Part shown: positions 1-64,000 of the stretch, piece by piece
Position numbering within the stretch: position 1 is the first letter of the stretch
Layout: every line of letters starts with the position of its first letter
From: Planctomycetota bacterium
GTDB lineage: Bacteria; Planctomycetota; Phycisphaerae; Phycisphaerales; UBA1924
Reading direction: 5' to 3'
Assembly (NCBI GenBank): GCA_014584315.1
Contig: JACTNA010000009.1
Coordinates: forward strand, 62,001 to 126,000
Length of the DNA stretch: 64,000 nt
Position numbers and translations under genes: made by a program
Notes under the pieces: model-generated
Databases searched by the model: none
The model's input: only the letters and a program-made list of their open reading frames with translations
What the model was told of the DNA's origin: nothing

Positions 1-652
<652 letters not shown>

Positions 653-712
653 GGTGGGCTCCTACGTTGCTGACGGATCGATCGGTTCGCACAGTGGCAC
701 GGGGACAATGCC

Positions 713-740
713 GAACGCGAAGTTCGCGAGGTTCGCGAAG
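713..740. repeat. Triplet of 9-bp GCGAA repeats
   Basis: Three consecutive 9-base units, gaacgcgaa, gttcgcgag and gttcgcgaa, lie between the MoxR start and the octamer array. Triplets of the same design occur at 33068-33095 and 49714-49740, each on the same side of an octamer array. Confidence 0.75.
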
Positions 741-766
741 ATAGTCGGAACAGGCATAGAATCACG

Positions 767-866
767 CTTCGTCACTTCGTCACTTCGTCACTTCGTCACT
801 TCGTCACTTCGTCACTTCGTCACTTCGTCACTTCGTCACTTCGTCACTTCGTCACTTCGTCACTTC
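767..866. repeat. Octamer tandem array, cttcgtca x 12.5
   Basis: The 8-base unit cttcgtca (TGACGAAG on the minus strand) is repeated twelve and a half times without a mismatch. The array starts inside the last four codons of the upstream VWA gene, whose TGA stop is itself part of a unit, and runs downstream of that gene. There are no spacers, so this is not CRISPR. Confidence 0.97.
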
Positions 867-3800
867 CCGTTGCTTGGCCTTGAGCAGCCGCGACATGCCC
901 GCCTCGGCCGACTCGTCCTCGCCCTTGGGCGCGGGCTTCGCGGGGCGGTCGGGCACGATCGGCTCGCCCCCGAGGGCGACCGGCCCGGATGCACCGCGCG
1001 CCATCTGCTCCGCCGACGCCTCGAACTTGCGCTTGGCGACCTCCGGCGCGGGCGCGCCCGCCACGCCTCCCCCGCCCGTGCGCGCAAGGTCAGGGTCCGC
1101 CGTCTCCGGCCGCGCCGTCATCCGGTCCTGCGCCTTCTGCCGTGCGGCCTGCAGCGTCCCCAGTTGCATGCCCGCCTGGACCTTGCTGCGCTCCAGCGCC
1201 CTGCGGCTCGCCTTGAACGCGCCGAGCACGTCGATCCGCACACGCCGCACCGCGACATCCATGACAAACAGCCCCAGGCCCGCGATCGCGACGTAGAGCC
1301 AGATCGGCGTGGTCGCGACCGGCATCGTCAGCCCCTCTCGCCGCCACAGGTCCGTCGCGGCCGCGGGCGCGTCCAGCGAGAGCACACGCCCGCCCGTCAT
1401 CTCCGCCACCTGCATGAGCACCGCCGTGTTGTCCTGGAGCGAGCGGAACTCCTCGGCGAACGGGCGGGTGATCGCCGCCTGCACGGTGCCCTCGGTCGCC
1501 GGGCCGCCTTCCTCGGTCGCCGGGGCGTAGTACCGCAGGCTCATCACGTAGGTGCCGGCGTCGGACGTCGGCACGAGCGCCTCGAACCGCCCCGGCCCGA
1601 CCTGGCGCAGGTCGACATCCACGCCGCTCCCGCCCGGACCCGCGACGCGCCCCCGGAAGATGGCCGACGGCAGCCGACGCCCCTCCGCGTCCACGGCATC
1701 GACCACCACCAGCGTCTGCTCGCCGCGGTCCTCGGTGGTGACGCGGAGGTTCGCCGAGCCGCTGGGGCGCATGGTCCATCGCGTGTGCTGCTCCCAGAAC
1801 TGCTTGTACTTGCCCCAGGCGAGCCAGTTCGTCGCCCAGCGTGCCGTGGCGTCGCTCGTGAACGTCACGACGCGACCCAGCCCGTACTGCCACTGCGCTC
1901 CGATCGGATCGTTCTCCTTGCCGCGGATCGTGACCTGCGCCAGCCCTTCGCGCTCGGCGGCGACGACGTAGCCCGTGATGGGCGGCAGGCCGTCGATCCC
2001 CGCCGTCGTCTCCGAGAACCCCGTCATCGCCGGAGCGAACGCCGGGCCTTCCCAGATCAGGCTGCGCCGCACCACCTGCGCCTCCTTCACGAAGATCTGC
2101 GGCAGGCTGGCCAGCGCGGCCTGGGTGGTAACCTCGTAGTACTCGCCGCCGGTGCGCGTCGCCATCAGTTTCATCGTGCTCAGGTCGCGCATCGAGTGCG
2201 GGTAGACACCCACCGCAGAGATCGTCACGCGGTTGGCCCGGAACTGGTCCAGCAGCGCGGTCGAGAGCGACGGGTCGCCGTCCGAGATCACGATGACGTG
2301 CCGCTGCCCCGCGTCCACGGCCAGCAGGCCCTGGAGCGCGAGTTGCAGCGACGGGTCGAAACTGGGCATGTCGCCGAAGACGAGGCGGTTGATCGCCTGC
2401 CTGGCCGCCATCCCGTCGCCCTTGGGCTGGAGCGGGAACGTCCAGTCGACGCCCGCCTGCCATCCGTACTCGACGATGCCGACGTAATCGAGCCGACTCA
2501 GGGCATCCACCGCCGCGTTGCACACCTGCTTGCCGTAGTACACGCCGTTGGGCATCTCGACGGAGTGGATGACAAGGGCGAGCGCGCCACGCGGCATCTG
2601 GCGCTTCTGCGGCGGGTCCAGGCGGATCGGGAGCGCGTCCTCCAGCGGCGAGCCGATCCACCCGCCCGCCCCGAACGACTGGTCCCCGCCCACCATGAGC
2701 AGCCCGCCCCCCGTGTCGTGGACGTACTGCCGCAGGGCCTGCTGCTGCGCCTCGGAGTAGTCGTAGGCGGCCTGGTTGACCATGATCACGGCGTCGTAGG
2801 CGGTGAAACCGGCCAGATCGACCGGCGCGCTCTCCGGCGCGCGCACCTCGGCGCGGATCTCCGATTCCGCGAGCGCGCCCACCAGCGCGGCCGACTCGTC
2901 GATCTCGCCCCGGTCGCTGCGAAGCACCAGCACGCGCCCCTCCCCGGATACGAACGTGACCGCGAGCGCCTGGTTGTTCTCGACGATCCCGTCGTTGGGC
3001 ACGCCCGCCGCCGTCAGTTCCGGCTCGAACACCGCCCGGAACTGGTGCGCACCGCGGCTCGGCATCTGCACCGGCACGCTCAGCACGTTCGTCCCGGCAC
3101 GCAACTCGACCGGCACGCTCACCTCGGGCGAGTCCGGGTCCAGATCCATCGGGTGATCGTTCATCAGGATCGACAGGCGCCCGTGCGCCGGACGCGTCGC
3201 CGTCAGGACCACCCGCAGCGGCACGATCTCCCCCTCGCGCGCCAGCACCGGCGCGACCAGGCGGTCCGCGATCACCTCGTTGTCGTATCGGTAACGCAGC
3301 GGCAGCACGTCGATCGGCACGCCCGCCGCCCGCGCCGCCTCCGCGGCGCGAACGAGGCTCCCCTCCGTCTCGTTGCCGTCGCTCACCAGCAGGATCCGGT
3401 TCGCCGCGTCGTGCGAGGCCGTCGCCAGCGCGAGTTGCACCGCGGAAGCGAGGTTCGTGCCGTCCGTCGCGCCGACCATCCGCCGCTCGACCCGATCCAC
3501 GCGCCGGCTCGGGAGGTTCTGCACGTAGGCCTCGCGCGCTGTGGCGATCAGCCCGCGCCGGTCGTCGGCCTTCTTCTCGGCCGTCGCCTGGTCGATGAAC
3601 CGGTCCGCGCGCACCTGCAACTCGACCGGAACCGACCGGCTCGCGTCGAGGATCACGCTCACGGCGACGTCGCGGCTCTGCTTGCGCAACTGCGGCTCCG
3701 CGACCGCGCCGGCCACCAACGCGATCACCACCAGCCGCACACCGACCGCGACGCGACGGGTCGTCCCCCCCAGCCCGCTCAGGCTCCGACGCGAGAGCCA

Positions 3801-3890
3801 GACCGTCAACGCCCACAGCAGCGGGATGAGCGCCAGCCAGATCGGCCGGAGGAACTCGATCGGTCCCAGGGTCAGGGCGGCCAGCGTCAC
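852..3890 (-). CDS. Large VWA-domain membrane protein with GATase-like segment
   Basis: A 1012-residue membrane protein. The N-terminus has two hydrophobic segments (about 15-31 and 50-66), as in BatA-type proteins. A VWA domain follows with a partial metal-site motif DASRS at 82-86. Residues about 315-420 resemble the glutamine amidotransferase-like fold found in planctomycete VWA proteins, including a GGGLLMVGG turn but without a recognisable catalytic triad. A second, degenerate VWA-like region (about 435-560, with VIVISDGDPS) precedes a beta-rich part and a last membrane segment near 850, leaving a charged cytoplasmic tail. The gene overlaps the preceding NHL-protein gene by four bases (ATGA), and MoxR lies downstream. 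Known MoxR/VWA pairs work in envelope stress or complex maturation; the role here is inferred. The last codons and stop lie within the octamer repeat. Confidence 0.9.
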   Translation of the reverse strand: MTLAALTLGPIEFLRPIWLALIPLLWALTVWLSRRSLSGLGGTTRRVAVGVRLVVIALVAGAVAEPQLRKQSRDVAVSVILDASRSVPVELQVRADRFIDQATAEKKADDRRGLIATAREAYVQNLPSRRVDRVERRMVGATDGTNLASAVQLALATASHDAANRILLVSDGNETEGSLVRAAEAARAAGVPIDVLPLRYRYDNEVIADRLVAPVLAREGEIVPLRVVLTATRPAHGRLSILMNDHPMDLDPDSPEVSVPVELRAGTNVLSVPVQMPSRGAHQFRAVFEPELTAAGVPNDGIVENNQALAVTFVSGEGRVLVLRSDRGEIDESAALVGALAESEIRAEVRAPESAPVDLAGFTAYDAVIMVNQAAYDYSEAQQQALRQYVHDTGGGLLMVGGDQSFGAGGWIGSPLEDALPIRLDPPQKRQMPRGALALVIHSVEMPNGVYYGKQVCNAAVDALSRLDYVGIVEYGWQAGVDWTFPLQPKGDGMAARQAINRLVFGDMPSFDPSLQLALQGLLAVDAGQRHVIVISDGDPSLSTALLDQFRANRVTISAVGVYPHSMRDLSTMKLMATRTGGEYYEVTTQAALASLPQIFVKEAQVVRRSLIWEGPAFAPAMTGFSETTAGIDGLPPITGYVVAAEREGLAQVTIRGKENDPIGAQWQYGLGRVVTFTSDATARWATNWLAWGKYKQFWEQHTRWTMRPSGSANLRVTTEDRGEQTLVVVDAVDAEGRRLPSAIFRGRVAGPGGSGVDVDLRQVGPGRFEALVPTSDAGTYVMSLRYYAPATEEGGPATEGTVQAAITRPFAEEFRSLQDNTAVLMQVAEMTGGRVLSLDAPAAATDLWRREGLTMPVATTPIWLYVAIAGLGLFVMDVAVRRVRIDVLGAFKASRRALERSKVQAGMQLGTLQAARQKAQDRMTARPETADPDLARTGGGGVAGAPAPEVAKRKFEASAEQMARGASGPVALGGEPIVPDRPAKPAPKGEDESAEAGMSRLLKAKQREVTK

Positions 3891-4978
3891 CCGCCGCCTC
3901 CCCGTTCCTCATGCCGCGCCGCACGCACCGACCGCAGCGATGGACGATCAAACCCGACGACGCGCCCGTTGCCCGAGTCGAGCACGAACACGGTCCTGTC
4001 CAGCACGGCCACCCCCCACGGGTACGCCAGTTCGCCGCGCCCGCGCCCCGCCCGCCCGTACGCGGCGAGCGCGCCGCCCGTGTCCAGGTCGATGCGCTGC
4101 ACACGCGAGTTGCCGAACTCGGCGACCAGCGCGGTGCGATCCGACAGCACCGCCAGGCCATAGGGGTAGCGGAACTCGCCCGGCTCCGCCCCGGCTCGCG
4201 CGGGCGAGCCGTACCAGGCGATCAACGCCCCGTCCGGTGTGAAGCGCCCGATGCGGTGGTTGCACGAGTCCGCCACGACGATCTCGCCCCGGATCGGCTC
4301 CCACGCGATCGACTGCGGCCTGTTGAACTCCACCCCGTCACCCGAGCCGAACGCCCCGAACGCGAACAGAAACCGCAGGTCGCCGTCGAACACGCTGACC
4401 CGATCGTTCCCGCCGTACTCGGCGACGTAGACCCGCTCGACCGCCCCCCCCTCGCCCGTCACGACCGCGGCGTCCGTCGGGTAGATGAACTCGCCGTCCC
4501 CCTTGCCGTAGCGCCCGACCGACGCGAGCAGCGTCGCCGCGCCGTCCACCGTCGTCGGCGGTCGGTAGACCATCAGGCGGTGATAGTGCGTGTCGGCGAT
4601 GTAGAGGGCAGGCTCGGGCGGGTCGCCGAACGGAGCGGCGGTCACCCCGACCGGCTTGCCGAGTTCCCACTCGGGCATCCGGAACGACGCGAGGCACTCG
4701 CCCGTGCGCGGGTCGAGCCGCTGCACCCGGGCCGTCTTGTCGATCACCCAGACCGACTCGCCGTCCGCGTCGATGCACCGGGGGTACGCGAACTGACCCG
4801 GCGCGCCGCCCGGCTCGCCGATCTCCACGCGGACCTCGATCGGGCCGCCCGACTCGGGACCGCACCCGACCGGCAACAACGCCGTGGCGACGAGGACGCA
4901 CGCGCACGACAGACGCAACGCCCCGCGCCCGGCCACCCCGCGCCACACTCGCCCGACCCCTGCTCGCATGTACTCCAC
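3887..4978 (-). CDS. NHL-repeat (six-bladed propeller-like) lipoprotein
   Basis: A 363-residue exported protein. A basic N-terminus is followed by a hydrophobic segment ending in LLPVGC, a lipobox-like site with Cys39, so it is probably lipid-anchored. The mature part contains repeating blades of the NHL type, with phrases such as FAYPRCIDADG, FNRPQSIAWEP, FRYPYGLAVL and LAYPWGVAVL spaced at about 45-60 residues, as expected for a beta-propeller. NHL propellers bind proteins or other ligands and are not usually enzymes. The gene overlaps the VWA gene downstream by four bases, so the two are almost certainly co-translated. An alternative start is the Met three codons later. The lipobox is imperfect (Pro at -3), so lipidation is less certain than export. 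Confidence 0.85.
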   Translation of the reverse strand: MEYMRAGVGRVWRGVAGRGALRLSCACVLVATALLPVGCGPESGGPIEVRVEIGEPGGAPGQFAYPRCIDADGESVWVIDKTARVQRLDPRTGECLASFRMPEWELGKPVGVTAAPFGDPPEPALYIADTHYHRLMVYRPPTTVDGAATLLASVGRYGKGDGEFIYPTDAAVVTGEGGAVERVYVAEYGGNDRVSVFDGDLRFLFAFGAFGSGDGVEFNRPQSIAWEPIRGEIVVADSCNHRIGRFTPDGALIAWYGSPARAGAEPGEFRYPYGLAVLSDRTALVAEFGNSRVQRIDLDTGGALAAYGRAGRGRGELAYPWGVAVLDRTVFVLDSGNGRVVGFDRPSLRSVRAARHEERGGGG

Positions 4979-5034
4979 AGAGTACCGGATACCTCCCCCG
5001 GCGGTTCACGGGGTGGTTCCCGGAGCGCGGCCTT

Positions 5035-6657
5035 TCAGGCCCCGCGTTCCGCGGATCGAGCGCACAACAGGAGCGACGCGACAGCGAGGACAAGCCCGAC
5101 CGCGATGAGCATGACCGAGGCCGCCGAGAGGTCCGACTGCCGGGCGAAGTGCAGGAAGTTGAGCATGAGCGTCGCGAGGCCTCCCATCCCCGGCGGCTGG
5201 AGTTGACTCGCCGCCTCGACCTCGTGGAAGGCGAGCGCCGCCGTCGCCAGCCCCACGCCCGCCAACGCCCCTGCCTGCATCGGCCTCGCCACGCGCCACC
5301 AGCCGCGCACGCCCTCGGCCCCGTCCAGCCGCCGCAGGTCGGCCAGTTCGACCGGTTGGAGCCGGGCCAGCACGCACCCGATCAGCACGCCGAGGAACCC
5401 GAACCGCGCGACCTCCCCCACCGCGACGGCCACCAGCGACCCACCCACCACCGGCGCGCGCCCATAGGCCGCGTCCACCGCCGAGCCGACGAGCACGCCC
5501 GGCACAAGGGCGGCCGAGAGCCAGCCCGCCAGCGCGCACGCCACAAGCCCCCGCCCCGCGCGCCCGCGCGAACCCGCGAGCGACGCCACGCACGCCGCGA
5601 CGATGACCGACGCCCCACCCGCGATCGCCGCCCACCCCGCGCTGCTCGCCGCCGCCGACGCGATGGTGCGCGCGGTGTTGGCGACGGCGCGCAGGCTCCC
5701 CGCGTCGCGCGCCAGCAGCACGAACGGCACGACCACGCTGAGCGACCAGATCACGCCCGCGCCCACCCGCGCACCCACGCCGACTCGGGGGCGATCGTCG
5801 CCTGTCTCCGCGCTCGTGCGCGCGGCGGCCGCACGAACAACCGGCCCGGCGACCGCGACACCCGCGATGATCGCGACGCCGACCAGCGGCCACGCCGAAG
5901 CCCACGAACGCCATCGCTCGGAGAACGGGTGGAAGTCCAGAGAGAACCAGACGACCTCGACGGCGTAGGTCGGCACGTTCGCGACGTGCAGCGGCACGGG
6001 CGAGGCGAGCGTGAGCAGCGCGGCGCACCCCGCCGCCGCGCACCACCCCCACCGCGTCGCCGAAACGACGAACGCCGCACGACGCCACCACGGCATCGGC
6101 TCAAGCGCGAGCGCGTCGAGCACCCCACGGTCGATCCGACGAGCCGCGATGGCGAGCACGACCGCCGCCACCGGCCAGACCCACAGCACCAGCCCGAGCC
6201 AGGCGAACGCCCGCCCCATCGCGATCGGCGCCCAGGTCGCCCCGTGTCGCAGCGCTTCGTCCACCACGCCCGCGAGGAAGCCCCCCGGCGCTCGCAGCAG
6301 GTTCCACCCCGCGTACGCCAGGTAGTTCGGCAGCAACATCGGCGCGAGCAGGAGCGGCGCCCACGACCAGCGCGCCGACCGCAACGCCCACGCCGCCGGC
6401 CAGGCCAGCGCGGCCGCCGGCACCCCCACCGCGATCGCCCACGCCACGGACCGCACGAGCGCGACAGCGCGACCGCGCCCGATCGTGAGGTCCGCCGCGC
6501 CGCTCTCGTACACGCCGCGCACGACGCCGACCATCGCCCAACCCGCGGGCCACAGCACGACGACGCCCAGGATGCACAGCAGCACCATCGCCGGGGGCGA
6601 ACACGCGACGAACCGGCGAGCGCGGGTCGATGCGGGCGTGTGCGGCTGCTCCGGCAT
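5035..6657 (-). CDS. ABC importer permease, fused two-domain (iron/thiamine/polyamine class)
   Basis: A 540-residue, strongly hydrophobic protein with about 12 predicted membrane segments in two halves, the layout of FbpB/ThiP-type permeases in which two permease domains are fused. Each half ends in an EAA-like cytoplasmic loop that would contact the ATPase: one near LDALALEPMPWWRRAAF and one near LDGAEGVRGWWRVARPM. The ATG at 6657 was chosen because the sequence upstream is low-complexity Arg/Gly-rich and the permease homology starts there. No binding protein or ATPase lies beside it in the window, so the substrate cannot be read from context. It is 56 bases upstream of the NHL lipoprotein on the same strand and divergent from accB. 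Confidence 0.82.
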   Translation of the reverse strand: MPEQPHTPASTRARRFVACSPPAMVLLCILGVVVLWPAGWAMVGVVRGVYESGAADLTIGRGRAVALVRSVAWAIAVGVPAAALAWPAAWALRSARWSWAPLLLAPMLLPNYLAYAGWNLLRAPGGFLAGVVDEALRHGATWAPIAMGRAFAWLGLVLWVWPVAAVVLAIAARRIDRGVLDALALEPMPWWRRAAFVVSATRWGWCAAAGCAALLTLASPVPLHVANVPTYAVEVVWFSLDFHPFSERWRSWASAWPLVGVAIIAGVAVAGPVVRAAAARTSAETGDDRPRVGVGARVGAGVIWSLSVVVPFVLLARDAGSLRAVANTARTIASAAASSAGWAAIAGGASVIVAACVASLAGSRGRAGRGLVACALAGWLSAALVPGVLVGSAVDAAYGRAPVVGGSLVAVAVGEVARFGFLGVLIGCVLARLQPVELADLRRLDGAEGVRGWWRVARPMQAGALAGVGLATAALAFHEVEAASQLQPPGMGGLATLMLNFLHFARQSDLSAASVMLIAVGLVLAVASLLLCARSAERGA

Positions 6658-6812
6658 CGGCCCGAGTCTACACGGGCCTGCCCGAACACCCTCCCGGGCG
6701 CCGGCGCACGCCCCGCGCCTCCCCGATATCATGCCCGCCCTGTGCCGGGGGTTCTCTCCTTTCCCTGCCGCGCCCCCGCCCCAAGCCGGGCGGCGCACGC
6801 CGGACGACACCC

Positions 6813-7292
6813 ATGATCGACATCCGCAAACTGAAGGAACTGGTCCGATTGATGGTCGAGAACGACCTCTCGGAACTCGACCTGCGCGACCAGCAGGAGA
6901 CGGTCACCATCAAGCGCGGGCCGAGCGGGATCGTGATGGCGCCCGCGTACCCGCACGTCGGCATGGCCGGCGCGGGCGGCGCGACGAGCGCGGAACCCTC
7001 CCCCGCGACCGACAACGGCTCGCCCCGCGCCGCGGACGAGGACGACTCGGGCCTGGTCGCCATCGAGTCGCCCATGGTCGGGACGTTCTACTCCGCCGCG
7101 ACGCCCGACGCCGAGCCGTTCGTCTCGGTCGGGTCCGCAGTCTCCACCGACACGGTGGTCTGTCTCGTCGAAGCGATGAAGGTCTTCAATGAAATCAAGG
7201 CCGAGTGCGCGGGCACCGTCGAGCGCGTCCTCGTGAACAACGGCGAAGCCGTGGAGTTCGGCCAGAAACTGTTCCTCATTCGACCAGCGTGA
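6813..7292 (+). CDS. accB: Biotin carboxyl carrier protein of acetyl-CoA carboxylase
   Basis: The 159-residue protein carries the biotin that shuttles CO2 from biotin carboxylase to the carboxyltransferase in the first step of fatty-acid synthesis. The N-terminal helix region (MIDIRKLKELVRLMVEND) is typical of AccB, then comes an Ala/Pro linker (about 45-78) and the biotinyl domain with EAMKVFNEIK, in which Lys123 is the biotinylated residue. The motif ESPMVGTFY that precedes it is also conserved. accC follows 206 bases later on the same strand. The ATG at 6813 fits the family N-terminus. A TATCAT -10-like element lies at 6727, about 80 bases upstream, inside a 15-mer also found in front of mfd. 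Confidence 0.96.
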   Translation: MIDIRKLKELVRLMVENDLSELDLRDQQETVTIKRGPSGIVMAPAYPHVGMAGAGGATSAEPSPATDNGSPRAADEDDSGLVAIESPMVGTFYSAATPDAEPFVSVGSAVSTDTVVCLVEAMKVFNEIKAECAGTVERVLVNNGEAVEFGQKLFLIRPA

Positions 7293-7402
7293 GAAGCGCA
7301 GGGATCGACGGACGAGGGGTCGAGACAGCAATCAGGGCGGAGCGCAGGACACGCCGCTTCACGTCCGCCGCCGAACCACCGACGCCGACTCCCGTCACGC
7401 CC

Positions 7403-7490
7403 CGATCCCTCTCCCCTCGCTCCCCTCGATCCCTCGATCCCTCGATCCCTTGATCCCTTGATCCCTCGACCCCTTGATCCCTCGACCCCT
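7403..7490. repeat. Degenerate octamer array (cgatccct/tgatccct) before accC
   Basis: From 7427 to 7490 there are eight uninterrupted 8-base units alternating cgatccct, tgatccct and cgacccct, preceded by more degenerate copies from 7403. The array fills the accB-accC spacer and ends nine bases before the accC ATG. Unlike the other arrays in the window it is 5' of a gene and not at a stop codon. Confidence 0.93.
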
Positions 7491-7498
7491 CACCCACC

Positions 7499-8839
7499 AT
7501 GTTCCGACGCATCCTCATAGCGAACCGCGGCGAGATCGCTCTCCGCATCATCCGTGCCTGCCGCGAACTCGGCGTCGAGGCCGTCTGCGTCTACTCGAAG
7601 GCCGACGCCAACGCCCCGTACCTGCGCCTCGCCGACCGCGCCATCTGCATCGGCGAGGGGCCGGCCAAGGAGAGTTACCTCAACATCAGCCGCATCATCT
7701 CCGCGGCCGAGATCGCCGACGTGGACGCCATCCACCCGGGGTACGGCTTCCTCTCCGAGCGCGCGGACTTCTCCGCCATCTGCCGAGACTGCAAGATCGA
7801 GTTCATCGGCCCCAGCCCCGAGGCCATGGCCAAACTGGGCGACAAGGTCGAGTGCAAACGCACCGCCAGGGCCGCCAAGGTCCCGATCTTCCCCGGCTCG
7901 GAGGGAGCCATCGAGGACGAGGACGAAGCCGCCAAGATCGCCGAGGACGTCGGCTACCCCGTCATCATCAAGGCCGCGGCCGGCGGCGGCGGTCGCGGGA
8001 TGCGCATCTGCCGAAACGAGGCCTCCCTCCGCTCCAACATCCGCGCCGCGCAGCAGGAGGCCCAGGCCGCCTTCGGCAACGGGTCCGTCTTCATCGAGAA
8101 GTTCCTCGAACACGCGCGGCACGTCGAGGTGCAGGTGCTCGGCGACAAGCACGGCCACGCCGTCCACCTCTTCGAACGCGACTGCTCCGTCCAGCGACGC
8201 CACCAGAAACTCATCGAGGAGGCCCCCGCCCCGGGCGTCGACCGCCGCAGACTCGCCACGCTCGGCGAGGGCGCGGCCAGGCTCGTCCGCTCCGCCGACT
8301 ACGCCGGCGCGGCCACGGTCGAGTTCCTCATGGACGAGAAGCAGAACTTCTACATGCTCGAAGTCAACACGCGCGTCCAGGTCGAGCACCCCGTGACCGA
8401 GATGATCACCGGCGTGGACATCGTGAAGATGTCCATCCTCATCGCCGCGGGAGAGCCGCTCCCCTTCCGCCAGAAGGACGTGTCCTTCCACGGCCACGCC
8501 ATGGAGTGCCGCATCAACGCCGAAGACCCGGACCGCGCATTCATGCCCTCCGCCGGCGCGGTCGACCTCTGGGAGCCCCCCGGCGGCCCGGGCGTGCGCG
8601 TCGACTCGCACGTCGTCACCGGATACCGCGTGCCGCCCAACTACGACTCGATGGTCGGCAAACTCATCGTCCACGCCGACAACCGCGAGGCGTGCATCGC
8701 CCGCATGGCCCGAGCCTTGCGCGAGTTCCGCGTCGCCCCGATCAAGACCACCATCCCCCTCCAACTCCGCCTCATGGAGAACTCCGACTTCCGAACGGGG
8801 GGGGTGGACATCCACTTCCTCGAGCGCCTGCTGAAGTGA
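7499..8839 (+). CDS. accC: Biotin carboxylase subunit of acetyl-CoA carboxylase
   Basis: A 446-residue ATP-grasp enzyme that carboxylates the biotin of AccB using ATP and bicarbonate. The N-terminal biotin-carboxylase domain starts RILIANRGEIALRIIRA; the glycine-rich ATP loop GGGGRGMR, the ATP-grasp metal-binding Glu region and the signature EVNTRVQVEHPVTE are all intact, and the C-terminal domain ends near LERLLK. Length and motifs match full-length AccC. It lies downstream of accB with the carboxyltransferase genes absent from this window. There is no good ribosome-binding site: the octamer array runs almost to the ATG, so the start is set by homology. Confidence 0.97.
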   Translation: MFRRILIANRGEIALRIIRACRELGVEAVCVYSKADANAPYLRLADRAICIGEGPAKESYLNISRIISAAEIADVDAIHPGYGFLSERADFSAICRDCKIEFIGPSPEAMAKLGDKVECKRTARAAKVPIFPGSEGAIEDEDEAAKIAEDVGYPVIIKAAAGGGGRGMRICRNEASLRSNIRAAQQEAQAAFGNGSVFIEKFLEHARHVEVQVLGDKHGHAVHLFERDCSVQRRHQKLIEEAPAPGVDRRRLATLGEGAARLVRSADYAGAATVEFLMDEKQNFYMLEVNTRVQVEHPVTEMITGVDIVKMSILIAAGEPLPFRQKDVSFHGHAMECRINAEDPDRAFMPSAGAVDLWEPPGGPGVRVDSHVVTGYRVPPNYDSMVGKLIVHADNREACIARMARALREFRVAPIKTTIPLQLRLMENSDFRTGGVDIHFLERLLK

Positions 8840-8905
8840 GGCGGACGGAGAACCGCCGACCACGAGAACAGGCGAAACCACCGGCATTTCAGGGCGTGAA
8901 TCCCC

Positions 8906-8934
8906 TTGAACCGGACCCCTCGCGTCGCTATGCT
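8906..8934 (+). promoter_or_regulatory. Sigma70-type promoter for the PEP-CTERM gene
   Basis: TTGAAC (8906-8911), a 17-base spacer and TATGCT (8929-8934) lie 190 bases upstream of the PEP-CTERM gene in the 288-base gap after accC. Good agreement with the -35/-10 consensus; it implies a long leader in which I see no other gene. Confidence 0.6.
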
Positions 8935-9127
8935 CGGAGAGCAGGAGGGGGCGTCCGCCGGAGACGAGCGGGTGCGCACATGCGGGAGAGGGCAGGGACC
9001 GCCGCCAGTACTGAACGAACGCACCCGCCGTGCGGCGGGGGTGTCGCATCGGGCCGTCGTCATCGCGCCTGCTCACGGCCGGCAGGCAGGGTTCTCGCAC
9101 CAGCCAAGTAGTCAGGAGAAGAGAAAC

Positions 9128-9940
9128 ATGCGTCTCATCGCCAGCACCATCGCAGCCGTCGGACTCGCCGCCTCGCTCGCCTCGGGCCAGTTGATCGTCG
9201 GCAACGACCAGTCCGGCACGGCACACATCTACCACATCGACGTGAACACCGGCGTCGCGACGTCGATCTATTCGTCGTCGACCGCCACGGCCAAGCCGTG
9301 GGGCATGGCCTACGACGGCGCCACCAACACGCTCTACTGGAACAACGGCTCGACCCTGTACGCCTCGACCTACGACATCAACGGGCTGAACCCCGTGACC
9401 CTCGGCACGATGATGTTCAACAACGCGACCGTCAACTTCGTGGGCCTGGGCTTCCGCAACGGAGTGCTTGTGGGGACGCGCAATATCGCCACCGAGGCCG
9501 TCTACGAGATCGACCCCAACACGCTCATCGCAACCCAGACGTACGTCTACTCGACGACCTACGACTTCGGCGGCGTCGACGTCGACGCGACCAACAACAA
9601 CCTCTACGGCCTGAGCGATACGCCCAGCGACGGACGCGGCCTCTACCTCATCGACGACACCAACCAGACCGTGACCCACAAGGCCCCGTACCCCGCCGGC
9701 GAGACCGACATCGACGGCCTGGCCGTCTTCAACGGCATCGCCTACTACGTCACCGACGGCCCGAACACCACACAGGCCAACTTCTACATCTTCGACGCGA
9801 ACACCGGCGTCCAACTCGGCACGCTCCCCTCTCCCTTCACCGGCAGCGGCACCTTCTCCGCGGCCGCGTTCGTCCCCGCGCCGGGCGCGCTCGCCCTCCT
9901 CGGCCTCGGCGGCCTCACCGCCATCCGCCGCCGCCGCTGA
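9128..9940 (+). CDS. Secreted protein with PEP-CTERM-like sorting tail
   Basis: A 270-residue secreted protein. The signal peptide covers about residues 1-20 (hydrophobic core, then LASGQ). The body is rich in Asn, Thr, Tyr and Asp, with repeated phrases such as YHIDVNTGVATSIY, YEIDPNTLIATQTY and YIFDANTGVQLGTL, suggesting a beta-propeller-like fold as in other surface proteins of this phylum. The C-terminus VPAPGALALLGLGGL followed by RRRR is a PEP-CTERM-type exosortase signal (Pro motif, hydrophobic segment, basic end). The start at 9128 has AGGAG 8-13 bases upstream and begins the signal peptide. A matching exosortase is not in the window. A promoter at 8906 and a GC-rich hairpin at 9971 frame it as a single-gene unit. 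Confidence 0.88.
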   Translation: MRLIASTIAAVGLAASLASGQLIVGNDQSGTAHIYHIDVNTGVATSIYSSSTATAKPWGMAYDGATNTLYWNNGSTLYASTYDINGLNPVTLGTMMFNNATVNFVGLGFRNGVLVGTRNIATEAVYEIDPNTLIATQTYVYSTTYDFGGVDVDATNNNLYGLSDTPSDGRGLYLIDDTNQTVTHKAPYPAGETDIDGLAVFNGIAYYVTDGPNTTQANFYIFDANTGVQLGTLPSPFTGSGTFSAAAFVPAPGALALLGLGGLTAIRRRR

Positions 9941-9970
9941 CCGACGATCGCACATCCGTTCGTCCCTCAC

Positions 9971-10003
9971 GGGGCCGGCTCTGCACGGGGCCGGCCCCGG
10001 TTT
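9971..10003 (+). terminator. GC-rich hairpin after PEP-CTERM gene
   Basis: GGGGCCGGC (9971-9979) pairs perfectly with GCCGGCCCC (990-998 of the same kilobase), followed by GGTTTCG. The T tract is short, so termination may be weak. Confidence 0.55.
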
Positions 10004-10051
10004 CGTGCGCGTAGCATCCACCGCGCCGCTCCGGTGCACGGGGAGACCATC

Positions 10052-10960
10052 ATGCGGAAAACACTCGTCCGTCTCGTCGCGGCCGCCGTCGTCCTGCTCG
10101 TCGTCGTGGTCGTGGGCGCCGCCCTCGCCGTCGGCATGGCCGCCGACTCCATCGCACGCCGCGGCGTCGAGGCCGGCGCAACCTACGCCCTCGGCGTTGA
10201 AACCAAACTCGCCGGCGCGAACGTCGGCATCATGTCCGGCTCGTTCGACATGAACGGCCTGCGCGTCGCCAACCCCCAGGGCTTCAAGAGCGACGACTTC
10301 ATGTCGCTCGGTTCCGGCGGCGTCTCGGTCTCGTTCGGCACCCTCCGACAGGAGATCGTCGAACTCCCCCGCCTCGAACTCGCGGACCTCACCGTGAACC
10401 TCGAACGCGCCGACGGCAAGGCCAACTACCAGGCCATCATCGAGAACCTCAAACGCTTCGAGTCCGGCAAGGACAAGCCCGCCACGGGCGACGAGAAGCG
10501 CTTCGTCATCCGGCGCGTGGACGTCCGCAACGTCCGCGCCAACGTCTCCATGCTCCCCGTCGGCGGCTCCCTCACCACCGTCCAGGTCGTCGTGCCCGAG
10601 ATCGTCCTCACCGACGTCGGCTCCGACGGCAGCGGTGTCACCCTCGGCCAGGCCGCCAACATCATCACCAAGGCCGTCCTCGCCTCCATCGCCGCCAACG
10701 CCGGCAACCTCCTGCCCGCGGACCTCGTCGGCGACCTGACCTCGCAACTCGGGCAACTCGAGTCGCTCCAGTCACTGGGCGTGAACTTCGCCGCCGACTT
10801 CGGGCAGGGACTCCAGAACATCACCGGCTCCATCGGCGACGCCACGAAGGGACTCGAAGACCTCAAGAAAACCGGCGAGGAAGCCACCAGACAGATCGAG
10901 GACGCCGCCAAGGGCATCGGCGACCTGCTCGGCGGCAAGAAAAAGGACGGCGGGGGCTGA
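10052..10960 (+). CDS. AsmA/DUF748-like envelope protein
   Basis: A 302-residue protein with a single N-terminal membrane segment (about 5-30) and the rest outside the cytoplasm. The sequence after the anchor, with LGVETKLAGANVGIMSG and FDMNGLRVANPQGF, resembles the N-terminal part of AsmA-family proteins, which span the periplasm and are linked to outer-membrane lipid transport. The C-terminal third is amphipathic and Lys/Glu-rich, likely helical. The ATG at 10052 was chosen over one six codons upstream because GGGAGA sits 6 bases ahead of it. It ends 22 bases from the convergent DoxX-like gene. Family assignment is moderate, as this is far shorter than classic AsmA. Confidence 0.72.
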   Translation: MRKTLVRLVAAAVVLLVVVVVGAALAVGMAADSIARRGVEAGATYALGVETKLAGANVGIMSGSFDMNGLRVANPQGFKSDDFMSLGSGGVSVSFGTLRQEIVELPRLELADLTVNLERADGKANYQAIIENLKRFESGKDKPATGDEKRFVIRRVDVRNVRANVSMLPVGGSLTTVQVVVPEIVLTDVGSDGSGVTLGQAANIITKAVLASIAANAGNLLPADLVGDLTSQLGQLESLQSLGVNFAADFGQGLQNITGSIGDATKGLEDLKKTGEEATRQIEDAAKGIGDLLGGKKKDGGG

Positions 10961-10982
10961 ACGCGCCGCAACGAAGCGCGGA

Positions 10983-11414
10983 TCAAGCCCCGGACGACCC
11001 GCCACGCACGAACCTGGCGCCGATGATCGGCAGTTGCGACCGACGCAGGGCCACGACGCCCGCGCACGCCCCAAAGACCGCCAGCGCCATGCCAAACAGC
11101 AGCCCGCCGTCGTCGGCCACCTCGATCCCCAGCACGGTGAGGTGGCTCACGATCGCGCCCGAGATCACACCCAGTCCGAGCAGCGCGCCGAACACCGCCA
11201 TCCGCGGCGCCAGCAACAGCACGACCGTGATGAGTTCCGCGACGGCCGTCGCGTACCGGCCCCACGGCTCGACGCCCAGCGTCCGGAAGATTTGCACCGA
11301 CTCCTCAGCTCCGCTGAACTTGAAGAACAGCGTCTGCGCGAGAATCACCGCCACGAGCACCTGCAAGACCCACGAAACGGCTTTTGTCCGGGTGGACAGC
11401 GAGGTACCGGCCAT
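10983..11414 (-). CDS. DoxX-like small membrane protein
   Basis: A 143-residue protein with four predicted membrane helices (about 15-35, 50-72, 77-98 and 103-122). The phrase QTLFFKFSGAEES and the length agree with the DoxX-like family of small integral membrane proteins, whose biochemical role is mostly unknown. It lies 73 bases downstream of the oppB-like permease on the same strand, in the place where a second permease would be expected, but it shares no transporter motif with it. Confidence 0.78.
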   Translation of the reverse strand: MAGTSLSTRTKAVSWVLQVLVAVILAQTLFFKFSGAEESVQIFRTLGVEPWGRYATAVAELITVVLLLAPRMAVFGALLGLGVISGAIVSHLTVLGIEVADDGGLLFGMALAVFGACAGVVALRRSQLPIIGARFVRGGSSGA

Positions 11415-11487
11415 GGATGAACCTCCGTTGTGACTCCCCGTGCGTACCCGGCCGCGGGCGGGCCGGTTGCGTCGGCGGGCGCGGCGG

Positions 11488-12495
11488 TCACTCGATCCGC
11501 GGGTCCACCCAGCGGTACAGCACGTCCACCGCGAGGTTGAACAGGATCAGCATGGTCGCGAAGACCAGCACCACGCCCATGATCAGGAACAGGTCCTTGT
11601 TCTGGACGGCGTTCACGAAGTGCTGCCCCAGCCCGGGAACATTGAACACGCGCTCCACGACGAACGACCCGGTCATCGCCAGCGCGGTCGCCGGCCCGAG
11701 GTAACTCAGCACCGGGAGAAACGCGTTCTTGAGCGCGTGCCGGAGCAGCACACGCAGTTCGTGGACGCCCTTGGCGCGGGCGGTGCGCACGAAGTCCGAA
11801 CTGAGGTGCTCCACCATCCCCATCCGTGTCAGCCGGGCGATGTACGCCGCGAACGGCAGCGAGAGCGTGACCGCCGGGAGAACCATGTTCGCCGGCTTGC
11901 CCCAGCCGCCAACCGGCAGCGCCGCCGCCCACACGCCGAAGACGAGCAGCAGCACCGTCCCGATGACGAAACTCGGCAGGCTGATGCCGACCAGCGCGAC
12001 CGACAGCGTGGCCAGGTCCGCGATCGAGTTCGGCCTCGCCGCGCCGACCACGCCCGCCGCCACGCCGACGACCACCGCCAGCAGCATCGCCGCGGCCCCG
12101 AGCGTGACGGAGACCGGCAACGCCGCCGCCACGATGTCGTTCACGCGGTAGTCCTTGTATTGAAGCGAAGGCCCGAGGTCGAACACGAACCGAGCGGGCG
12201 GGATCAGGCCGCTCTCGAGCGCCTCGCGCTCGCGCCGGTCCGCCTCCCCGCTCAGGCTCTCGCGCACCCACTTCACCCCGGTCGCGCTGTCGAGGTACGA
12301 CCAGTAGAACTTCCAGAAGTTGTCGAGGTTGTACTGCGCCTTCATGGCCTCGACGACCTCGGCCGCGGGCTTTCGCCCCTCGGGGTTCTCCAGCGGGTTG
12401 CCCGGCACCTTCCACGCCAGCACCAGCGTCAGCGTGTAGATCACCCCCACGATCAGCGGGAGTTGCACCAGGCGCCGCACGATCATGGCGATCAC
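11488..12495 (-). CDS. Oligopeptide/dipeptide ABC transporter permease (OppB/DppB type)
   Basis: A 335-residue inner-membrane permease of the peptide/nickel class. It has the OppB layout: an N-terminal helix (RRLVQLPLIVGVIYTLTLVL), a periplasmic stretch of about 120 residues, then five helices. The EAA loop is clear at FVRTARAKGVHELRVLLRHA, and the C-terminus NLAVDVLYRWVDPRI is diagnostic. The GTG at 12495 overlaps the TGA of the upstream binding-protein gene by four bases; an ATG three codons later (12486) is the alternative start. The usual partner permease OppC and the ATPases OppD/F are not next to it. Confidence 0.92.
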   Translation of the reverse strand: MIAMIVRRLVQLPLIVGVIYTLTLVLAWKVPGNPLENPEGRKPAAEVVEAMKAQYNLDNFWKFYWSYLDSATGVKWVRESLSGEADRREREALESGLIPPARFVFDLGPSLQYKDYRVNDIVAAALPVSVTLGAAAMLLAVVVGVAAGVVGAARPNSIADLATLSVALVGISLPSFVIGTVLLLVFGVWAAALPVGGWGKPANMVLPAVTLSLPFAAYIARLTRMGMVEHLSSDFVRTARAKGVHELRVLLRHALKNAFLPVLSYLGPATALAMTGSFVVERVFNVPGLGQHFVNAVQNKDLFLIMGVVLVFATMLILFNLAVDVLYRWVDPRIE

Positions 12496-14462
12496 GGCGC
12501 GCCCCCCCCCGACCCCGCCACACCCGCCGCCGCCGGCCCGCGCGGGTGCAGCGGCATCGTGCGCACGCGGTCGCTCCCCTTGCCGTCGCCCAGCACGTCG
12601 TAGAGGAAGATGTTCTCGTTCGTGCGCGGGTGCGGGTTCGGGCCGCTCAGCTCGTGGGCGTTGAACATCGTGACCGTGCAGTAGTGGAAGATCGGCACCA
12701 GCGGCAGGTCGCGCTCGACGAGCACCCGCTCGGCCTCCGAGAGCAGCGACATGCGCCGCCCCGGGTCCGTCTCGCGGGCCGCCTCGTCGAGCAACGCATC
12801 GAACTCGCTCGACGAGTAGTCGCGGTCGTTGTTGCCGTCGCCCGTCCGGTTGATCTCGAGGAACGTCGTCGGGTCGCCGTAGTCCCCGTACCAGCCGGCG
12901 CGGCTGGTCATGAAGTTGTGGTTCTTGAGGTCGTCTCGGAAGACCTTGATCTCCTTCTGCGCCAGCCGCACCGGCACGCCGAGGCGCTTCTGCCAGTTGC
13001 GCGCGATCGACTGCGCGATCAGGTCGTGCCCCGCGTCCTTGTTGAACAGCACCTCGACCGCCGGGAAACGAGAGGGGTCGTCGTACCCGGCCTCCGCGAG
13101 CAGCGCACGCGCACGCCCCGCGATCGCCGCCCGCCCCGCCTCGTCGCTCGCGTCGCTCAGGCAGTCCAGCCCGCCCGGCGACTCGTACCCGCCCAGCGAG
13201 CCGGGCGGGATCAGCGTGCGCGCCACCGGCTCGCCCAGCCCACGGACTTCCTCCGTGATCGCACGCTTGTCGATGCACATCGCGAACGCCCGACGCACCC
13301 GGGCATCGGCGAAGGGGTTCGGACGACCGTCCGGCAACGCGGGGCGGCAGTTGAAGTTGTAGAAGTACGTCCCGAACGCCGGCACCACGTGCACGTGCGC
13401 CCGCGGGTCGTCCGGCAGCCGGCGGTCGATCTCGAACTGGTCGTGCCCCTCGCCCAGCAGCCGGACGTACTCCTCCCAATGCTCGCGGTAGAACTCCTGC
13501 TTGCGGGCGTGCATCTCACGCCGGTACGGCACCGTCACGTCCGCCAGGTACCGCACCGCACCGGTCCGGAACGCCAGCACCTGCGCGTTCGGCTCCTCGA
13601 TCGACGGGATCGCGATCGAGCGGATCGCCAGCGAGTCCGCATCCCACCAGTGCTCGTTCGCCTCCAGCCGCATGTCGCGCTTGAACCGCCAGACCGTCAG
13701 CCGGAACGGCCCGTTGCTCACCAGCCGCGGCGGCTGCGTCCACCCGGCCTCCGCGATGATGCGCCCCGTCTCCGCGTCGAGCCGGTCGTACTGCCGAACC
13801 AGCGGCGGGTAGACCGGGTAGAACGTCGCGAACGCGCACAGGTCGAGGAAATAGGGCACGGGCCGGTCGAGACGCACCACCAGCGTGCGGTCGTCCACGG
13901 CCCGCACGCCGACCATCTCGTCGAAGCGGCGCTCCGTCTCCGCCCACAACTCGCGCGCCGCCTCCGCACGCGCCGCCGAACTCTGGCCCGCGGGCCGCGA
14001 ACGCGCGAACTCAGACAGCGCATCGCTCCGCCAGTCCGCGAACGCCTGCGCCCCCTCGATGAACATGAACAGGCCCGAGTAGTCCGCCGCCGTGTCCGGC
14101 AGGATCGCCCGGCGCCACGCGAAGACGAAGTCGCCGGCGCGCAACGGCTCGCCGTTGGACCACTTCGCCGTCGGGCGGAGGTGGAAGACGTACTCGCGAC
14201 CGTCCTCCGAGACCTCCCACCGCTCGGCCGCCGCGGGGACCGGGTCGTACCCGTCGGTGAACACGTCGTTGGCGGCCAGGCCCTCGAAGAGCAGGCGCGC
14301 CACACGCAGGTCCTGCATCCAACTCATCTTCTGCAGGTCGAGCGTCGTGACGTCGTTCCCGTTGCCGAACGTCAGGTCCGCCGGCGGCTGAGGCCGGTCC
14401 AGCGCGACCGACAGCCCCACCAGGGCGACCAGCAGCAGCACCGGAACGATCGCACGGAACAT
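12492..14462 (-). CDS. Peptide-type ABC transporter substrate-binding protein (family 5)
   Basis: A 656-residue solute-binding protein of SBP family 5 (OppA/DppA class). An N-terminal hydrophobic segment (about 3-22) exports or anchors it; no lipobox Cys is visible. Typical features are ADLTFGNGNDVTTLDLQKMS at the start of the mature part, VFHLRPTAKWSNGEPLRAGD (the family signature, with W-x-G-x-P), and later FNCRPALPDGRPNPFADARV with RRAFAMCIDKRAI. It is about 100 residues longer than OppA. Co-translated with the OppB-like permease by a GTGA overlap. A GTG six codons upstream (14480) is an alternative start. The ligand is unknown. Confidence 0.92.
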   Translation of the reverse strand: MFRAIVPVLLLVALVGLSVALDRPQPPADLTFGNGNDVTTLDLQKMSWMQDLRVARLLFEGLAANDVFTDGYDPVPAAAERWEVSEDGREYVFHLRPTAKWSNGEPLRAGDFVFAWRRAILPDTAADYSGLFMFIEGAQAFADWRSDALSEFARSRPAGQSSAARAEAARELWAETERRFDEMVGVRAVDDRTLVVRLDRPVPYFLDLCAFATFYPVYPPLVRQYDRLDAETGRIIAEAGWTQPPRLVSNGPFRLTVWRFKRDMRLEANEHWWDADSLAIRSIAIPSIEEPNAQVLAFRTGAVRYLADVTVPYRREMHARKQEFYREHWEEYVRLLGEGHDQFEIDRRLPDDPRAHVHVVPAFGTYFYNFNCRPALPDGRPNPFADARVRRAFAMCIDKRAITEEVRGLGEPVARTLIPPGSLGGYESPGGLDCLSDASDEAGRAAIAGRARALLAEAGYDDPSRFPAVEVLFNKDAGHDLIAQSIARNWQKRLGVPVRLAQKEIKVFRDDLKNHNFMTSRAGWYGDYGDPTTFLEINRTGDGNNDRDYSSSEFDALLDEAARETDPGRRMSLLSEAERVLVERDLPLVPIFHYCTVTMFNAHELSGPNPHPRTNENIFLYDVLGDGKGSDRVRTMPLHPRGPAAAGVAGSGGGAP

Positions 14463-14537
14463 ACGCGGGAACGATACCACGCCCGGACAAGCCGTGGCCC
14501 GGCAGGCATGGCGACTCGTGGCGGGAATCCGGCGGGA

Positions 14538-15608
14538 TCAATCGAACCAGCGCGTCGCCCGGTCCTGCGGCATGGACACCGGCGGCTGCGTCAGTTCCGC
14601 CACCAGCCGACGGGCGGCGATCCTGAACTCGCTGTCCTGCCCGGCGTTGAGCATGTCCGCGAGGCGCGTCTGCTGCGGCGCGGTCGGGAGCAACTTCTGG
14701 CGAGAAAAGAAAACCACGTTCTCGCCCACGTTCACCAGATCGCTCTCGAAGCGGCGTTCGCCCCCCGTCAGATCCCCCTTCGCGAGCAGGCGCGACACGA
14801 AGCCGATGGTCTCCCCACCGAGTCCCGCCGCGGCGCGCGTGGCGCGATCGCCGATGCCCGCCGGCGTCGTGATCGCGTCGCGCATGGCCTCGCCCGCGCG
14901 CATCGCCGTGAGCAGCACGATCCGCCGTTCCGGACCCGCCTCGGCCGAGTAGAGCCGGTCCCCCACCCCCTCCGCCAGCGCGACCCACGCGTGCTGCGCG
15001 GCGGGGGCGAACTCGGAGCGGCCGATCGAACCCGCGGCGATCAACGCCCGCGCGACCGCGTCCGCCGTCCACGCGTCGCGCTCCCCGCGCAGGCGCTCGC
15101 CGAGGTGATCGACGATGCGCCCAGCCGTCGCGGGCGTGAGCGCGGGCGCCTGGTCGCGTGCCGCCCGAAGACTCGTCGCCAACGCGGCGATGGCGGCGTA
15201 CCGAACCGTCTGCCGATCGTCGCCCGTCCGCTCCATCACCACCCGGGCCGCGGCGTCGTCCGCCAGTTCGCCCAGCACCAGCAGCGCGTTGATCGCCGTC
15301 TCATCGCGCGCATCGCTCGCCAGCGGCGCGAGCCGGTCCAGCATCACACCGCGGTACGCCTGCCGGAACGCCACCGACACGCCCGGCCGACGAAGCGACG
15401 ACACCAACTCCGCACGCGCCCGCTCACGCGCCGCGGCGTCGTCGCCGGCGAGCGCGGCCAGCCTCGGCTCGGCGAACTGCCGGACCTCCTCCGTCTCCGA
15501 CGACGAAAGCGCGGTGATCTTCGTGATCAGGTCGTCGCGCAAGCCGCCGATCGGCTGGGCGCCGGCGGGCACGACCAGGCACGCCACGGCGAGCGTTCCC
15601 GCCCGCAT
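14538..15608 (-). CDS. Exported HEAT-like helical repeat protein
   Basis: A 356-residue protein with a probable signal peptide (MRAGTLAVACLVVPAGAQ). The rest is Ala/Arg/Leu-rich and almost entirely helical, with repeated pairs of about 35-40 residues such as INALLVLGELADDAAARVVM and VRYAAIAALATSLRAARDQA, resembling HEAT or Armadillo repeats. Such proteins are usually scaffolds. I recognise no catalytic motif. The start is chosen for the signal peptide; no strong ribosome-binding site is seen. It is on the same strand as the genes around it, with about 75 bases to the peptide-binding-protein gene and 200 to the reductase gene. Confidence 0.7.
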   Translation of the reverse strand: MRAGTLAVACLVVPAGAQPIGGLRDDLITKITALSSSETEEVRQFAEPRLAALAGDDAAARERARAELVSSLRRPGVSVAFRQAYRGVMLDRLAPLASDARDETAINALLVLGELADDAAARVVMERTGDDRQTVRYAAIAALATSLRAARDQAPALTPATAGRIVDHLGERLRGERDAWTADAVARALIAAGSIGRSEFAPAAQHAWVALAEGVGDRLYSAEAGPERRIVLLTAMRAGEAMRDAITTPAGIGDRATRAAAGLGGETIGFVSRLLAKGDLTGGERRFESDLVNVGENVVFFSRQKLLPTAPQQTRLADMLNAGQDSEFRIAARRLVAELTQPPVSMPQDRATRWFD

Positions 15609-15810
15609 CCATCCCGCCAGTCTCTCGGTCCATGCGCCCAAGGCGTATTCCTCGCTACGACCGCTCAGCGGGCACACGCCCCGCACGCGGCAGCCATTCG
15701 GAGCCGGCGCGACGACCGCCCGCCCTGCCAACGACACCCCCTGAGAGCCGGAAACCTACCAGTGCCGCCCCGGCGGGTCAATCCAGACGCCGGAACCGAC
15801 CGACTCGCCA

Positions 15811-16773
15811 TCAATAGACCTCCATGAACACCCGGCGGGTCGGGGCCACCTCACGATGGATCATCCGACGGGTCCAGCCCTCCGGCTCCCCCGCTCCCGA
15901 ATCCACCCGCAGGAACGCCTCCAACGCCGGTGGGTCGAGCGTCCGGGCCATCGCCTGGAGAATGCCCAGTTCCATCCCCGCCACCCCGCAGATGTAGACC
16001 AGCGTCCGATCGCTCCCCAACATCGGACCGAGCAGGTCGCCGTGCGTCCGGAGGCGGTCCTGGACGTACATCGGCGGCCCCCCGTCGGCCTGCGGCTGGC
16101 GGCTCAGCGCGCGAAGATAGGTGAACCTGCCCCCGCTCGATGCCGCCAGAGCGTCGAGTTCCGCGTCGTACAGCAGGTCCGTTTCGTACGCCACGCCCAT
16201 GACGAGGACCACCCGCGAGGGCACGCCCGCGGCCAGGAGTTCGAGGATCATGCCCCGGAACGGCGCGATGCCCGTGCCGGTGGCGAAGAACAGGTAGTCG
16301 TGGGCGCCCGGATCGGCCGGCAGCAGGAACCGCTTGCCGCTCGGGCCGGTAACGGGGACTTCGTCGCCCTCGCGAAGATCGCACAGCCAGTTCGACGCCA
16401 CGCCGAGGAACAGGCGGTGGCTCTCCCAGTGCTCATCGATCGTGCGCTTGACGGTTGTTGAGACGACCTGGCCACGCCCGTCTTCGCCGGCCGTCGGGCA
16501 GGCGATCGAGTACAGGCGAACCTTGTGCGTCTTGCCGTGCTCGTCAAGGCCCGGCGGAATCACGCCGAACGACTGCCCCACGCGGAAGTTGGCCGCGAGC
16601 CGGGTCCGGCTGACGTCGATGGCGAGGTGCCGCACAAACCCCGCGGCCTTGCGGGCCGTGCAGACGCGAGACTCGACCACCACGCCCACGCCCGGGTCCG
16701 ACGGCGTGTGCAGGTGCATCCGCACCTCCGGCAGCGCGGGGCCGGCGACGCGGATCGGGGCTTCGTGGCTCAT
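15811..16773 (-). CDS. Plant-type ferredoxin-NADP+ reductase
   Basis: A 320-residue flavoprotein that moves electrons between ferredoxin (or flavodoxin) and NADP(H). The FAD-binding barrel carries RLYSIACP (RxYS motif) and a loop QSFGVIPPG before it; the NADP-binding half has FFATGTGIAPFRGM, YICGVAGMELGI and the conserved C-terminus RRVFMEVY, in which the terminal aromatic residue stacks on the flavin in this family. The arrangement is that of plant/cyanobacterial FNR, including the FNR-like domain found in BoxA proteins, without the ferredoxin domain. No redox partner gene lies beside it. The N-terminal 15-20 residues are not conserved, so the start could be a few codons later. Confidence 0.9.
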   Translation of the reverse strand: MSHEAPIRVAGPALPEVRMHLHTPSDPGVGVVVESRVCTARKAAGFVRHLAIDVSRTRLAANFRVGQSFGVIPPGLDEHGKTHKVRLYSIACPTAGEDGRGQVVSTTVKRTIDEHWESHRLFLGVASNWLCDLREGDEVPVTGPSGKRFLLPADPGAHDYLFFATGTGIAPFRGMILELLAAGVPSRVVLVMGVAYETDLLYDAELDALAASSGGRFTYLRALSRQPQADGGPPMYVQDRLRTHGDLLGPMLGSDRTLVYICGVAGMELGILQAMARTLDPPALEAFLRVDSGAGEPEGWTRRMIHREVAPTRRVFMEVY

Positions 16774-16834
16774 CCGGGGATTGTTCCGCGACCAGGGGCC
16801 GGAGCAAGCAGGAGGACCGGGACGCCGGCGAGGC

Positions 16835-18886
16835 TCAACCGCCGCCCGGGGGCTGCATCTGGCCCATGAGCTCCATCATCACCTGCATCATCTTGCTCTG
16901 CATGGCGGCCATGACGGCCTGGTTCGATTGCAGTTCGCCGCGCTCGACCATGCCGGCCAGTTCGTCGTACACCTGGGCCGTCGCACGCATGATCGGCTCC
17001 AGCATCCCCATCATCTGCTGCATCTCAGGCCCGCCCAGGCCGAGGTCGTTCATGCTGAAGATCAGCCGCCACGACCCATCGATCCTGCGGAACGCGATCT
17101 GTTGCCCCGCGCCGGCCAGCACAAGCCCCTCATCGCCCTGCACGCGGATGTCCAGATCGGCGGCGCGGACGTTGCGGAGATCGACGTCAGCGCCGAGATC
17201 GCCCATGCCGCCTGCCATACTGCCCGCGAGTTCCGGATTGTCAGCGGCGTACTCCGTGAACGAAGTGCCGAACTTCTCACGCGTGACTCGGTCCAGCCGT
17301 TCCTGCTTCTCGACGGCCGGACGAGCGGCCTGAAGAATCGCGAGGTCCGCGTCCGTCGCCGGATGCACGAACTCCATCGCCGCGAGGTACCGCCCTTCGT
17401 TCACGAGGGCGATCACCCGGTCGATCTCCGCCGCGAGGTCGCCGCCGTCGCCGCTCGCCGCTGCGCCCGCATCTCCGGACGGATCGCGCGCCTCGGTCGC
17501 GGGCGCCTGCGCGTCGAAGGCCGACGAATCCACGACCGAGCCGCCGACGCTCTGCGTCAGCAGTTCGAGCTGGCGCGTCACGCGCTCGAGCCGGTCGCGG
17601 GCCTCGCCGCGCGCGCCGGTCGCGCCGTACGCCTCGCGCGCATCGCTGTAGGCCTGCGCCGCCCGCTCCAACGCCTCACGCTCGCCCTGCCGCGCTTCCG
17701 CCGCCCACGCCCGGTACCGATCCGCGTTCGGCGTCGCCGGCTCGGCGTTCACCAGCGCCTCCAGCAGGTCCGCGTACGACGCCAGCCCCCGGGCACGGTT
17801 CCAGTGCAGGTCGCCCGCGGCCTGCCGCGCCTGCCCCACCGCCAACTGCGCGCCGGCGCGATCCGCCGTCATCCCCTTGCGCGCCTCCGACGCCGCGGCA
17901 TCGAACCCGCGCGAGGCCTCCTCGTACGCCTGCACCAGCCTGCCCTGGCGGAACGCGTGCAGCCCCGGTTCCGCGCCCGAGCCTTCGAGCAACGCCGCCA
18001 GCCGCTGCGCCGCCGACTGCGCGTCCGCGCGGGCCGCCGTCGCCTGTTCCTGGGCCGTCCGCCCCCGGGCCTGCACCCCCACGCGCACCTCGCCCAGCGA
18101 CTCGATCTGGCGCAGCAACTTCTCCACGATCACGCCCGCCTCGTTCACCTCGGGCATCTTCAGGTCGGCCTCGACGATCAGTTCCTGCGCTTGCAGTTCC
18201 AGCCCGTCCGCCTTCCGACGGTGCTCACGCGCCTGCTTGACCAGTTCCAGCCCCTCGGTGTCCGAAACCGTCGGCACCCGCAGTTCCAGCCTGCCCACCT
18301 CGTCGCGGTGCTGGCGGGCCTCGCTCTGCAGGGCGCGGGCACGCGATCGCAGACTCTCCACGTTCGCCGTCAGATCCGCCTGGCGGGCACGCTCCCGCTC
18401 GACCTCCGCCTGACGCTCACGCACCTGCCGCTCGATCTCGGCGAGATCGTTCGCGGGGTCGTACGCCGCGGCCGCGACCGCCAGCGCGCTGTGCCCGATC
18501 CACGCCCGGTGTTCCGAGAGGACGAGTTCCTTCTGGTGGGCGGCCTCGCGCTCGAGCCGCATGTGCTCGGCCGCCGGCACCGACGCCAGCCCGCGCTCCG
18601 CGTGCGAGACCAGGATCGCCGCCGCCCCCGTCTCGTCCGCCGAGCCGGACGACGACGCCCGCTTCAGGCTCTCCCGGACCGTCGTGTACACCCGAACCGC
18701 GTGCTCATCGACCGGATCGTTGCCCACGCCGGCGTTGAGCGCGGCGAGCTTGTACGAGGCGTCGCGCACCGCCGCGCCCGCGGGCGACTCACGCTCCCCG
18801 CACCCGGCGAGGGCAAGCGCCGACACGCCCAGCAGGGCGGCGGCGAGACGGCGGGCGGGTCGGAACGGCGGGGGTGTCGTGCTCAT
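16835..18886 (-). CDS. Large coiled-coil lipoprotein
   Basis: A 683-residue exported protein of unknown function. The N-terminus is a lipoprotein signal with the lipobox LALAGC at about 23-28. Residues about 140-460 are dominated by Ala/Glu/Arg/Gln heptads (for example IERQVRERQAEVERERARQA), a long coiled coil. A Gly/Asp/Ala-rich linker near 480 separates a C-terminal domain of about 190 residues with FRRIDGSWRLIFSMNDLGLG, like the SnoaL/NTF2-type or lipoprotein-associated folds that end in such a strand, and a Met/Gln-rich helix (MQSKMMQVMMELMGQMQP). It stands between a cytochrome-like gene and the reductase gene on the same strand. No enzymatic motif is seen. Confidence 0.75.
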   Translation of the reverse strand: MSTTPPPFRPARRLAAALLGVSALALAGCGERESPAGAAVRDASYKLAALNAGVGNDPVDEHAVRVYTTVRESLKRASSSGSADETGAAAILVSHAERGLASVPAAEHMRLEREAAHQKELVLSEHRAWIGHSALAVAAAAYDPANDLAEIERQVRERQAEVERERARQADLTANVESLRSRARALQSEARQHRDEVGRLELRVPTVSDTEGLELVKQAREHRRKADGLELQAQELIVEADLKMPEVNEAGVIVEKLLRQIESLGEVRVGVQARGRTAQEQATAARADAQSAAQRLAALLEGSGAEPGLHAFRQGRLVQAYEEASRGFDAAASEARKGMTADRAGAQLAVGQARQAAGDLHWNRARGLASYADLLEALVNAEPATPNADRYRAWAAEARQGEREALERAAQAYSDAREAYGATGARGEARDRLERVTRQLELLTQSVGGSVVDSSAFDAQAPATEARDPSGDAGAAASGDGGDLAAEIDRVIALVNEGRYLAAMEFVHPATDADLAILQAARPAVEKQERLDRVTREKFGTSFTEYAADNPELAGSMAGGMGDLGADVDLRNVRAADLDIRVQGDEGLVLAGAGQQIAFRRIDGSWRLIFSMNDLGLGGPEMQQMMGMLEPIMRATAQVYDELAGMVERGELQSNQAVMAAMQSKMMQVMMELMGQMQPPGGG

Positions 18887-18991
18887 GGCGTTCGTGCGTC
18901 GCTTCGAAGGTCGTCTCGGGGTCGGGCGGCCGACCGCGGGACTCGACCCGCGGCCTCCTGTTCCGCCAAAACTGTAGCAGAACCGCCCCCG

Positions 18992-20311
18992 TCACCGCTC
19001 GGGGTTGTCGATCATCGGCGGGGGAAGGGTGTCCGGGGGCTTCGGCGGGGTGTAGTCGATCGGGTACTCCGGTCGCGGGCGGTACATCGAGTTGATCCAC
19101 GCGATCGAGTCGCGGTACCGGGCCTCGTCCGCCGTGCGGAACACAGGCCGCCACCGCGACGAACGCCCCGTCGCCACCAGCGGGTGCGGGTGCAGCGAGT
19201 CCTCACGCGGCAGCCCCATCTGCAGCAAGGGCGAGCGGGCCGGGGCGTCGTAGTCGATCAGCGGCGTCCCGTCCGCCAGCCGGAATCGCTCCAGGATCAG
19301 GAAGTTCGTGTAGATCGTGTCCTCGGCGTTCCGACGGTTGGCGCTCAGCCACAACCGGCCCGCGTACGGACCGCCGTGGCAGTTCGCCGTCGCGCACGAG
19401 TTGATCAGCCACGCGCCGTGGACGTTGTCGCGGAACAGCCGCATCGACTTCGGCTCGCCCTGCACCTGCACCTCGCCGTAGTACTGCCGCGCCCGCAGCC
19501 GGAACATCAGGTCGAGGATGCGCGCCGGGGGCATCCGCAGCATCGCCGCACGACCCTCCCGCGTCGTCGGGATCAGTTCGTGCCCGGCGTACTCGTCCAT
19601 GACCTTCGTCACCACCTCCTGCGAAACCTGCATCCGCGGCGGGTCCGCCAGGTCCGTCTCGTAGACCTTGATCAGGTTGATCTGGTAGGGCGTCAGGTGC
19701 GGGAAGACCGGGCGCCCCGCGCGCGGCGCATCCGCGCCGTCGCCCCCCGCTCGCTCCTGCCCGCCCCGGGCGCGATCGACGAGCATCAACTGGCTCTCCA
19801 CCAGCCGCTTGAGCTCGAGCGCCCTCGGGTTCGAGGGCTGCACCGTCAGCACGTGCTCCACCTCACGCAACGCGATCTCGAACTGCCGCCGGTCGAGCAG
19901 CCACTCCACCAGCACCAGCAGCCGCTCCGCGTCGCGATCGTCGATCGTCTCCCGGATCCGCTCGTACCGCTCCACCACAGGAGCCAGGACCATCACCCGG
20001 TCCACGAGGTCCGCGTCGAACGGCGTCGGGATGCCCGCGATCCGGACGACCACCTTCGACTCGTCCCGCGACACGAGCAGGCCCGACACGATCCGCCCGT
20101 CCAGCAAGACAAGGTTGACCTCAGGCTCTTCTTCCGCCCGAACCGCCGATGATCCGTCGGACTCCGGCTGCGGCCACGAGACGAGCGCGATCGTCGGCGC
20201 GGGCGGCTCCGAGGGACGAACCACCAGGCCGAGGCACGCCGACGCGGCAACGATGACCGCACCGGCCCGGAGTCCCGCCACGAGCGGATGGGGAGGCTCG
20301 CCGTGTCGCAT
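18992..20311 (-). CDS. Exported protein with a single CX4CH cytochrome-like site
   Basis: A 439-residue protein with an N-terminal membrane or signal segment (about 10-32). A central helical part (about 110-190) has TPR-like pairs such as RQFEIALREVEHVLTVQPSN. The C-terminal half contains NSCATANCHGG, which has the Cys-x4-Cys-His spacing instead of the normal Cys-x2-Cys-His of c-type haem sites, followed by a GRLWL stretch and a Pro-rich tail (YTPPKPPDTLPPP). Planctomycetes have many proteins with single c-type haem sites, so haem binding is plausible but not shown. The start at 20311 was chosen because the upstream extension runs into the tRNA-Leu gene. Confidence 0.7.
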   Translation of the reverse strand: MRHGEPPHPLVAGLRAGAVIVAASACLGLVVRPSEPPAPTIALVSWPQPESDGSSAVRAEEEPEVNLVLLDGRIVSGLLVSRDESKVVVRIAGIPTPFDADLVDRVMVLAPVVERYERIRETIDDRDAERLLVLVEWLLDRRQFEIALREVEHVLTVQPSNPRALELKRLVESQLMLVDRARGGQERAGGDGADAPRAGRPVFPHLTPYQINLIKVYETDLADPPRMQVSQEVVTKVMDEYAGHELIPTTREGRAAMLRMPPARILDLMFRLRARQYYGEVQVQGEPKSMRLFRDNVHGAWLINSCATANCHGGPYAGRLWLSANRRNAEDTIYTNFLILERFRLADGTPLIDYDAPARSPLLQMGLPREDSLHPHPLVATGRSSRWRPVFRTADEARYRDSIAWINSMYRPRPEYPIDYTPPKPPDTLPPPMIDNPER

Positions 20312-20408
20312 CGTGGCTCGTGCCGCCCGCGGGGGTGCCGTCCGTGCCCGCGGGGGGTCGTCGTTCGCTGCCAAGTCGGACGGACGGGGGGTGCCGCCCG
20401 CCCGGAAT

Positions 20409-20491
20409 GCCCAGGAGAGGACTCGAACCTCCACCCGGTTTCCCGGACTACCACCTCAAGGTAGCGCGTCTGCCAGTTCCGCCACCTGGGC
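20409..20491 (-). tRNA. tRNA-Leu (anticodon GAG)
   Basis: Read on the minus strand, the 83-nt sequence has a perfect 7-bp acceptor stem (GCCCAGG with CCTGGGC), a D-arm, an anticodon stem CTACC/GGTAG enclosing the loop TTGAGGT (anticodon GAG, reading CUC), a long variable arm as expected of class II tRNAs, and the T-arm motif GGTTCGAGTCC. The CCA end is not encoded. Confidence 0.97.
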
Positions 20492-20534
20492 CAGTGGCAC
20501 GCAGGGTCCGCCGGGGGCGGATCGCGCGAGGCAC

Positions 20535-20540
20535 AGTATA
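20535..20540 (-). promoter_or_regulatory. -10 element upstream of tRNA-Leu
   Basis: TATACT on the minus strand lies 44 bases before the tRNA 5' end. The -35 region is poor, so only the -10 is listed. Confidence 0.45.
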
Positions 20541-20663
20541 CCTCTCGTCCGGCGAAAAGGAACCGGGACGCGGCCCCGAAGCCGGAGGCCGCACGCCCTC
20601 GCGCGTCCGAGCCGAACACGCCCGCTACCGTTGCGCCGAACCGACAGGACCACGGAGCCTGCC

Positions 20664-21116
20664 ATGCCCACGGACACGACCCGACGCTCGCTGCTCGAAT
20701 CCGTCGCCGAACAGGCCCGGCACGCCGAGGTCTTCGCGCAGGTCGCCGTCCACGAGGCAGGCCTCGTCTGCCACGCAGCCGACGCCGCGGCTCCCGCCGA
20801 GTACCGCCTCGGCTGGGAGAACGGGCGACTGTGGGTCTCCCTCGTCACCCCCGACCGCTGGCTCAGCGAGTCCATCGAAGCCGACCTGATGCACACCGGC
20901 GATGACGTCGAGGAACTCCTCGAAGAGGAACTCGTCGAGCAGGGGCTGGAGGCCTCGCGCCCCGCCGTCGAGCACTTCCGATCCGACGACCGGCTCTTCA
21001 CCTTCCGGTCGCCCGTCGCGCCCGAGAATGCCGACACCGCCGCCCGCTGGCTGCTCGCGTATGAGGCGTGCTTCCGCCAACTGGGCGACATGGCCGGCGA
21101 TAGTGACGACGACTGA
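20664..21116 (+). CDS. Conserved hypothetical acidic protein, chaperone-like (YbjN/CesT-type) fold possible
   Basis: A 150-residue soluble acidic protein. It starts with a helix (SLLESVAEQARHAEVFAQVA), then has alternating strands (EYRLGWENGRLWVSLVTPD), a very acidic helix (DDVEELLEEELVEQ) and a C-terminal helix with WLLAYEACFRQLGDM. The overall pattern of an alpha-beta sandwich of about 150 residues is reminiscent of YbjN or type III chaperone-like proteins, but I cannot name a family. The ATG at 20664 has GGAG 7-10 bases ahead. It runs away from the tRNA-Leu gene and converges on the next small gene. Confidence 0.75.
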   Translation: MPTDTTRRSLLESVAEQARHAEVFAQVAVHEAGLVCHAADAAAPAEYRLGWENGRLWVSLVTPDRWLSESIEADLMHTGDDVEELLEEELVEQGLEASRPAVEHFRSDDRLFTFRSPVAPENADTAARWLLAYEACFRQLGDMAGDSDDD

Positions 21117-21143
21117 ACGATCTGAGCGGCACGCAGCGACGGG

Positions 21144-21449
21144 TCAGGAGTCGCCCTGGAAGATCTGGGTCTTCTCGATCTGGCTCTCGAGGGCCTCCAT
21201 CTGCCGCTCCTGCTCCTCGATGGCCTGCTGCGTCTCCTGGCTGATCGGCTCCGGAGTCGAGTCGCCGAACGAAGGCAGCAGCCCGAACTGCCACGCGAGG
21301 AGCAGGCCGGCCACCACGAGCAGCACCACGGCCGCCCCCGCCTTGATCTTGTCCTTCGCGTCCATGCCCCCACCCCCGCCCCCTCGCTGCTTCGCGGGAG
21401 AGGCGGACCCGAAGTCTTTCTCGTTGTAGAGCGACTGCCTGCCGGCCAT
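21144..21449 (-). CDS. Small single-pass membrane protein
   Basis: A 101-residue protein with a Gly-rich N-terminus (AKQRGGGGGGMDAKD), one membrane helix (about 37-58, AAVVLLVVAGLLLAWQFG) and a Gln/Glu-rich C-terminal helix (QETQQAIEEQERQMEALES) that could form a coiled coil. The ATG at 21449 is supported by GGAGG seven bases upstream; longer reading frames upstream are Pro/Arg-rich and unlikely. Unknown function; the Gln-rich tail outside the membrane suggests a small envelope assembly or scaffold protein. Confidence 0.75.
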   Translation of the reverse strand: MAGRQSLYNEKDFGSASPAKQRGGGGGGMDAKDKIKAGAAVVLLVVAGLLLAWQFGLLPSFGDSTPEPISQETQQAIEEQERQMEALESQIEKTQIFQGDS

Positions 21450-21592
21450 TCGTGCCTCCGTTTCAGGCCCAGCCGTTCCGAACGCGCCGCGACCCCAGCG
21501 CTGGTCGGTCCACGGATTGTCGGGCCTCAACCCGGACCGTGAATCGGCCGGGGGGGTCATTCGACCGCACATGATAGCGGCCCGGGGCACGC

Positions 21593-23017
21593 TCAGCCCA
21601 CGTCACGCCGCTGGAACAGGGCCACCCCGACCGCAAGGAACGCCCCGATCAACAGGGCCGCGTACCCCGCCAGCGCGGCCAGGTGCCGGGCCGGAATCGG
21701 GTTGTTCTGCGTCACCGCGTCCACCAGCCAGAAGTGCTGCATGTTCGGGATCACCCCGTGGATCGCGGCCGGCACGGGGTTGATGGCGGTCGGCGTGATG
21801 AAGACAAAGTCGCCCGTCGCCGGCGGACGGTCCACGCGCGTCGGGCCGCGGTGCTCGACCGTGACGCGCCGATCCGTCGCTTCGACGACGAACACGCCTC
21901 TCGTGCCGTCCGCGTCCATCCGCCGAACCGCCAGGCCGAAGCCGTTCGGGCTGGGCCCGTAGTAGAACGGCGTGCCGGGCACGAGGTCCGCCTCGGGCGC
22001 GCGTTCGAGCAGCACGCGGTACCGGTCGCCGTCCGCATCGAAGCCCCGACGCGAGAGCAGCACAGGCTCCGACTCCTGCACGACGGCCACGTGCCGGTTC
22101 TGGTACGCGTGCCGCCCGAAGGCGTAGTTCGAGATCAGCCCCACGAAGAACACGCCCGCGCAGACGACGATCGTCATCACCTGCCCCAGCCGCGTCGAGA
22201 CCGCGACGGCCACCGCGGTCAGCACCATGATCGCCATCGTCATCGCGGCGCACGCGATGGCGATCTGGGGCTTGAAGGTCAGGTACTTGACGGTGCGCAG
22301 GAGTTCCGGGTCATCGCGGGGGGGGGCGTCGCCCCGGGCCAGCAGCCGCGCATACTCCTCCTCGGTCTTCGGGTGCCCGCCCACCCAGTACGACACCTCG
22401 TAGAGCGGCTGGAACTTCCACTCCTTGTCGAACAGCACGACCAGCCCGTAGGCCACCGCCAGCGCGGGCAGCAGGAGGACCGACGCGACCTGCGGGAACG
22501 ACCACCCGTAGTAGAAGTTGCACCACCCCGCGACCCCGACCGAGAGCAGCACCGCCAGCGCCGAGAACACGATCACCGGCTGGTCGGGACGATCCCCCGC
22601 CGTCGTCATCACACCGTGCCGGATCGCCATGAACAGGAACAGCACCATCGTGGCGACGGCCATCAGGATCGCCGCCGACACCCCGAGGTACTTCCCCACC
22701 ACAACCACCGGCCTCGGGATCGGCTTGCTCACGACGGTCAGGATCGTCTTGTCCTCGATCTCGCGGCTGATGACCGCCGTCGCCACGAACGCCGCGAGCA
22801 GCGTCCCGCAGACGAACACCGTCGCCATCCCGATGTCCAGCAGCAGCTTGTCGTCGCCCGAGACCTCCGCCGACGACGAGTACCCCATGCTGAACGCCGT
22901 CCCCCAGGTGTTGAACACCTGCAGAATCCCGGAGAGCGCGACCAGAATGAAGAAGATCGGCTGTCGAAGACTCTCGACGAACGCATTGCGCGCGATGGCG
23001 AGCACCTGCTGGGGCAT
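21593..23017 (-). CDS. ABC-2 type transporter permease, paralogue of the 29099 gene
   Basis: A 474-residue membrane protein with about six or seven helices. The N-terminus (ARNAFVESLRQPIFFILVA) and the segment ISREIEDKTILTVVSKPIPR, a coupling helix-like region, mark the ABC-2 exporter family. A soluble, probably extracytoplasmic region of about 170 residues (about 270-440) lies between the helices, and the C-terminus has HGVIPNMQHFWLVDAVTQNN before the last helix, a phrase common in planctomycete permeases of this type. It is transcribed divergently from the SPFH/ABC cluster, whose own permease has the same layout (ERDRII-like coupling region and a KW/KYLGV motif). It has no ATPase of its own nearby and may share the one at 27891. 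Confidence 0.83.
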   Translation of the reverse strand: MPQQVLAIARNAFVESLRQPIFFILVALSGILQVFNTWGTAFSMGYSSSAEVSGDDKLLLDIGMATVFVCGTLLAAFVATAVISREIEDKTILTVVSKPIPRPVVVVGKYLGVSAAILMAVATMVLFLFMAIRHGVMTTAGDRPDQPVIVFSALAVLLSVGVAGWCNFYYGWSFPQVASVLLLPALAVAYGLVVLFDKEWKFQPLYEVSYWVGGHPKTEEEYARLLARGDAPPRDDPELLRTVKYLTFKPQIAIACAAMTMAIMVLTAVAVAVSTRLGQVMTIVVCAGVFFVGLISNYAFGRHAYQNRHVAVVQESEPVLLSRRGFDADGDRYRVLLERAPEADLVPGTPFYYGPSPNGFGLAVRRMDADGTRGVFVVEATDRRVTVEHRGPTRVDRPPATGDFVFITPTAINPVPAAIHGVIPNMQHFWLVDAVTQNNPIPARHLAALAGYAALLIGAFLAVGVALFQRRDVG

Positions 23018-23331
23018 CAGGCCATGATCCTTGGCGCGTGCCCACGACCCGGAACGGGGCCGGCCCCCACGCCCCGCAGATTTTCCCGAACCGCGCGAAC
23101 CCCGACACGGCACCGGCGTACACGGGCGTATCGCGGGATTCTGCCCGCGCCAGGCGACGGACGCGCCGATCGGCTCGCCCGCTGGACACCACCCGGGTGG
23201 GGACTGAGAATAGCACCCCCCGGGGGGACCGCTCCCCATCGGGGGGGGAGACGCCGGGCCGATCGGCCGTCGGGGCGGCGTCAGACCGGGATCGACCCTC
23301 CGGGCGCACGCCCAAGGGAACGGAACATTCC
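23018..23331. other. Divergent intergenic region with GC palindromes
   Basis: This 314-base gap separates the divergent ABC-2 permease and the SPFH cluster. It contains three nested palindromes, ccacccgggtgg (about 23189), ccccccgggggg (about 23217) and gccgatcggc (about 23258), all close to the likely promoter area of both units. I see no ORF with coding character here. Confidence 0.5.
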
Positions 23332-25404
23332 ATGAAAGCCGACCATCAGAGCTACGGACGCGCGGCACGGGTCGCAACGCTCGGACTCGCCATCCAGATC
23401 GTCCTCGCCGTCGCCATGCTCCTCTACGGCATCTACGGCAAGGACCACGCCGCCCTCACCGGCGCCTTCTTCATCCTCATCGGCCTCCCCGCCTGGCTCA
23501 TCCTCATCATCCTCTTCGACCAGCACCGCCGCGAACGACTCGAAGCCCAGGAGGCCGACTCCTTCGTCGGCGTCGAGTCCTCCTCCGTCTTCGACGCCGG
23601 CTCCGCCGAACTCCGCGTCGCCGCCAAGCGCCTCAACGCCATCTACAGGTTCGTGCTCCCCGTCGTGGCGCTCCTCATCGCCGGCGCGCTCCTCGGGATC
23701 GGCTACTGGCGACTCCAGAGCGGACGGGGGCTGATCCAGCCCGGCTCCCTCGAGGACGCCGCCCTCCCAGGGTGGGCCATCGCGGTCGGCCTGTGCGTCG
23801 CGTTCATCGGGTTCGTCTTCGCCCGCTTCGTCTCCGGCATGGCCAAGCAGCCCATCTGGGCCAACCTCCGCGCCGGCGCGACCTACTCCGTCGGAGCGGC
23901 GCTCGTGGGGCTGGTCGTCGTCCTCGCCCACTTCATCGACGTCGCAGGCTCGGACGCCGTGCGGCGGGTGCTCCCCGCGGTCGTCCCCGTCGTCATGATC
24001 GCGCTGGGCGTCGAGGTCGTGCTGAACTTCCTCCTCGCGATGTACCGCCCGCGCAAGAAGGGCGAGCACCCGAGGCCCGCGTTCGACTCCCAGATCCTCG
24101 CCTTCCTCGCCGCCCCCGACCGCCTCGCCCGTTCCGTCGGCGAGGCCCTCGACTACCAGTTCGGCTTCGAGGTCCGCGGGACGTGGTTCTACCGCCTCAT
24201 CACCCGCGCCTGGGTCCTGCTCGCGCTGCTGGGCGTCTGCGTCGTCTGGCTGCTCAGTTCGCTCGCCGTCGTCCAGCCGCACCAGCGCGGCATGATGCTC
24301 CGCTTCGGGCGCGTCGTGCACGAGGACCTCGGGCCCGGGCTGCACTTCAAGGCCCCCTGGCCCATCGACCGCCTCGTCGTCCCCGAGCAGATGGAGCCCG
24401 ACTCGGACGGCAGACCCAGAGTCGTCGCCCGAACCGCGACCGGCGTCCGCGTCCTCAATCTCGGCACCCCGCCCGCCGAGGGCACCGGGCCGATCCTCTG
24501 GACGACCGAGCACGCCAAGGACGAGGTCTTCTTCGTCTGCCAGCCCTCGGGCGTCGATCGCGCCGGGCAGGATCGCGCGCGCGACCTCGCGCTCATCGCC
24601 ATCGAGGTGCCGCTGCAATACGCCGTCAGCAACCCGCGGCTCTACGACGAACTCGGACCGCCCGCCATGCGCGATGACCTGCTGCGGAGCGTCGGCCAGC
24701 GCGCCGTCACGCGGTTCGTCTCGAGCGTCTCGATCGACGATGCCGTCGGCATGAACCGCGCGGACCTCTCCCACCGCCTGCGCGTCGAGATCCAGGCCGC
24801 GTTCGACGCCCTGAACCCGGACGCCGCGGGACGCCCGCGCGGGGCGGGGGTGGAGATCCTGCAGGTCGGCGTCGCCGGCGTCCACCCCCCCCGCGAGGTC
24901 GCGCCGAAGTTCGAGCAGGTCGTGATCGCCCAGCAGAACCGCGCCGCCAAGATCGAATCCGCGCGGGCCGACGAGGCCCAGACCCTCTCGCGCGTCGCGG
25001 GCAGCGTCGAGGCCGCCCGGCGCATCGCCCGGGCGATCGAGGCCAGCGACGCCGCGTCCCAGCAGGCCCAGCCGGAACTGACGCTCGAAGCGGAGCGGCT
25101 GATCGAGGACGCCGCGGGCGAGGCCGCCCAGATCCTCGCACAGGCCCGCGCCGAACGCTGGCGCACCCACATGGCCGCAAAGGCGCAAGCGGCGGAGTAC
25201 GCCGGACGCGTCGCCGCCTACCGCGCCTCCCCCATGGTCTATCGCGCGGGGCTGTACTACGCCGCGCTGCTCGAAGCGATGAAGGACGCCCGCCTCTACG
25301 TCACGACCGAGCGCCTCGACAACGTCCACGTGCGCGTCGAACTGCAGGACCGCACGACCGCCGGAAGCACCATCTTCACCGCCGAGACGTCCGAAAGCCC
25401 GTAA
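23332..25404 (+). CDS. SPFH/Band-7 (HflK-like) protein with extra N-terminal membrane domain
   Basis: A 690-residue protein. The first 290 residues hold about five membrane helices, which ordinary HflK lacks. One more helix (about 285-305, WVLLALLGVCVVWLLSSLAVV) introduces a classic SPFH domain beginning HQRGMMLRFGRVVHEDLGPG and LHFKAPWPIDRL. The C-terminal part is a long Ala/Glu/Arg coiled coil (about 520-630). HflK/HflC-type proteins form large membrane-bound cages that can surround proteases such as FtsH. The ATG at 23332 follows CGGAAC and is placed by the first helix. First gene of a cluster of six running to 33056. Confidence 0.88.
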   Translation: MKADHQSYGRAARVATLGLAIQIVLAVAMLLYGIYGKDHAALTGAFFILIGLPAWLILIILFDQHRRERLEAQEADSFVGVESSSVFDAGSAELRVAAKRLNAIYRFVLPVVALLIAGALLGIGYWRLQSGRGLIQPGSLEDAALPGWAIAVGLCVAFIGFVFARFVSGMAKQPIWANLRAGATYSVGAALVGLVVVLAHFIDVAGSDAVRRVLPAVVPVVMIALGVEVVLNFLLAMYRPRKKGEHPRPAFDSQILAFLAAPDRLARSVGEALDYQFGFEVRGTWFYRLITRAWVLLALLGVCVVWLLSSLAVVQPHQRGMMLRFGRVVHEDLGPGLHFKAPWPIDRLVVPEQMEPDSDGRPRVVARTATGVRVLNLGTPPAEGTGPILWTTEHAKDEVFFVCQPSGVDRAGQDRARDLALIAIEVPLQYAVSNPRLYDELGPPAMRDDLLRSVGQRAVTRFVSSVSIDDAVGMNRADLSHRLRVEIQAAFDALNPDAAGRPRGAGVEILQVGVAGVHPPREVAPKFEQVVIAQQNRAAKIESARADEAQTLSRVAGSVEAARRIARAIEASDAASQQAQPELTLEAERLIEDAAGEAAQILAQARAERWRTHMAAKAQAAEYAGRVAAYRASPMVYRAGLYYAALLEAMKDARLYVTTERLDNVHVRVELQDRTTAGSTIFTAETSESP

Positions 25405-25449
25405 CCCACCCGCCGGGGCGAGTGCCGCTCGCCCCAACGGAGCGACCAC

Positions 25450-26502
25450 GTGCAGCGAGCCATCTCCATCCTGATGACCATCGTCTTCCTCCTCGCCCTG
25501 CTCTCGTTCACCGTGACGTACTCCGTCCGGTTCACGGAGAAGGCCGTGCTGACGACCTTCGGCAAGCCCGCCGAGCAGCCCGTCGAAGACGAGGGCCTCA
25601 AGTTCAAATGGCCCTACCCCGTGCAGGCCGTCACGAAGTACGACACGCGCTCCCGCGTGCTCCAGTCCCGCGCCGAGGCCCAGCAGACCCGCGACGACCG
25701 CCAGATCATCATGGAGACCTTCCTGGTCTGGCGCGTCGCCGACCCGCTCGAGTTCTTCCGGACCTTCAGCAACGCCGGCGCCCGCCCCGAGGACCACTAC
25801 CGAAAGGCCGAGCAGAGCCTCAACAACCTCCTCCGCTCCGCCATGGCCGAGACCGGCAAGTACCGACTCGACGAACTCTTCACGCCCGACGCCGGCGCCT
25901 CCAAACTCGCCGAACTCGAGGCCCGCATCCTCGCCTCCCTCGGCTCGCCCGACGAACGCGGCAAGAGCCTGAAGGACTACGGCATCGAGGCCGAACTCGT
26001 CGGCATCAACCGTGTCCGACTCGCCGAGTCCACCACCCAGGCCGTCAACGAACGCATGGCCGCCAACCGCGACCGGCTCGCCAAGGAGATCGAGAGCGAG
26101 GGCGAGGCCGTCGCCGAGGCGATCCGTTCGCAGGCCGAGTCCGACCGGCAGCGCATCCTCGACTTCGCCCGCGCCCGCGCCCGCGAGATCCAGGCCCAGG
26201 GCGACATCGAGGCCGGGCAGTACCTCGCCCAGATGAACGAGAACCCGGAACTCGCCGTCTTCCTCCGCGAGATCGACCTGCTCAAGCAGACCTGGAGCAA
26301 GCGCGTCACCCTCGTCCTCACCACCGGCACGCCGGGCCTCTCGCTCCTCGCCCCCGACGCCCTCAGCGGCCTCACGCCCGGCCAGATCCCCCCGAGCCGA
26401 CTGCCCCCGGAATGGCTGTCGGCCGCCCCGGGCCGCGCCGCTGACGCCGCACCCGCCGCAGGCGCCCCGGGCGCGGAGCCTTCGTCGGAGGAGCCCCGAT
26501 GA
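25450..26502 (+). CDS. SPFH/Band-7 protein, HflC-like
   Basis: A 350-residue protein with an N-terminal membrane helix (about 5-27) and an SPFH domain with FTEKAVLTTFGKPAEQP and GLKFKWPYPVQ, close to HflC, including VLQSRAEAQQTRDDRQI and IGINRVRL-like motifs (here ELVGINRVRLAEST). A charged coiled-coil region follows (about 200-270), with TWSKRVTLVLTTGTPG near the end. The GTG at 25450 is the only start that gives the complete helix. It is 45 bases after the larger HflK-like gene and overlaps the next gene by four bases, which fits stoichiometric production of a mixed assembly. Confidence 0.9.
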   Translation: MQRAISILMTIVFLLALLSFTVTYSVRFTEKAVLTTFGKPAEQPVEDEGLKFKWPYPVQAVTKYDTRSRVLQSRAEAQQTRDDRQIIMETFLVWRVADPLEFFRTFSNAGARPEDHYRKAEQSLNNLLRSAMAETGKYRLDELFTPDAGASKLAELEARILASLGSPDERGKSLKDYGIEAELVGINRVRLAESTTQAVNERMAANRDRLAKEIESEGEAVAEAIRSQAESDRQRILDFARARAREIQAQGDIEAGQYLAQMNENPELAVFLREIDLLKQTWSKRVTLVLTTGTPGLSLLAPDALSGLTPGQIPPSRLPPEWLSAAPGRAADAAPAAGAPGAEPSSEEPR

Positions 26503-27878
26503 GCGAGCACGAGACGGGCGCCCCCCAGCCGGAACGCGAGGCCTCGGTCACGCTCCGACCGGGCCTGCACGAGACCGACGCCTCGCTCATGGACCCGGCG
26601 AACCAGTCGCTCGCCGAGGCCCTTCGGCTCACCTTCCGCATCCTCCAACTCATCATGATCGGCCTCGTCGCCGCCTACTTCCTCACCGGATTCCAGTCGA
26701 TCCAGGCCAACGAGCGCGGCGTGGCGCTCCTGTTCGGCCGAGTTGTCGCCTCCGAACTCCCGCCCGGCTTCCGATTCGCCGCGCCCTACCCGATCGGCGA
26801 ACTGGTCCGCGTGAACACGGGCGTGAACGCCCAGCCCCTCAACCGCGAGTTCTGGCCCTACACCGAGGCCGGACGCGAAGAGACGACCCCGATCGACCGC
26901 CTGCGGGGCCTGGCGAACATCAACCCCGTCGAGGACGGCTCGCTCATCACCGCCGACGGCAACCTCGCCCACACGCAGTGGGAGATCCAGTACCGGCGCG
27001 CCGACCCCTCCGCCTACCTCCGCAACGTTTACACCCAGAACGAGATGGAACTCGTCCGCGGCGCGGTGATGCGCGGCATCGTCCAGGCCGTCGCCGAAGC
27101 CACCATCACCGGCCTCCTCACGCAGTCCGGCGAGGGCGACGGATCGGTGGAGACCCGCGCCCGCGCCATCGCGCAGCAGACACTCGACGCACTGGACACG
27201 GGGATCGAGATCGACCGGCTCGCCCTCAAGCGCAAGATCCCCCCCGTCTACCTGCGCGAGCGATTCGCCAACGTCCAGGCCGCCGAGTCCAAGAAGGGCG
27301 CGGCGCAGGAGACGGCGCAGCGGGCGGCGAACCAACTGCTCAACGAGACGGCCGGCCGGGCCGCGCCCCTCATCATCGCGGCGATCGACGAGTACGAGGC
27401 CGCCCTCGCCCAGGGCGACGCCGCCGCGGCCGACGCCGCCCTCGCCACAGTCAACCGGCTGCTCGACGGCGAGGCCCCCGCGGACCACGCCGGCGAAGCC
27501 CTCCTCTCGGGCGAGGTCTCCCGCATCATGGCCGAGGCGAGACAGTACCGCTCTAGCGTCGTCAGCCGCTCGCGGGCCGAACTCTCGCTCTACAGGGCCA
27601 AACTCGCCCAGTACCGCACCAATCCCGCCGTCATGGTCCACTCCGAATGGGCCAACGCCGTCCGCGCCTTCTACCAGAACGACGGGCTGCAGACCATCCT
27701 CAACCCGAGCGGCGTGGGGCACCTCGAGATCGTCATCAACCAGGACCCCTTCGCCATGCAGGAGCGCGAGCGCGCCAGGCGGCTGCAACTCAACCGCGAG
27801 GCGCAGCAGCAGCGCATGGAAGAGCAGCGCCGCGCTCGCTTCCGCACCGACGAAGGTCTCACCGTCACGCCCGACTGA
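26499..27878 (+). CDS. Third SPFH/Band-7 protein of the cluster
   Basis: A 459-residue protein. A charged N-terminus of about 45 residues precedes one membrane helix (FRILQLIMIGLVAAYFLTGF, about 47-67) and an SPFH domain starting IQANERGVALLFGRVV, with a long insertion before GNLAHTQWEIQYRRADP. The C-terminal half is a coiled coil (KKGAAQETAQRAANQLLNE), ending in NREAQQQRMEEQRRARFRTD. It starts inside the stop codon of the preceding gene (ATGA). Three SPFH genes in a row is one more than the usual HflK-HflC pair. Confidence 0.88.
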   Translation: MSEHETGAPQPEREASVTLRPGLHETDASLMDPANQSLAEALRLTFRILQLIMIGLVAAYFLTGFQSIQANERGVALLFGRVVASELPPGFRFAAPYPIGELVRVNTGVNAQPLNREFWPYTEAGREETTPIDRLRGLANINPVEDGSLITADGNLAHTQWEIQYRRADPSAYLRNVYTQNEMELVRGAVMRGIVQAVAEATITGLLTQSGEGDGSVETRARAIAQQTLDALDTGIEIDRLALKRKIPPVYLRERFANVQAAESKKGAAQETAQRAANQLLNETAGRAAPLIIAAIDEYEAALAQGDAAAADAALATVNRLLDGEAPADHAGEALLSGEVSRIMAEARQYRSSVVSRSRAELSLYRAKLAQYRTNPAVMVHSEWANAVRAFYQNDGLQTILNPSGVGHLEIVINQDPFAMQERERARRLQLNREAQQQRMEEQRRARFRTDEGLTVTPD

Positions 27879-27890
27879 CGCGGAGGAACG

Positions 27891-29102
27891 ATGTCCGATC
27901 CCGCCACGACTCCGCGCCGGCAGCCCGTCGTCGCGTGCCAGGGCGTGACCAAGGTCTTCAAGGACTTCTGGATGCGCGACCGCGCCCGCGCGGTGGACTC
28001 CCTCACCTTCGAGGTCTACCCGCGCGAAGTCTTCGGGCTGCTCGGGCCGAACGGCTCCGGCAAGAGCACGACGATCAAGATGATCCTCGGGCTGCTCCGC
28101 CCCACCTCGGGACGAATCGCCGTCTTCGCGCGACCGCCCTCCGACGTCGCCATCAAGCGACGCATCGGCTACCTGCCCGAAGAGTCCTACCTCTACCCCT
28201 TCCTCAACGCCCGCGAAACCCTCGAGTACTACGGCAAACTCTTCGAGATCGAGCACGCCGTCCGACGCCGACGCATCGACGAACTCCTCGACATGGTCGG
28301 CCTCACCCACGCCCAGTACCGACCGGTCCGCGACTACTCCAAGGGCATGCAGCGACGCATCGGCATCGCGCAGGCCCTCATCAACGACCCCGACCTCCTC
28401 ATCCTCGACGAACCCACCACAGGACTCGACCCCATCGGCACACGCCAGGTCAAGGACCTCATCGTCGAACTCGGACGGCGCGGAAAGACCGTCCTCCTCT
28501 CCAGCCACCTCCTCGCCGACGTCGAGGACTGCGTCGACCGGCTCGTCATCCTCTACGGCGGACGCAAGCGCGACGAGGGCACCTGCGATTCCATGCTCGA
28601 ACGCCGATCTCGCACCGCCATCGAGACCGACGCCCTCGACGACCAAACCATCGCCGAGATCGACGCCCTCCTCCGCAGGCGTTCCGGCGGCCGGCAGGCC
28701 GTCCTCCGCATCGGGCACCCACGCCAGACGCTCGAAGAGAAGTTCCTCGACATCGTCGAGCAGGCCCAGCGCGAACGCGCCGCCACCAGCGGCGTCGTCC
28801 ACGGCGGCGCAACCGCGGCGTTCCTGCGCGCCCCGGAGTCCGCCGAGGGCGAAGCCCTCATCTCCGACCTCATCGCACGGGAACCCCCCACTCCGCCCGC
28901 CCCGCCCGCCGCCCCGGAGACGCCCGGGTCGTCCGACGTGCTCGACGCCCTCGTGGATCAGGGACGCGACAAGGCCGACACGGACGCCACGCCGACGCGG
29001 AGCGCCGAGCCTGCCCCGCCCGACGAGAGCGTCGATGAGTCCGTGATCTCCTCGCTGCTCGACCGCCCGCACGACGACGACCAGCCGGGGCGCACGCCGT
29101 GA
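27891..29102 (+). CDS. ABC transporter ATPase (ABC-2 exporter type) with long C-terminal extension
   Basis: A 403-residue protein. The nucleotide-binding domain (about 15-235) has Walker A GPNGSGKST, the Q-loop region RRIGYLPEESYL, the signature YSKGMQRRIGIA, Walker B LLILDEPTTGLDP and the H-loop SSHLLADVE, and so is intact. From about residue 240 the sequence becomes a low-complexity acidic tail (Ala/Pro/Glu/Asp) of some 165 residues with no obvious fold. It would power the permease encoded immediately after it, whose GTG overlaps its TGA by four bases. Twelve bases separate it from the third SPFH gene. Confidence 0.93.
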   Translation: MSDPATTPRRQPVVACQGVTKVFKDFWMRDRARAVDSLTFEVYPREVFGLLGPNGSGKSTTIKMILGLLRPTSGRIAVFARPPSDVAIKRRIGYLPEESYLYPFLNARETLEYYGKLFEIEHAVRRRRIDELLDMVGLTHAQYRPVRDYSKGMQRRIGIAQALINDPDLLILDEPTTGLDPIGTRQVKDLIVELGRRGKTVLLSSHLLADVEDCVDRLVILYGGRKRDEGTCDSMLERRSRTAIETDALDDQTIAEIDALLRRRSGGRQAVLRIGHPRQTLEEKFLDIVEQAQRERAATSGVVHGGATAAFLRAPESAEGEALISDLIAREPPTPPAPPAAPETPGSSDVLDALVDQGRDKADTDATPTRSAEPAPPDESVDESVISSLLDRPHDDDQPGRTP

Positions 29103-31021
29103 ATATCCGCGACGCGATCCGACGCCTCAACACCCTCCAGCGTTCGCTCGCGTTCAAGGTCATCGCGTCGATCGTCATCGTCGCGGCGGCGACCGTCGGC
29201 TTCGCGGCCTACGCCGTCTACCGCACCGCGCCCCTGGCCGCGCCCATCATCGAACCACCCGAGACGCCCGCGCCCCCGCGCACCGGCGCGGCCGACGACC
29301 CGATCGAATCGACCCGCCTCGCCCTCGAGCAGATCCTCTCGGCGCGAACCGACACCACCGCGCTGGGCGTCGGCGTCGCGGCCGTCGCCGGGCTGGCGCT
29401 GCTCGTCACCTGGTTCGGACTCGCGCTCACCTACCTCGCGCTCCTCGCCGCCGTCGCGCTCGTCGCCCTGCCGCTCCTGCTCGCCGACGAGACCCGCAAC
29501 CTCGGCCTGCTCGCCGGAGGGGCGGCCGTCCTCACGGGCGCGTTCACCATCCTCCTCGAGGCCGCCCGCGTCGCGCTCGCGGGCAGCGGCCCCGTCCGCG
29601 CCGTCGCCCGCAACGTCCTCGCCGAGGCCGTGCGCATGAAGTTCTCCCTCGTCTTCATCGTCATCCTCATCGTCGGACTCGCCGCCCTGCCCGGCGTGCT
29701 CGACGAGTCGCAGCCGCTCCGCTACCGCGTGCAGACCTTCATGAGTTTCGGCACCGGCCTCTCCTACTGGGTCATCGCCGTGCTGACCGTCCTCTTCTCC
29801 GCCGCGACCGTCGCCTTCGAGCAGCGCGACCGGATCATCTGGCAGACCATGACCAAGCCCGTCGCCCCGTGGCAGTACGTCCTCGGCAAATGGCTCGGCG
29901 TCACCGCGCTCAGCGGCGTCCTGCTCGCCGTCTGCTCCACCGGCGTCTTCCTCTTTGTCGATTACCTCCGAACACGCCCCGCCGTCGGCGAGCGCGAGGC
30001 CTACGTCGCCGCGTCCCAGGACGAGTACGTCACCGAGGACCGCCTCGTCCTCGAAACGCAGGTCCTCGCCGCCCGGGTGACCGTGGACATCGACCCGCCG
30101 GTGAAGCCCACCGACGCCGAGTTCCGCGCCGCAGTCGAGGAGTTCATCCGCAACGAACGCGTCGGCAACGAGTCCTTCGCCCGCGAGCCCGCGGAGCGCA
30201 AGAAGGTCGAGGAAGACCTCTACAAGAGCTGGGAACGCGCCTACCGCGCCGTCCCGCCCGGCGGCTTCAAGCACTACGTCTACAAGGGACTCGCCCAGGC
30301 CCGCGCCGCCAACGCCCCCATCACCTTCCGCCACCGGGTCGACGCCGGCTCGAACGCCCCAGACGAGTTCGTCTACGTCACCTTCGTCTTCGGGACCGAA
30401 AGCCCCCAGATCTACGTCCGCCGCATGAGCCTCGGTTTCTACCACTCCATGACCATCCCGGCCGCCGTTGTCGAGTCCGGCGGCGAGGTCCGGCTCGCCG
30501 TCGCGAACGGCAACATCCAGAACGGCGTGCCCAACCCCGACACGATCAGTTTCCCCCCCGGCGGCCTCGAACTCTCCTACTCCGCCGGGAGTTACCGCGC
30601 CAACTTCGCGCGCGGCGTCCTCCTCCTCTGGGCCAAACTCGCCTTCCTCTCCATGCTCACCATCCTCGCCTCCACCTCGCTCAGTTTCCCCGTGACGTGC
30701 CTGGTGGCCTTCGGCGCGTTCCTCGCCGCCGAAGGCTCCCTCTACATGAGCGGCGCGCTCGAGCACTTCCGCACCGAGGACGAGCAGGGCAACGTCAATC
30801 ACCTCCTCGTCGTCGCCGAGTGGATCACCCTCGGCGTCGCCTGGGTCTTCTCCGGCTACGGCGAGATCCGACCGACCGTCAAACTCGTCGAGGGCAGGCT
30901 CATCCCCTGGGCCGAGGTCGCCCGCGGGCTGGGCGTCCTCGCCGCCCTCACCGCCGCCCTCTACGGCGCGGCCGTCCTCGCCTTCCGCAGACGCGAGCTC
31001 GCCACCTACTCCGGCCACTGA
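29099..31021 (+). CDS. ABC-2 type transporter permease with large extracytoplasmic domain
   Basis: A 640-residue membrane protein. The first hydrophobic segment (about 20-42) is followed by a helical bundle, then the ABC-2 core with FVEQ-like coupling sequence VAFEQRDRIIWQTMTKPVAP and GKWLGVTALSGVL. A soluble region of about 190 residues (about 300-490) including ITFRHRVDAGSNAPDEF lies between helices and is probably outside the cytoplasm. Three or four helices end the protein. The GTG start overlaps the ATPase stop codon. The same domain order as the permease at 21593 suggests gene duplication. The exported substrate is unknown. Confidence 0.87.
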   Translation: MNIRDAIRRLNTLQRSLAFKVIASIVIVAAATVGFAAYAVYRTAPLAAPIIEPPETPAPPRTGAADDPIESTRLALEQILSARTDTTALGVGVAAVAGLALLVTWFGLALTYLALLAAVALVALPLLLADETRNLGLLAGGAAVLTGAFTILLEAARVALAGSGPVRAVARNVLAEAVRMKFSLVFIVILIVGLAALPGVLDESQPLRYRVQTFMSFGTGLSYWVIAVLTVLFSAATVAFEQRDRIIWQTMTKPVAPWQYVLGKWLGVTALSGVLLAVCSTGVFLFVDYLRTRPAVGEREAYVAASQDEYVTEDRLVLETQVLAARVTVDIDPPVKPTDAEFRAAVEEFIRNERVGNESFAREPAERKKVEEDLYKSWERAYRAVPPGGFKHYVYKGLAQARAANAPITFRHRVDAGSNAPDEFVYVTFVFGTESPQIYVRRMSLGFYHSMTIPAAVVESGGEVRLAVANGNIQNGVPNPDTISFPPGGLELSYSAGSYRANFARGVLLLWAKLAFLSMLTILASTSLSFPVTCLVAFGAFLAAEGSLYMSGALEHFRTEDEQGNVNHLLVVAEWITLGVAWVFSGYGEIRPTVKLVEGRLIPWAEVARGLGVLAALTAALYGAAVLAFRRRELATYSGH

Positions 31022-31076
31022 ACGATCCCGCACACGCCCGCCGGCGTACCACACGGGCGAACGACGGAGACGCGAC

Positions 31077-33056
31077 ATGCGACGCGACACCTTCGTGCAG
31101 ACCATCGCCGCCGCGGCCGCGATCGTCGCCCTCGGCGCGTCCGCCCTGCTCGGCGCGCAACTCACCTCCTCCGCCGGGCAGCACAAACTCGTCTACACCG
31201 ACCGCGCCGAGGACGGCGACCCGCCGCAGGTCGCGGTCGGCATCGCCATGGGCGCGTTCCGCGGCGTCTTCGTGAACTTCCTCTGGCTCCGAGCCAACAC
31301 CCTCAAGGAGGAGGGCAAGTTCTACGAGGCCCTCGAACTCGCACGCGCCATCACCCGCCTCCAGCCCCGCTTCCCCCAGGTCTGGGTCTTCCACGCCTGG
31401 AACATGGCGTACAACATCTCCGTCTCCACCCACACGCAGGACGAACGGTGGCAGTGGGTGCAGGCCGGCATCCGGCTGCTGCGCGACGAGGCGATCCCCG
31501 CCAACCCCAACGACATGCTCCTGCACAAGGAACTCGCCTGGATCTACCTCCACAAGATCGCCGGCATCACCGACGACGCCAACCAGTTCTACAAGCGCAA
31601 GGTCGCGGAGGAATGGACGATCAACCTCGGCGAGCCGCCCCCCCCCACACCCAAGGACCGCAGCACCGCCAACGCGATCAACCGGTACGTCGAGTGGCTC
31701 ACCCCCGTCGCCGACGCCGCCCGAACCCCCGAGGAACTCGCCCGCCGATCCCCCGCCGCCGCCGATCTGCTGCGCCGGATCCAGACGCAGGTCGGCGACC
31801 CGCCCGACCGAACGCTCCTGCGGCGCTACGAGCGGCTCAACGCGCTGGAACGCTCGGCGGTGCGCCGGCAGGTCGAGGCGACCATGGGCCCCAACAACGC
31901 CGCCATGCTCGCCCTCATGCGCGACACCCAGTACGCCGACGCCTGGCCCGAACTGCTCGCCTTCGTGCGCCGCAGAACGCTCACAGCCGAGTACCGCATG
32001 GACCCGCTGCGCATGATCCGCTACACCCGCAAGTACGGCCCGATCGACTGGCGCCACCCCGCCGCCCACGCGCTCTACTGGGGCGCCAAGGGCGTCGAAG
32101 AAGCCCTCGGTCGGTGGCACGAGGGCAACAAACGAGACTTCGACTTCATCAACTCCGACCGCATCGTCATCCAGTCGCTCCAGGAGCTGTACCGATCCGG
32201 CGAAATCTACTTCAACTTCCTCGAGTTCACCAGCGGCATGGAGAGTTTCTACATGGCCTCGGTCAACCCCCACTTCGTCGATTCCTACGGCGAAGTGCTG
32301 GCCGAACTCGTGCAGCGGTCGTGGGCCGACCAGCCCGACCGGCCCTACACCGTCTACGCCGCCGGGTACGAGAACTTCCTGAAGGACGCCGTGCGGTTCT
32401 TCTACCGCCGCGGGCAGTACGACGAGGCCGAACGCCACTACCGGAAACTCGGCGCGCTCACCATCGGCGGCAGGTCGTACGCCCAGCTGAACGACCCCAT
32501 GCGCGCCTGGGACTACTCCAGGCCGCTCCAGGAGTTCGTCCACTTCGAACTCCAGAACGAACGCATCCTCTCCGCCTATGTCGCTGTCTCCGAGATCGTC
32601 GGCGCCCTCCAGGGCGCCTACGCCTCCGGCCTGCTCGGCGACGACGAGGAACTCTTCCGCGCCCAGTTCGACTACGCCCGAACCGCGCACGCCTTCTACA
32701 TGCAACGCCAACTCCGCGAGACCGTCGCCATGGGCGCCCAGGCCGGACGCACCGAGTTCCTCGACCGCGACTTCCGCATCGTCGCCGGCCAGGTCTTCCG
32801 CGAACTCGTCATGCTCGTGCCCGTCGCCGACGCCTCCGCGATGTACAACCGCGCCCCCGACGACCTGCGCCGCTTCGTCTACGACCTCCTCGCCGAGACC
32901 TACCGCGAGCCGATGGACGCGCTCGCCCGCGAGCAGACCGGCGAGTCCTTCAACGACCTCTTCCCCGAGCCGACCGGCATGGCCGCCCACCGCGCCATGA
33001 TGGAGCAGCGGGCGCTCGAACGCGCGGAGCAACGCATCGACGTCGCGCCGAAGTAG
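31077..33056 (+). CDS. Large exported helical-repeat protein of the SPFH/ABC cluster
   Basis: A 659-residue protein with an N-terminal hydrophobic segment (about 6-28, VALGASALLGAQL) and an otherwise helical, Arg/Glu/Tyr-rich body. Paired helices such as FYEALELARAITRLQPRFPQ and YDEAERHYRKLGALTIGGRS are TPR-like. Repeated aromatic motifs (RPYTVYAAGYENFL, YAQLNDPMRAWDYSRP) suggest a conserved planctomycete family that I cannot name. It is 55 bases after the permease and is the last gene of the cluster; downstream comes a repeat-rich gap. A role in presenting or receiving the exporter's substrate is inference from position only. Confidence 0.75.
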   Translation: MRRDTFVQTIAAAAAIVALGASALLGAQLTSSAGQHKLVYTDRAEDGDPPQVAVGIAMGAFRGVFVNFLWLRANTLKEEGKFYEALELARAITRLQPRFPQVWVFHAWNMAYNISVSTHTQDERWQWVQAGIRLLRDEAIPANPNDMLLHKELAWIYLHKIAGITDDANQFYKRKVAEEWTINLGEPPPPTPKDRSTANAINRYVEWLTPVADAARTPEELARRSPAAADLLRRIQTQVGDPPDRTLLRRYERLNALERSAVRRQVEATMGPNNAAMLALMRDTQYADAWPELLAFVRRRTLTAEYRMDPLRMIRYTRKYGPIDWRHPAAHALYWGAKGVEEALGRWHEGNKRDFDFINSDRIVIQSLQELYRSGEIYFNFLEFTSGMESFYMASVNPHFVDSYGEVLAELVQRSWADQPDRPYTVYAAGYENFLKDAVRFFYRRGQYDEAERHYRKLGALTIGGRSYAQLNDPMRAWDYSRPLQEFVHFELQNERILSAYVAVSEIVGALQGAYASGLLGDDEELFRAQFDYARTAHAFYMQRQLRETVAMGAQAGRTEFLDRDFRIVAGQVFRELVMLVPVADASAMYNRAPDDLRRFVYDLLAETYREPMDALAREQTGESFNDLFPEPTGMAAHRAMMEQRALERAEQRIDVAPK

Positions 33057-33067
33057 CGCGCAGCATG

Positions 33068-33095
33068 GAACGCGAACGACGCGAAGCACGCGAAG
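33068..33095. repeat. Triplet of 9-bp GCGAA repeats
   Basis: gaacgcgaa, cgacgcgaa and gcacgcgaa in tandem, beginning 11 bases after the stop of the preceding gene. Same design as the triplets at 713 and 49714. Confidence 0.75.
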
Positions 33096-33124
33096 GGATG
33101 CAGATTGGGAGAGAGTCACGCGCC

Positions 33125-33165
33125 GTCATGCGGATCGTGGGACGTCCTTGCGCATTGGGTACCCC
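33125..33165. repeat. Direct repeat, left copy (about 40 bp)
   Basis: gtcatgcggatcgtgggac and the sequence after it recur with a few changes at 33486-33526 (gtcatacggatcgtgggat), in the same orientation and 361 bases apart. The two copies flank the REP-like hairpins. Confidence 0.6.
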
Positions 33166-33267
33166 GTCACTCCGTGGTGGCTCCGTCTCTTCCACCTCTA
33201 CCATCGCGCACGCGCCTCCCACAATCCGCGCAACGGCCTCCTGAGCCGGTGCGCCGGCACAGTGCCC

Positions 33268-33457
33268 CAGCCCGAAGGGCTGCATCGTTCGTAGCCGGGG
33301 GTGGAGGAGGCTTTGCGACGACACCCCCGGAACGCGCGGCCCACACTTCCCCTTCTATTTGCGTTCGGCAGCCCGAAGGGCTGCTCGTGATCATCCGGGA
33401 GTCTCGCTCGAAGACTCGCTCGACCCCCGGCTACTGACGGTGCAGCCCTCCGGGCTG
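33268..33457. repeat. REP-like hairpin cluster (cagcccgaagggctg)
   Basis: Perfect 15-base hairpins cagcccgaagggctg at 33268-33282 and 33369-33383, and the variant cagccctccgggctg at 33443-33457 (a degenerate copy begins at 33469). The outer two are followed and preceded by matching sequence in opposite orientation: gtagccggggg on the left, cccccggctac on the right. This is the organisation of REP/MITE-like intergenic elements; no transposase is present. Confidence 0.75.
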
Positions 33458-33485
33458 AACAGTCGGCACAGCCCGTTGGGATGAA

Positions 33486-33526
33486 GTCATACGGATCGTG
33501 GGATGTCCTCACACTCGGGTACTCTG
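33486..33526. repeat. Direct repeat, right copy (about 40 bp)
   Basis: Partner of the copy at 33125-33165; runs straight into the octamer array at the end of purC. Confidence 0.6.
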
Positions 33527-33530
33527 CTGC

Positions 33531-33569
33531 TCCGTCACTCCATCACTCCATCACCCCGTCACCCCGTCA
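33531..33569. repeat. Octamer array at the purC stop codon
   Basis: On the minus strand the units read TGACGGGG, TGACGGGG, TGATGGAG, TGATGGAG, TGACGGAG. The second TGA is the purC stop codon (33559-33561), so the first unit is still coding. The unit is a variant of those at 767 and 49784. Confidence 0.85.
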
Positions 33570-34539
33570 GCCGACGCGCCGCCTCCTCGTACCGCGACAC
33601 CGTCCCCGCCACGACCTCCGGCGGCAGCGCCGGCCCGGGCGCGCGCTTGTCCCACGTCCCCGCCTCCACCAGCCCCTCCAGGTACTCACGCACGAACTGC
33701 TTGTCGAAACTCGCCTGCGCACGCCCCGGCTCGTAGCGGTCCGCGGGCCAGAACCGCGAACTGTCCGGCGTCAGCGCCTCGTCGACCAGCATCGGCTCCC
33801 CGCCCTCCGCCCGCCCGTCCGCGCCGATCGGCACGCCGAACTCGAACTTCGTATCCGCGATGATGATCCCGCGCTCGAGCGCGTGCGCCGCCGCCGCGGT
33901 GTAGATCGCCACCGAGACCTCGCGCAACCGGCGCATCAGCCCCTCCCCCACCATCGCCGCCGCTCGCTCGAACGGGATGTTCTCGTCGTGCCTCCCCTGC
34001 TCCTCCTTCGTCGCCGGCGTGAAGATCGGCTCGGGCAGGCGGTCGCACCGGCGAAGGCCCGCGGGCAACCCCACGCCGCAGACCGCGCCCGTCGCGCGAT
34101 AGTCCTTCCACCCCGAGCCTTCGAGGTACCCGCGCACCACGCACTCCACCGGCACCACCCGGCACGCCCGCGCGATCATCACCCGCCCGTGCAGGCTCCC
34201 GCGCGGCGTATCCCCAGGCCCGAACGCCGAGGCCGGAACCTCCGACGCCTCCGTCGAGAGCAGGTGCGTCCGGCACAAGCCCCGCGCCTCGATCCACCGA
34301 AGCCAGAACGCCGCGATCGCCGTCAGCAATCGGCCCTTCCCCGGCACCGGCGTCGGCATCACTACGTCGAACGCCGACAGGCGATCGGACGCCACGATCA
34401 ACAGCCGAGGCCGACCCCCGCCGTCCGGCGGCAGGTCGTACACGTCCCGGACCTTCCCCCGACGCCTTCCCGGCAGCGAGAGCCGGGACTCGAAAAGCGC
34501 GGCCTCCGACCCCGAGCAAGACCCGCATGAGGTGGTCAT
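33559..34539 (-). CDS. purC: Phosphoribosylaminoimidazole-succinocarboxamide synthase
   Basis: The 326-residue enzyme (SAICAR synthetase) condenses CAIR with aspartate using ATP in de novo purine synthesis. Diagnostic motifs are GKVRDVYDLP at the N-terminus (ATP site), IVASDRLSAFDVVMPTPVPGKG, VECVVRGYLEGSGWKDY and IIIADTKFEFG followed by VDEALTPDSSRFWP. The length and the domain order fit the longer bacterial/eukaryotic form. The start at 34539 follows from the position of the GKVRDVY region and removes an Arg/Gly-rich leader. A single gene, divergent from the GH10-like gene, with its last codons in the octamer array. Confidence 0.95.
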   Translation of the reverse strand: MTTSCGSCSGSEAALFESRLSLPGRRRGKVRDVYDLPPDGGGRPRLLIVASDRLSAFDVVMPTPVPGKGRLLTAIAAFWLRWIEARGLCRTHLLSTEASEVPASAFGPGDTPRGSLHGRVMIARACRVVPVECVVRGYLEGSGWKDYRATGAVCGVGLPAGLRRCDRLPEPIFTPATKEEQGRHDENIPFERAAAMVGEGLMRRLREVSVAIYTAAAAHALERGIIIADTKFEFGVPIGADGRAEGGEPMLVDEALTPDSSRFWPADRYEPGRAQASFDKQFVREYLEGLVEAGTWDKRAPGPALPPEVVAGTVSRYEEAARRLTG

Positions 34540-34606
34540 GGCCGGATCGTAGAGCCGGGCGCCGCGCCCGGCGGTCGGCGCGCCCACAATCCCCCCCACA
34601 CCCGGG

Positions 34607-34634
34607 TTGCAGTCCGCCGCCGGACGGGGACAAT
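34607..34634 (+). promoter_or_regulatory. Promoter-like element for the GH10-like gene
   Basis: TTGCAG (34607-34612), 16 bases, then GACAAT (34629-34634) followed by GCC, 52 bases upstream of the next start. The GACAATGCC string recalls GATAATGCC at 57843. Confidence 0.5.
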
Positions 34635-34685
34635 GCCCCTGTCGTCCGGCGGCCGCCGGGGGGCGCAGGGAGGACGCCGCTCGCC

Positions 34686-36359
34686 ATGCTGAACTTCGTC
34701 GTCTTCAACGGCGGGCCGGAGAACGCCATCCGCCTCGGGCACGCCTACCTGCTCGGCCCCGACGATGTCCCCGCGCCCGCCTCGCTCCGGGCCGACGACG
34801 GGATCATCCACTGCGACAAGGGCGCGGACGGCTCCGCGGGCCTTGCCCTCCAGTTCCCGCTCGAGGGCCTCCCGCCCGCGCCCGACGGCGGCGTCGTCCC
34901 CAGCATCGGACTCGTCACGGTGCAGACCTGCCTCCTCCCGCAGCGCGAAAGCCCCTACCTCCTCAGCCTCGAACTCGCCCGCCACCGGATCATGACCTTC
35001 CTCAACCGGCTCGAAGACTGGAGCCTCTTCGACCTGCCCGCCGACGACCCGATCCTCAGGCAGTTCGAGCGCGCCCGCCAGACCTTCACCGCCGCCCTGG
35101 TCGCGCCGAGACACCCCACGGAACAGGACCCCCACGGCTACTCCGCCGAGGCCGACCGCCTGGCACGCGAGTCGCTCGCCCTCGCCATCGACGCCGGCGA
35201 ACGCCTCGCGCTCCTCAACGCCCAACGCCAACTCGAGCGGCGCCTCTCCGGACGCCTCTACGCCGACGCGGCGGAGCGCTACGCCGCGGCGTCCGGCGAC
35301 GCCCCCCCCGCCAACGCCCCGATCATCCTCCAGAACTCGGTCGGCGTGACCCTGCCCGGCCGTGCGCTGGTCGGGTGCGAGGTCTCCCCACGCTCGTTCA
35401 CCGAAGCGCACCAACGGGCCGCCCTCTCCGCGTGCGACTTCATCTCCCTGCCCATGCGCTGGGTCGACATGGAGCCGGGCGAGGGCGAGTACAGCTTCAC
35501 CGGCACCGACCGGTGGATCGAGTGGGCCGTGCGCAAGGCCAAACTGCCCGTGCACGCCGGCCCGATCGTCGACTTCCGCCCCGCCAGCGTGCCCGACTGG
35601 CTCTACATCTGGGAGAACGACTACGAGACCCTGCGCGAACTCGTCTACGAGCACGTCCGAACCATCGTCACCCGCTACCGACGAACCGTCACACGATGGA
35701 CCGTCGCCTCCGGCCTCCACGTGAACTCGAGTTTCCGCCTCTCCTACGAGCAGATGCTCGACCTGACGCGCCTCTGCGTCCTCCTCGTCCGCAAGTTGCA
35801 GCCCGCCGCCAAGGTCCAGGTCGAGATCGACCAGCCCTGGGGCGAGTACTACGCGACCAACCGGCAGTCGCTCCCCCCGCTCGTCTACGCCGACACCATC
35901 GCCCAGGCCGGCATCGCCGTCGATGCGTACGCGCTGCGGCTGCACGCCGGCACCGCCGAGCCGGGATGCTCCACGCGCGACCTCATGGCGCTCTCATCGA
36001 TCCTCGACCGCTACGCCGCGCTCGAACGCCCCATCGTCGTCTCGTCGCTCGCCGCGCCGAGCCGCGCCGAGCCGGCGACCGAGGCGATCGAGCCCGGCCG
36101 CTGGCGCGCCGAGTGGAGCGAGTCCACCCAGGCCGAGTGGCTCAGCAAGGCCATGGCGATCGCGCTCGCAAAGCCCTTCGTCCACAGCGTCTGCTGGTCC
36201 GAACTCGCCGACGCCTCGGCACGACCCGAGGCGCCCGACTGCGGGCTGATGACCGCCACCGGCCAGCCCAAGGCCGCCCTCGCTCGCCTGATCGATCTGC
36301 GCGCTTCGCTCAACGCCGGCCGATCGCCGCCCGACCTCGCCGTGGGGATGCTCTCGTGA
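34686..36359 (+). CDS. GH10-like protein lacking both catalytic glutamates
   Basis: A 557-residue protein. The C-terminal part (about 230-540) follows the TIM-barrel pattern of glycoside hydrolase family 10 xylanases: FISLPMRWVDMEPGEGEYSF and the W at SVPDWLY correspond to conserved GH10 positions. However, the acid/base segment that reads WDVVNE in active enzymes is WTVASG here (338-343), and the nucleophile segment usually near TELD is VVSSLA (about 451-456). The N-terminal 200 residues are unrelated and may be a binding domain. No signal peptide is visible. GGGAGGA about 12 bases upstream supports the start at 34686. It overlaps the next gene by four bases (GTGA). Likely a pseudoenzyme or carbohydrate-binding protein. 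Confidence 0.72.
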   Translation: MLNFVVFNGGPENAIRLGHAYLLGPDDVPAPASLRADDGIIHCDKGADGSAGLALQFPLEGLPPAPDGGVVPSIGLVTVQTCLLPQRESPYLLSLELARHRIMTFLNRLEDWSLFDLPADDPILRQFERARQTFTAALVAPRHPTEQDPHGYSAEADRLARESLALAIDAGERLALLNAQRQLERRLSGRLYADAAERYAAASGDAPPANAPIILQNSVGVTLPGRALVGCEVSPRSFTEAHQRAALSACDFISLPMRWVDMEPGEGEYSFTGTDRWIEWAVRKAKLPVHAGPIVDFRPASVPDWLYIWENDYETLRELVYEHVRTIVTRYRRTVTRWTVASGLHVNSSFRLSYEQMLDLTRLCVLLVRKLQPAAKVQVEIDQPWGEYYATNRQSLPPLVYADTIAQAGIAVDAYALRLHAGTAEPGCSTRDLMALSSILDRYAALERPIVVSSLAAPSRAEPATEAIEPGRWRAEWSESTQAEWLSKAMAIALAKPFVHSVCWSELADASARPEAPDCGLMTATGQPKAALARLIDLRASLNAGRSPPDLAVGMLS

Positions 36360-36802
36360 ACGAACGCACGCCCTCAGGCCCCGATTGGACCGGAGGACCG
36401 TCCAAGTGGGCGGCCGTCGCCATCCTCGGCAGCGCCTCGATCGTCGGCATCGGATGGTCGATCGCCACGCGGCACCCCGCGCCGGCATCCGCGCACGCCG
36501 CCGGCACCACGCTCGTCCCGCCGGGCGAAACGGCGAGCGAACGCCCCCCCCGCGACTCGCTCCGCCCGGTCGCGGAGGACCGCCCGGACCCGACGCCCTC
36601 CATCGCCCGCCGGATCGACCTCAACTCCGCCTCCGCCGCCGAACTCCAGGCGCTGCCCGGCATCGGGCCTGCCCTCGCCGCGCGCATCATCGACGACCGC
36701 AACGCCAACGGCCCCTTCGCCTCGGTGGACGACCTCCAGCGCGTCCGCGGCATCGGACCCATCACCGTCGAGAAGATCCGCCCCCTCGCCACCACCCGCT
36801 GA
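36356..36802 (+). CDS. ComEA-like helix-hairpin-helix protein
   Basis: A 148-residue protein with one membrane-anchor segment (about 15-38) and a C-terminal double helix-hairpin-helix domain: LNSASAAELQALPGIGPALA and VDDLQRVRGIGPITVEKIRP. This is the DNA-binding domain of ComEA, which binds incoming DNA on the outside of the membrane during transformation, and of related proteins. A Pro/Thr/Glu-rich linker joins anchor and domain. The GTG at 36356 overlaps the stop of the GH10-like gene. Other competence genes are not in the window, so a role in DNA uptake is only inferred. Confidence 0.85.
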   Translation: MNERTPSGPDWTGGPSKWAAVAILGSASIVGIGWSIATRHPAPASAHAAGTTLVPPGETASERPPRDSLRPVAEDRPDPTPSIARRIDLNSASAAELQALPGIGPALAARIIDDRNANGPFASVDDLQRVRGIGPITVEKIRPLATTR

Positions 36803-36909
36803 CCGCGCCCCGCCGACGGGCCGATATCATGCCCGAGTTCCAACGCGCGTGGCGACGGCCGGGCACCAACCCCCGGCCGCGCGTGCGCCTGCGCGCGCCG
36901 GGGTGAACC

Positions 36910-39900
36910 GTGCCCGAACGCCCGTCAGACCGCCTCGACGCCATCGCCGCCCACCCCGCGCTGCGCGAACTCGCCCGCGCGATGGACGCCGGCCGCCGCG
37001 TCGTCGCCGACGGCATCGCGGGATCATCCACGCCCATCGTCGCCGGCGCGCTCGCCCGCGTGCTGCGACGACCCGTCGTCCTCGTCGTCGCCCACACCGA
37101 CGAGGCCGAGGACGCGCTCGACGAACTCGAGTCCGTCGGCCTCGACGCGCTGCGCCTCCCCGCGCTCGAAGTCCTCCCCGGCGAGACCAACGTGAGCCTC
37201 GACCTCTTCGCCGAGCGCGGCGCGGTCGTCGAGCGCGCCCGCTCGATCGACCCCGCGTCGCCGGTCGTTCTCGTTTGCCCCGTGCAGGCGCTCATGCAGG
37301 GCGTCCCCACGCCGGAGCGCCTCGCCGCCGTCTGGCGCACCGTGCGGACCGGCGATCGACTGCGCCCCGCCGACCTCGCCCGCTGGCTCGACGACGCCGG
37401 CTACACCCGCGCCGACGCCGCCGACGAGCCGGGCCAGTACGCCCTGCGCGGCGGCATCCTCGACGCCTTCTCCCCGGGCGCGAACGCCCCCGTCCGCCTC
37501 GACTTCTTCGGCGACGAGGTCGAACGCATCAACGAGATCGACCCCGCGACCATGGCCTCCGACCGGCGCATCGACGCCGCGAGCCTCGTCGCCGCCGATC
37601 CCGCCCGCGTCGTCCCCGACGACCGCTCAACGCTCTTCCTCGACCTGCTGCCCGCGACGGCCGGCGGCGTCCTGGCCGAGACGATGGAGGTCGTCGAGCA
37701 GGCCCGCGGCTACTGGGAACGCGCCACCGACACCCGGGGCATCTTCCCCCCCCCCGAGGTCCTGCGAGCGCTCGAGACACGATCGCGCGGGTTCGCCGAG
37801 ATCAACCAGTTCTCGGCCGGCGCGGCCTCCGCGGACGCCCGCGTCTCGCTCCCCGTCGCGCCCCTCCCCCACTTCGACGCCGACGCCGCGGCGGCCGTGC
37901 GCGAACTCGCCGCCATCGACGCCGCACGCATCGTCGCCCTCTGCCGCAACGAGGGCGAGCGGCAGCGCCTCGGCGAACTGCTCGATGAGTTCGCCCCACG
38001 GGACGCCGATCGTGTCGAACGCACGATCGGCTACCTCCACCGCGGGTTCATCTGGGGCGACGGCAACACCGCCCTCGCGATCGTCCCCGTCCACGAACTG
38101 CTCCACCGCTTCGACGTCCGGCGGCGCGCCGCGCCCGGGCGCCTCCGCGCCGGCCGCGCGATGGACACCTTTCTGGACATCACCCCCGGCGACTTCGTCG
38201 TCCACGCCGAGCACGGCATCGCACGCTTCGTCGCCCTGACGACCATGAAGCCCCGCGCCCTGCCCGGACGCGCCCCCGCCGCCCACGACGAACCGCAGGA
38301 GTACCTCACCCTCGAGTTCGCCGGGCGGTCGAAACTCCACGTCCCCGCCTCCAGCATCGACCTCGTTCAGCGCTACGTCGGCGGCTTCCGCGGCAAACCC
38401 CAACTCTCCACCATCGGCGGCACCCGCTGGCAGACCCAGAAGGCCCGAGTCGCCGAGGGCGTGCGCGACCTCGCCGCCGAGATGCTCCGCGTCCGCGCCG
38501 CCCGCGAGGCCATGCCCGGCATCCGATACCCGCCCGACACGCCCTGGCAGAAGGAGTTCGAGGCCGAGTTCCCCTACGAGGAGACCGAGGACCAACTCGC
38601 CGCCCTCGCCGAGATCAAGAAAGACATGGCCTCACCGCGCCCCATGGACCGCCTGCTCTGCGGCGACGTCGGCTTCGGCAAGACCGAACTCGCCGTCCGT
38701 GCCGCCTTCAAGGCCGTCGAGTCCGGAAGGCAGGCCGCCGTGCTCGTCCCCACGACCGTGCTCGCCGAGCAGCACGAGCGCACCTTCCGCGCCCGCTTCG
38801 CCGGCTACCCCTTCCGCGTCGAGAGCCTGTCGCGCTTCAAGACCGGGCGCGAGCAGAACGAAATCCTCCGCGAACTGAAGGCCGGTCGCGTGGACGCCGT
38901 CATCGGCACGCACCGCCTCCTCTCCGCCGACGTCGCCTTCGCCGACCTCGGCCTCGTCGTCGTCGACGAAGAGCAGCGCTTCGGCGTCGAGCACAAGGAG
39001 AAACTCCTCCGCCTGCGCATGACCGTCGACGTCCTCACCCTCTCCGCAACCCCCATCCCCCGCACGCTCCATATGGCCATGCTCGGCCTGCGCGACATCT
39101 CCAGCCTCTCCACCCCCCCACTCGACCGCCGAGCCATCGTCACCGAGGTCATCCCCTGGAACGACCGGCGCATCGCCCAGGCCATCGCGCGGGAACTGAC
39201 CCGCGACGGCCAGGTCTTCTTCGTCCACAACCGGGTCCACAACATCCGCCGAGTCGCGGACGACGTCCGCCGCCTCGCCCCCGACGCCCGCGTCGACATC
39301 GGCCACGGCCAGATGCCCCCGCGCGAACTCGAAGCCGTCATGCTCCGATTCATGCGCCGCGAAACCGACGTCCTCGTCTGCACCACCATCATCGAGAGCG
39401 GCATCGACATCCCAACCGCCAACACCATCATCATCAACGACGCCGACCGCTTCGGCCTCGCCGACCTGCACCAGTTGCGCGGCCGCGTCGGACGCTCAGA
39501 CCGACGCGCCTACTGCTACCTCCTCCTCCCCCTCACCCGAACCCTCAACGAGACCGCCCGCAAGCGCCTCCAGGCCGTCGAGCAGTACGCCATGCTCGGC
39601 GCGGGCTTCAAGATCGCCATGCGCGACCTCGAAATCCGCGGCGCGGGCAACCTCCTCGGCCCCGAGCAGTCCGGCCACATCGCCGCCGTCGGCTACGAGA
39701 TGTACTGCCGACTGCTCCAACACGCCGTCCACGAACTGCGCAACGAGAAGCCGCCGGAGCCCGCGAGCGGCACCGCCGTCGAGATCGGCCTCGCCGGCGC
39801 CATCCCACGCGCCTACATCCCCAGCGACGCGCGCCGCCTCGAGGCCTACCGACGCATCGCCGTCGCAACGACGCCCAACGACCTCGACGCCGTCGCCCAG

Positions 39901-40248
39901 GCCCTCGAATCCGCCTACGGCCCGCTCCCCCCGCCCGCGCGACGCCTGCTCGACCTCGCCGAACTCCGCGTGCTGGCCGCGGACCTCGGCGTGCGCGGCA
40001 TCGTCGTCCGCGAACGCGACGTCGTCTTCCGCGCCCGAGACCCCAACCCGATCACAGAGCGCCTCCGCGGCGCAAAGGGAACCGTCACGCCCCTCCCCCC
40101 CAAAGCCCACGACTCGCTCCACGAAATCTACTACCGCCCGCCCGAACCATACCTCGAGCCGGAAACACTCCTGCGGGTGCTGAGGGGGAGGCTGGCAGAA
40201 GGCGGAAATGTGCAATCCCGGCCGCGTGCTGAGGAAACTCATGCCTAG
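36910..40248 (+). CDS. mfd: Transcription-repair coupling factor
   Basis: The 1112-residue Mfd protein removes RNA polymerase stalled at DNA lesions and recruits UvrA. In order: UvrB-like N-terminal domains (from about 20), a polymerase-interacting domain with GDFVVHAEHGIARFVAL near 420, and a RecG/PriA-type translocase with Walker A GDVGFGKTE, the DEEQ box (VVVDEEQRFGVEHKEKL), TLSATPIPRTLHMAM and the TRG motif region ESGIDIPTANTIIINDADRFGL with QLRGRVGRS. A C-terminal TRCF domain follows. The GTG at 36910 gives the normal N-terminus. A 15-base sequence with TATCAT, 80 bases upstream, is also found before accB. Confidence 0.96.
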   Translation: MPERPSDRLDAIAAHPALRELARAMDAGRRVVADGIAGSSTPIVAGALARVLRRPVVLVVAHTDEAEDALDELESVGLDALRLPALEVLPGETNVSLDLFAERGAVVERARSIDPASPVVLVCPVQALMQGVPTPERLAAVWRTVRTGDRLRPADLARWLDDAGYTRADAADEPGQYALRGGILDAFSPGANAPVRLDFFGDEVERINEIDPATMASDRRIDAASLVAADPARVVPDDRSTLFLDLLPATAGGVLAETMEVVEQARGYWERATDTRGIFPPPEVLRALETRSRGFAEINQFSAGAASADARVSLPVAPLPHFDADAAAAVRELAAIDAARIVALCRNEGERQRLGELLDEFAPRDADRVERTIGYLHRGFIWGDGNTALAIVPVHELLHRFDVRRRAAPGRLRAGRAMDTFLDITPGDFVVHAEHGIARFVALTTMKPRALPGRAPAAHDEPQEYLTLEFAGRSKLHVPASSIDLVQRYVGGFRGKPQLSTIGGTRWQTQKARVAEGVRDLAAEMLRVRAAREAMPGIRYPPDTPWQKEFEAEFPYEETEDQLAALAEIKKDMASPRPMDRLLCGDVGFGKTELAVRAAFKAVESGRQAAVLVPTTVLAEQHERTFRARFAGYPFRVESLSRFKTGREQNEILRELKAGRVDAVIGTHRLLSADVAFADLGLVVVDEEQRFGVEHKEKLLRLRMTVDVLTLSATPIPRTLHMAMLGLRDISSLSTPPLDRRAIVTEVIPWNDRRIAQAIARELTRDGQVFFVHNRVHNIRRVADDVRRLAPDARVDIGHGQMPPRELEAVMLRFMRRETDVLVCTTIIESGIDIPTANTIIINDADRFGLADLHQLRGRVGRSDRRAYCYLLLPLTRTLNETARKRLQAVEQYAMLGAGFKIAMRDLEIRGAGNLLGPEQSGHIAAVGYEMYCRLLQHAVHELRNEKPPEPASGTAVEIGLAGAIPRAYIPSDARRLEAYRRIAVATTPNDLDAVAQALESAYGPLPPPARRLLDLAELRVLAADLGVRGIVVRERDVVFRARDPNPITERLRGAKGTVTPLPPKAHDSLHEIYYRPPEPYLEPETLLRVLRGRLAEGGNVQSRPRAEETHA

Positions 40249-40398
40249 TGAGCGGGCGCTCACCGCTTCATTTCGCTTCCCCGAGGACTTCGCAAGGAAT
40301 TCGCACAAACGCTCTCGAAGACGGTCCATATCCCGAGTCTGGCACTCGCGAACCACGAGGACCCGCCACCCGTCCTTCCGGACCGCTCGGACATCCCC
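40249..40398 (-). pseudogene. C-terminal fragment of a Vsr (very-short-patch repair) endonuclease
   Basis: On the minus strand from 40395 the reading RAVRKDGWRVLVVRECQTRD continues to RLRERLCEFL, matching the C-terminal part of Vsr endonucleases (GWRVLVVWEC and the helix after it). An in-frame TAA lies just upstream (40399-40401), the catalytic N-terminal domain is absent, and the reading runs on into the antisense of mfd without the native stop. This is a remnant. Confidence 0.6.
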
Positions 40399-40409
40399 TT
40401 ATACAGGTG

Positions 40410-40757
40410 CTAGGCCGCTTCGGCGTTCATCACAGTTACGATCGCGGATTCGACCAACCGGTCGATTGGTTCCGTGCCGAGTTTCGTCCAGAGCGCCCGT
40501 GCGATGGCATCCCACACGTCGTATAGATACGGCAAGTCGCCACCCCACATCGCGCCTGCTCCGTGCCTCACGCGGAATCGCTCCATGACCTCGGCCGCCT
40601 CGGCTATCCTCTCCATGATGCCGACATGACCGTCGTATTCCTCGACGACACGCTCAAAGCGGGCCACTCTCTCCGCGTCGTACGATTTGATGCTCGCGAG
40701 GGAATCGGCGATGCCGGCAGCAGCAACTGCGATGGCAGCCTGGTCGATTCTCAGCAT
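40410..40757 (-). CDS. Hypothetical protein next to HNH endonuclease
   Basis: A 115-residue protein of unknown function. It is almost all helical: LRIDQAAIAVAAAGIADSLA, an acidic helix (AERVARFERVVEEYDGHVG), MERIAEAAEVMERFR, and a C-terminal part with Trp/Tyr (GGDLPYLYDVWDAIARALW). The ATG at 40757 is preferred because GGAG precedes it by seven bases. It ends in the low-GC patch and starts 20 bases after the HNH endonuclease gene on the same strand, so it may belong to the same unit. Confidence 0.65.
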   Translation of the reverse strand: MLRIDQAAIAVAAAGIADSLASIKSYDAERVARFERVVEEYDGHVGIMERIAEAAEVMERFRVRHGAGAMWGGDLPYLYDVWDAIARALWTKLGTEPIDRLVESAIVTVMNAEAA

Positions 40758-40776
40758 GACGATACTCCACTCGGAA

Positions 40777-41541
40777 CTAGGCAACAAAGACGTTGCGACG
40801 ATGAAACTCCAGCATCTCGGGCGCGGGCCGGAATCGCTCCGGCAATGTGATCTGCACGCCCGCCCGGCTTTCGAACATCTCCTTGTACACCTGCCCCGGC
40901 ACCTCCGCCTCGAGCCGCTTGGAGACCTGCAACTCGAAGTGATCCGACAGCGTGATCAACCCACGATCGAACGCAGCGTCATGGAGGGCGTTCAGACACA
41001 GTCCATTTCGCGGATCGAGCCGCAGCGTAGGATCGTGCGACCACGAGACTATGTGGCTTGCGCGAAGCAGCGGCTCGCAGGTGATGCCAGTGATGCAGCA
41101 CTTGCCGTCGTGCGCTGCGATGACCGATGCCCGGAAGAACGTCTGACCTCGCCGCTGAGTCGCTTCGCGCACGACCTCAGTCGGGCCAACCGGCGTGGCA
41201 CGCGGTGCTACCGGCTTGCGTAGGGGCACCTCTGCGACTACGACCTCTTCCGGTACGACCGAGTTGTCTGCCAGCACGCTCCAATTGCAATGGAACTCCT
41301 CCCAGATGGCGCGATCTGCTGCGGATGTGTTCTTCATTCCACTGACGCCGCGCGACTGCAGATCCGGGTCAAGACTCGCAAAGTTCACGAGCTTGAGAGC
41401 CACGGCAGACGGCGTCCGCCCGATTGCCTCCGCAAGAGCAACCACCGCGGGATTGCGTGAGTGCATTCGACCAAACGGAAGTTGACAGTACAGCGAAAGC
41501 ACTTTGACAAGCTGATCCCGCTTCCACCCATGTCGACTCAT
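40777..41541 (-). CDS. HNH endonuclease, restriction-associated type
   Basis: A 254-residue protein. The N-terminal part (SRHGWKRDQLVKVLSLYCQL and FGRMHSRNPAVVALAEAIGR, then KLVNFASLDPDL) matches a domain often joined to HNH nucleases. The C-terminal domain has the complete motif LLRASHIVSWSHDPTLRLDP and NGLCLNALHDAAFD, with His/Asn/His positions for one metal ion. HNH proteins of this design often go with restriction or anti-phage systems. The start at 41541 was chosen by family N-terminus; longer starts (41646) add a non-homologous segment. The base composition is clearly lower in GC than neighbouring genes. Confidence 0.85.
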   Translation of the reverse strand: MSRHGWKRDQLVKVLSLYCQLPFGRMHSRNPAVVALAEAIGRTPSAVALKLVNFASLDPDLQSRGVSGMKNTSAADRAIWEEFHCNWSVLADNSVVPEEVVVAEVPLRKPVAPRATPVGPTEVVREATQRRGQTFFRASVIAAHDGKCCITGITCEPLLRASHIVSWSHDPTLRLDPRNGLCLNALHDAAFDRGLITLSDHFELQVSKRLEAEVPGQVYKEMFESRAGVQITLPERFRPAPEMLEFHRRNVFVA

Positions 41542-41663
41542 GCGCTGGTTCCGAAGCATCGCTGGCGCGTTAATAAACTCCCATTGGAAGGTCGACCGAC
41601 TTGCCACGAATGAGCCGCTACTAGATGCTTTACGATAGACTGTCACACTTCAGAGGGTGATGC

Positions 41664-41846
41664 CTAAGCAAACCACTGTACGCCCTTATGTCCGATGCTA
41701 CGAAGGGACGACGACTCGCTTCGGTTCACTTTGGACAGCACCGATGTGACGAACTCGCGCTGGCTCATCATCCGCGCTTCGCGCTCCGCGTCGATCCACC
41801 CGCGAATCTCCTGCGGCACATCACGAATCAGCAGCGATCCACTCAT
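41664..41846 (-). CDS. Small ribbon-helix-helix (antitoxin/FitA-like) protein
   Basis: A 60-residue protein. LLIRDVPQEIRGWIDAERE, a short strand followed by a helix, and MMSQREFVTSVLSKV, a second helix, fit a ribbon-helix-helix DNA-binding domain of the FitA/Arc group. GAGGAG stands five to ten bases before the ATG at 41846. A toxin gene is not found on either side. The operator-like sequence 20 bases upstream (41867-41883) suggests autoregulation. It may regulate the HNH gene 122 bases downstream on the same strand. Confidence 0.65.
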   Translation of the reverse strand: MSGSLLIRDVPQEIRGWIDAEREARMMSQREFVTSVLSKVNRSESSSLRSIGHKGVQWFA

Positions 41847-41866
41847 CCCGGCTCCTCTAGGCGAAA

Positions 41867-41883
41867 GTGCTAGCACGCTAGCG
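41867..41883 (-). promoter_or_regulatory. Twin CTAG palindromes, likely operator of the ribbon-helix-helix gene
   Basis: GTGCTAGCAC and CGCTAGCG, both perfect palindromes, share one base and have their centres exactly eight bases apart. CTAG is rare in GC-rich DNA. The site lies just upstream of the ribosome-binding site of the 60-residue gene. Confidence 0.6.
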
Positions 41884-41944
41884 GGTACGCCCAGAACCGG
41901 CAAGCCCATGTGGAAAGATTTTGTTAGGGTAGTCTCGCCGAGCC

Positions 41945-42946
41945 TCACCCCTCCCCAAACCACCCCCCCACCACCGTAAAAAGCCCCCCCACGTACACCG
42001 CGTACCCGCACAGCAGCAGCACGCCCTCCGCCCGCGAGATCCTCGCACCGCTCAGCATGATCGGCACGCACGCCACGCTCGCCCCCACCATCACCGGCAC
42101 GTCGAACGCGAGAATCTGCGGCGAGACGGCCTGCGGCGTCACCAGGCACGTCAGCCCCAGGATGCCCAGCACGTTGAACACGTTCGACCCCAGCACGTTC
42201 CCCACCGCCAGGTCCGGCTGCCCGCGCACCGCCGCCACCACCGACGTGAACAACTCCGGCGCGGACGTCCCCACCGCCACGATCGTCAGCCCGATCACCA
42301 ACTCCGACACCCCCAACCCCCGGGCGATCTCGCTCGCCGACGCCACCAGCCCGTACGACCCGCCGACGAGCAGCCCAAGCCCCGCCAGCACCAGCAGCAC
42401 GCTCACCACCGGACGCGACGCCGCCCCGGGTTTGCCCACGCCCAGTTCACGCTCCAACTCCCGCTCCGCCTCAGCCTCGGCCTCACGCTGGGCATCGCGG
42501 CGACCGCGCGCGTAGCCGACCCACAGGTACGCCGCCAGCCCCGCGAGCATCGCCGCGCCCTGCCACCGCTCCAGCCGCCCCCCGGACGTGAGCGCGATCC
42601 ACGGCACAAGCGCCACCGCGATCACCACCAGCACCTCCCGCCGCACCACGTCCAGTTTCAGCGCGATCGGGCAGATCAGCGCAGCCACCCCCAGGATCAG
42701 CGCGATGTTGCAGATGTTGCTCCCGACGACGTTCCCGACCGCGATGTCCGCGCTGCCGCGCACCGCCGCCGTCACCGACGTGGCCAGTTCCGGCGTCGAA
42801 GTCCCGAACCCCACGATCGTCAGCCCGATGAAAAAAGACGACACGCCCATCCGCCTCGCCAGCGCGACCGACCCCCGCACCAGCCCCTCCGCCCCCAGCG
42901 TGAGCACGAGCAGCGACACAACCAGAAGCCCGAGTTGCATCAGCAT
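41945..42946 (-). CDS. Calcium/sodium exchanger of the YrbG/CaCA family
   Basis: A 333-residue membrane protein with ten predicted helices in two inverted halves. Each half contains a conserved CaCA repeat: GFGTSTPELATSVTAAVRGSADIAVGN in the first and VAVGTSAPELFTSVVAAVRGQPDLAVGN in the second, each with the Glu that binds the cation, followed by GSNICNIALILG and GSNVFNVLGILG. A charged loop of about 35 residues (EAEAERELERELG) separates the halves. Intact and typical in length. Ion preference (Ca2+, Na+ or K+) cannot be read from the sequence. It stands on the minus strand beside the low-GC patch, with normal high GC. Confidence 0.93.
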   Translation of the reverse strand: MLMQLGLLVVSLLVLTLGAEGLVRGSVALARRMGVSSFFIGLTIVGFGTSTPELATSVTAAVRGSADIAVGNVVGSNICNIALILGVAALICPIALKLDVVRREVLVVIAVALVPWIALTSGGRLERWQGAAMLAGLAAYLWVGYARGRRDAQREAEAEAERELERELGVGKPGAASRPVVSVLLVLAGLGLLVGGSYGLVASASEIARGLGVSELVIGLTIVAVGTSAPELFTSVVAAVRGQPDLAVGNVLGSNVFNVLGILGLTCLVTPQAVSPQILAFDVPVMVGASVACVPIMLSGARISRAEGVLLLCGYAVYVGGLFTVVGGWFGEG

Positions 42947-43017
42947 CGCCCACCCCCGCGCGCCGGACAGCGCGATATGCCGCGTAGGCTAGGCCCGCGG
43001 GCCGTGCCGTCCATCCA

Positions 43018-44139
43018 TCACGGCGGCCAGCGCGTCGCCTTGGGCGGCGTGCGCGGGTCTGGCGGGCCGCCGTCGGCGACCGGCGTGCCGATCCACACCA
43101 CCGCGTGCGGCCGCGTGTCGAACATGCCGTACCCCGCGATGTAGACCTTGCCGTTGTGGACGGCCACGTCGTACGCGCCGGAACCGAGCGCGCCCGGCGG
43201 CGCGTGCTGGTGCAGGTCGTAGAAACTCGCCGGATCGTCGCCGAGCCAGTAGCCTGCGCGGCCGTTGGAGCGCCCGACGTGCATCGTCCCCGTTGTCGCA
43301 TAGAGGTACGAGTGCTTGCCGTCGTGCTGCGGCGGGTGCATGTCGATCCAGCTCTCGGGCGTGTCGTGCCAGAGGATGGCGTGGTCGCGGAGGATGTCCT
43401 CGATCAACGCCTTGCCCACCTGCACGCCGGGAGCCATGCCCCAGATCACCGAATCACGGGCGACCGGCGGATGCATGTTGACGAACGACCCGGGCGTGCC
43501 GTACCACATAGCGGCTGTCGAAACGTTCGAACCCGAGAGCCGGGCGAGCCCTCCCTGCTTCACGCCGTCCGTTGCCAGCGCAGAGGATCGCAGCGCACCA
43601 GCGGGATGAAGATCGACGAAGGTCGACGGATCACCGTCGTACCAAAGTGCCGCTCGACTATTGCCCATCAAACTCACATTGCCGACTTGCTGCGGCCAGC
43701 TGATTCCAGAAACGGCTCCTCCGAAGTACGCGCCTCCGGGACTGAGATCGACAAAGCTCGTGGCACTGCCAAACCACAGAGCATGGGCAGACGTGTTGAT
43801 TGCGGTCACGACACCAACCTGCACCCCAACATGTACACCGTTGACGCGCCCGTCCAGCCAACCACCCGGGAGTAGGAGCGTCAATTCCGAGTGAGGGAGA
43901 TTCCATAATGTCGGCCCCTTGGCGTCGGGATCCTCGCCCTCATACAACCACCCGCCTGCCACGCGATCGCCGATGCCGTACGCCTCCGATAGGTACACGC
44001 CCGGTGGGTGCAGGTCGATGGACTGCCACGTCCACTCCTGGGCCTCCGCACGTCCCGCCAACGCCGCGAGCAAGCCGGCGCACAGCATCCATCGCCGCAG
44101 CACACCGAACCGGGATTCACCGGCAGGAGAGGCACGCAT
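43018..44139 (-). CDS. Secreted protein of tandem beta repeats (ALWxG...F-D-L-H-P)
   Basis: A 373-residue secreted protein. The signal peptide is RRWMLCAGLLAALAGRAEAQ (about 14-33). The mature part is built from at least five repeats of about 43-46 residues sharing a pattern of small residue, W-x-G/D, x3-5, S-F-V-D-L/M-H-P: ALWFGSATSFVDLSPGGAYF, ALWYDGDPSTFVDLHPAGAL, AMWYGTPGSFVNMHPP, ILWHDTPESWIDMHPP and GYWLGDDPASFYDLHQHAPP. This is a beta-propeller-like or beta-solenoid arrangement. The ATG at 44139 was selected for the signal peptide. Function unknown; divergent from a dockerin-bearing gene. Confidence 0.83.
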   Translation of the reverse strand: MRASPAGESRFGVLRRWMLCAGLLAALAGRAEAQEWTWQSIDLHPPGVYLSEAYGIGDRVAGGWLYEGEDPDAKGPTLWNLPHSELTLLLPGGWLDGRVNGVHVGVQVGVVTAINTSAHALWFGSATSFVDLSPGGAYFGGAVSGISWPQQVGNVSLMGNSRAALWYDGDPSTFVDLHPAGALRSSALATDGVKQGGLARLSGSNVSTAAMWYGTPGSFVNMHPPVARDSVIWGMAPGVQVGKALIEDILRDHAILWHDTPESWIDMHPPQHDGKHSYLYATTGTMHVGRSNGRAGYWLGDDPASFYDLHQHAPPGALGSGAYDVAVHNGKVYIAGYGMFDTRPHAVVWIGTPVADGGPPDPRTPPKATRWPP

Positions 44140-44401
44140 GTCACCAACGTAACGAACAGAACCCCCGGGATCAAGGCGGTTGTCGTGCTGTCTGTGTGCA
44201 AAGCCAGATTTCAGGATTGCCTCTGCGCCCGACGTGGCGCTACGAGAACCAAGCGTGGAGCGGCGTTCGCACGCTGGAAGGCGTGCTTTCGTTCGTACTC
44301 TGTTGGGACGGGTGTTGTGCATTCGGTTGCTTGGACTTGCACTGGGGAATGATCTGCGGTACGTTGACAGCCGGAGTGGGCCATTGTCGGGAGGTTGCTC
44401 C

Positions 44402-46102
44402 ATGGCGTGTTCGCGTCGCTTCCTCCGCTCCACGCCATCGCTGTGCCTAATGGGTCTCGCCTTGGCAGTCGCACCGCTTGGTGGGGTGGCTTCGGGTCAG
44501 GCGCCGATAGTCGTCAGCCCCGGGTTCAAACTCACGCCCGCGGGGCAGGACTGGTTCGAGTGTTCCGTCGCGGTCAGCCAGACCAACAGCAACGAAGCGC
44601 TCGTGATGTCGTGCGACACACTGCCAGGCGCGGGCTTCTCGTATGCGACGATTCTGTGGGGCCAGAGCATCGCGCTCGGGAGGACAGCGCTGGGAAGTCT
44701 GGACATCTACGTCGCGCCGCATCCGACCGACGGCACGATCTGGTTCACCGGCGTCCATGCCGGCGACCCGTCGGGGACGGTGGTGGGCTGGAAGAACGCC
44801 GGCGCGACGGGCATCCAGACCAGCGACCAGGCACTCATCGCCACCTCGGGCTTACAGGACAAACCGGGGATCGCCGTCGGGGTGAAGTCCGGCGCGCCGA
44901 CCACGATCCGGCACTATGTGGTGCGGCAGAAGGGCCAGGACGGCGGGTGCAATAACTTTCATCAGCACAAGTCTGCTCTCTCCGAGAACGCGCACCTCGG
45001 ACCCGGCTCGTGGACGTGGAACGAGCACGTCGTCGAGCCTGCGCCGGGTTCCGGCTCACCCTGCCACTTCCGCGGCTGGGGAGCCGGTCCGGTGGTACTC
45101 TCAACGGGACGCGTCGTGGTCGTCATGGGAGACGAGAAGTCCGGCCCGAACTGGCTGTACAACGATGGCAAGCCGTACGCTGTCTACTCCGACGACGGCA
45201 TTGACTGGCGGCCGGACTATCCCACGGAGCCGTTCGTCCTTGTCGCCCCGGGCTCCGTGGTTGCGCCGACCACCGTGAATAACAACTGCCAGAACACGTG
45301 CCCTCAGGCCGGGTGCGGCGGGACGCCCTGCGGCGACACGCCCTACCTCGCCGACAGGCGCAAGAACGCACCGTCCATCGCCGTTGACCGCTGGGCGGGG
45401 ATCGACGATGTGTACGTCGCCTTCTACGCCAAGAGCAGCAGCGGCAGTTCGAACACGGATCTCATCATATCAAGGGGCGTTCAGAATGATTCTGGTACGT
45501 TGGTATTTCCAACCACTCCAGATCACCTGCTCCAGCTCACTGATTCACTCCTCGGCCTCTCTCCCGACACCTACGGCCCGGACCAGTTCGTCCCCGCCAT
45601 CGCCATCGACGCCTGCGGCGGTGTGAACCTCATGTTCTACGACAACCGCCACGATCCCGACCTCACCGACGCCGAGGAGTGGGTGGACGTCTACTACGCC
45701 CGCATCATGGGCTTCGGCACGGCCAACCCGATCGTCCAGCAGTGGCGCCTCACGCCGCAGTCCTTCCGCGTGGACAACCTTCCGACCGGCTTCCTCGGCG
45801 ACTACCACCACATGTCCGTCTCGGCTGACGGCAAAACGATCTACGCCGCCTACATCGCCCGAGACATGGCCGACCCCGAGAACGGCGCGCGCACCTGCTA
45901 CCTCCACCGCATCAACATCAACTGCATCGGGTTCCTGCTCGACTTCAACGACGACGGCACGGTGAACGAGGAGGACACCACCCACTTCCTCGCCGCCTTC
46001 GACGCCAAGGCGCCCGAGGCCGACCTGAACCTCGACCGGGCCGTGGACGCGCAGGACCTGACGCGCTTCCTCGCCTGGTACGCCGACGAGAGCGCGGAGT
46101 AG
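44402..46102 (+). CDS. Secreted sialidase-like (BNR) protein with C-terminal dockerin-type repeats
   Basis: A 566-residue secreted protein. Signal peptide about 1-33 (LCLMGLALAVAPLGGVASGQ). The body resembles bacterial sialidase/BNR-type propellers, with phrases such as VYSDDGIDWRPDYPTEPFVL, APSIAVDRWAGIDDVYVAFY and HMSVSADGKTIYAAYIARDM, but Asp-box repeats are not clean enough to claim an active sialidase. Eight cysteines around QNTCPQAGCGGTPCGD suggest disulphides. At the C-terminus two dockerin-type calcium loops occur, DFNDDGTVNEEDTTHFLAAF and DLNLDRAVDAQDLTRFLAWY, a common ending for planctomycete exported proteins. GGGAGG about ten bases upstream supports the ATG at 44402. Confidence 0.85.
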   Translation: MACSRRFLRSTPSLCLMGLALAVAPLGGVASGQAPIVVSPGFKLTPAGQDWFECSVAVSQTNSNEALVMSCDTLPGAGFSYATILWGQSIALGRTALGSLDIYVAPHPTDGTIWFTGVHAGDPSGTVVGWKNAGATGIQTSDQALIATSGLQDKPGIAVGVKSGAPTTIRHYVVRQKGQDGGCNNFHQHKSALSENAHLGPGSWTWNEHVVEPAPGSGSPCHFRGWGAGPVVLSTGRVVVVMGDEKSGPNWLYNDGKPYAVYSDDGIDWRPDYPTEPFVLVAPGSVVAPTTVNNNCQNTCPQAGCGGTPCGDTPYLADRRKNAPSIAVDRWAGIDDVYVAFYAKSSSGSSNTDLIISRGVQNDSGTLVFPTTPDHLLQLTDSLLGLSPDTYGPDQFVPAIAIDACGGVNLMFYDNRHDPDLTDAEEWVDVYYARIMGFGTANPIVQQWRLTPQSFRVDNLPTGFLGDYHHMSVSADGKTIYAAYIARDMADPENGARTCYLHRININCIGFLLDFNDDGTVNEEDTTHFLAAFDAKAPEADLNLDRAVDAQDLTRFLAWYADESAE

Positions 46103-46136
46103 CCGACCGGTCCGGGCGGCCCGGTGTTGCTGCGCG

Positions 46137-47237
46137 TCACTCCCGCTGCCCGAACCCCGTTCCCACGGCCCGCGCGGCGCCGAGCAGCGGCTCGTCCGGC
46201 GTGATGAGCCTCTGCCGACCCGCGGACTCGAGCAACTCGACGTCGCCCAGCCTCCCGCCCTGCATCACGATCAGCCGGTTCATCCGCCCGGCCTGCAGCA
46301 GGTCCAGCGCGCGGTCCCCGAACTGCGTCGCCAGCACGCGGTCCGCGGCCACAGGCGTCCCGCCCCGCTGCACGTGCCCGAGCACGACGTACCGCGACTC
46401 GATCCCCGTCCGGTTCTCGACCTCGCCCGCGAGCCACCGCCCGATGCCGCCGAGCCGGATCGGGTCCGGGCTGGTCGGGTCCACACGCTCGACCATGCGC
46501 TCGCCGCCGACGGGCTTGGCGCCCTCCGCGCAGCACACGATCGAGAACCGCTTGCCGCGCTGCCGCCGCTCGACGATCCCGCTCGCCACCGCGTCGAGGT
46601 CGAACGGCAACTCCGGGATCAGGATCACGTCCGCGCCCGACGCGATCCCCGAGTGCAGCGCGATCCACCCCGCGTTGCGCCCCATCACCTCCACCACCAT
46701 CACGCGGTGGTGGCTCGCCGCCGTCGTGCGCACGCGGTCCATCGCCTCCGTCGCCGTCTGCACCGCGGTCTGGAACCCGAACGTGATCTCCGTCCCCCAG
46801 AGGTCGTTGTCGATCGTCTTCGGCACGCCGACGCACGGCACGCCCCGCTCGACGAACGGCGCAGCGCACGCCATCGTCCCGTCCCCGCCGATCACCACCA
46901 GCGCATCCAGCCCGTGGTCGCGCACATGCCGCATGCACAGGTCGGTCACGTCCTCGAACTTCGTCGTGCCGTCGGCGTGGCGCCCCGTCGCGAACCGGCA
47001 CGGGTTCGCCCGGTTGTTCGAGCCGAGGATCGTGCCCCCGGTGTGGAGGATGTTCGACACATCCTCGTCGGTCAGGGGTCTCACCCGGTTCTCGATCAGC
47101 CCGAGGAACCCGTCCTCGATGCCGATCACGTCGATCCCGTCCCGGAGGGCGTCCTTGACCACCGCCCGGATGACGGCGTTCAGCCCCGGGCAGTCCCCGC
47201 CCCCCGTCAGCACGCCGATCCGGCCGATCTCGCCCAT
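46137..47237 (-). CDS. pfkA: 6-phosphofructokinase, probably ATP-dependent
   Basis: A 366-residue enzyme of glycolysis, phosphorylating fructose 6-phosphate. The motifs are complete: GVLTGGGDCPGLNAVIRAVV, VVIGGDGTM, GVPKTIDNDL, VMVVEVMGRNAGWIAL and the effector-side LGHVQRGGTPVAADR. The nucleotide-site residue after Asp103 is Gly (GGDG), as in ATP-using enzymes, where pyrophosphate-using ones have Asp (GGDD). The next decisive residue is Lys (PKTIDND), a combination known from some ATP-dependent enzymes of the same clade as the pyrophosphate forms. ATP use is therefore likely but not certain. The ATG at 47237 gives the normal N-terminus. Confidence 0.93.
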   Translation of the reverse strand: MGEIGRIGVLTGGGDCPGLNAVIRAVVKDALRDGIDVIGIEDGFLGLIENRVRPLTDEDVSNILHTGGTILGSNNRANPCRFATGRHADGTTKFEDVTDLCMRHVRDHGLDALVVIGGDGTMACAAPFVERGVPCVGVPKTIDNDLWGTEITFGFQTAVQTATEAMDRVRTTAASHHRVMVVEVMGRNAGWIALHSGIASGADVILIPELPFDLDAVASGIVERRQRGKRFSIVCCAEGAKPVGGERMVERVDPTSPDPIRLGGIGRWLAGEVENRTGIESRYVVLGHVQRGGTPVAADRVLATQFGDRALDLLQAGRMNRLIVMQGGRLGDVELLESAGRQRLITPDEPLLGAARAVGTGFGQRE

Positions 47238-47376
47238 CCCCGGATCGTAATACCCCCGACGCCGGTATGCCGAAAGGGCAATGATGGCCCGGCGGGTGCG
47301 TTCTGCCCTTGCCCGCCGTTCCCGGCCCGGAAGGCTCCGCGCCCGCGTCCAAGGCCCGCACCCGAGGGAATCGACC

Positions 47377-48267
47377 ATGACCCGCAGCAAGACGATCCTG
47401 GTGGCGTTCGGCGTCGTCGCGGTGGCCGGGCTGGCCATCGCCATCCAGCCTGTCCTGATGCGCCCGAAACTCGATCCGCTGCCGCCCGTCACCCTCGACG
47501 ACGAGCCTGCCCCGGAGCCAACGCCGGAGCCGGTGCGCCGCCCCGCCCCCCCGCCGGTCGCCTCCGCGCCGTCCGAAGTCCGCCCCGCCCCGGGACCGGA
47601 CGGCTTCGGTCGCTTCGGACCCGGCGAGTTCCCGATGATGTTCGGCGAAGGCCGCGGCCCGGGCGGCGAGGACGGGAGACCACGCTGGGGCGACGGACGC
47701 GAACCTACCGAAGAGGAACGCGCCGCCTGGCGCGCCCGCGGCGAACAGATGCGTCAGCAGATGGAAGCCCGGATGCTCGAAACGTTCGACCTCGACGCCG
47801 ACGGCCAGCTCTCCGACGCAGAACGACAGGCCGCGCGCGAAGCCTTCGAGACCATCCGCGAGGAGATGCGCGCCCAGAACGAGGCACGCATGCTCGCCCG
47901 CTTCGACACCGACGGCGACGGCGTCCTGAGCGACGACGAGCGCCGTGCCATGCGCGAGACCATGCGCCGCGAGGGCGAGGAGCGCCGCGCCGCGATGCTG
48001 GCCGAGTTCGACCTCGACGGCGACGGCCGACTCAACGACCGCGAGCGCGACCTCATGCGCCAGGCCCAACGCGCCCGCGATATCGAGCGCCGCGCCTTCC
48101 GCCGCATCGACACCAACGGCGACGGCGTGATCGACGCCGGCGAGGCCGCCCGCGCCGTGGACCGCGTGAACTCCGCCGACACCAGCGCGGACTTCAACGG
48201 CGACGGCACCGTCGACCAGCGCGACGCCGTCTTCGTCCTCGAACTCGCCCGACGCGGCAGCCTGTAG
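47377..48267 (+). CDS. Exported protein with five EF-hand type loops
   Basis: A 296-residue protein with an N-terminal membrane or signal segment (about 5-27). A Pro/Ala-rich linker (about 35-75) and a Gly/Arg-rich part follow. The C-terminal half carries five EF-hand loops: DLDADGQLSDAE, DTDGDGVLSDDE, DLDGDGRLNDRE, DTNGDGVIDAGE and DFNGDGTVDQRD, linked by very charged helices rich in Glu, Arg and Met. The loops have the Asp/Asn positions and the final acidic residue for calcium, so Ca2+ binding is likely. GAGGGA precedes the ATG at 47377. It converges on the SDR gene; function otherwise unknown. Confidence 0.85.
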   Translation: MTRSKTILVAFGVVAVAGLAIAIQPVLMRPKLDPLPPVTLDDEPAPEPTPEPVRRPAPPPVASAPSEVRPAPGPDGFGRFGPGEFPMMFGEGRGPGGEDGRPRWGDGREPTEEERAAWRARGEQMRQQMEARMLETFDLDADGQLSDAERQAAREAFETIREEMRAQNEARMLARFDTDGDGVLSDDERRAMRETMRREGEERRAAMLAEFDLDGDGRLNDRERDLMRQAQRARDIERRAFRRIDTNGDGVIDAGEAARAVDRVNSADTSADFNGDGTVDQRDAVFVLELARRGSL

Positions 48268-48282
48268 AACGAGGCCCGGCGG

Positions 48283-49005
48283 TCAACCGGGGCCGGGCAC
48301 GAGGATCGTCCGCCCGCTCTCGGCGTCGCGCTCCCCCGTGATGCACTCGACGACGACGCCGGCGACCTGGTCGGGCGTCAGGCACGCCCGCGCGGGCAGA
48401 TCGCTCGGCGTGAACATCGAACGAAGCATCGGCGTCTCGACCGCGCCGGGCGCCACCGAGAACGCACGCAGCCCGAAGCGGCCGCCCTCGTTCACGCACG
48501 CCCGCGCCAGCGTGTTCAGCGACGCCTTCGCCGCACCGTACACGCCCAGCCCCGGGAACGGATCGACCGAGGCGACGCTCGACACGAACACAACGCAGCC
48601 CCCCCCCTGGCGCTCGAAGATCGGCCAAGCCCGCTCGACCAGCCACGCCGGGCCGAGCGCGTTCACATCGAAGATGCGCCGGATGTCCTCCGCCCCGTGC
48701 CCCCCGAGCGGGTGCAACCCGGCCAGCCCCGCGTTGCTCACCAGCGCATCGAGCCGCCCGAACGCCCCCACCGCCGCGTCCACCGCGCCCGCGCACGCCG
48801 CCGCATCCCCCACGTCCGCGCTGTGCGCCCGCCACGCGACGCCACTCTCGCCCGCCAGCATCGCCCCCGTCTCCTCCAGCGGCCCGGTGCGCCGCCCCAC
48901 CAGCAGCAGCCGGTAGCCCCGCCCGCCCAGTTGCAACGCGATCGCCCGCCCGATCCCCGATCCCGCGCCGGTCACCAGCGCGACGGGTCTGTTGTCGCTT
49001 CCCAT
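48283..49005 (-). CDS. Short-chain dehydrogenase/reductase
   Basis: A 240-residue NAD(P)-dependent oxidoreductase of the classical SDR family. The cofactor loop VTGAGSGIGRAIALQLG, the structural motif SNAG (ALVSNAGLAGL), the catalytic Ser in VVFVSSVASVDPF and the Tyr-x3-Lys site (GVYGAAKASLNTLA) are all intact, followed by VAPGAVETPM. The Arg after VGR (VGRRTG) suggests NADP(H). The substrate cannot be predicted. GGGGAGA precedes the ATG at 49005. It begins 14 bases after trpF on the same strand, so the two are probably co-transcribed without an evident functional link. Confidence 0.92.
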   Translation of the reverse strand: MGSDNRPVALVTGAGSGIGRAIALQLGGRGYRLLLVGRRTGPLEETGAMLAGESGVAWRAHSADVGDAAACAGAVDAAVGAFGRLDALVSNAGLAGLHPLGGHGAEDIRRIFDVNALGPAWLVERAWPIFERQGGGCVVFVSSVASVDPFPGLGVYGAAKASLNTLARACVNEGGRFGLRAFSVAPGAVETPMLRSMFTPSDLPARACLTPDQVAGVVVECITGERDAESGRTILVPGPG

Positions 49006-49019
49006 CGTTCTCCCCCCGC

Positions 49020-49661
49020 TCAGCCGCACAGCGCCGCGTCCGCCCGGCGCACGGCCTCGCAGAACGCCGCGATCTTCGCATGGTCCTTCACGCCCGGCGA
49101 TGATTCGACGCCGCTCGACACGTCCACCGCGTAGGGTCGGCACGCCCCGATCGCCTCACCGACGTTCTCGGGCGTCAAACCCCCCGCGATGATGATCGGC
49201 TTGCTCACCGCACGAATCAGCGGCGCGAGCGCGTGCCAATCGAACGCCTCCCCCGCGCCCCCCGCCGAGCCGTCCACGAGGATCGCGTCCACCTCCTCGA
49301 CCGCGTCCCAGCGCCGCAGGTCGCGCTCAACGGCCTCCGCGCGAAAGCGCACCGCGCGGATGACGCCCGGGCCGCAGTCGCGCACCAGGCTCTCCGGCTC
49401 GTTGCCGTGCAGTTGCGTCCACGCCGTCGGGCACTGCTGCTCGATCTCCAGAAACTCGTCCAGACTCGCGTCGCGCAGCACCGCCACCGACCCCACCATC
49501 GGTGGCAGGCACGACATGATCTCAAACGCCTCGTCCGGCGGCACATACCGCGGCGTGCCGCGCACGAACACGAACCCGACCGCGTCCGCCCCCGCCTCGG
49601 CCGCGGCCAACGCGGCGTCAAGGTCCCGGATGCCGCAGACTTTGATGCGCGTTCGTGGCAC
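49020..49661 (-). CDS. trpF: Phosphoribosylanthranilate isomerase
   Basis: The 213-residue enzyme catalyses the third step of tryptophan synthesis, an Amadori rearrangement in a TIM barrel. RIKVCGIRDLDAALAAAEAG holds the catalytic Cys; VGFVFVRGTPRYVPP, TQLHGNEP and ILVDGSAGGAGEAFDW (catalytic Asp) are all present, and IIAGGLTPENV with VDVSSGVESSPGVKDHAKI forms the phosphate site. Length and motifs are typical. No other trp genes lie nearby, so the pathway is dispersed, as is common in this phylum. Confidence 0.95.
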   Translation of the reverse strand: MPRTRIKVCGIRDLDAALAAAEAGADAVGFVFVRGTPRYVPPDEAFEIMSCLPPMVGSVAVLRDASLDEFLEIEQQCPTAWTQLHGNEPESLVRDCGPGVIRAVRFRAEAVERDLRRWDAVEEVDAILVDGSAGGAGEAFDWHALAPLIRAVSKPIIIAGGLTPENVGEAIGACRPYAVDVSSGVESSPGVKDHAKIAAFCEAVRRADAALCG

Positions 49662-49713
49662 AGGCGGAACCTCTCACACCGCGTTTGCCGGACAGGTCGG
49701 GCGGAAAGCCATT

Positions 49714-49740
49714 GAACGCGAAGAGTGCGAAGAGTGCGAA
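49714..49740. repeat. Triplet of 9-bp GCGAA repeats
   Basis: gaacgcgaa, gagtgcgaa and gagtgcgaa in tandem, 43 bases from the octamer array. The spacing between units is exactly nine bases in all three such sites of the window. Confidence 0.75.
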
Positions 49741-49783
49741 GGCATCAGAGCAAGCAGCGAACTCAAGTATAACCTATCACAGC

Positions 49784-49850
49784 CACTCCGTCACTCCGTC
49801 ACTCCGTCACTCCGTCACTCCGTCACTCCGTCACTCCGTCACTCCGTCAC
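49784..49850. repeat. Octamer tandem array at the rhomboid stop codon, cactccgt x 8
   Basis: Eight perfect units of cactccgt (TGACGGAG on the minus strand) followed by cac. The TGA at 49847-49849 is the stop codon of the rhomboid gene and the array extends from it downstream. Confidence 0.97.
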
Positions 49851-50998
49851 CCCAGTTCATCCATCAGTTCCCGCGCCAGCGTGCGTTCTTCGTCGCGGGC
49901 GAGCGCGCCGTCAAGCCCGTCGAGGAACGTTCGCGCCGCCACCGGATCGTTGAGATACCGCGCGTTGATCAGCGCGAGCATGAGCCGCACCGTCGGGGCC
50001 TCGGCGTCGTTGGGGAAGCCGCCCAGGAACCGCTCGTAGGCGATGGCGGCCGTCGCGTGGTCGCCCGCGGCGAAGAGGTGGTTGGCAACGTCGTACTGCG
50101 TGCGCCGCGTCAGCGTCACCGCCGACGGCTTGTCGCCGAACTCGCGCAGCAGGTCGCGGTACGCCGACGCCGCCCCCGCCATGTCCCCCGACGACGCCGC
50201 GGTCGAGACCCGCGCCCGCGCCGCCGCCGCCGGGTCGGGCGGCGCATCGGCCGCGGCTCGCGCCCGTCGCTCCGCCTGCTCGCGTTCGCGCCGACGCTCG
50301 TGCTCCACCTCGCGGAACTGCCGACGCCGCGCCGCCTGCCGACCGATCGTGAACAGGTCGTACGGCTCGCGCTGGATGGCCCTCGTCCACAGCAACCCAA
50401 CGCTCAGCAGGATCCCGAACCCGTACCCCGCGAGGTGCGCCTCGTACGCCACCCGGCTCGCGCCACCCGACCGCAGCAACGGCACGAAGTCCCAGAAGAT
50501 CGCGAACGCGATGAACCACCACGCCGGGATCATGAACACCCCGATGAAGAACAGCACGATCAGCGTCCGCACGTGCGTCCTCGGGAACAGCACGAGGTAC
50601 GCACCCGTCACCGCCGAGATCGCCCCCGACGCCCCCACCACCGGCGCGGGCGACGCCGCCACGTGCCCAAGCCCCGCCGCCGCCGCCGCAACCAGGTAGA
50701 ACGCCGTGAACCCGATGCGCCCGATCCGGTCCTCCACGTTCGGCCCGAAGACCCACAGGAAGAGCAGGTTCCCCAGCAGGTGAACCGGCCCCGCGTGCAG
50801 GAACGCGTACGTCACCCACGACCACGCCCCGGAGCCGCGCGACAGGTGCAGCGTCCCCATCACACGCTCGTGCGTTTCGGGCGATCCCGCACCCAGCAGC
50901 ACCATCCCGATGAACACCAGCGCATTGGCCGAGATCAGCGCGTGCGTCACCAGCGTCGGCCGGCGTCGGGGGCGGTCTGTGCCAAGCGGAAGGAACAC
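49847..50998 (-). CDS. Rhomboid-family intramembrane serine protease with soluble C-terminal domain
   Basis: A 383-residue protein. Six membrane helices (about 17-215) form a rhomboid core: GPVHLLGNLLFLWVFG in the second helix region holds the conserved His/Asn pair, APVVGASGAISAVTGAY carries the nucleophile Ser124 (GxSG), and ASRVAYEAHLAGYGFG the catalytic His188. These complete a Ser-His dyad, so the enzyme should cleave membrane-spanning proteins. The C-terminal third (about 225-383) is charged and helical with TPR-like pairs (AGAASAYRDLLREFGDKPSA), probably cytoplasmic. Its stop codon is the first TGA of the octamer array. Confidence 0.93.
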   Translation of the reverse strand: MFLPLGTDRPRRRPTLVTHALISANALVFIGMVLLGAGSPETHERVMGTLHLSRGSGAWSWVTYAFLHAGPVHLLGNLLFLWVFGPNVEDRIGRIGFTAFYLVAAAAAGLGHVAASPAPVVGASGAISAVTGAYLVLFPRTHVRTLIVLFFIGVFMIPAWWFIAFAIFWDFVPLLRSGGASRVAYEAHLAGYGFGILLSVGLLWTRAIQREPYDLFTIGRQAARRRQFREVEHERRREREQAERRARAAADAPPDPAAAARARVSTAASSGDMAGAASAYRDLLREFGDKPSAVTLTRRTQYDVANHLFAAGDHATAAIAYERFLGGFPNDAEAPTVRLMLALINARYLNDPVAARTFLDGLDGALARDEERTLARELMDELG

Positions 50999-51134
50999 CG
51001 GGGCATGGTACGGTCACACTCGCCCGGACTCCCCGCATGGCCCGAACGCAACGCCTCCCCTATAGTCCTCTCCCCGGCCGCCGGCGGTGGCCTCGGCCCG
51101 GCACGACAACAACGAGCAGCAGAGGGAGCGCCCC

Positions 51135-52265
51135 ATGACGGAGTTCGCCAAGGGCCTGGAGGGAGTGATCGCGGCCGAGTCGAAGATGTCCTTCATCGAC
51201 GGCCAGAAGGGCGTCCTCGAATACGTCGGCATCCCCATCGGGGAACTCTCCGGCAAGTCAACCTTCGAGGAAACCGTCTTCCTCCTCTGGAACTTCCGCC
51301 TCCCCAAGCGCGCCGAACTCGACGAGTTCGGCCGTCGCCTCCGCGCCTGCTACACCCTCCCCGACGGCTTCGAGCAGCGCATCCTCTCCACCCCCAAGAC
51401 CGCCCAGCCCATGCACGCCCTGCGCTCGCTCGTCAGCGCGCTCTCCCTGCACGACCCCAACCCAAACGCCAACGACGTGGACTCCGCCCGCGACAAGTCG
51501 CTCAAGATCCTCGGCCAGGCCCCCACCATCGTCGCCTACTTCGACCGCCACCGCCGCGGACTGCCCCTCGTCCACCCGGACCCCTCACTCCCCTTCGCCG
51601 ACAACTTCCTTTACATGCTCAACGGCGAGAAACCAACCCCGACCATGGCCCGCGCCTTCGACGTCTGCATGATCCTCCACGCCGACCACGGCTTCAACAA
51701 CTCGACCTTCACCGCGCGCGTCATCATCTCCACGCTCAGCGACGTCTACTCCGCCCTCACCGGCGCGATCGGCTCCCTCCGCGGCCCGCTCCACGGCGGC
51801 GCGAACGAGGGCGTCATGCACATGCTCAACGAGATCCCCTCCCTCGACGCCGTCGAGCCATACATCATGGGCAAGATCGAGCGCAAGGAGAAGATCATGG
51901 GCTTCGGCCACCGGGTCTACAAGGCCAAGGACCCCCGCGCCACCGACCTCCAGAAACTCGCCAGGCAACTCGCCGAGGACACCGGCAACACCGACCTCTA
52001 CGCCAAGAGCCAGCGCATCGAGGAGATCATGGCCCGCGAACTCGCCGCCAAGGGCATCTACCCCAACGTCGACTTCTACTCCGCCACCACCTACCACTGC
52101 ATCGGCCTCAAACTCGACCTCTTCACCCCCATGTTCGCCCTCTCCCGCCTCGCCGGATGGAGCGGCCACATCCTCGAACAACTCGCCGACAACCGCCTCT
52201 TCCGCCCCAAAGCCCTCTACGTCGGCCCACACGACGCCCCCTACGTGCCGATCGAAAAGCGGTGA
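51135..52265 (+). CDS. gltA: Citrate synthase
   Basis: A 376-residue enzyme that condenses oxaloacetate and acetyl-CoA to start the TCA cycle. Length and sequence are those of the short, Gram-positive/archaeal-type form. Catalytic residues are visible in LHADHGFNNSTFTARVI, GPLHGGANEGVMHML (catalytic His), MGFGHRVYK and VDFYSATTYHCIGL (catalytic Asp). The N-terminus (MTEFAKGLEGVIAAESKMSF) is complete; the ATG at 51135 has GGGAG eight to twelve bases ahead. A TATAGT -10-like hexamer lies at 51061. The methylcitrate synthase alternative cannot be excluded, but no propionate genes are nearby. Confidence 0.93.
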   Translation: MTEFAKGLEGVIAAESKMSFIDGQKGVLEYVGIPIGELSGKSTFEETVFLLWNFRLPKRAELDEFGRRLRACYTLPDGFEQRILSTPKTAQPMHALRSLVSALSLHDPNPNANDVDSARDKSLKILGQAPTIVAYFDRHRRGLPLVHPDPSLPFADNFLYMLNGEKPTPTMARAFDVCMILHADHGFNNSTFTARVIISTLSDVYSALTGAIGSLRGPLHGGANEGVMHMLNEIPSLDAVEPYIMGKIERKEKIMGFGHRVYKAKDPRATDLQKLARQLAEDTGNTDLYAKSQRIEEIMARELAAKGIYPNVDFYSATTYHCIGLKLDLFTPMFALSRLAGWSGHILEQLADNRLFRPKALYVGPHDAPYVPIEKR

Positions 52266-52290
52266 CGGGGGTGCTGGCGGTCGGGATCGG

Positions 52291-52313
52291 GTGGCGGTGG
52301 CGGTGGCGGTGGC
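52291..52313. repeat. Hexamer GTGGCG tandem repeat
   Basis: Almost four copies of gtggcg, 25 bases after the citrate synthase stop and at the left border of the lower-GC island. Confidence 0.85.
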
Positions 52314-52450
52314 ACGGCTTGAGATTCTCAGGGCCACCCTACCCCCGGCGAGATTTTTGACGAGTTCTCCGCCGGTGGCGGCGTCAGCGACCGGACGCTA
52401 CGGCTAATCGACAAGCACGCAACGGTCTTGTTCACGCACGACTCTAGTGG

Positions 52451-52648
52451 TTACTTGCCCCGCTTGTGCGACTGTCGCGGACGCTTCCCGCCGAGAACGG
52501 CTGCACGGTGACCGAAGTCACTGGCGAGACCAGTGCCAATGGCAGGAGCATCGGTAAGGCGCTTTTTCGACCACGCGTGGAGTGCCGGGAACATCGACCG
52601 CTCAACCTCGGCAGCGGTCTGGAACACTTGTGGCTTGGTCTTTCTCAT
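52451..52648 (-). CDS. Small basic protein co-translated with the proteasome-like gene
   Basis: A 65-residue, strongly basic protein. MRKTKPQVFQTAAEVERSMF begins a helical part; the C-terminus RPRQSHKRGK is Arg/Lys-rich. AGGAG precedes the ATG at 52648 by about six bases, and the start overlaps the stop of the proteasome-like gene by four bases (ATGA). The basic tail could bind nucleic acid or a partner protein. I do not recognise the family. Tight coupling to the upstream gene is the only clue to its role. Confidence 0.68.
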   Translation of the reverse strand: MRKTKPQVFQTAAEVERSMFPALHAWSKKRLTDAPAIGTGLASDFGHRAAVLGGKRPRQSHKRGK

Positions 52649-53943
52649 GGCAGCTCCTGATTGTACCGCATGAAGAACTGTCGGTTCAACTCCGCTGGGA
52701 AATAGTGTTTTCGCTTGACCCACACCAAGCCGTCACCCTTGGAGATCAGGGCCACGTCAATGGGCCCACCTACAGTTTCCGCCTGAGTCGATACACGCCG
52801 CTTGAATGACGTGATGTTCACCATGGCCTCAGCCATTGCGGCGAGTTGGTCCTTGGGAGTACCAGCGAGAACGTGGAGAATCGGATGCGAATACTCTTGC
52901 TGCCGGAACTCCTTCAGCTTCTTGGTGTATTCGTCGTACTCCTTCCGCAAGCGATCCGCAACTGCCTGCCTTGCCCGCTTTTTCTCGTTCGCCGCAGGCC
53001 CCTTCACCTCGTCGAGGATGATGTCGGTGGCCCTGTCCAGGATAACTTCGAAATCCTGATTCAGTCGCCTCTGGTAGTCGGGATGAACGCCGTCCAAGAA
53101 GCTCTGAACTTCATCGGTTTGCGCGAACGGCACAATCACTCCGTACTGCATCTTTTCCATTGTGAACTCGTGCAGCTGCCGCCACTGCAAAACACCGGCC
53201 AGTCTGCCACGAACCTCCATGCTCGTGAGCGCAGGGACGATCTCTTCGGTACCAAACCCAGCGATAACCACCCCACTATCTGAAGTTCGCCCAAGATTCG
53301 CATGTCGGGTAAAGATCGCTTCGCCAAGGTATTGTAGTGCTCTGTGATCGGCTTGCGAGAGGTCCACATTCGAAAAGAGTGAGTCGATGATCCGTTCTAC
53401 ACGATTCTTCAGCTCCGCACGGACACGCGGCAAGTTGGTTTTTGTGATTCCCGGCATTACCTTGCCGCGCTTCCATTCGTCCACATGCTTCTCGATCTGA
53501 GCGTGGAGTATTTCGGTGACCTGCTCCTTTGTGATTTCTTTGTGTTCTTCAATGAACTCGTCGACAAGTTCCTTCACTTCGTCTTGTATGTGCATGAAAT
53601 AGCCGGCTACGCACTGATACACGTAATCGTCAGTCGCATTCCCAACAATCAGGTCGTCCGAGTCTGCGAGGGCCTTGCGGAACCAGTCGGCGTAATCGGT
53701 TAGCCTTTGAAACGAGGTGTTACCCAGACGCTGACGCAGGACTTTGACGATGGTCTCCCATGGCACGCTCATGAAGTCCGCGCCGCCGTAGACCATGATA
53801 CCGACAGGCTCATGTTTCGACAGCGCGAATATCTTGTTCGCCGTAGGGAATATCTTCTCTCGATTTCCTAGACGCATCGTCACTGCACTGTCGGCGGCCA
53901 TGGCGACGGCTGAGCGATTGAGTATGGCGATCTCTGCAGTCAT
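52645..53943 (-). CDS. Proteasome-like Ntn-hydrolase, uncharacterised
   Basis: A 432-residue protein. The first 60 residues resemble proteasome beta and HslV subunits: after Met1 comes Thr2, then IAILNRSAVAMAADSAVT with an Asp at position 17 counted from Thr2, and TANKIFAL with a Lys at position 36, then VGIMVYGGADFMS in place of the Gly-rich turn. This fits an N-terminal threonine nucleophile (Thr1, Asp17, Lys33 in proteasomes). A second patch, SGVVIAGFGTEEIVPAL, resembles the later proteasome strands. A helical insert of about 120 residues (about 90-215) and a charged C-terminal part (EYDEYTKKLKEFRQQE) make it longer than proteasome subunits. Its GC content is far lower than its neighbours. 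Removal of Met1 is inferred. Confidence 0.72.
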   Translation of the reverse strand: MTAEIAILNRSAVAMAADSAVTMRLGNREKIFPTANKIFALSKHEPVGIMVYGGADFMSVPWETIVKVLRQRLGNTSFQRLTDYADWFRKALADSDDLIVGNATDDYVYQCVAGYFMHIQDEVKELVDEFIEEHKEITKEQVTEILHAQIEKHVDEWKRGKVMPGITKTNLPRVRAELKNRVERIIDSLFSNVDLSQADHRALQYLGEAIFTRHANLGRTSDSGVVIAGFGTEEIVPALTSMEVRGRLAGVLQWRQLHEFTMEKMQYGVIVPFAQTDEVQSFLDGVHPDYQRRLNQDFEVILDRATDIILDEVKGPAANEKKRARQAVADRLRKEYDEYTKKLKEFRQQEYSHPILHVLAGTPKDQLAAMAEAMVNITSFKRRVSTQAETVGGPIDVALISKGDGLVWVKRKHYFPAELNRQFFMRYNQELP

Positions 53944-54069
53944 GGCACGATTGTACTGCTATTTGAATCGTCGTGTAGTGAGTGCAGGGGCTGCCGCCCG
54001 CGCAATCCCGCCGGAAGAAGAAGCCGGAGGCGGCTGTGGATACTCACGCCGCAAGTACCGACGCCCAGC

Positions 54070-54437
54070 TTTGCATCCGCCGCACGAGCGTCCCCCTCGC
54101 CCTCCCGCGGCACCGCCTCGTATCGCTGCGTCGAACTCTCCTGCCCAAGCGAAAAGCACGCCCGCCGCTCCGATCGACTCAGTTCGCCCGCACGTACGTC
54201 ACGATGCACCTCCGCCGTGCGGGCACTGTAGCTTTCCCACGTCGTCGTCCGCTTCCTTCAGGATCAAGATATCGGTCACCTGCTTCTTCAGCCGCGCGTT
54301 CTCCAACACAGCACCCACAGCCACCTGGTCTCCTCCGTCTTCATCTCCCGTACTGGTTCCACCAGCGGTTGACGATTTGCTCGATCACCCCAGGCACCTG
54401 CACGACTTGGCCGGTACTCCGTCTGGCTGTCTTCAAA
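54070..54437 (-). mobile_element. Remnant of an IS3-family insertion sequence (OrfA/OrfB)
   Basis: The minus strand holds scrambled pieces of an IS3-type transposase in different frames. EQIVNRWWNQYGR is followed after one frameshift by MKTEETRW and after another by LENARLKKQVTDILILKEA (54199-54324), together matching the OrfA end (EQTFNRWRNQYGGMKTEE...ENARLKKLVAD...LKE). Then SERRACFSLGQESSTQRYEA and REGEGDA (54074-54210) match the OrfB start (SERRACRVLGQ..STQRY). There is no intact reading frame and no clear terminal repeat. It abuts the 3' end of tRNA-Ala. Confidence 0.65.
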
Positions 54438-54510
54438 TGGAGCGGATGGGAGTCGAACCCACGACCTCATCATTGCGAACGATGCGCTCTACCAACTGAG
54501 CTACCGCCCC
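54438..54510 (-). tRNA. tRNA-Ala (anticodon CGC)
   Basis: 73 nt on the minus strand. The acceptor stem is GGGGCGG with CCGCTCC, giving the G3-U70 pair that marks alanine tRNAs. D-arm AGCTCAGTTGGTAGAGC, anticodon loop TTCGCAA (anticodon CGC, reading GCG) and T-arm GGGTTCGACTCCC are normal. CCA is not encoded. The 3' end borders the lower-GC island. Confidence 0.97.
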
Positions 54511-54554
54511 GACCATCGCCCCGCCGCGGCCGGGGGGCCGGTGCGGAGGGCGGG

Positions 54555-54560
54555 ATTGTA
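54555..54560 (-). promoter_or_regulatory. -10 element upstream of tRNA-Ala
   Basis: TACAAT on the minus strand, 45 bases before the tRNA 5' end; no good -35. Confidence 0.4.
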
Positions 54561-54741
54561 CGCCGGGGGGGTTGGGGTGTCCCGCCGCGCGGTGGATTGG
54601 ACGCAGGCGGGGCGGTCCCCCGTCCCGACCCCGAAACCGCGAACCCGCGTGCGGCGTGGGCGTAGGCTGAGTGTCGCCGGGGGGTGCGGGGGGGCGGCTT
54701 TCCCCCTGCCGGGCGACCGGACAATCGCACGGAGCAACCGC

Positions 54742-55800
54742 ATGAGCAGCACCAACCGGCCGCCGCGTCCGGCGGCCCTCACGCTCGCCCCGCTCGCCCC
54801 GCTCGCCGCTGCGCTGGCGGCGTTCGCCCTGCTGCTCGGCTCCTGCGGGCGGCAGGACGACCGCCCCTCCGCCGACCCGCTGCCGACGCCCGGCGCGATC
54901 CGCGTCGTCGTCACCATCCCCCCTCTCGAAGGCCTCATCGCCCCGCTCCTGCCCGATGGCTCGCAGGTCCGTGCCCTCTTGCCGCCGGGGGCCTCGCCCC
55001 ACGGCTACGAACTGACCCCCGACGACGCGGCCGCCCTCGCCCGCGCCGACCTCGTCGTCTACGTCGGCCTGGGCCTGGAGCCGGGCGTGATGAGGTCGCT
55101 CGCGCGCCGCGGCAAGGCCGCCCCAACCCAACTCTGCATGGCCGAAGTCCTCGGCATCGGCACCGACCCAAGCGACGGGCACGACCACTCGCATCACGGC
55201 CACACGCACCACGACCACGCGCACGACGACCACGAAGGGCACGAGGACCACGCCCACGGCCCGATCGACGAGCACCTCTGGCTCGACCCGGTGCTCGTCG
55301 CCGCCTTCGTCGCCGAAGCGGGCGACGCAATCACCGGTCTGCTGCGCGAGCGGCGCGCTCCGGCCGAGGCGCTCGAAGCCGTCGAGCGCGGCACGGCGTC
55401 GCTCCGCGCCCGTGTCGCCGACGTGGACGCCGCCTACCGCGACCGCCTTTCCGCGCACCGCGGCGCGAAGATCGTCACGCAGCACGCCGCCTGGGGCAGG
55501 CTCGCCGATCGCTACGGCCTCGTCGTCGCCCGCGTCGTCATGCCCGTCGAGGCGAACGACCCAAGCCCCGCCGACGCCGCGGCCGCCGCCGAAGCGCTCA
55601 AGCGCGAAGGCGTCGCCGCCGTCTTCTCCGAGCCGCAACTGAGCCGCACCACCGCCGAGCGCCTCGCCCGGCTCGCGGGCGTCCCCTTCGGCGAACTCGA
55701 CCCCGTCGGCGACACCGACTGGGTGCGCCTCATGATGCGCAACCTCGACGAACTGAAGTCGAAACTGACCGAGTCCGCGCCCGCACGCGGCCAGGGGTGA
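54742..55800 (+). CDS. znuA: Zinc ABC transporter substrate-binding lipoprotein
   Basis: A 352-residue cluster-9 metal-binding protein. The lipoprotein signal ends in LLLGSC (Cys35). Metal ligands are expected at His87 (SPHGYELTP), His178 (IDEHLWLDP) and the Glu/Asp sites that follow (VTQHAAWG, LDPVGDTD). Between the first and second ligands lies a stretch of about 26 residues made mostly of His, Asp and Gly (about 147-172), the His-rich loop of ZnuA-type zinc transporters, which manganese-specific relatives lack. It leads a znuA-znuC-znuB unit. GGAGCAACC precedes the ATG at 54742. Confidence 0.93.
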   Translation: MSSTNRPPRPAALTLAPLAPLAAALAAFALLLGSCGRQDDRPSADPLPTPGAIRVVVTIPPLEGLIAPLLPDGSQVRALLPPGASPHGYELTPDDAAALARADLVVYVGLGLEPGVMRSLARRGKAAPTQLCMAEVLGIGTDPSDGHDHSHHGHTHHDHAHDDHEGHEDHAHGPIDEHLWLDPVLVAAFVAEAGDAITGLLRERRAPAEALEAVERGTASLRARVADVDAAYRDRLSAHRGAKIVTQHAAWGRLADRYGLVVARVVMPVEANDPSPADAAAAAEALKREGVAAVFSEPQLSRTTAERLARLAGVPFGELDPVGDTDWVRLMMRNLDELKSKLTESAPARGQG

Positions 55801-55821
55801 TCCGACCGTAGACTCAGCGCG

Positions 55822-56697
55822 ATGAGCGATCCCGCCACGAACGCCACGCCCGCGATCGACTACGTCGGCGTCGGCTTCGCCTACCCGCGACCCGTCGCGG
55901 GCGCCAACGGCGGCTCCGTCGAGGCCCTGCGCGACATCACCCTCCGCGTCGAGCCGGGCGAGCGACTCGGCATCCTCGGGCCGAACGGCGCGGGCAAAAC
56001 CACCCTCATGCGCATCACGCTCGGCCTGCTCCCCTGCCAGCGCGGCGCCGTCCGCATCTTCGGGCGCACGCCCGAGCAGGCCCGCCGCGAACGCCTCATC
56101 GGCTACGTCCCGCAACGCAGCGACGCCGAACTCGCCTTCCCCATCAGCGTGCGCCAGGCCGTCGAACTCGGGCCGGCCGGACGGCTCACCGGCTTCGCAC
56201 GCCTGTCCCCGGACGACCGGCGGCGCGTCGAGGAGTCCATGTCGCTGCTCGGCATCGCTGACCTCGCCGACCGCCCCGTCGGCAAACTCTCCGGCGGGCA
56301 GTTCCAACGCACCCTCATCGCCCGCGCCCTCGCCGTCGGCGCGCGCGTCCTCCTCCTCGACGAGCCGACCGTCGGCATCGACGTCACCGGCCAGCGACGC
56401 TTCGCCGAACTCCTCACCAGCCTGCGCGACCGCCTCGGCGTCACCATCGTCGTCGTCAGCCACGACCTGCGCACCATCGCCGCCGCCAGCGACCGCGTCG
56501 CCTGCCTCAGCCGCACCCTGCACTCCCACGTCGCCCCAGAGGGCCTCACCCCCGCCGTGCTCGCCGAGGTCTTCCGCCACGACGTCGAGGGCGTCTTCGG
56601 CGAAGTCCACGTCGACGCCCACCCCGCCGCCGACTGCGACGACCCCGCCCACCACCACCACCACCATCACGACCACGCCAAGGGGGGGGGCGCATGA
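55822..56697 (+). CDS. znuC: Zinc ABC transporter ATPase with His-rich tail
   Basis: A 291-residue ABC ATPase of the metal-uptake class. Walker A GPNGAGKTT (about 53-61), Q-loop RLIGYVPQRSDAEL, signature KLSGGQFQRTLIA, Walker B LLLDEPTVGID and H-loop SHDLRT are intact. The C-terminus (CDDPAHHHHHHHDHAKGGGA) contains seven consecutive histidines, presumably binding Zn2+ in the cytoplasm, a feature found in some ZnuC proteins. It begins 21 bases after znuA and overlaps znuB by four bases (ATGA). Confidence 0.94.
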   Translation: MSDPATNATPAIDYVGVGFAYPRPVAGANGGSVEALRDITLRVEPGERLGILGPNGAGKTTLMRITLGLLPCQRGAVRIFGRTPEQARRERLIGYVPQRSDAELAFPISVRQAVELGPAGRLTGFARLSPDDRRRVEESMSLLGIADLADRPVGKLSGGQFQRTLIARALAVGARVLLLDEPTVGIDVTGQRRFAELLTSLRDRLGVTIVVVSHDLRTIAAASDRVACLSRTLHSHVAPEGLTPAVLAEVFRHDVEGVFGEVHVDAHPAADCDDPAHHHHHHHDHAKGGGA

Positions 56698-57599
56698 GAA
56701 CGCTCGAATACCTCCTCGGCGCGCCGGAACTGCGGGCCACCTTCTGGCCGCCCGTGCTCGTCGGCCTGCTCGTCGCCGCACTCTGCTCCGCCCTCAGCGT
56801 CCCCGTCGTCCTCAAACGCATGGCCTTCGTCGGCCAGGGGGTCAGCCACGCGGCCTTCGGCGGCGTCGGCGTCGCCCTCGCGCTCGGGCTGATCATCGGC
56901 GCGGCCGCGCACGGCACGGGGCTGCTCGCCGTCGTCACGCTCTTCTGCGTCGCCGCCGCGCTCGGCATCGCCTGGCTCAGCGACCGCCCCGGCGCCCGCA
57001 CCGACACCGCCATCGGCATTGTCCTCGCCGCCTCCATGGCCGTCGGATTCCTCCTCATCCGCGCCGCCGCGGCACGAATGCGGGCCTCCGGACTCCCCCC
57101 CCCTCCCAGCGTCGAGTCCATCCTCTTCGGCTCCGTCCTGAACGTCGGCCCGGGCGACGCCGTCCTCGCCGCCGCCGCGACCGCCGCCGTCCTCGCCCTC
57201 CTCTGGTGGTACCGCCGACCGATGCTCTTCTGGGCCTTCGACGAGAGCGCAAGCCCTGCATTCGGCGTCCCCTCGCGCGCCATGCGCTCCCTCCTGCTCA
57301 TCGTCCTCGCCCTCGCCATCGTCGTCACCATGCGACTCGCCGGCGTCGTCCTCGCCACCGCCCTGCTCGTGCTCCCCGGTGCGGCCGCCCTCGAACTCAC
57401 CGACCGCCTCCGACCCGTCTACGCCATCGCCATGGCCGTCGGCGTCCTCGGCGTCGCAGCCGGACTGGTCCTCAGTTTCGAGATGAACTGGCAGCCCGGC
57501 CCGAGCATCGTCCTCGCGCTCACCGCCATGTTCGCCGCGGCCCGCGCCGCCTCGTCCCTGCGATCGCGCCGAGCGCACCCACAGGAGAAGCCCGCATGA
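56694..57599 (+). CDS. znuB: Zinc ABC transporter permease
   Basis: A 301-residue ABC-3 family permease with eight or nine helices. MAFVGQGVSHAAFGGVGVAL and VVTMRLAGVVLATALLVLPG are characteristic of the cluster-9 metal permeases; the second lies in the helix lining the pore. Helix arrangement and length are usual for ZnuB. The gene overlaps znuC at its start and a 61-codon gene at its end (both ATGA), so all four are one translationally coupled unit. The nearby His-rich ZnuA loop and ZnuC tail point to zinc. Confidence 0.94.
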   Translation: MRTLEYLLGAPELRATFWPPVLVGLLVAALCSALSVPVVLKRMAFVGQGVSHAAFGGVGVALALGLIIGAAAHGTGLLAVVTLFCVAAALGIAWLSDRPGARTDTAIGIVLAASMAVGFLLIRAAAARMRASGLPPPPSVESILFGSVLNVGPGDAVLAAAATAAVLALLWWYRRPMLFWAFDESASPAFGVPSRAMRSLLLIVLALAIVVTMRLAGVVLATALLVLPGAAALELTDRLRPVYAIAMAVGVLGVAAGLVLSFEMNWQPGPSIVLALTAMFAAARAASSLRSRRAHPQEKPA

Positions 57600-57781
57600 A
57601 GGCCGAGACCATCCTCGCCGAACTCAACCGCCTGCGCAAGGACCTCGACGAGGACCCCGCCGACCTCGAGTGGCTCACGCTCCACCACGTCTTCTGCTTC
57701 GTCTCCTACAAGATGGGCGACTTCCAGAAGTACCTCGACGAGCAGGCCGCCCAGGGGGCCTTTGACGAGTTCGAGGGCTGA
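57596..57781 (+). CDS. Small conserved protein at the end of the zinc operon
   Basis: A 61-residue acidic protein. It consists of two helices, KAETILAELNRLRKDLDED and DFQKYLDEQAAQGAFDEFEG, joined by LEWLTLHHVFCFVSYKMG, which contains a His-His-x3-Cys stretch that might bind a metal. Family unknown to me. Its ATG overlaps the znuB stop (ATGA), and GGAG stands about ten bases ahead, so it is made together with the transporter. A role in zinc handling is inference from the position and from the His/Cys motif. Confidence 0.7.
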   Translation: MKAETILAELNRLRKDLDEDPADLEWLTLHHVFCFVSYKMGDFQKYLDEQAAQGAFDEFEG

Positions 57782-57820
57782 ATCCCGCGCACCGCACCCG
57801 CGGAACCCGCGACTTTTCTC

Positions 57821-57848
57821 TTGCGTAGCGGAATCGTCGGACGATAAT
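57821..57848 (+). promoter_or_regulatory. Promoter of the structured RNA candidate
   Basis: TTGCGT (57821-57826), 16 bases, GATAAT (57843-57848), followed by GCC. A near-consensus -10 and acceptable -35, pointing into the gap that holds the hairpins. Confidence 0.6.
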
Positions 57849-58046
57849 GCCGACATCGCGGCGAGCGCCGGCCCCGGCCGAGGGCGTGAGAACCACCCCC
57901 CGAGGCCGCCGGACAAACCGCGACGACCGCAGGGCCAACGCCTTGCGGGCGGTGTGCCCCGGGCGACGGCCCGGGGGGGAGAAGCCCGGCGGCGGCGTGT
58001 GCAGCGCCGCGCGGCTGGGATGGCTCTTTCTGAAGGAGGTGATCCA

Positions 58047-58082
58047 GTGAAGCATGCCTGTACGCGAGGGCTGCCCCGCTAG
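58047..58082 (+). CDS. 11-codon leader ORF behind an extended Shine-Dalgarno
   Basis: GTG AAG CAT GCC TGT ACG CGA GGG CTG CCC CGC TAG encodes eleven residues. GGAGG lies seven bases upstream within the 15-base 16S complement, an unusually strong binding site for such a short frame, and a hairpin begins one base after the stop codon. A leader peptide or ribosome-recruiting element is possible; the peptide itself has no recognisable pattern. Confidence 0.35.
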   Translation: MKHACTRGLPR

Positions 58083-58144
58083 AGCGGGCAGACCGACGGG
58101 TTGCCCGCGGTGCAGCCCTGAGCGACTCCTACGGAGTCCGAAAC

Positions 58145-58179
58145 GCGGCCGCCGTCCCACGCAGGGGCGGCGGCCTTTT
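58145..58179 (+). terminator. Rho-independent terminator
   Basis: GGCCGCCG (58147-58154) pairs with CGGCGGCC (58168-58175), with CCC/GGG pairs extending into the loop, and TTTT follows. It lies just before the dehydratase gene, so it ends the RNA candidate or attenuates that gene. Confidence 0.75.
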
Positions 58180-58209
58180 CCTTGCACACCCGCCCGCTAT
58201 CGTCACCCG

Positions 58210-59244
58210 ATGCCCGCCGCAGGCTCGCCCCCCGACGCCTCGCTCCGCGACTGCGTCACCATCGACGACATCCGCGCCGCCGCCGCACGCCTGCACGGCG
58301 TCGCCCACCGCACGCCCGTCATGTCGTCGCGTTCCATCGATTTCATGACCGGCGCGCTCACCCGCTTCAAGTGCGAGAACCTCCAGCGCGTCGGCGCGTT
58401 CAAGTTCCGCGGGGCCTACAACGCCATCGCCGCCCTCAGCGACGACGCCCGCCACGCAGGCGTCCTCGCCTACTCCAGCGGCAACCACGCCCAGGCCGTC
58501 GCCCTCGCCGCCTCGCTCCTCGGCACGCCCGCCGTCATCGTCATGCCCGCCGACGCCCCGCGCGTCAAACTCACCGCCACGCGCGCCTACCTCGAACGCG
58601 CGCCCGCCGGCAGCGAGGTCGTCCTCTACGACCCGGCCGCCACCGTGCGCGAGGAACTCGCCGCTCGCCTCGCCGACGAACGCGCTCTGACCATCGTCCC
58701 CCCATACGACCACCCGGACGTCATCGCCGGACAGGGCACCGCGGGCCTCGAACTCTGCGAGGACGCAGGACCGATCGATGTGCTCCTCGCCCCATGCGGC
58801 GGCGGCGGGCTGCTCTCGGGATGCGCCGTCGCCACGCGCGCCCTCTGCCGCACCTGCCGCATCATCGGCGTCGAGCCGGATCTCGCCGACGACGCCACCC
58901 GCAGTTTCCGCGACGGCGTCCTCCGAACCGTCCGCAACCCCCCGACCATCGCCGACGGCGCGCGCACGCCCTACCTCGGCCGCCACACCTTCGCCCTCAT
59001 CACGCGCCACGCCGACGACATGATGACCGTGAGCGAGGCCGAGATCGCCCGCGCCGCGCTGCTCGCCATGGAACGCCTCAAACTCGTCGTAGAACCGACC
59101 GGCGCGCTCGCCCTCGCGGGCCTGCTCCGCCTCGCCCGCGAGCAGCCCGACGAGATCGCCGGCCGAACCGTCGGCGTTATCATCAGCGGCGGCAACCTCG
59201 ACCTCTCGACGATCCCCGAGTTGATCCGCCTCGCGGAGGCATGA
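58210..59244 (+). CDS. Threonine/serine dehydratase-like PLP enzyme
   Basis: A 344-residue fold-type II PLP enzyme. GAFKFRGAYNAIAAL carries the PLP-binding Lys65, SSGNHAQAVALAASL the Asn/His phosphate region, PCGGGGLLSGCA the glycine loop and ISGGNLDLSTI the end of the active site. It lacks the regulatory ACT-like domain of biosynthetic IlvA, so it resembles catabolic threonine dehydratase, threo-3-hydroxyaspartate ammonia-lyase or serine racemase; these cannot be separated by eye. The frame upstream of 58210 runs through the terminator, so the ATG at 58210 is the likely start. The stop codon starts a heptamer array. Confidence 0.9.
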   Translation: MPAAGSPPDASLRDCVTIDDIRAAAARLHGVAHRTPVMSSRSIDFMTGALTRFKCENLQRVGAFKFRGAYNAIAALSDDARHAGVLAYSSGNHAQAVALAASLLGTPAVIVMPADAPRVKLTATRAYLERAPAGSEVVLYDPAATVREELAARLADERALTIVPPYDHPDVIAGQGTAGLELCEDAGPIDVLLAPCGGGGLLSGCAVATRALCRTCRIIGVEPDLADDATRSFRDGVLRTVRNPPTIADGARTPYLGRHTFALITRHADDMMTVSEAEIARAALLAMERLKLVVEPTGALALAGLLRLAREQPDEIAGRTVGVIISGGNLDLSTIPELIRLAEA

Positions 59245-59276
59245 GGCTTGGGGCTTGAGGCTTGAGGCTTGGGGCT
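59242..59276 (+). repeat. Heptamer array tgaggct x 5 starting at the stop codon
   Basis: tgaggct, tggggct, tgaggct, tgaggct, tggggct. The first three bases are the stop codon of the dehydratase gene (59242-59244). Inverted relative to the array at 59309. Confidence 0.92.
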
Positions 59277-59308
59277 CCGTGTGGCGCACGCAAACACACG
59301 ATGCCCCG

Positions 59309-59357
59309 CGCCTCAGGACTCAAGTCTCAAGCCTCAAGCCCCAACCCTCAAGCCTCA
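59309..59357 (-). repeat. Heptamer array TGAGGCT x 7 at the stop codon of the convergent gene
   Basis: On the minus strand, TGAGGCT, TGAGGGT, TGGGGCT, TGAGGCT, TGAGACT, TGAGTCC, TGAGGCG. The TGA at 59348-59350, in the second unit, is the stop codon of the membrane-protein gene. With 59242-59276 it forms an inverted repeat around a 32-base loop. Confidence 0.9.
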
Positions 59358-60181
59358 GGACTCCTTCCCTCCACCGTCACCCGCACCGGATGCCCGAACC
59401 ACGCGTTCGTCCCCCCCGGACCCGGGTACCGCTCATCCAGCACGCGCGTCACGGCCTCCATGTCCGCGTCCGCCGCCACCCACCCGCCCTCGATGTCCGG
59501 GTAGTCCACGCGGCAGTTCTCGCACTTCTTCGCCGAGTCGAACCGGATCGGGCACCAGAAACTCTCGACGTTGCGCAGCATCTCACCGCCCAGCGACCAC
59601 ACCCCCGTCATCCAGTCGCAGTACAGGCACCAGATCAGGTCGTGCCCCACAAGCCCCCGGAACTTGTGGCGAGAGACGTTGATCCACTCCTCAGCCCGGT
59701 ACTTTGGCAGCCGCACCAGCCACGTCAGCGGTGGATACACGAAGTACTGTGCCACCCGGATCACCCAGAACACCGGCACCGCCCACGCCGTCCACCACAC
59801 CGCCGCGTGGTTCCGCACCCGTCCTACCTTCCGGTTCAGCGTGTGGACGATCCGCGGCCCGCGACGCGCCTCCGGGTGCGCCAACTCGTGCAGCACCGTC
59901 CACACCATCACCGCCCCGACCTGCCCCAGCACGGCCGCGAGCAGGCCCAGCCCCGCCCCCAGCACGGGCGTCTCGGGCGACAGCATCGACCCCGCGATCG
60001 GCCCCGCGATCATCGGCCCGGCCGTGAAGTACGTGATCACGACGTCCAGCAGCGGGGCCCGGCAGAGCGCACCCGACAACGCCCGCCCGGCACGCCCCAG
60101 CCGCGGGATCAGGTGCACCACGCCCGCGCCCGCGAGCATCGCGCCGAGCGTGACGAGTAGAATGGCGAGCGATGGCGACAT
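59348..60181 (-). CDS. Conserved membrane protein with HELAH and two Cys-pair motifs
   Basis: A 277-residue protein. Two or three N-terminal helices (about 5-25, 45-62 and 70-95) include the segment MVWTVLHELAHPEARRGPRI, in which HELAH has the HExxH form of zinc proteases. The region after a fourth helix (about 130-155) carries WCLYCDWMTG, FWCPIRFD and KCENCRVDYPD, a pattern of Cys-x2-Cys pairs able to bind a metal. Similar sequences exist in other bacteria as an unnamed family in my recollection. No function is assigned. Its ATG is at 60181; the 3' end lies in the heptamer array and faces the dehydratase gene. Confidence 0.8.
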   Translation of the reverse strand: MSPSLAILLVTLGAMLAGAGVVHLIPRLGRAGRALSGALCRAPLLDVVITYFTAGPMIAGPIAGSMLSPETPVLGAGLGLLAAVLGQVGAVMVWTVLHELAHPEARRGPRIVHTLNRKVGRVRNHAAVWWTAWAVPVFWVIRVAQYFVYPPLTWLVRLPKYRAEEWINVSRHKFRGLVGHDLIWCLYCDWMTGVWSLGGEMLRNVESFWCPIRFDSAKKCENCRVDYPDIEGGWVAADADMEAVTRVLDERYPGPGGTNAWFGHPVRVTVEGRSPEA

Positions 60182-60215
60182 GCGCCCAGTCTACCCATCG
60201 CGGCTTCGGCGCACG

Positions 60216-60242
60216 AAAAAGGGGCCGGCACGGGCCGACCCC
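60216..60242 (-). terminator. Rho-independent terminator of the second PEP-CTERM gene
   Basis: On the minus strand GGGGTCGGC and GCCGGCCCC form a 9-bp stem (one T-G pair) around the loop CCGT, directly followed by TTTTT. Confidence 0.9.
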
Positions 60243-60269
60243 TGTGAAGGACCACGTTGACGAACTCGC

Positions 60270-60929
60270 TCAGCGACGACGCCGCCCGAGCGCCAGCACG
60301 CCGAGGCCAGCCAGAGCCAGCGAGGCGGGCGTGGGGACCAGGTTCGCCTGCAGGCCGTCGTTCACCACGAAGTCGCCCGTGTAGACGACCGTCTTGACCG
60401 GGCCGATGCTGTTGAAGTTCCAGCCGAACCAGTGGAGCGTGCCGCTGAAGTCGGCGTAGTGCTCGGTGGTCGAGCCGACCAGGCCGCCGTTCGCGTCGTA
60501 GAAATCGAACTGGATCGGAGCGGACGGGTTGCCGAAGACCTCGGCCGCGCCCCAGTAGCCGCCGAAGTCAGTGACCGGCGTGGCGAAGTCGATCTTGACG
60601 GGGCTGCCGGGGAAGCCGGTGTTGATGCCCATGCCGTTCTGGCCGTCGCTGACGCCGGCCAACCCGTAGTTCCCCAGGCCGAAGCCGTCGATGAACGGGC
60701 TGTAGACGACGAGGATGCCGCCCTGACCGGACCATTGCGACGACACCATCGCATTCCCGCCGAACGTCGAGATCGGGCCGTTCGCGTCCTCGTAGAAGTT
60801 GGGGTTCTGCGAGTACGTCTGGAACCCTTCCCACGTCTCCGAAATGCCGCCCGAGAACGGGCCGATGGGGGTCTGCGCCGACGCCGCGGCCGCAGCGCAG
60901 GCAACCACACACACAACTGTCTTCTTCAT
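60270..60929 (-). CDS. Secreted PEP-CTERM-like protein
   Basis: A 219-residue secreted protein. The signal peptide is MKKTVVCVVACAAAAASAQ. The mature part is rich in Gly, Asn and aromatic residues (FEGFQTYSQ-like WEGFQTYSQNPNFYEDANGP, VTDFGGYWGAAEVFGNPSAP, YADFSGTLHWFGWNFNSIGP), as in beta-sandwich surface proteins. The tail VPTPASLALAGLGVLALG and RRRR is a PEP-CTERM-type sorting signal. AGAGGGA precedes the ATG at 60929, a promoter lies at 61004-61033 and a terminator at 60216, so this is a stand-alone transcription unit. Confidence 0.88.
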   Translation of the reverse strand: MKKTVVCVVACAAAAASAQTPIGPFSGGISETWEGFQTYSQNPNFYEDANGPISTFGGNAMVSSQWSGQGGILVVYSPFIDGFGLGNYGLAGVSDGQNGMGINTGFPGSPVKIDFATPVTDFGGYWGAAEVFGNPSAPIQFDFYDANGGLVGSTTEHYADFSGTLHWFGWNFNSIGPVKTVVYTGDFVVNDGLQANLVPTPASLALAGLGVLALGRRRR

Positions 60930-61003
60930 GTCTGTCCCTCTCTCTGAGGCTGGTCTCCCTCCGCACGCGGCAGCCTCGAACCGCGCACGCTGTCCGATGG
61001 CGG

Positions 61004-61033
61004 ATGATACCCGAACCTCAGCACGCCATTCAA
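61004..61033 (-). promoter_or_regulatory. Sigma70-type promoter of the second PEP-CTERM gene
   Basis: On the minus strand TTGAAT, 18 bases, TATCAT, about 75 bases before the start codon. Confidence 0.65.
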
Positions 61034-61082
61034 CACCCGCGGGAGAATCACGGGATATTGCCCGGTTGAAGTTCGGGTCGTG

Positions 61083-63848
61083 TCAGTGCAGTCCGAGCAT
61101 CTCGCTCACGATCGGCCCGTACGCCACGATCAGCCCCGCGAACACCACCGACACGATCGAGATCAGCTTGATCAGGATGTTCAGCGACGGCCCGGAGGTG
61201 TCCTTGAACGGGTCGCCCACCGTGTCGCCGACTACCGCCGCCTTGTGGTCGTCCGAACCCTTCCCGTACACGTACGCCGACCCCTTGCCGTTGCGCCGGT
61301 AGTCCTCGGCCCGCGCCTGGATCGCCGAACGGATCTCCGAGGGCACCTTCTCGCGCGTCGCCGCGTCGTCCAGGAACTTGTCCGCCGTGATCCGCCCGTA
61401 GGACTCGATCAGTTTCTTGGCGTTGTCCCACGCGCCGCCCGCGTTCGCCATGAACACCGCCACCGCGAAGCCCGACACCAGCCCGCCCGCCAGCAGGCCC
61501 ATCACGCCCGGCACGCCCAGCACCAGCCCCACCAGGATCGGCACGAAGATCGCCAGGATCGACGGCAGGATCATCTCGCGCTGCGCGCCCGCGGTCGAGA
61601 TCGACACGCACCTCGCGTACTCGGGGTACTCCACGCCCTCGAACTCGACCCGCTTGGGCCACTTCTCCGGGTTCGCGACGTCCGACTCGCTCATCCCCCG
61701 CGCCCGGAACGCCTCGCGCATCTTCCCGAACTGACGCCGGCACTCGCCCATCATCGCATAGGCCGCCCGCCCCACCGCGTTCATCGTCAACGCGCAGAAC
61801 AGGAACGCCAGCAGCACGCCCGTGAACAACCCGCCCAGCGCGCGAGGGTTCGTCAGGCTCACGCCGTAGAACTCGATCACGTCCTCCAGCGTCCCGTTGC
61901 GCGTCCCGATCACCTCGAACGCCAGCTCGTGCTCGTGGTCCCCGTGCGCAAGCGTCTTCGACAGCACGAACCGGCGCGAGGCCTCGATCTTCGGCTCGCC
62001 CTCGTCCTCGTGCCCGTACCGCGAGAGCGCGCGCAGGTCGAAGACCGTCCCGCGGACGACCGCATCGTCGAAGTGCATCCCCGCCAACTGGTCGCGGTCC
62101 ACCAGCATCCCGCAGTCCACGTACGGCTTCGCCCCGCCCGCCCCAGGCACCACGATCGCGAACCGCCCGTGCCCGCTGTAGACCGCGTAGTCGCCCGACG
62201 CCGGCGCGGTGTACGACGAACGCGCCACGTACGCCTCCGCCTGCCGGGTCAACTGCACCTGCACGATCTGCACGTACGCCGCGAACAACGCCAGCGCGGT
62301 CAACGCCGCCGAACCGATCGCGAACCCCTTCCCCGTCGCCGCGGTCGTGTTCCCCAGCGAGTCCAGCATGTCCGTCCGCTCGCGCACGTGCGGCGGCTGG
62401 CCCGTCATCTCCGCGTTCCCGCCCGCGTTGTCCGCGATCGGCCCGTACGCGTCCGTCGCCAGCGTGATGCCCAGCGTCGCCAGCATTCCCACCGCCGCGA
62501 TCGACACCCCGTACAGCCCCATCAGGAAACTCTCGCCGCCCCCCGCGAACGTGAACGCCGCGATGATCGCGATCACCACCGTCAGCAGCGACGCCCACGT
62601 CGACTTCATCCCCTCCGCGATCCCCGCAATGATCACCGTCGCCGGACCAGTCAGCGCCTGCGTCGAGATCCGCTTCGTCGGCGGGTGCTCGTACGACGTG
62701 TAGTACTCCGTCGCGTACGCGATCACGTTCCCCGCCACCAGCCCCGCCGTGATCGACAGCCCAAGCCGCCACCACGCCGTCCCCGCCTCCGCCAACTGCC
62801 CGCCCGCGCTGCCCAGCAGCATGTACAGCAGCCCGAACGCCGCGACGATGATCAACGCCGACGCCACGTACACGCCCTTGTGCAGACCCTTCAGCAACTG
62901 CGCGAACGTCGCGTTCTCCGCCGTGCGCACCGTGAAGATGCCCAGCACCGAGCACAGGATCCCCAGCCCCGCCAGCGCGAGCGGCGCGGCCGCCAGCTTG
63001 AACGCCAGCCCCTCCGCCCCGCCGCCCAGGTTCGGGATCGAGAACGCCGCCGCCGCACCCAGCGCCATCGTCGCCAGGATCGAGCCGTAGTACGACTCGT
63101 ACAGGTCCGCCCCCATCCCCGCCACGTCGCCCACGTTGTCGCCCACGTTGTCCGCGATCGTCGCCGGGTTCCGGGCGTCGTCCTCCGGAATCCCCGCCTC
63201 CACCTTCCCGACCAGGTCCGCCCCGACGTCCGCCGCCTTCGTGTAGATGCCGCCACCCACACGCGCGAACAACGCCTGCGTGCTCGCTCCCATCGCGAAA
63301 CTCAGCATGATCGTCGTCAGGTCCGCGATCCCGAAGTCCGTGAACATGTTCAGCACGAAGAACCAGAACGACGCGTCCAGCAGCGCGAACCCGACCACGT
63401 TCAGACCCATCACAGCGCCCGACCGGAACGCCACCGTCAGACCGTCGTTCAGCGACTCCTTCGCCGCGTTCGCCGTCCGCGCGCTCGCGTTCGTCGCCAT
63501 CCTCATCCCGAACCAGCCGCACACGCCCGAGAGCAGCCCCGCCACCGGCACACCCAGCATCGACAACGCCGGCTGCAGGTGCAGCGCGGACAGCAACGCC
63601 AGGAACGCCACCAACGCGACGAACACCACCGCCACCACCTTGTACTGACGCACCAGGTACGCCATCGCACCCTCGCGAACCGCCGCCGCGATCCGCACCA
63701 TCTCCTCGTCGCCCTCGGACCGCTTCATCACGCTCGCCGTGAACACGCGCGCCATCACCAACGCCGCGATCGCCGCGACGGGCGCGAGGTAGAACACCGG
63801 CGGAACATTCTCGATCGCGGCCAGCGTGGGGAGCATCGACAGGCTCAT
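61083..63848 (-). CDS. hppA: Membrane ion-pumping pyrophosphatase with an extra loop domain
   Basis: A 921-residue membrane pyrophosphatase that pumps H+ or Na+ using PPi. The usual 16 helices are present. The substrate sites are complete: GGGIYTKAADVGADLVGKVE, DNVGDNVGDVAGMGADLYES, ATDAYGPIADNAGGNAEMTG and VVGDTVGDPFKDTSGPSLN. In the motif GNTTAATGKGFAIG (499-512) Ala503 and Gly506 replace the Lys and Thr of K+-independent enzymes, so it should be K+-dependent. Residues about 530-665 form a polar loop roughly 110 residues longer than in ordinary enzymes (which total 650-770 residues). GGAGA precedes the ATG at 63848. Nothing else is seen between it and the window end (152 bases). Confidence 0.93.
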   Translation of the reverse strand: MSLSMLPTLAAIENVPPVFYLAPVAAIAALVMARVFTASVMKRSEGDEEMVRIAAAVREGAMAYLVRQYKVVAVVFVALVAFLALLSALHLQPALSMLGVPVAGLLSGVCGWFGMRMATNASARTANAAKESLNDGLTVAFRSGAVMGLNVVGFALLDASFWFFVLNMFTDFGIADLTTIMLSFAMGASTQALFARVGGGIYTKAADVGADLVGKVEAGIPEDDARNPATIADNVGDNVGDVAGMGADLYESYYGSILATMALGAAAAFSIPNLGGGAEGLAFKLAAAPLALAGLGILCSVLGIFTVRTAENATFAQLLKGLHKGVYVASALIIVAAFGLLYMLLGSAGGQLAEAGTAWWRLGLSITAGLVAGNVIAYATEYYTSYEHPPTKRISTQALTGPATVIIAGIAEGMKSTWASLLTVVIAIIAAFTFAGGGESFLMGLYGVSIAAVGMLATLGITLATDAYGPIADNAGGNAEMTGQPPHVRERTDMLDSLGNTTAATGKGFAIGSAALTALALFAAYVQIVQVQLTRQAEAYVARSSYTAPASGDYAVYSGHGRFAIVVPGAGGAKPYVDCGMLVDRDQLAGMHFDDAVVRGTVFDLRALSRYGHEDEGEPKIEASRRFVLSKTLAHGDHEHELAFEVIGTRNGTLEDVIEFYGVSLTNPRALGGLFTGVLLAFLFCALTMNAVGRAAYAMMGECRRQFGKMREAFRARGMSESDVANPEKWPKRVEFEGVEYPEYARCVSISTAGAQREMILPSILAIFVPILVGLVLGVPGVMGLLAGGLVSGFAVAVFMANAGGAWDNAKKLIESYGRITADKFLDDAATREKVPSEIRSAIQARAEDYRRNGKGSAYVYGKGSDDHKAAVVGDTVGDPFKDTSGPSLNILIKLISIVSVVFAGLIVAYGPIVSEMLGLH

Positions 63849-64000
63849 CGGCGTGGTCTCCGGGTCTGCAGACTGACGGGTGCCCCATGCCGCGACCGTC
63901 CCGATCGCGGCCCCGCGGGACTCGCGGGGAACACAGGGGGCAAAGCATAGCCCACACTAACGCACCGGTGAACCCCACCCCGCGCCACGCCGAGGTCGCA

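Follow-up and report, generated by a model that had tools for sequence, protein, structure and literature searches.

Why should short tandem arrays begin at the stop codons of five genes? The question is raised by the window, that is, the whole stretch of 64,000 nucleotides analyzed here (C20:62001-126000 of G000, a planctomycete genome of 3.33-Mb whose nearest named purC relatives are Phycisphaeraceae). An earlier note on this DNA held that in five genes an array of 7- or 8-bp units contains the TGA stop; all five arrays were found again, and their stops were checked. As argued below, we lean towards the view that arrays at stops are mostly the ORF-less arms of intergenic insertions resembling the intervening sequences (IVS) of 23S rRNA, later altered by slippage.

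Arrays at stop codons

The VWA-domain gene carries at its 3' end an array of TGACGAAG x12.5 with 100% identical units (767-866 in plus-strand coordinates, minus strand), and its stop (852-854) lies inside the array, preceded by 12 array bases. The purC stop (33559-33561) is covered by the five units of a TGACGGGG/TGATGGAG/TGACGGAG x5 array (33530-33569, minus strand), one of them upstream of the stop. The array at the rhomboid gene, TGACGGAG x8.4 (49784-49850, minus strand), starts at the stop (49847-49849), and a single array base precedes it. The remaining two are heptamer arrays that form an inverted pair at 59236-59357, a form that is seen directly: the left arm, GAGGCTT x5.9 (59236-59276, plus strand), covers the stop of a PLP-dependent dehydratase gene (59242-59244, six array bases upstream), and the right arm, TTGAGGC x6.9 (59310-59357, minus strand), covers that of a convergent membrane-protein gene (59348-59350, seven array bases upstream). 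The genes match the Pfam families VWA, SAICAR_synt (purC), Rhomboid and PALP (dehydratase); a Pfam scan of the membrane protein gave no match. The statement that arrays extend downstream only is thus nearly right, yet 1-12 array bases enter the coding sequence, and a sequence check bore out that TGA recurs in all three frames of the arrays.

Further features were noted beside these arrays and elsewhere. Farther downstream of the VWA gene lies a short nonamer array, CTTCGCGAA (716..740, minus strand), and another (GCGAAGAGT on the plus strand; 49718..49741, minus strand) stands between the rhomboid array and the gene that follows; they are possible partners of the VWA array (on the pyrimidine side) and of the rhomboid array, with pairing that is not significant in either case. 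An array of the same class as those at stops, AGGGATCG x11 (CGATCCCT on the plus strand; 7403..7491, minus strand), sits on the start side of its gene, 7 bp before the start of a biotin-carboxylase gene, and the CGATCCCT unit also occurs 6 bp ahead of another gene (L064:2971-3045). At 49760-49790 (minus strand), TATACT follows a GTGACG of the rhomboid array by ~17 bp; a sister species has TATGCT, and the spacing is identical in three species, such that units of the rhomboid array could act as -35 boxes (TGAC) for the downstream PRA isomerase gene. The sole Rfam match within the window is a tRNA gene at 54438-54510 (minus strand).

Is this placement beyond chance? We sampled the window and 40 stretches of 20 kb picked regardless of repeats (864 kb in all, 26% of the genome) and slid each array within its own intergenic gap, with "near" defined as overlapping a stop or no more than 10 bp from one. 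Intergenic 7/8-bp arrays were near stops in 14 of 23 cases against 6.1 expected (P=5e-5), and without the window in 9 of 17 against 4.55 (P=0.008). Two related genomes gave 8/23 (3.7 expected) and 11/23 (4.9 expected), or 19/46 against 8.6 when pooled (P=5e-5). The earlier judgment that the placement is far from chance therefore holds in this genome sample and in both relatives. In the 864 kb, none of the 23 arrays lies between divergent genes, though divergent gaps make up 33% of intergenic bases; starts are not enriched (4/23 arrays at most 10 bp from a start, against 3.4 expected), and arrays of longer period show no stop-proximity effect. Could the pattern still come from chance, or from an artifact of gene calling or assembly? 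The window was chosen for showing it, and gene ends are the predictions of a self-trained codon-usage caller (46 genes called in the window). However, the pattern recurs outside the window and in the two other genomes, and conserved orthologues fix the stop positions; we regard chance or artifact as extremely improbable.

The units themselves belong to a few types, which turn up again beside genes unrelated to one another and also outside this genus. Most units at stops vary on one octamer pattern, YRRCRRAG (TGACGAAG, TGACGGAG, TGGCAGAG and CAGCAGAG), on a TTGRGGC heptamer or on AGCGAAC; arrays of AGAGCAGC, GCGAACA, CAAAGGGC and AGAGAAGC are also found at stops. Several of these units hold no stop triplet at all, and arrays follow TAA and TAG stops too. 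Selection for TGA-containing repeats, which the earlier note had offered as one explanation, is thus not supported, because units need not contain TGA and because non-TGA units and arrays at TAA/TAG stops show the same placement. Nor is there a conserved "TGACGRAG stop context," a candidate that we rejected since single copies of TGACGRAG are not enriched at stops.

There is also a rule of orientation. In 22 of the 23 arrays of this genome, and in 20/23 in G013, the purine-rich strand reads away from the closest gene edge, on a background of gene flanks with next to no purine bias (0.51/0.49 in this genome). On this rule, the arm behind a stop is a 5' arm and the arm ahead of a start a 3' arm. 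As a universal law the rule was rejected, given that only 9/23 arrays obey it in G028. G-quadruplexes were likewise rejected as the cause of the geometry: many units lack G runs, and TGACGAAG lacks even GG, so quadruplexes cannot explain it.

Change in place and inverted partners

How do arrays behave at one and the same stop? Compared between sister species of the same genus, unit number differs: the rhomboid stop has 8 units here and ~2 and ~2.5 in two sister species, and the VWA stop has 12.5 units here and 2 and ~4 in two sister species. The proteins change as well. The VWA C terminus reads KQRAREGM(K/E)EEEK* in the sister species and KQREVTK* here; the frame has changed, the first TGA of the array is passed, and the next TGA unit ends the reading. 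Repeats do, then, catch lost reading frames, as the VWA gene shows; selection for such catching is unsupported. The last codons of the dehydratase and of the convergent membrane protein belong to the array and change with the unit, giving AEA*/SPEA* here and AES*/SPES* in a sister species. The purC gene ends in CTGACGCGGTAG or reads through in sister species, and in another genus it ends in CTGACGGGGTGA with no array. Taken together, the joint change of copy number and C termini indicates that arrays grow, shrink and homogenize across the stop.

At the DUF58 gene, an array pair can be compared with its absence. The gene end QIKRSKYG* is conserved, and in two sister species the next gene follows ~10 bp on; in this genome, ~125 bp after the stop consist of four AGCGAAC units, a loop and four inverted TTTCGCT units. 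TGAG stands at both ends of this insertion, which could be chance, and neither a clear target-site duplication nor a transposition enzyme turned up. These data bear on the proposal that arrays arise by expansion seeded at the stop. As a later step it fits well, given the unit counts at the rhomboid and VWA stops and the array-free purC end. It is not the whole story: unit families recur at unrelated genes and genera, the ~125-bp inverted-array insertion arrived at once, and elsewhere arrays bracket a gene of the S23 type.

Inverted partners are present for 7 of the 23 arrays in the 864 kb, and in other genera TGACGRAG arrays are commonly inverted pairs with long hairpins (TGACGRAG pairs at L373, L370, L375, L220 and other G013/G019 loci, all from other genera of the family, have stems of up to ~60 bp). 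In the window, the pair at 59236/59310 folds better than shuffled sequence (z=-8 for the 59244-59347 gap). No inverted partner reached significance for the VWA, rhomboid or purC array, and folding of the VWA gap (z=+1.2) and of the rhomboid gap (z=+0.6) was no better than that of shuffled sequence. Folding therefore rejects an intrinsic terminator hairpin for the single arrays; only the 59244-59347 gap has a stable one.

S23/IVP genes between inverted arms

What, if anything, do the inverted arms carry? At the site between pdhA and pdhC, empty and filled states are seen directly: neither G001 nor G015 has an insert there, and in four genomes, this one included, a small gene for the S23 or 23S-rRNA intervening-sequence protein (an IVP gene, PF05635) lies between inverted arms. 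Two of the four genes were confirmed as PF05635 by Pfam, and the other two match their profile. Arm units are CAGCAGAG here, AGCGAAA in a sister species and GCCAGATGGCAAAT-like in two other genera. That arms pair better within a genome (-31 to -52 kcal/mol) than across genomes, and that the IVP proteins are 43-54% identical though pdhA is 96% identical between sister species, points, on sequence comparison, to separate arrivals or replacements at this site. Relatives of the IVP profile have been solved (PDB 2RLD, 2GSC). Like S23, the Avd proteins of diversity-generating retroelements are four-helix-bundle pentamers.

Does the association hold beyond planctomycetes? We fetched 21 plasmid IVP loci of 24 matching records, spanning Cyanobacteriota, Bacteroidota, Chloroflexota, Bacillota and Spirochaetota, and scored inverted repeats in 200 bp on each side. 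As controls we took 292 genes encoding 80-200 aa, drawn from three samples of planctomycete DNA, and 11 neighboring genes. Strong inverted arms flank 16 of the 21 plasmid IVP genes, a set biased to Nostocales that includes the near-duplicates L497/L505 and L502/L506, and 1 of the 292 control genes (Fisher 1e-21); the neighbors of the plasmid loci gave 0/11. Nearly all plasmid arms are heptamer arrays, and most of these have a unit not shared with the others; the long inverted repeat at L496 is non-heptameric. At L488, L493, L494, L500 and L501 the upstream stop (TAA, TAG or TGA) lies inside the array, which is the earlier note's observation in other phyla.

Besides the 21 plasmid loci examined, an IVP gene lies between arms at L106, L436, L439, L440, L358/L398 and L481. 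A random sample of G028 held two further IVP genes with arms starting at the upstream stop; at L481:8441 (G028) the arm score is barely above that of shuffles. No S23 ORF was found within the window, and for other small genes flanked by arrays several Pfam queries gave no common family. A literature search for S23 genes together with heptamers returned nothing relevant. Two observations stand apart. Another common small gene adjoining such arrays is PDDEXK_3 (GxxExxY-type), as at L093:2270-2803, where an octamer array covers the stop of the gene and a 14-mer array follows farther on. Some plasmid IVP genes (L487, L498, L499, L497 and L505) lie within phage-defence operons, flanked on the two sides by cas2 and cas1, by hsdS and hsdR, or by drmD and pglX or MmeI.

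In the mechanism we favor, the full form of the element would be a 7/8-mer array, an S23/IVP gene (PF05635) and an inverted array, and reduced forms would retain a short loop or one arm only. Insertion would take place downstream of a gene's stop and ahead of the following gene, such that the first arm abuts the upstream stop, often replacing the gene's last bases and supplying its stop. Arms would then gain and lose units and homogenize in place, the gene's last codons included. By analogy with the intervening sequences of 23S rRNA, transcribed arms of paired elements may form a hairpin that is cut by RNase III. We infer that such elements also gave rise to the single arrays of the VWA, rhomboid and purC genes; inverted-array elements would also be mobile, and their arms may undergo RNA processing. 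Against this reading, S23 genes are missing from most arrays in this genome (the 864 kb hold 23 arrays and a single IVP gene, L106), and purC has a plausible local seed in the CTGACGGGGTGA end of another genus. The order of events could also be the reverse, with IVP genes entering pre-existing hairpins rather than bringing the arms.

Could plain slippage do the same without any element? A direct repeat spanning the stop (TGAN5TGA) would expand downstream, where coding constraint ends. The array-free purC end is what such a seed would look like, the unit series at the rhomboid and VWA stops are what its expansion would produce, and exact lag-7 or lag-8 runs peak at stops (13 of 384 stops of genes with a downstream gap, 0 in coding controls). 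However, the same unit families turn up across genes and genera far more widely than random seeds would give, the units found at stops frequently lack TGA, and slippage fails to predict the absence from divergent gaps, the orientation rule, the inverted pairs and the bracketing of IVP genes. We hold slippage without an element to be possible but doubtful, and we are similarly hesitant about local seeding alone as the origin of the VWA, rhomboid and purC arrays. Alternatively, are the arrays functional 3' elements, acting as transcription terminators or as backup stop codons that selection maintains? Their position after stops and absence from divergent gaps, TGA in all frames and the way the next unit caught the changed VWA frame would fit, and the pair at 59236-59357 could be a bidirectional hairpin. 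Yet the VWA and rhomboid arrays do not fold, many units hold no stop, and presence at the same gene differs between sister species; a functional role as the explanation is improbable.

Known repeats and intervening sequences compared

The stop-hugging geometry is already published for the GGGNATC heptamers that Rehm et al. (2015; PMC4692102) described in Xanthomonas and Nostoc. In the passages of that paper drawn on here, GGGNATC and GGGGAYT are intergenic 7-mers that lie on the coding strand, <=50 bp downstream of ORFs with stop overlap included, are rare between divergent ORFs, occur singly or as inverted pairs, and vary in copy number among relatives. The arrays described here share this geometry (sense at stops, antisense at starts, rare in divergent gaps). 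They differ in comprising many unit families, mostly octamers, with TGACGAAG lacking GG and thus not itself a unit of the G-quadruplex type, and in their association with S23 genes, a link not found in those same passages. The TAACTGA heptamers of Beggiatoaceae, cyanobacteria and Bacteroidetes likewise put stops in all frames, and 13 sets extend over the upstream gene's stop (MacGregor 2015, PMC4679880); those repeats lie mostly just upstream of starts, whereas stops dominate here and units vary.

Why does this matter? Heptamer repeats have been described in bacteria time and again, with neither their origin nor their function explained, and the widespread S23 "four helix bundle" genes likewise lack a known role; the tight link between repeats and S23 genes seen on plasmids offers both a testable shared explanation, and it accounts for repeats hugging stop codons. 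Such insertions rewrite the C termini of ordinary proteins and provide new stops. We speculate, tentatively, that STRR, GGGNATC, TAACTGA and similar 7/8-bp repeats represent for the most part the arms, or the solo remnants, of a single S23/IVP-based class of insertions at gene boundaries, both arms being tandem repeats re-made to match. If true, this would be a type of mobile element so far unrecognized.

The intervening sequence in the 23S rRNA of Coxiella has an S23 ORF, 28-bp terminal inverted repeats and excision by RNase III, and at its 5' arm two or three GACAGAT heptamers, in a number that differs between strains (PMC4990558). Such sequences occupy helix 9, 25 or 45 of 23S rRNA, whereas the arrays studied here are intergenic (no 23S rRNA was found within the window). 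Our elements stand between protein genes, their arms are tandem 7/8-mer arrays, and most copies here have no ORF; like the 23S sequences, the IVP loci have an S23/PF05635 ORF between inverted repeats.

What the first reader, a model, noticed from the sequence alone, without database searches (positions are those of the whole stretch)
52451..53943. Proteasome-like Ntn-hydrolase paired with a 65-residue basic protein in a foreign island
The N-terminus of the 432-residue protein has the features of an N-terminal-threonine hydrolase: Thr directly after Met1, Asp at position 17 from that Thr within AADSAVT, a Lys at 36 in NKIF, and a Gly-rich YGGADF turn. Proteasome and HslV subunits have about 175-250 residues; this one carries a helical insert of about 120 residues and a long charged C-terminus, so it is neither HslV nor Anbu as I know them. 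The small basic protein overlaps it by four bases (ATGA). The pair has much lower GC than the host, lies between citrate synthase and a tRNA-Ala with an IS3 remnant, and there is no ATPase partner. This looks like a mobile two-gene module, possibly defence-related. The fold match is from the sequence; the role is inference.
Basis: partly seen in the sequence, partly recalled or inferred. Interest (0 to 1): 0.8.

Follow-up and report, generated by a model that had tools for sequence, protein, structure and literature searches.

The report
Mobile proteasome-like enzyme with tiny partner
This is a horizontally acquired pair of genes, a proteasome-like enzyme with an apparently intact threonine active site and a co-encoded 65-residue partner, found patchily across bacteria, archaea, prophages and phage satellites; it probably serves in warfare between phages and cells, but nobody has tested what it does.

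Summary
The 432-aa protein is a proteasome-family Ntn hydrolase. Its AlphaFold2 model (pLDDT 92.9) matches 20S beta subunits at Z about 18, and Met1-Thr2, Asp18 and Lys37 are conserved in essentially all of 178 relatives. It carries a four-helix insert after H1/H2 and a second insert between H3 and H4. This matches the PMI-3/PMI-4 layout of Fuchs, Alva and Lupas 2021 and, by distribution, PMI-4; it is also phrog_5990. So the protein family was already described, without a function. What I could not find in print is the context. A homologous ~60-aa ORF lies directly downstream across bacteria and archaea, and divergent small ORFs under purifying selection lie there in phages. The pair is cargo: it sits in Streptococcus satellites, in prophages of 22 of 5,426 E. 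coli genomes, on plasmids, and here in a tRNA-Ala-flanked slot that holds a PIN-domain toxin-antitoxin-like pair in a sister genome. Within the host's taxonomic family only 1 of 100 genomes has it. Best reading: a mobile threonine Ntn-peptidase module, held or aimed by its small partner, used in phage competition or defence. Identity and mobility are shown; role and mechanism are inferred.

The parts
52645..53943 (-). 432-aa proteasome-like Ntn hydrolase (PMI-4-like, phrog_5990): residues 1-60 catalytic sheet, helices 62-73 and 81-93 (H1/H2), helical insert about 103-212, strands 223-274, H3 276-284, second insert 288-360, H4 364-384, strands 395-410
   Evidence: ORF; AlphaFold2 pLDDT 92.9, pTM 0.89; 20S beta Z 18.3 and Anbu Z 17.7; phrog_5990 full length E 7e-115
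52451..52648 (-). 65-aa basic partner protein of the conserved downstream family (S-x3-[FY/V]-x3-[YF]-[FL]-P-x ... G-x2-LA core)
   Evidence: HMM built from 16 relatives without this sequence finds it at E 0.0011 in 43,661 six-frame segments; 4-bp overlap
52645..52648 (-). ATGA stop/start overlap of the two genes, suggesting coupled translation
   Evidence: sequence
53938..53943 (-). Met1-Thr2 codons: predicted nucleophile Thr exposed on removal of Met1; no propeptide
   Evidence: MT start in 179 of 182 loci; in 101 of 130 testable groups the codon before Thr is the only possible start
53890..53892 (-). Asp18 (proteasome Asp17 equivalent)
   Evidence: 99% of 178 aligned relatives
53833..53835 (-). 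Lys37 (proteasome Lys33 equivalent)
   Evidence: 100% of 178 aligned relatives
52264..54434 (.). Variable slot between citrate synthase and tRNA-Ala: homology to the same-genus genome G299 stops at 52263 and resumes at 54435
54438..54510 (-). tRNA-Ala (CGC), slot boundary
54199..54324 (-). IS3-family OrfA-like remnant (ENARLKKQVTD...)
   Evidence: 58% over 24 aa to ISSisp1, E 1.7e-4

Best explanation
The pair is a horizontally mobile two-gene module. Shown here: a proteasome-beta-type fold with its Thr/Asp/Lys triad, a start codon that places Thr directly after Met1, a conserved co-encoded small protein, purifying selection on both in relatives, and carriage by satellites, prophages, plasmids and island slots. 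Inferred: methionine aminopeptidase exposes Thr2, which then acts as an N-terminal nucleophile on an amide bond, most likely as a peptidase. The long helical inserts at the pore-loop face and between H3 and H4 set the substrate or the assembly instead of an AAA+ unfoldase. The small helical protein, made by coupled translation, binds the enzyme and restrains, assembles or aims it. The module helps its carrier by cutting a host or viral protein when a competing phage infects.
For: Fold: AF2 pLDDT 92.9, 20S beta Z 18.3 over 185 residues, Anbu Z 17.7. Triad conservation and exact Met-Thr start. Partner: 54 of 54 HMM hits with E<0.01 among 43,661 six-frame segments lie immediately downstream of the enzyme gene, 52 counted directly and two (L041, L064) where my script had misplaced the gene end; dN/dS 0.04-0.14 for the enzyme and 0.06-0.19 for the partner. 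Mobility: Streptococcus satellites and prophages, Providencia, Stenotrophomonas and Porphyromonas phages; 10 plasmids; 22 of 5,426 E. coli genomes, in the four regions inspected in lambdoid prophages at the methylase/Q position or directly behind the HTH repressor; 1 of 100 genomes in the host's family; Archaea and Bacteria interleaved on the tree, 10 changes. Role: the sister genome has a DUF433-PIN_10 pair in the same slot; chromosomal neighbours match 147 PADLOC models against 9 for equal numbers of random ORFs of 20 of the same genomes, with restriction-modification genes named. Satellites and prophages are known reservoirs of anti-phage systems (PMC9122126).
Against: No anti-phage activity is known, and no PADLOC model matches the protein. 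The PADLOC excess is inflated by redundant models: one kinase-domain neighbour accounts for at least 25 of the 147. Many chromosomal copies have ordinary neighbours. Fuchs et al. found no genomic context suggesting a function (PMC8665760). In the tethered AF2 model the small protein is helical but only at pLDDT 55-76, so docking is not shown. Proteolytic activity itself is untested; connectase shows that this fold can also ligate (PMC8665760).
Confidence: 0.5

Rival explanations
1. Toxin-antitoxin or addiction module: the Ntn hydrolase is toxic on its own and the small overlapping-gene protein neutralises it, serving mainly to stabilise the plasmid, satellite or island.
For: Two-gene operon with a very small basic partner; carriage on plasmids, satellites and an island slot that holds a DUF433-PIN_10 (VapBC-like) pair in the sister genome; Javan421 carries a RelBE pair a little further on.
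Against: In most TA pairs the small antitoxin gene comes first; here it is always second. A few copies (L014, L012, L112) have no detectable small ORF. Toxicity is untested. This reading overlaps with defence.
Confidence: 0.2
2. A general protein-turnover or processing peptidase of the host cell, spread by transfer but with no special role against phages.
For: Found in very many phyla of bacteria and archaea with many housekeeping neighbours. The host genome has no other PF00227-detectable proteasome or HslV.
Against: Strong patchiness, 1 of 100 family members and 10 of 398 Pseudomonadota; carriage by 8-14 kb satellites and repressor-adjacent prophage positions; mixing of domains on the tree.
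Confidence: 0.2
3. A phage life-cycle enzyme, for example a maturation protease or a repressor-cleaving switch of the carrying prophage or satellite.
For: The Porphyromonas phage copy lies among head and tail genes; other copies sit next to HTH repressors or Q.
Against: It occurs in only 13 of 50,697 phage records, at unrelated positions in different phages, and in many chromosomes and plasmids without phage genes around it.
Confidence: 0.13
4. Part of a bacterial ubiquitin-like conjugation system, removing or processing Ubl conjugates.
For: In three Rhizobium plasmids and one Mesorhizobium plasmid it lies next to a Multi_ubiq-E2 protein, a ThiF-JAB protein, DUF6527 and, in Rhizobium, a ClpP-like protein.
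Against: No such cluster near any other locus examined, including ten further Pseudomonadota. In Rhizobium a separate three-gene block lies between them. Shared island location explains it as well.
Confidence: 0.05

Closest known systems
PMI-4, 'proteasome homolog with multiple insertions 4' (Fuchs, Alva and Lupas 2021, PMC8665760)
   Same: Proteasome beta-like core with Thr1/Asp17/Lys33 equivalents, long insertion after H1/H2 and a second one between H3 and H4; found in Proteobacteria, Firmicutes, Actinobacteria, Bacteroidetes, PVC, Cyanobacteria, Euryarchaeota and phages; no propeptide.
   Different: That paper reports no genomic context or partner. Here a conserved downstream small gene and cargo positions are found. 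Direct comparison with the deposited PMI-4 alignment could not be made.
PHROG phrog_5990 (unknown function)
   Same: Full-length match 1-427 of 427, E 7e-115 for the window protein, and matches to the E. coli, Streptococcus and Providencia copies.
   Different: Only a phage protein cluster without annotation; no small partner is modelled.
20S proteasome beta subunit
   Same: Fold (Z 18.3, 185 residues), Thr nucleophile, Asp, Lys, oxyanion glycine region.
   Different: About twice the length, no propeptide, no alpha subunits or AAA+ ATPase beside it, two long helical inserts.
Anbu
   Same: Proteasome-like fold (Z 17.7), no propeptide.
   Different: Inserts at the pore loop and between H3 and H4 instead of a C-terminal coiled coil; the co-encoded gene is a tiny basic protein.
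HslV (ClpQ)
   Same: Ntn threonine peptidase fold.
   Different: HslV is about 175 aa and works with HslU; no HslU here, no sequence match.

Membership tests
Proteasome-like family (Ntn hydrolase clan) | Proteasome beta-type alpha-beta-beta-alpha fold | tested here: met
   AF2 model pLDDT 92.9; Foldseek E 1e-4 to 20S; VIA Z 18.3, rmsd 3.3, 185 aligned
Proteasome-like family (Ntn hydrolase clan) | Thr1, Asp17 and Lys33 equivalents | tested here: met
   Thr2 99%, Asp18 99%, Lys37 100% of 178 relatives
Proteasome-like family (Ntn hydrolase clan) | Nucleophile freed at the N-terminus | not testable with these tools
   Met-Thr start is exact; Met1 removal needs mass spectrometry
PMI-4 (Fuchs et al. 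2021) | Insertion after H1/H2 | tested here: met
   H1 62-73, H2 81-93, insert helices 103-134, 139-158, 171-189, 197-212
PMI-4 (Fuchs et al. 2021) | Insertion between H3 and H4 | tested here: met
   H3 276-284, insert helices 288-312 and 318-360, H4 364-384
PMI-4 (Fuchs et al. 2021) | Distribution over many bacterial phyla, Euryarchaeota and phages (separates PMI-4 from PMI-3) | tested here: met
PMI-4 (Fuchs et al. 2021) | Sequence cluster membership against the deposited PMI-4 set | not testable with these tools
   The deposited alignments are not held here
phrog_5990 | Full-length profile match | tested here: met
   1-427 of 427, E 7e-115
HslV | Detectable by the proteasome/HslV profile, about 175 aa, HslU partner | tested here: not met
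   No PF00227 or NCBIfam match for the window protein; 432 aa; co-encoded gene is a 65-aa protein
Anbu | Long C-terminal H5 coiled coil and no pore-loop or H3/H4 inserts | tested here: not met
   C-terminal helix only 421-429; two large inserts present
Connectase | H1/H2 absent, two-helix insert between S3 and S4 | tested here: not met
   H1 and H2 present, short S3-S4 connection
Anti-phage defence system | Match to a described defence model | tested here: not met
   PADLOC-DB 2.0.0: no match better than E 0.08
Anti-phage defence system | Enrichment in defence-gene neighbourhoods or satellite/prophage cargo sites | tested here: inconclusive
   147 vs 9 PADLOC families for 96 neighbours vs 96 control ORFs, inflated by redundant models; cargo positions clear
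Anti-phage defence system | Protects cells from phage | not testable with these tools
   needs plaque assays
Toxin-antitoxin module | Toxicity of one gene neutralised by the other | not testable with these tools
   needs expression tests

The most novel reading that the evidence does not exclude
A proteasome-family threonine hydrolase that acts as an immune or inter-element-competition effector, gated by a dedicated ~60-aa partner without any ATPase, and shared across bacteria, archaea, prophages and phage satellites.
Probability: 0.35. Interest if true: 0.85.

Novelty: new variant of a known kind. Interest (0 to 1): 0.62.

Why it matters
Fuchs and colleagues listed 22 new proteasome homologues in 2021 and found no context that hints at a function for any. 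Here one of them, apparently the commonest (PMI-4), turns out to travel with a conserved tiny partner gene and to occupy cargo sites of satellites, prophages, plasmids and a tRNA-flanked slot. That gives a concrete, testable two-protein system and a concrete hypothesis (phage competition or defence). If true, the proteasome fold would join the protease folds used in prokaryotic immunity. If false, the partner still gives a handle on what this enzyme does.

Tried and rejected
Sequence search of the PDB with the single protein gave nothing relevant. The profile of 99 relatives matched the insert to cullin helices and its end to 20S beta only at E about 0.05, so the fold claim rests on the model. 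A single-sequence scan of genome contigs found no relative; the alignment scan worked. Weak Pfam hits (PIN_8, Nucleolin_bd) fall in the helical inserts, occur in one member only and are taken as chance. A search for a duplicated tRNA 3' end as a second att site found none in the window, so integrase-mediated entry is not shown. No fusion of the two genes was found. An alignment mixing full-length and small proteins was misaligned. The ubiquitin-like link was followed to ten more Pseudomonadota loci and not found. Literature searches for a proteasome-like anti-phage protein returned nothing relevant.

Full report
What is there. On the minus strand at 52645-53943 lies a 432-aa ORF, followed with a 4-base ATGA overlap by a 65-aa ORF at 52451-52648. 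The large gene has 54% GC and the small one 61%, against 70% for the window. They lie between citrate synthase (ORF ends at 52265) and tRNA-Ala(CGC) at 54438-54510, with a short IS3 OrfA-like remnant in between.

Family of the large protein. Pfam, NCBIfam and PADLOC give no accepted match, and the host genome has no PF00227-detectable proteasome or HslV at all, with working controls. PHROGs gives a full-length match to phrog_5990, unknown function, E 7e-115. A profile from 18 relatives finds 488 encoding stretches in GTDB species contigs and 190 in viral contigs. In 178 aligned relatives Thr2 and Asp18 are conserved in 99% and Lys37 in 100%. Of 182 loci 179 begin Met-Thr; the other three are partial or broken at that end. 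In 101 of 130 groups the codon before Thr is the only possible start. So there is no propeptide, and Thr becomes N-terminal once Met1 is removed. Removal of Met before Thr is what methionine aminopeptidase normally does (established knowledge, not tested).

Fold. AlphaFold2 with 99 sequences gives pLDDT 92.9, pTM 0.89. Foldseek's best PDB matches are 20S proteasome beta subunits and Anbu. VIA-align gives Z 18.3 over 185 residues (rmsd 3.3) to 20S beta subunits, with model residue 2 on Thr1, and Z 17.7 to Anbu. The core is interrupted by four helices (about 103-212) after H1/H2 and by two long helices (288-360) between H3 and H4. These are the third and fourth insertion sites described by Fuchs, Alva and Lupas for PMI-3 and PMI-4 (PMC8665760). 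PMI-4 is the one with hundreds of members in many phyla and in phages, which is the distribution found here. I therefore file the protein as PMI-4-like; the deposited PMI-4 sequences could not be compared directly.

The partner. In relatives a 45-75-aa ORF almost always starts within a few dozen bases of the enzyme's stop, often overlapping it. An HMM built from 16 of them, without the window's, was run against 43,661 six-frame segments of all loci. It gave 54 hits with E<0.01: 52 were counted directly downstream of the enzyme gene, and the other two (L041, L064) are as well, my script having misplaced the gene end there. The window's small protein scores E 0.0011 with that seed HMM. A later Pseudomonadota locus (L225), used in no step of building, scores 3e-5 with the refined HMM. 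In phages and satellites the small ORF sits in the same place but is too divergent for this HMM. In close pairs dN/dS is 0.04-0.14 for the enzyme and 0.06-0.19 for the small ORF, including phage-type ones, so both are real genes. The small protein is predicted helical. In a tethered AF2 model, made from a locus where the two genes are in frame with the stop read through, its pLDDT is only 55-76, so the binding site is open.

Mobility. Phage records: seven Streptococcus satellite phages, two Streptococcus prophages, and phages of Providencia, Stenotrophomonas and Porphyromonas, 13 of 50,697 in all. In the satellites inspected the gene lies towards the end of the element, in two of them as the last-but-one gene, with the integrase at the other end in Javan468; in Javan85 it is the last gene, behind the lysis genes; in Providencia it lies between a Dam-like methylase and the holin. 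In E. coli 22 of 5,426 complete genomes have it. The four regions inspected are lambdoid prophages: either between a DNA methylase and Q on the opposite strand, or directly behind the HTH repressor, a position like that of lambda rexAB (own knowledge). Several viral contigs show the same order behind an XRE repressor. Ten plasmids carry it. In the window's own taxonomic family 1 of 100 genomes has it, and two members of the same genus do not; in the phylum 6 of 294; in Pseudomonadota 10 of 398. On a tree of 77 sequences Archaea and Bacteria need 10 changes.

The slot. In the same-genus genome G299, synteny stops at 52263, the end of citrate synthase, and resumes at 54435, the 3' end of tRNA-Ala. 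There the slot holds a DUF433 protein followed by a PIN_10 protein, which looks like a toxin-antitoxin pair. The two related genomes therefore hold different cargo in one tRNA-flanked slot. No second copy of the tRNA end was found, so the route of entry is open.

Neighbourhood on chromosomes. Of 96 neighbours within 5 kb, drawn from the genome loci L023-L102, hits to 147 PADLOC models were found, against 9 models for 96 random ORFs from 20 of the same genomes. The difference is real in kind (Type IIG and Type I/II restriction-modification, an Avs1a-like protein, Fic, PDC candidates) but inflated in number, because one kinase-domain protein alone matches at least 25 models. Many other neighbours are ordinary metabolism genes. 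I count this as suggestive.

Ubiquitin-like neighbours. In three Rhizobium plasmids and one Mesorhizobium plasmid the gene lies next to a Multi_ubiq/E2 protein, a ThiF/JAB protein and DUF6527. Ten further Pseudomonadota loci lack them. I read this as shared island location, with a small chance of a functional link.

Verdict. Shown: a proteasome-fold enzyme with its catalytic residues, a conserved co-encoded partner, purifying selection in relatives, and cargo behaviour. Inferred: that it cuts amide bonds, that the partner binds and controls it, and that the pair serves in competition with or defence against phages. Papers in the library describe the enzyme family (PMC8665760) and satellite/prophage hotspots of antiviral systems in general (PMC9122126, which has no occurrence of protease or proteasome), but none was found that reports this pair or its role. 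Subscription papers and preprints were mostly not searchable here.

Noticed in passing
L198:4830-6019 (same slot in genome G299): The slot between citrate synthase and tRNA-Ala holds a DUF433 protein and a PIN_10-domain protein in the sister genome: a tRNA-flanked hotspot with exchangeable toxin-antitoxin-like cargo.
   Followed up: partly
L203:12786-14189 and L205:8789-10189 (E. coli, WP_231531568.1, WP_048239513.1): The RefSeq start lies 33 and 32 codons upstream of the conserved MTAE start. As annotated, the Thr nucleophile would be buried inside the chain; the annotated start is probably wrong.
   Followed up: yes
L014:4733-9437, L015:5274-11751, L016:8001-14210, L021:8001-14203: On Rhizobium and Mesorhizobium plasmids the gene neighbours a Multi_ubiq-E2 / ThiF-JAB / DUF6527 cluster, with a ClpP-like gene in Rhizobium, and regulator-linked small gene pairs (RES domain in Mesorhizobium; an unidentified 205-aa protein in Rhizobium).
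   Followed up: partly
L021:8001-9220 and L041:3657-4943: Some copies are broken (frameshift in R. leguminosarum TpK; an in-frame stop in a Methanosarcinales MAG), as expected of dispensable cargo.
   Followed up: no
window 49810-49860 (approximate): A short tandem repeat encodes SVTPSLRH-like units inside a long spurious ORF upstream of citrate synthase.
   Followed up: no
whole genome G000: No proteasome or HslV is detectable with PF00227 in the host genome, so the PMI-4-like gene is its only recognised proteasome-type protein.
   Followed up: yes
small ORFs behind phage copies (e.g. L176, L103, L202): Phage-type small partners share little sequence with the chromosomal family except an aromatic-x-Pro or FF motif (FNPSK, FFNIP, KDFF / EYFPKS), hinting at a common short binding motif.
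   Followed up: partly
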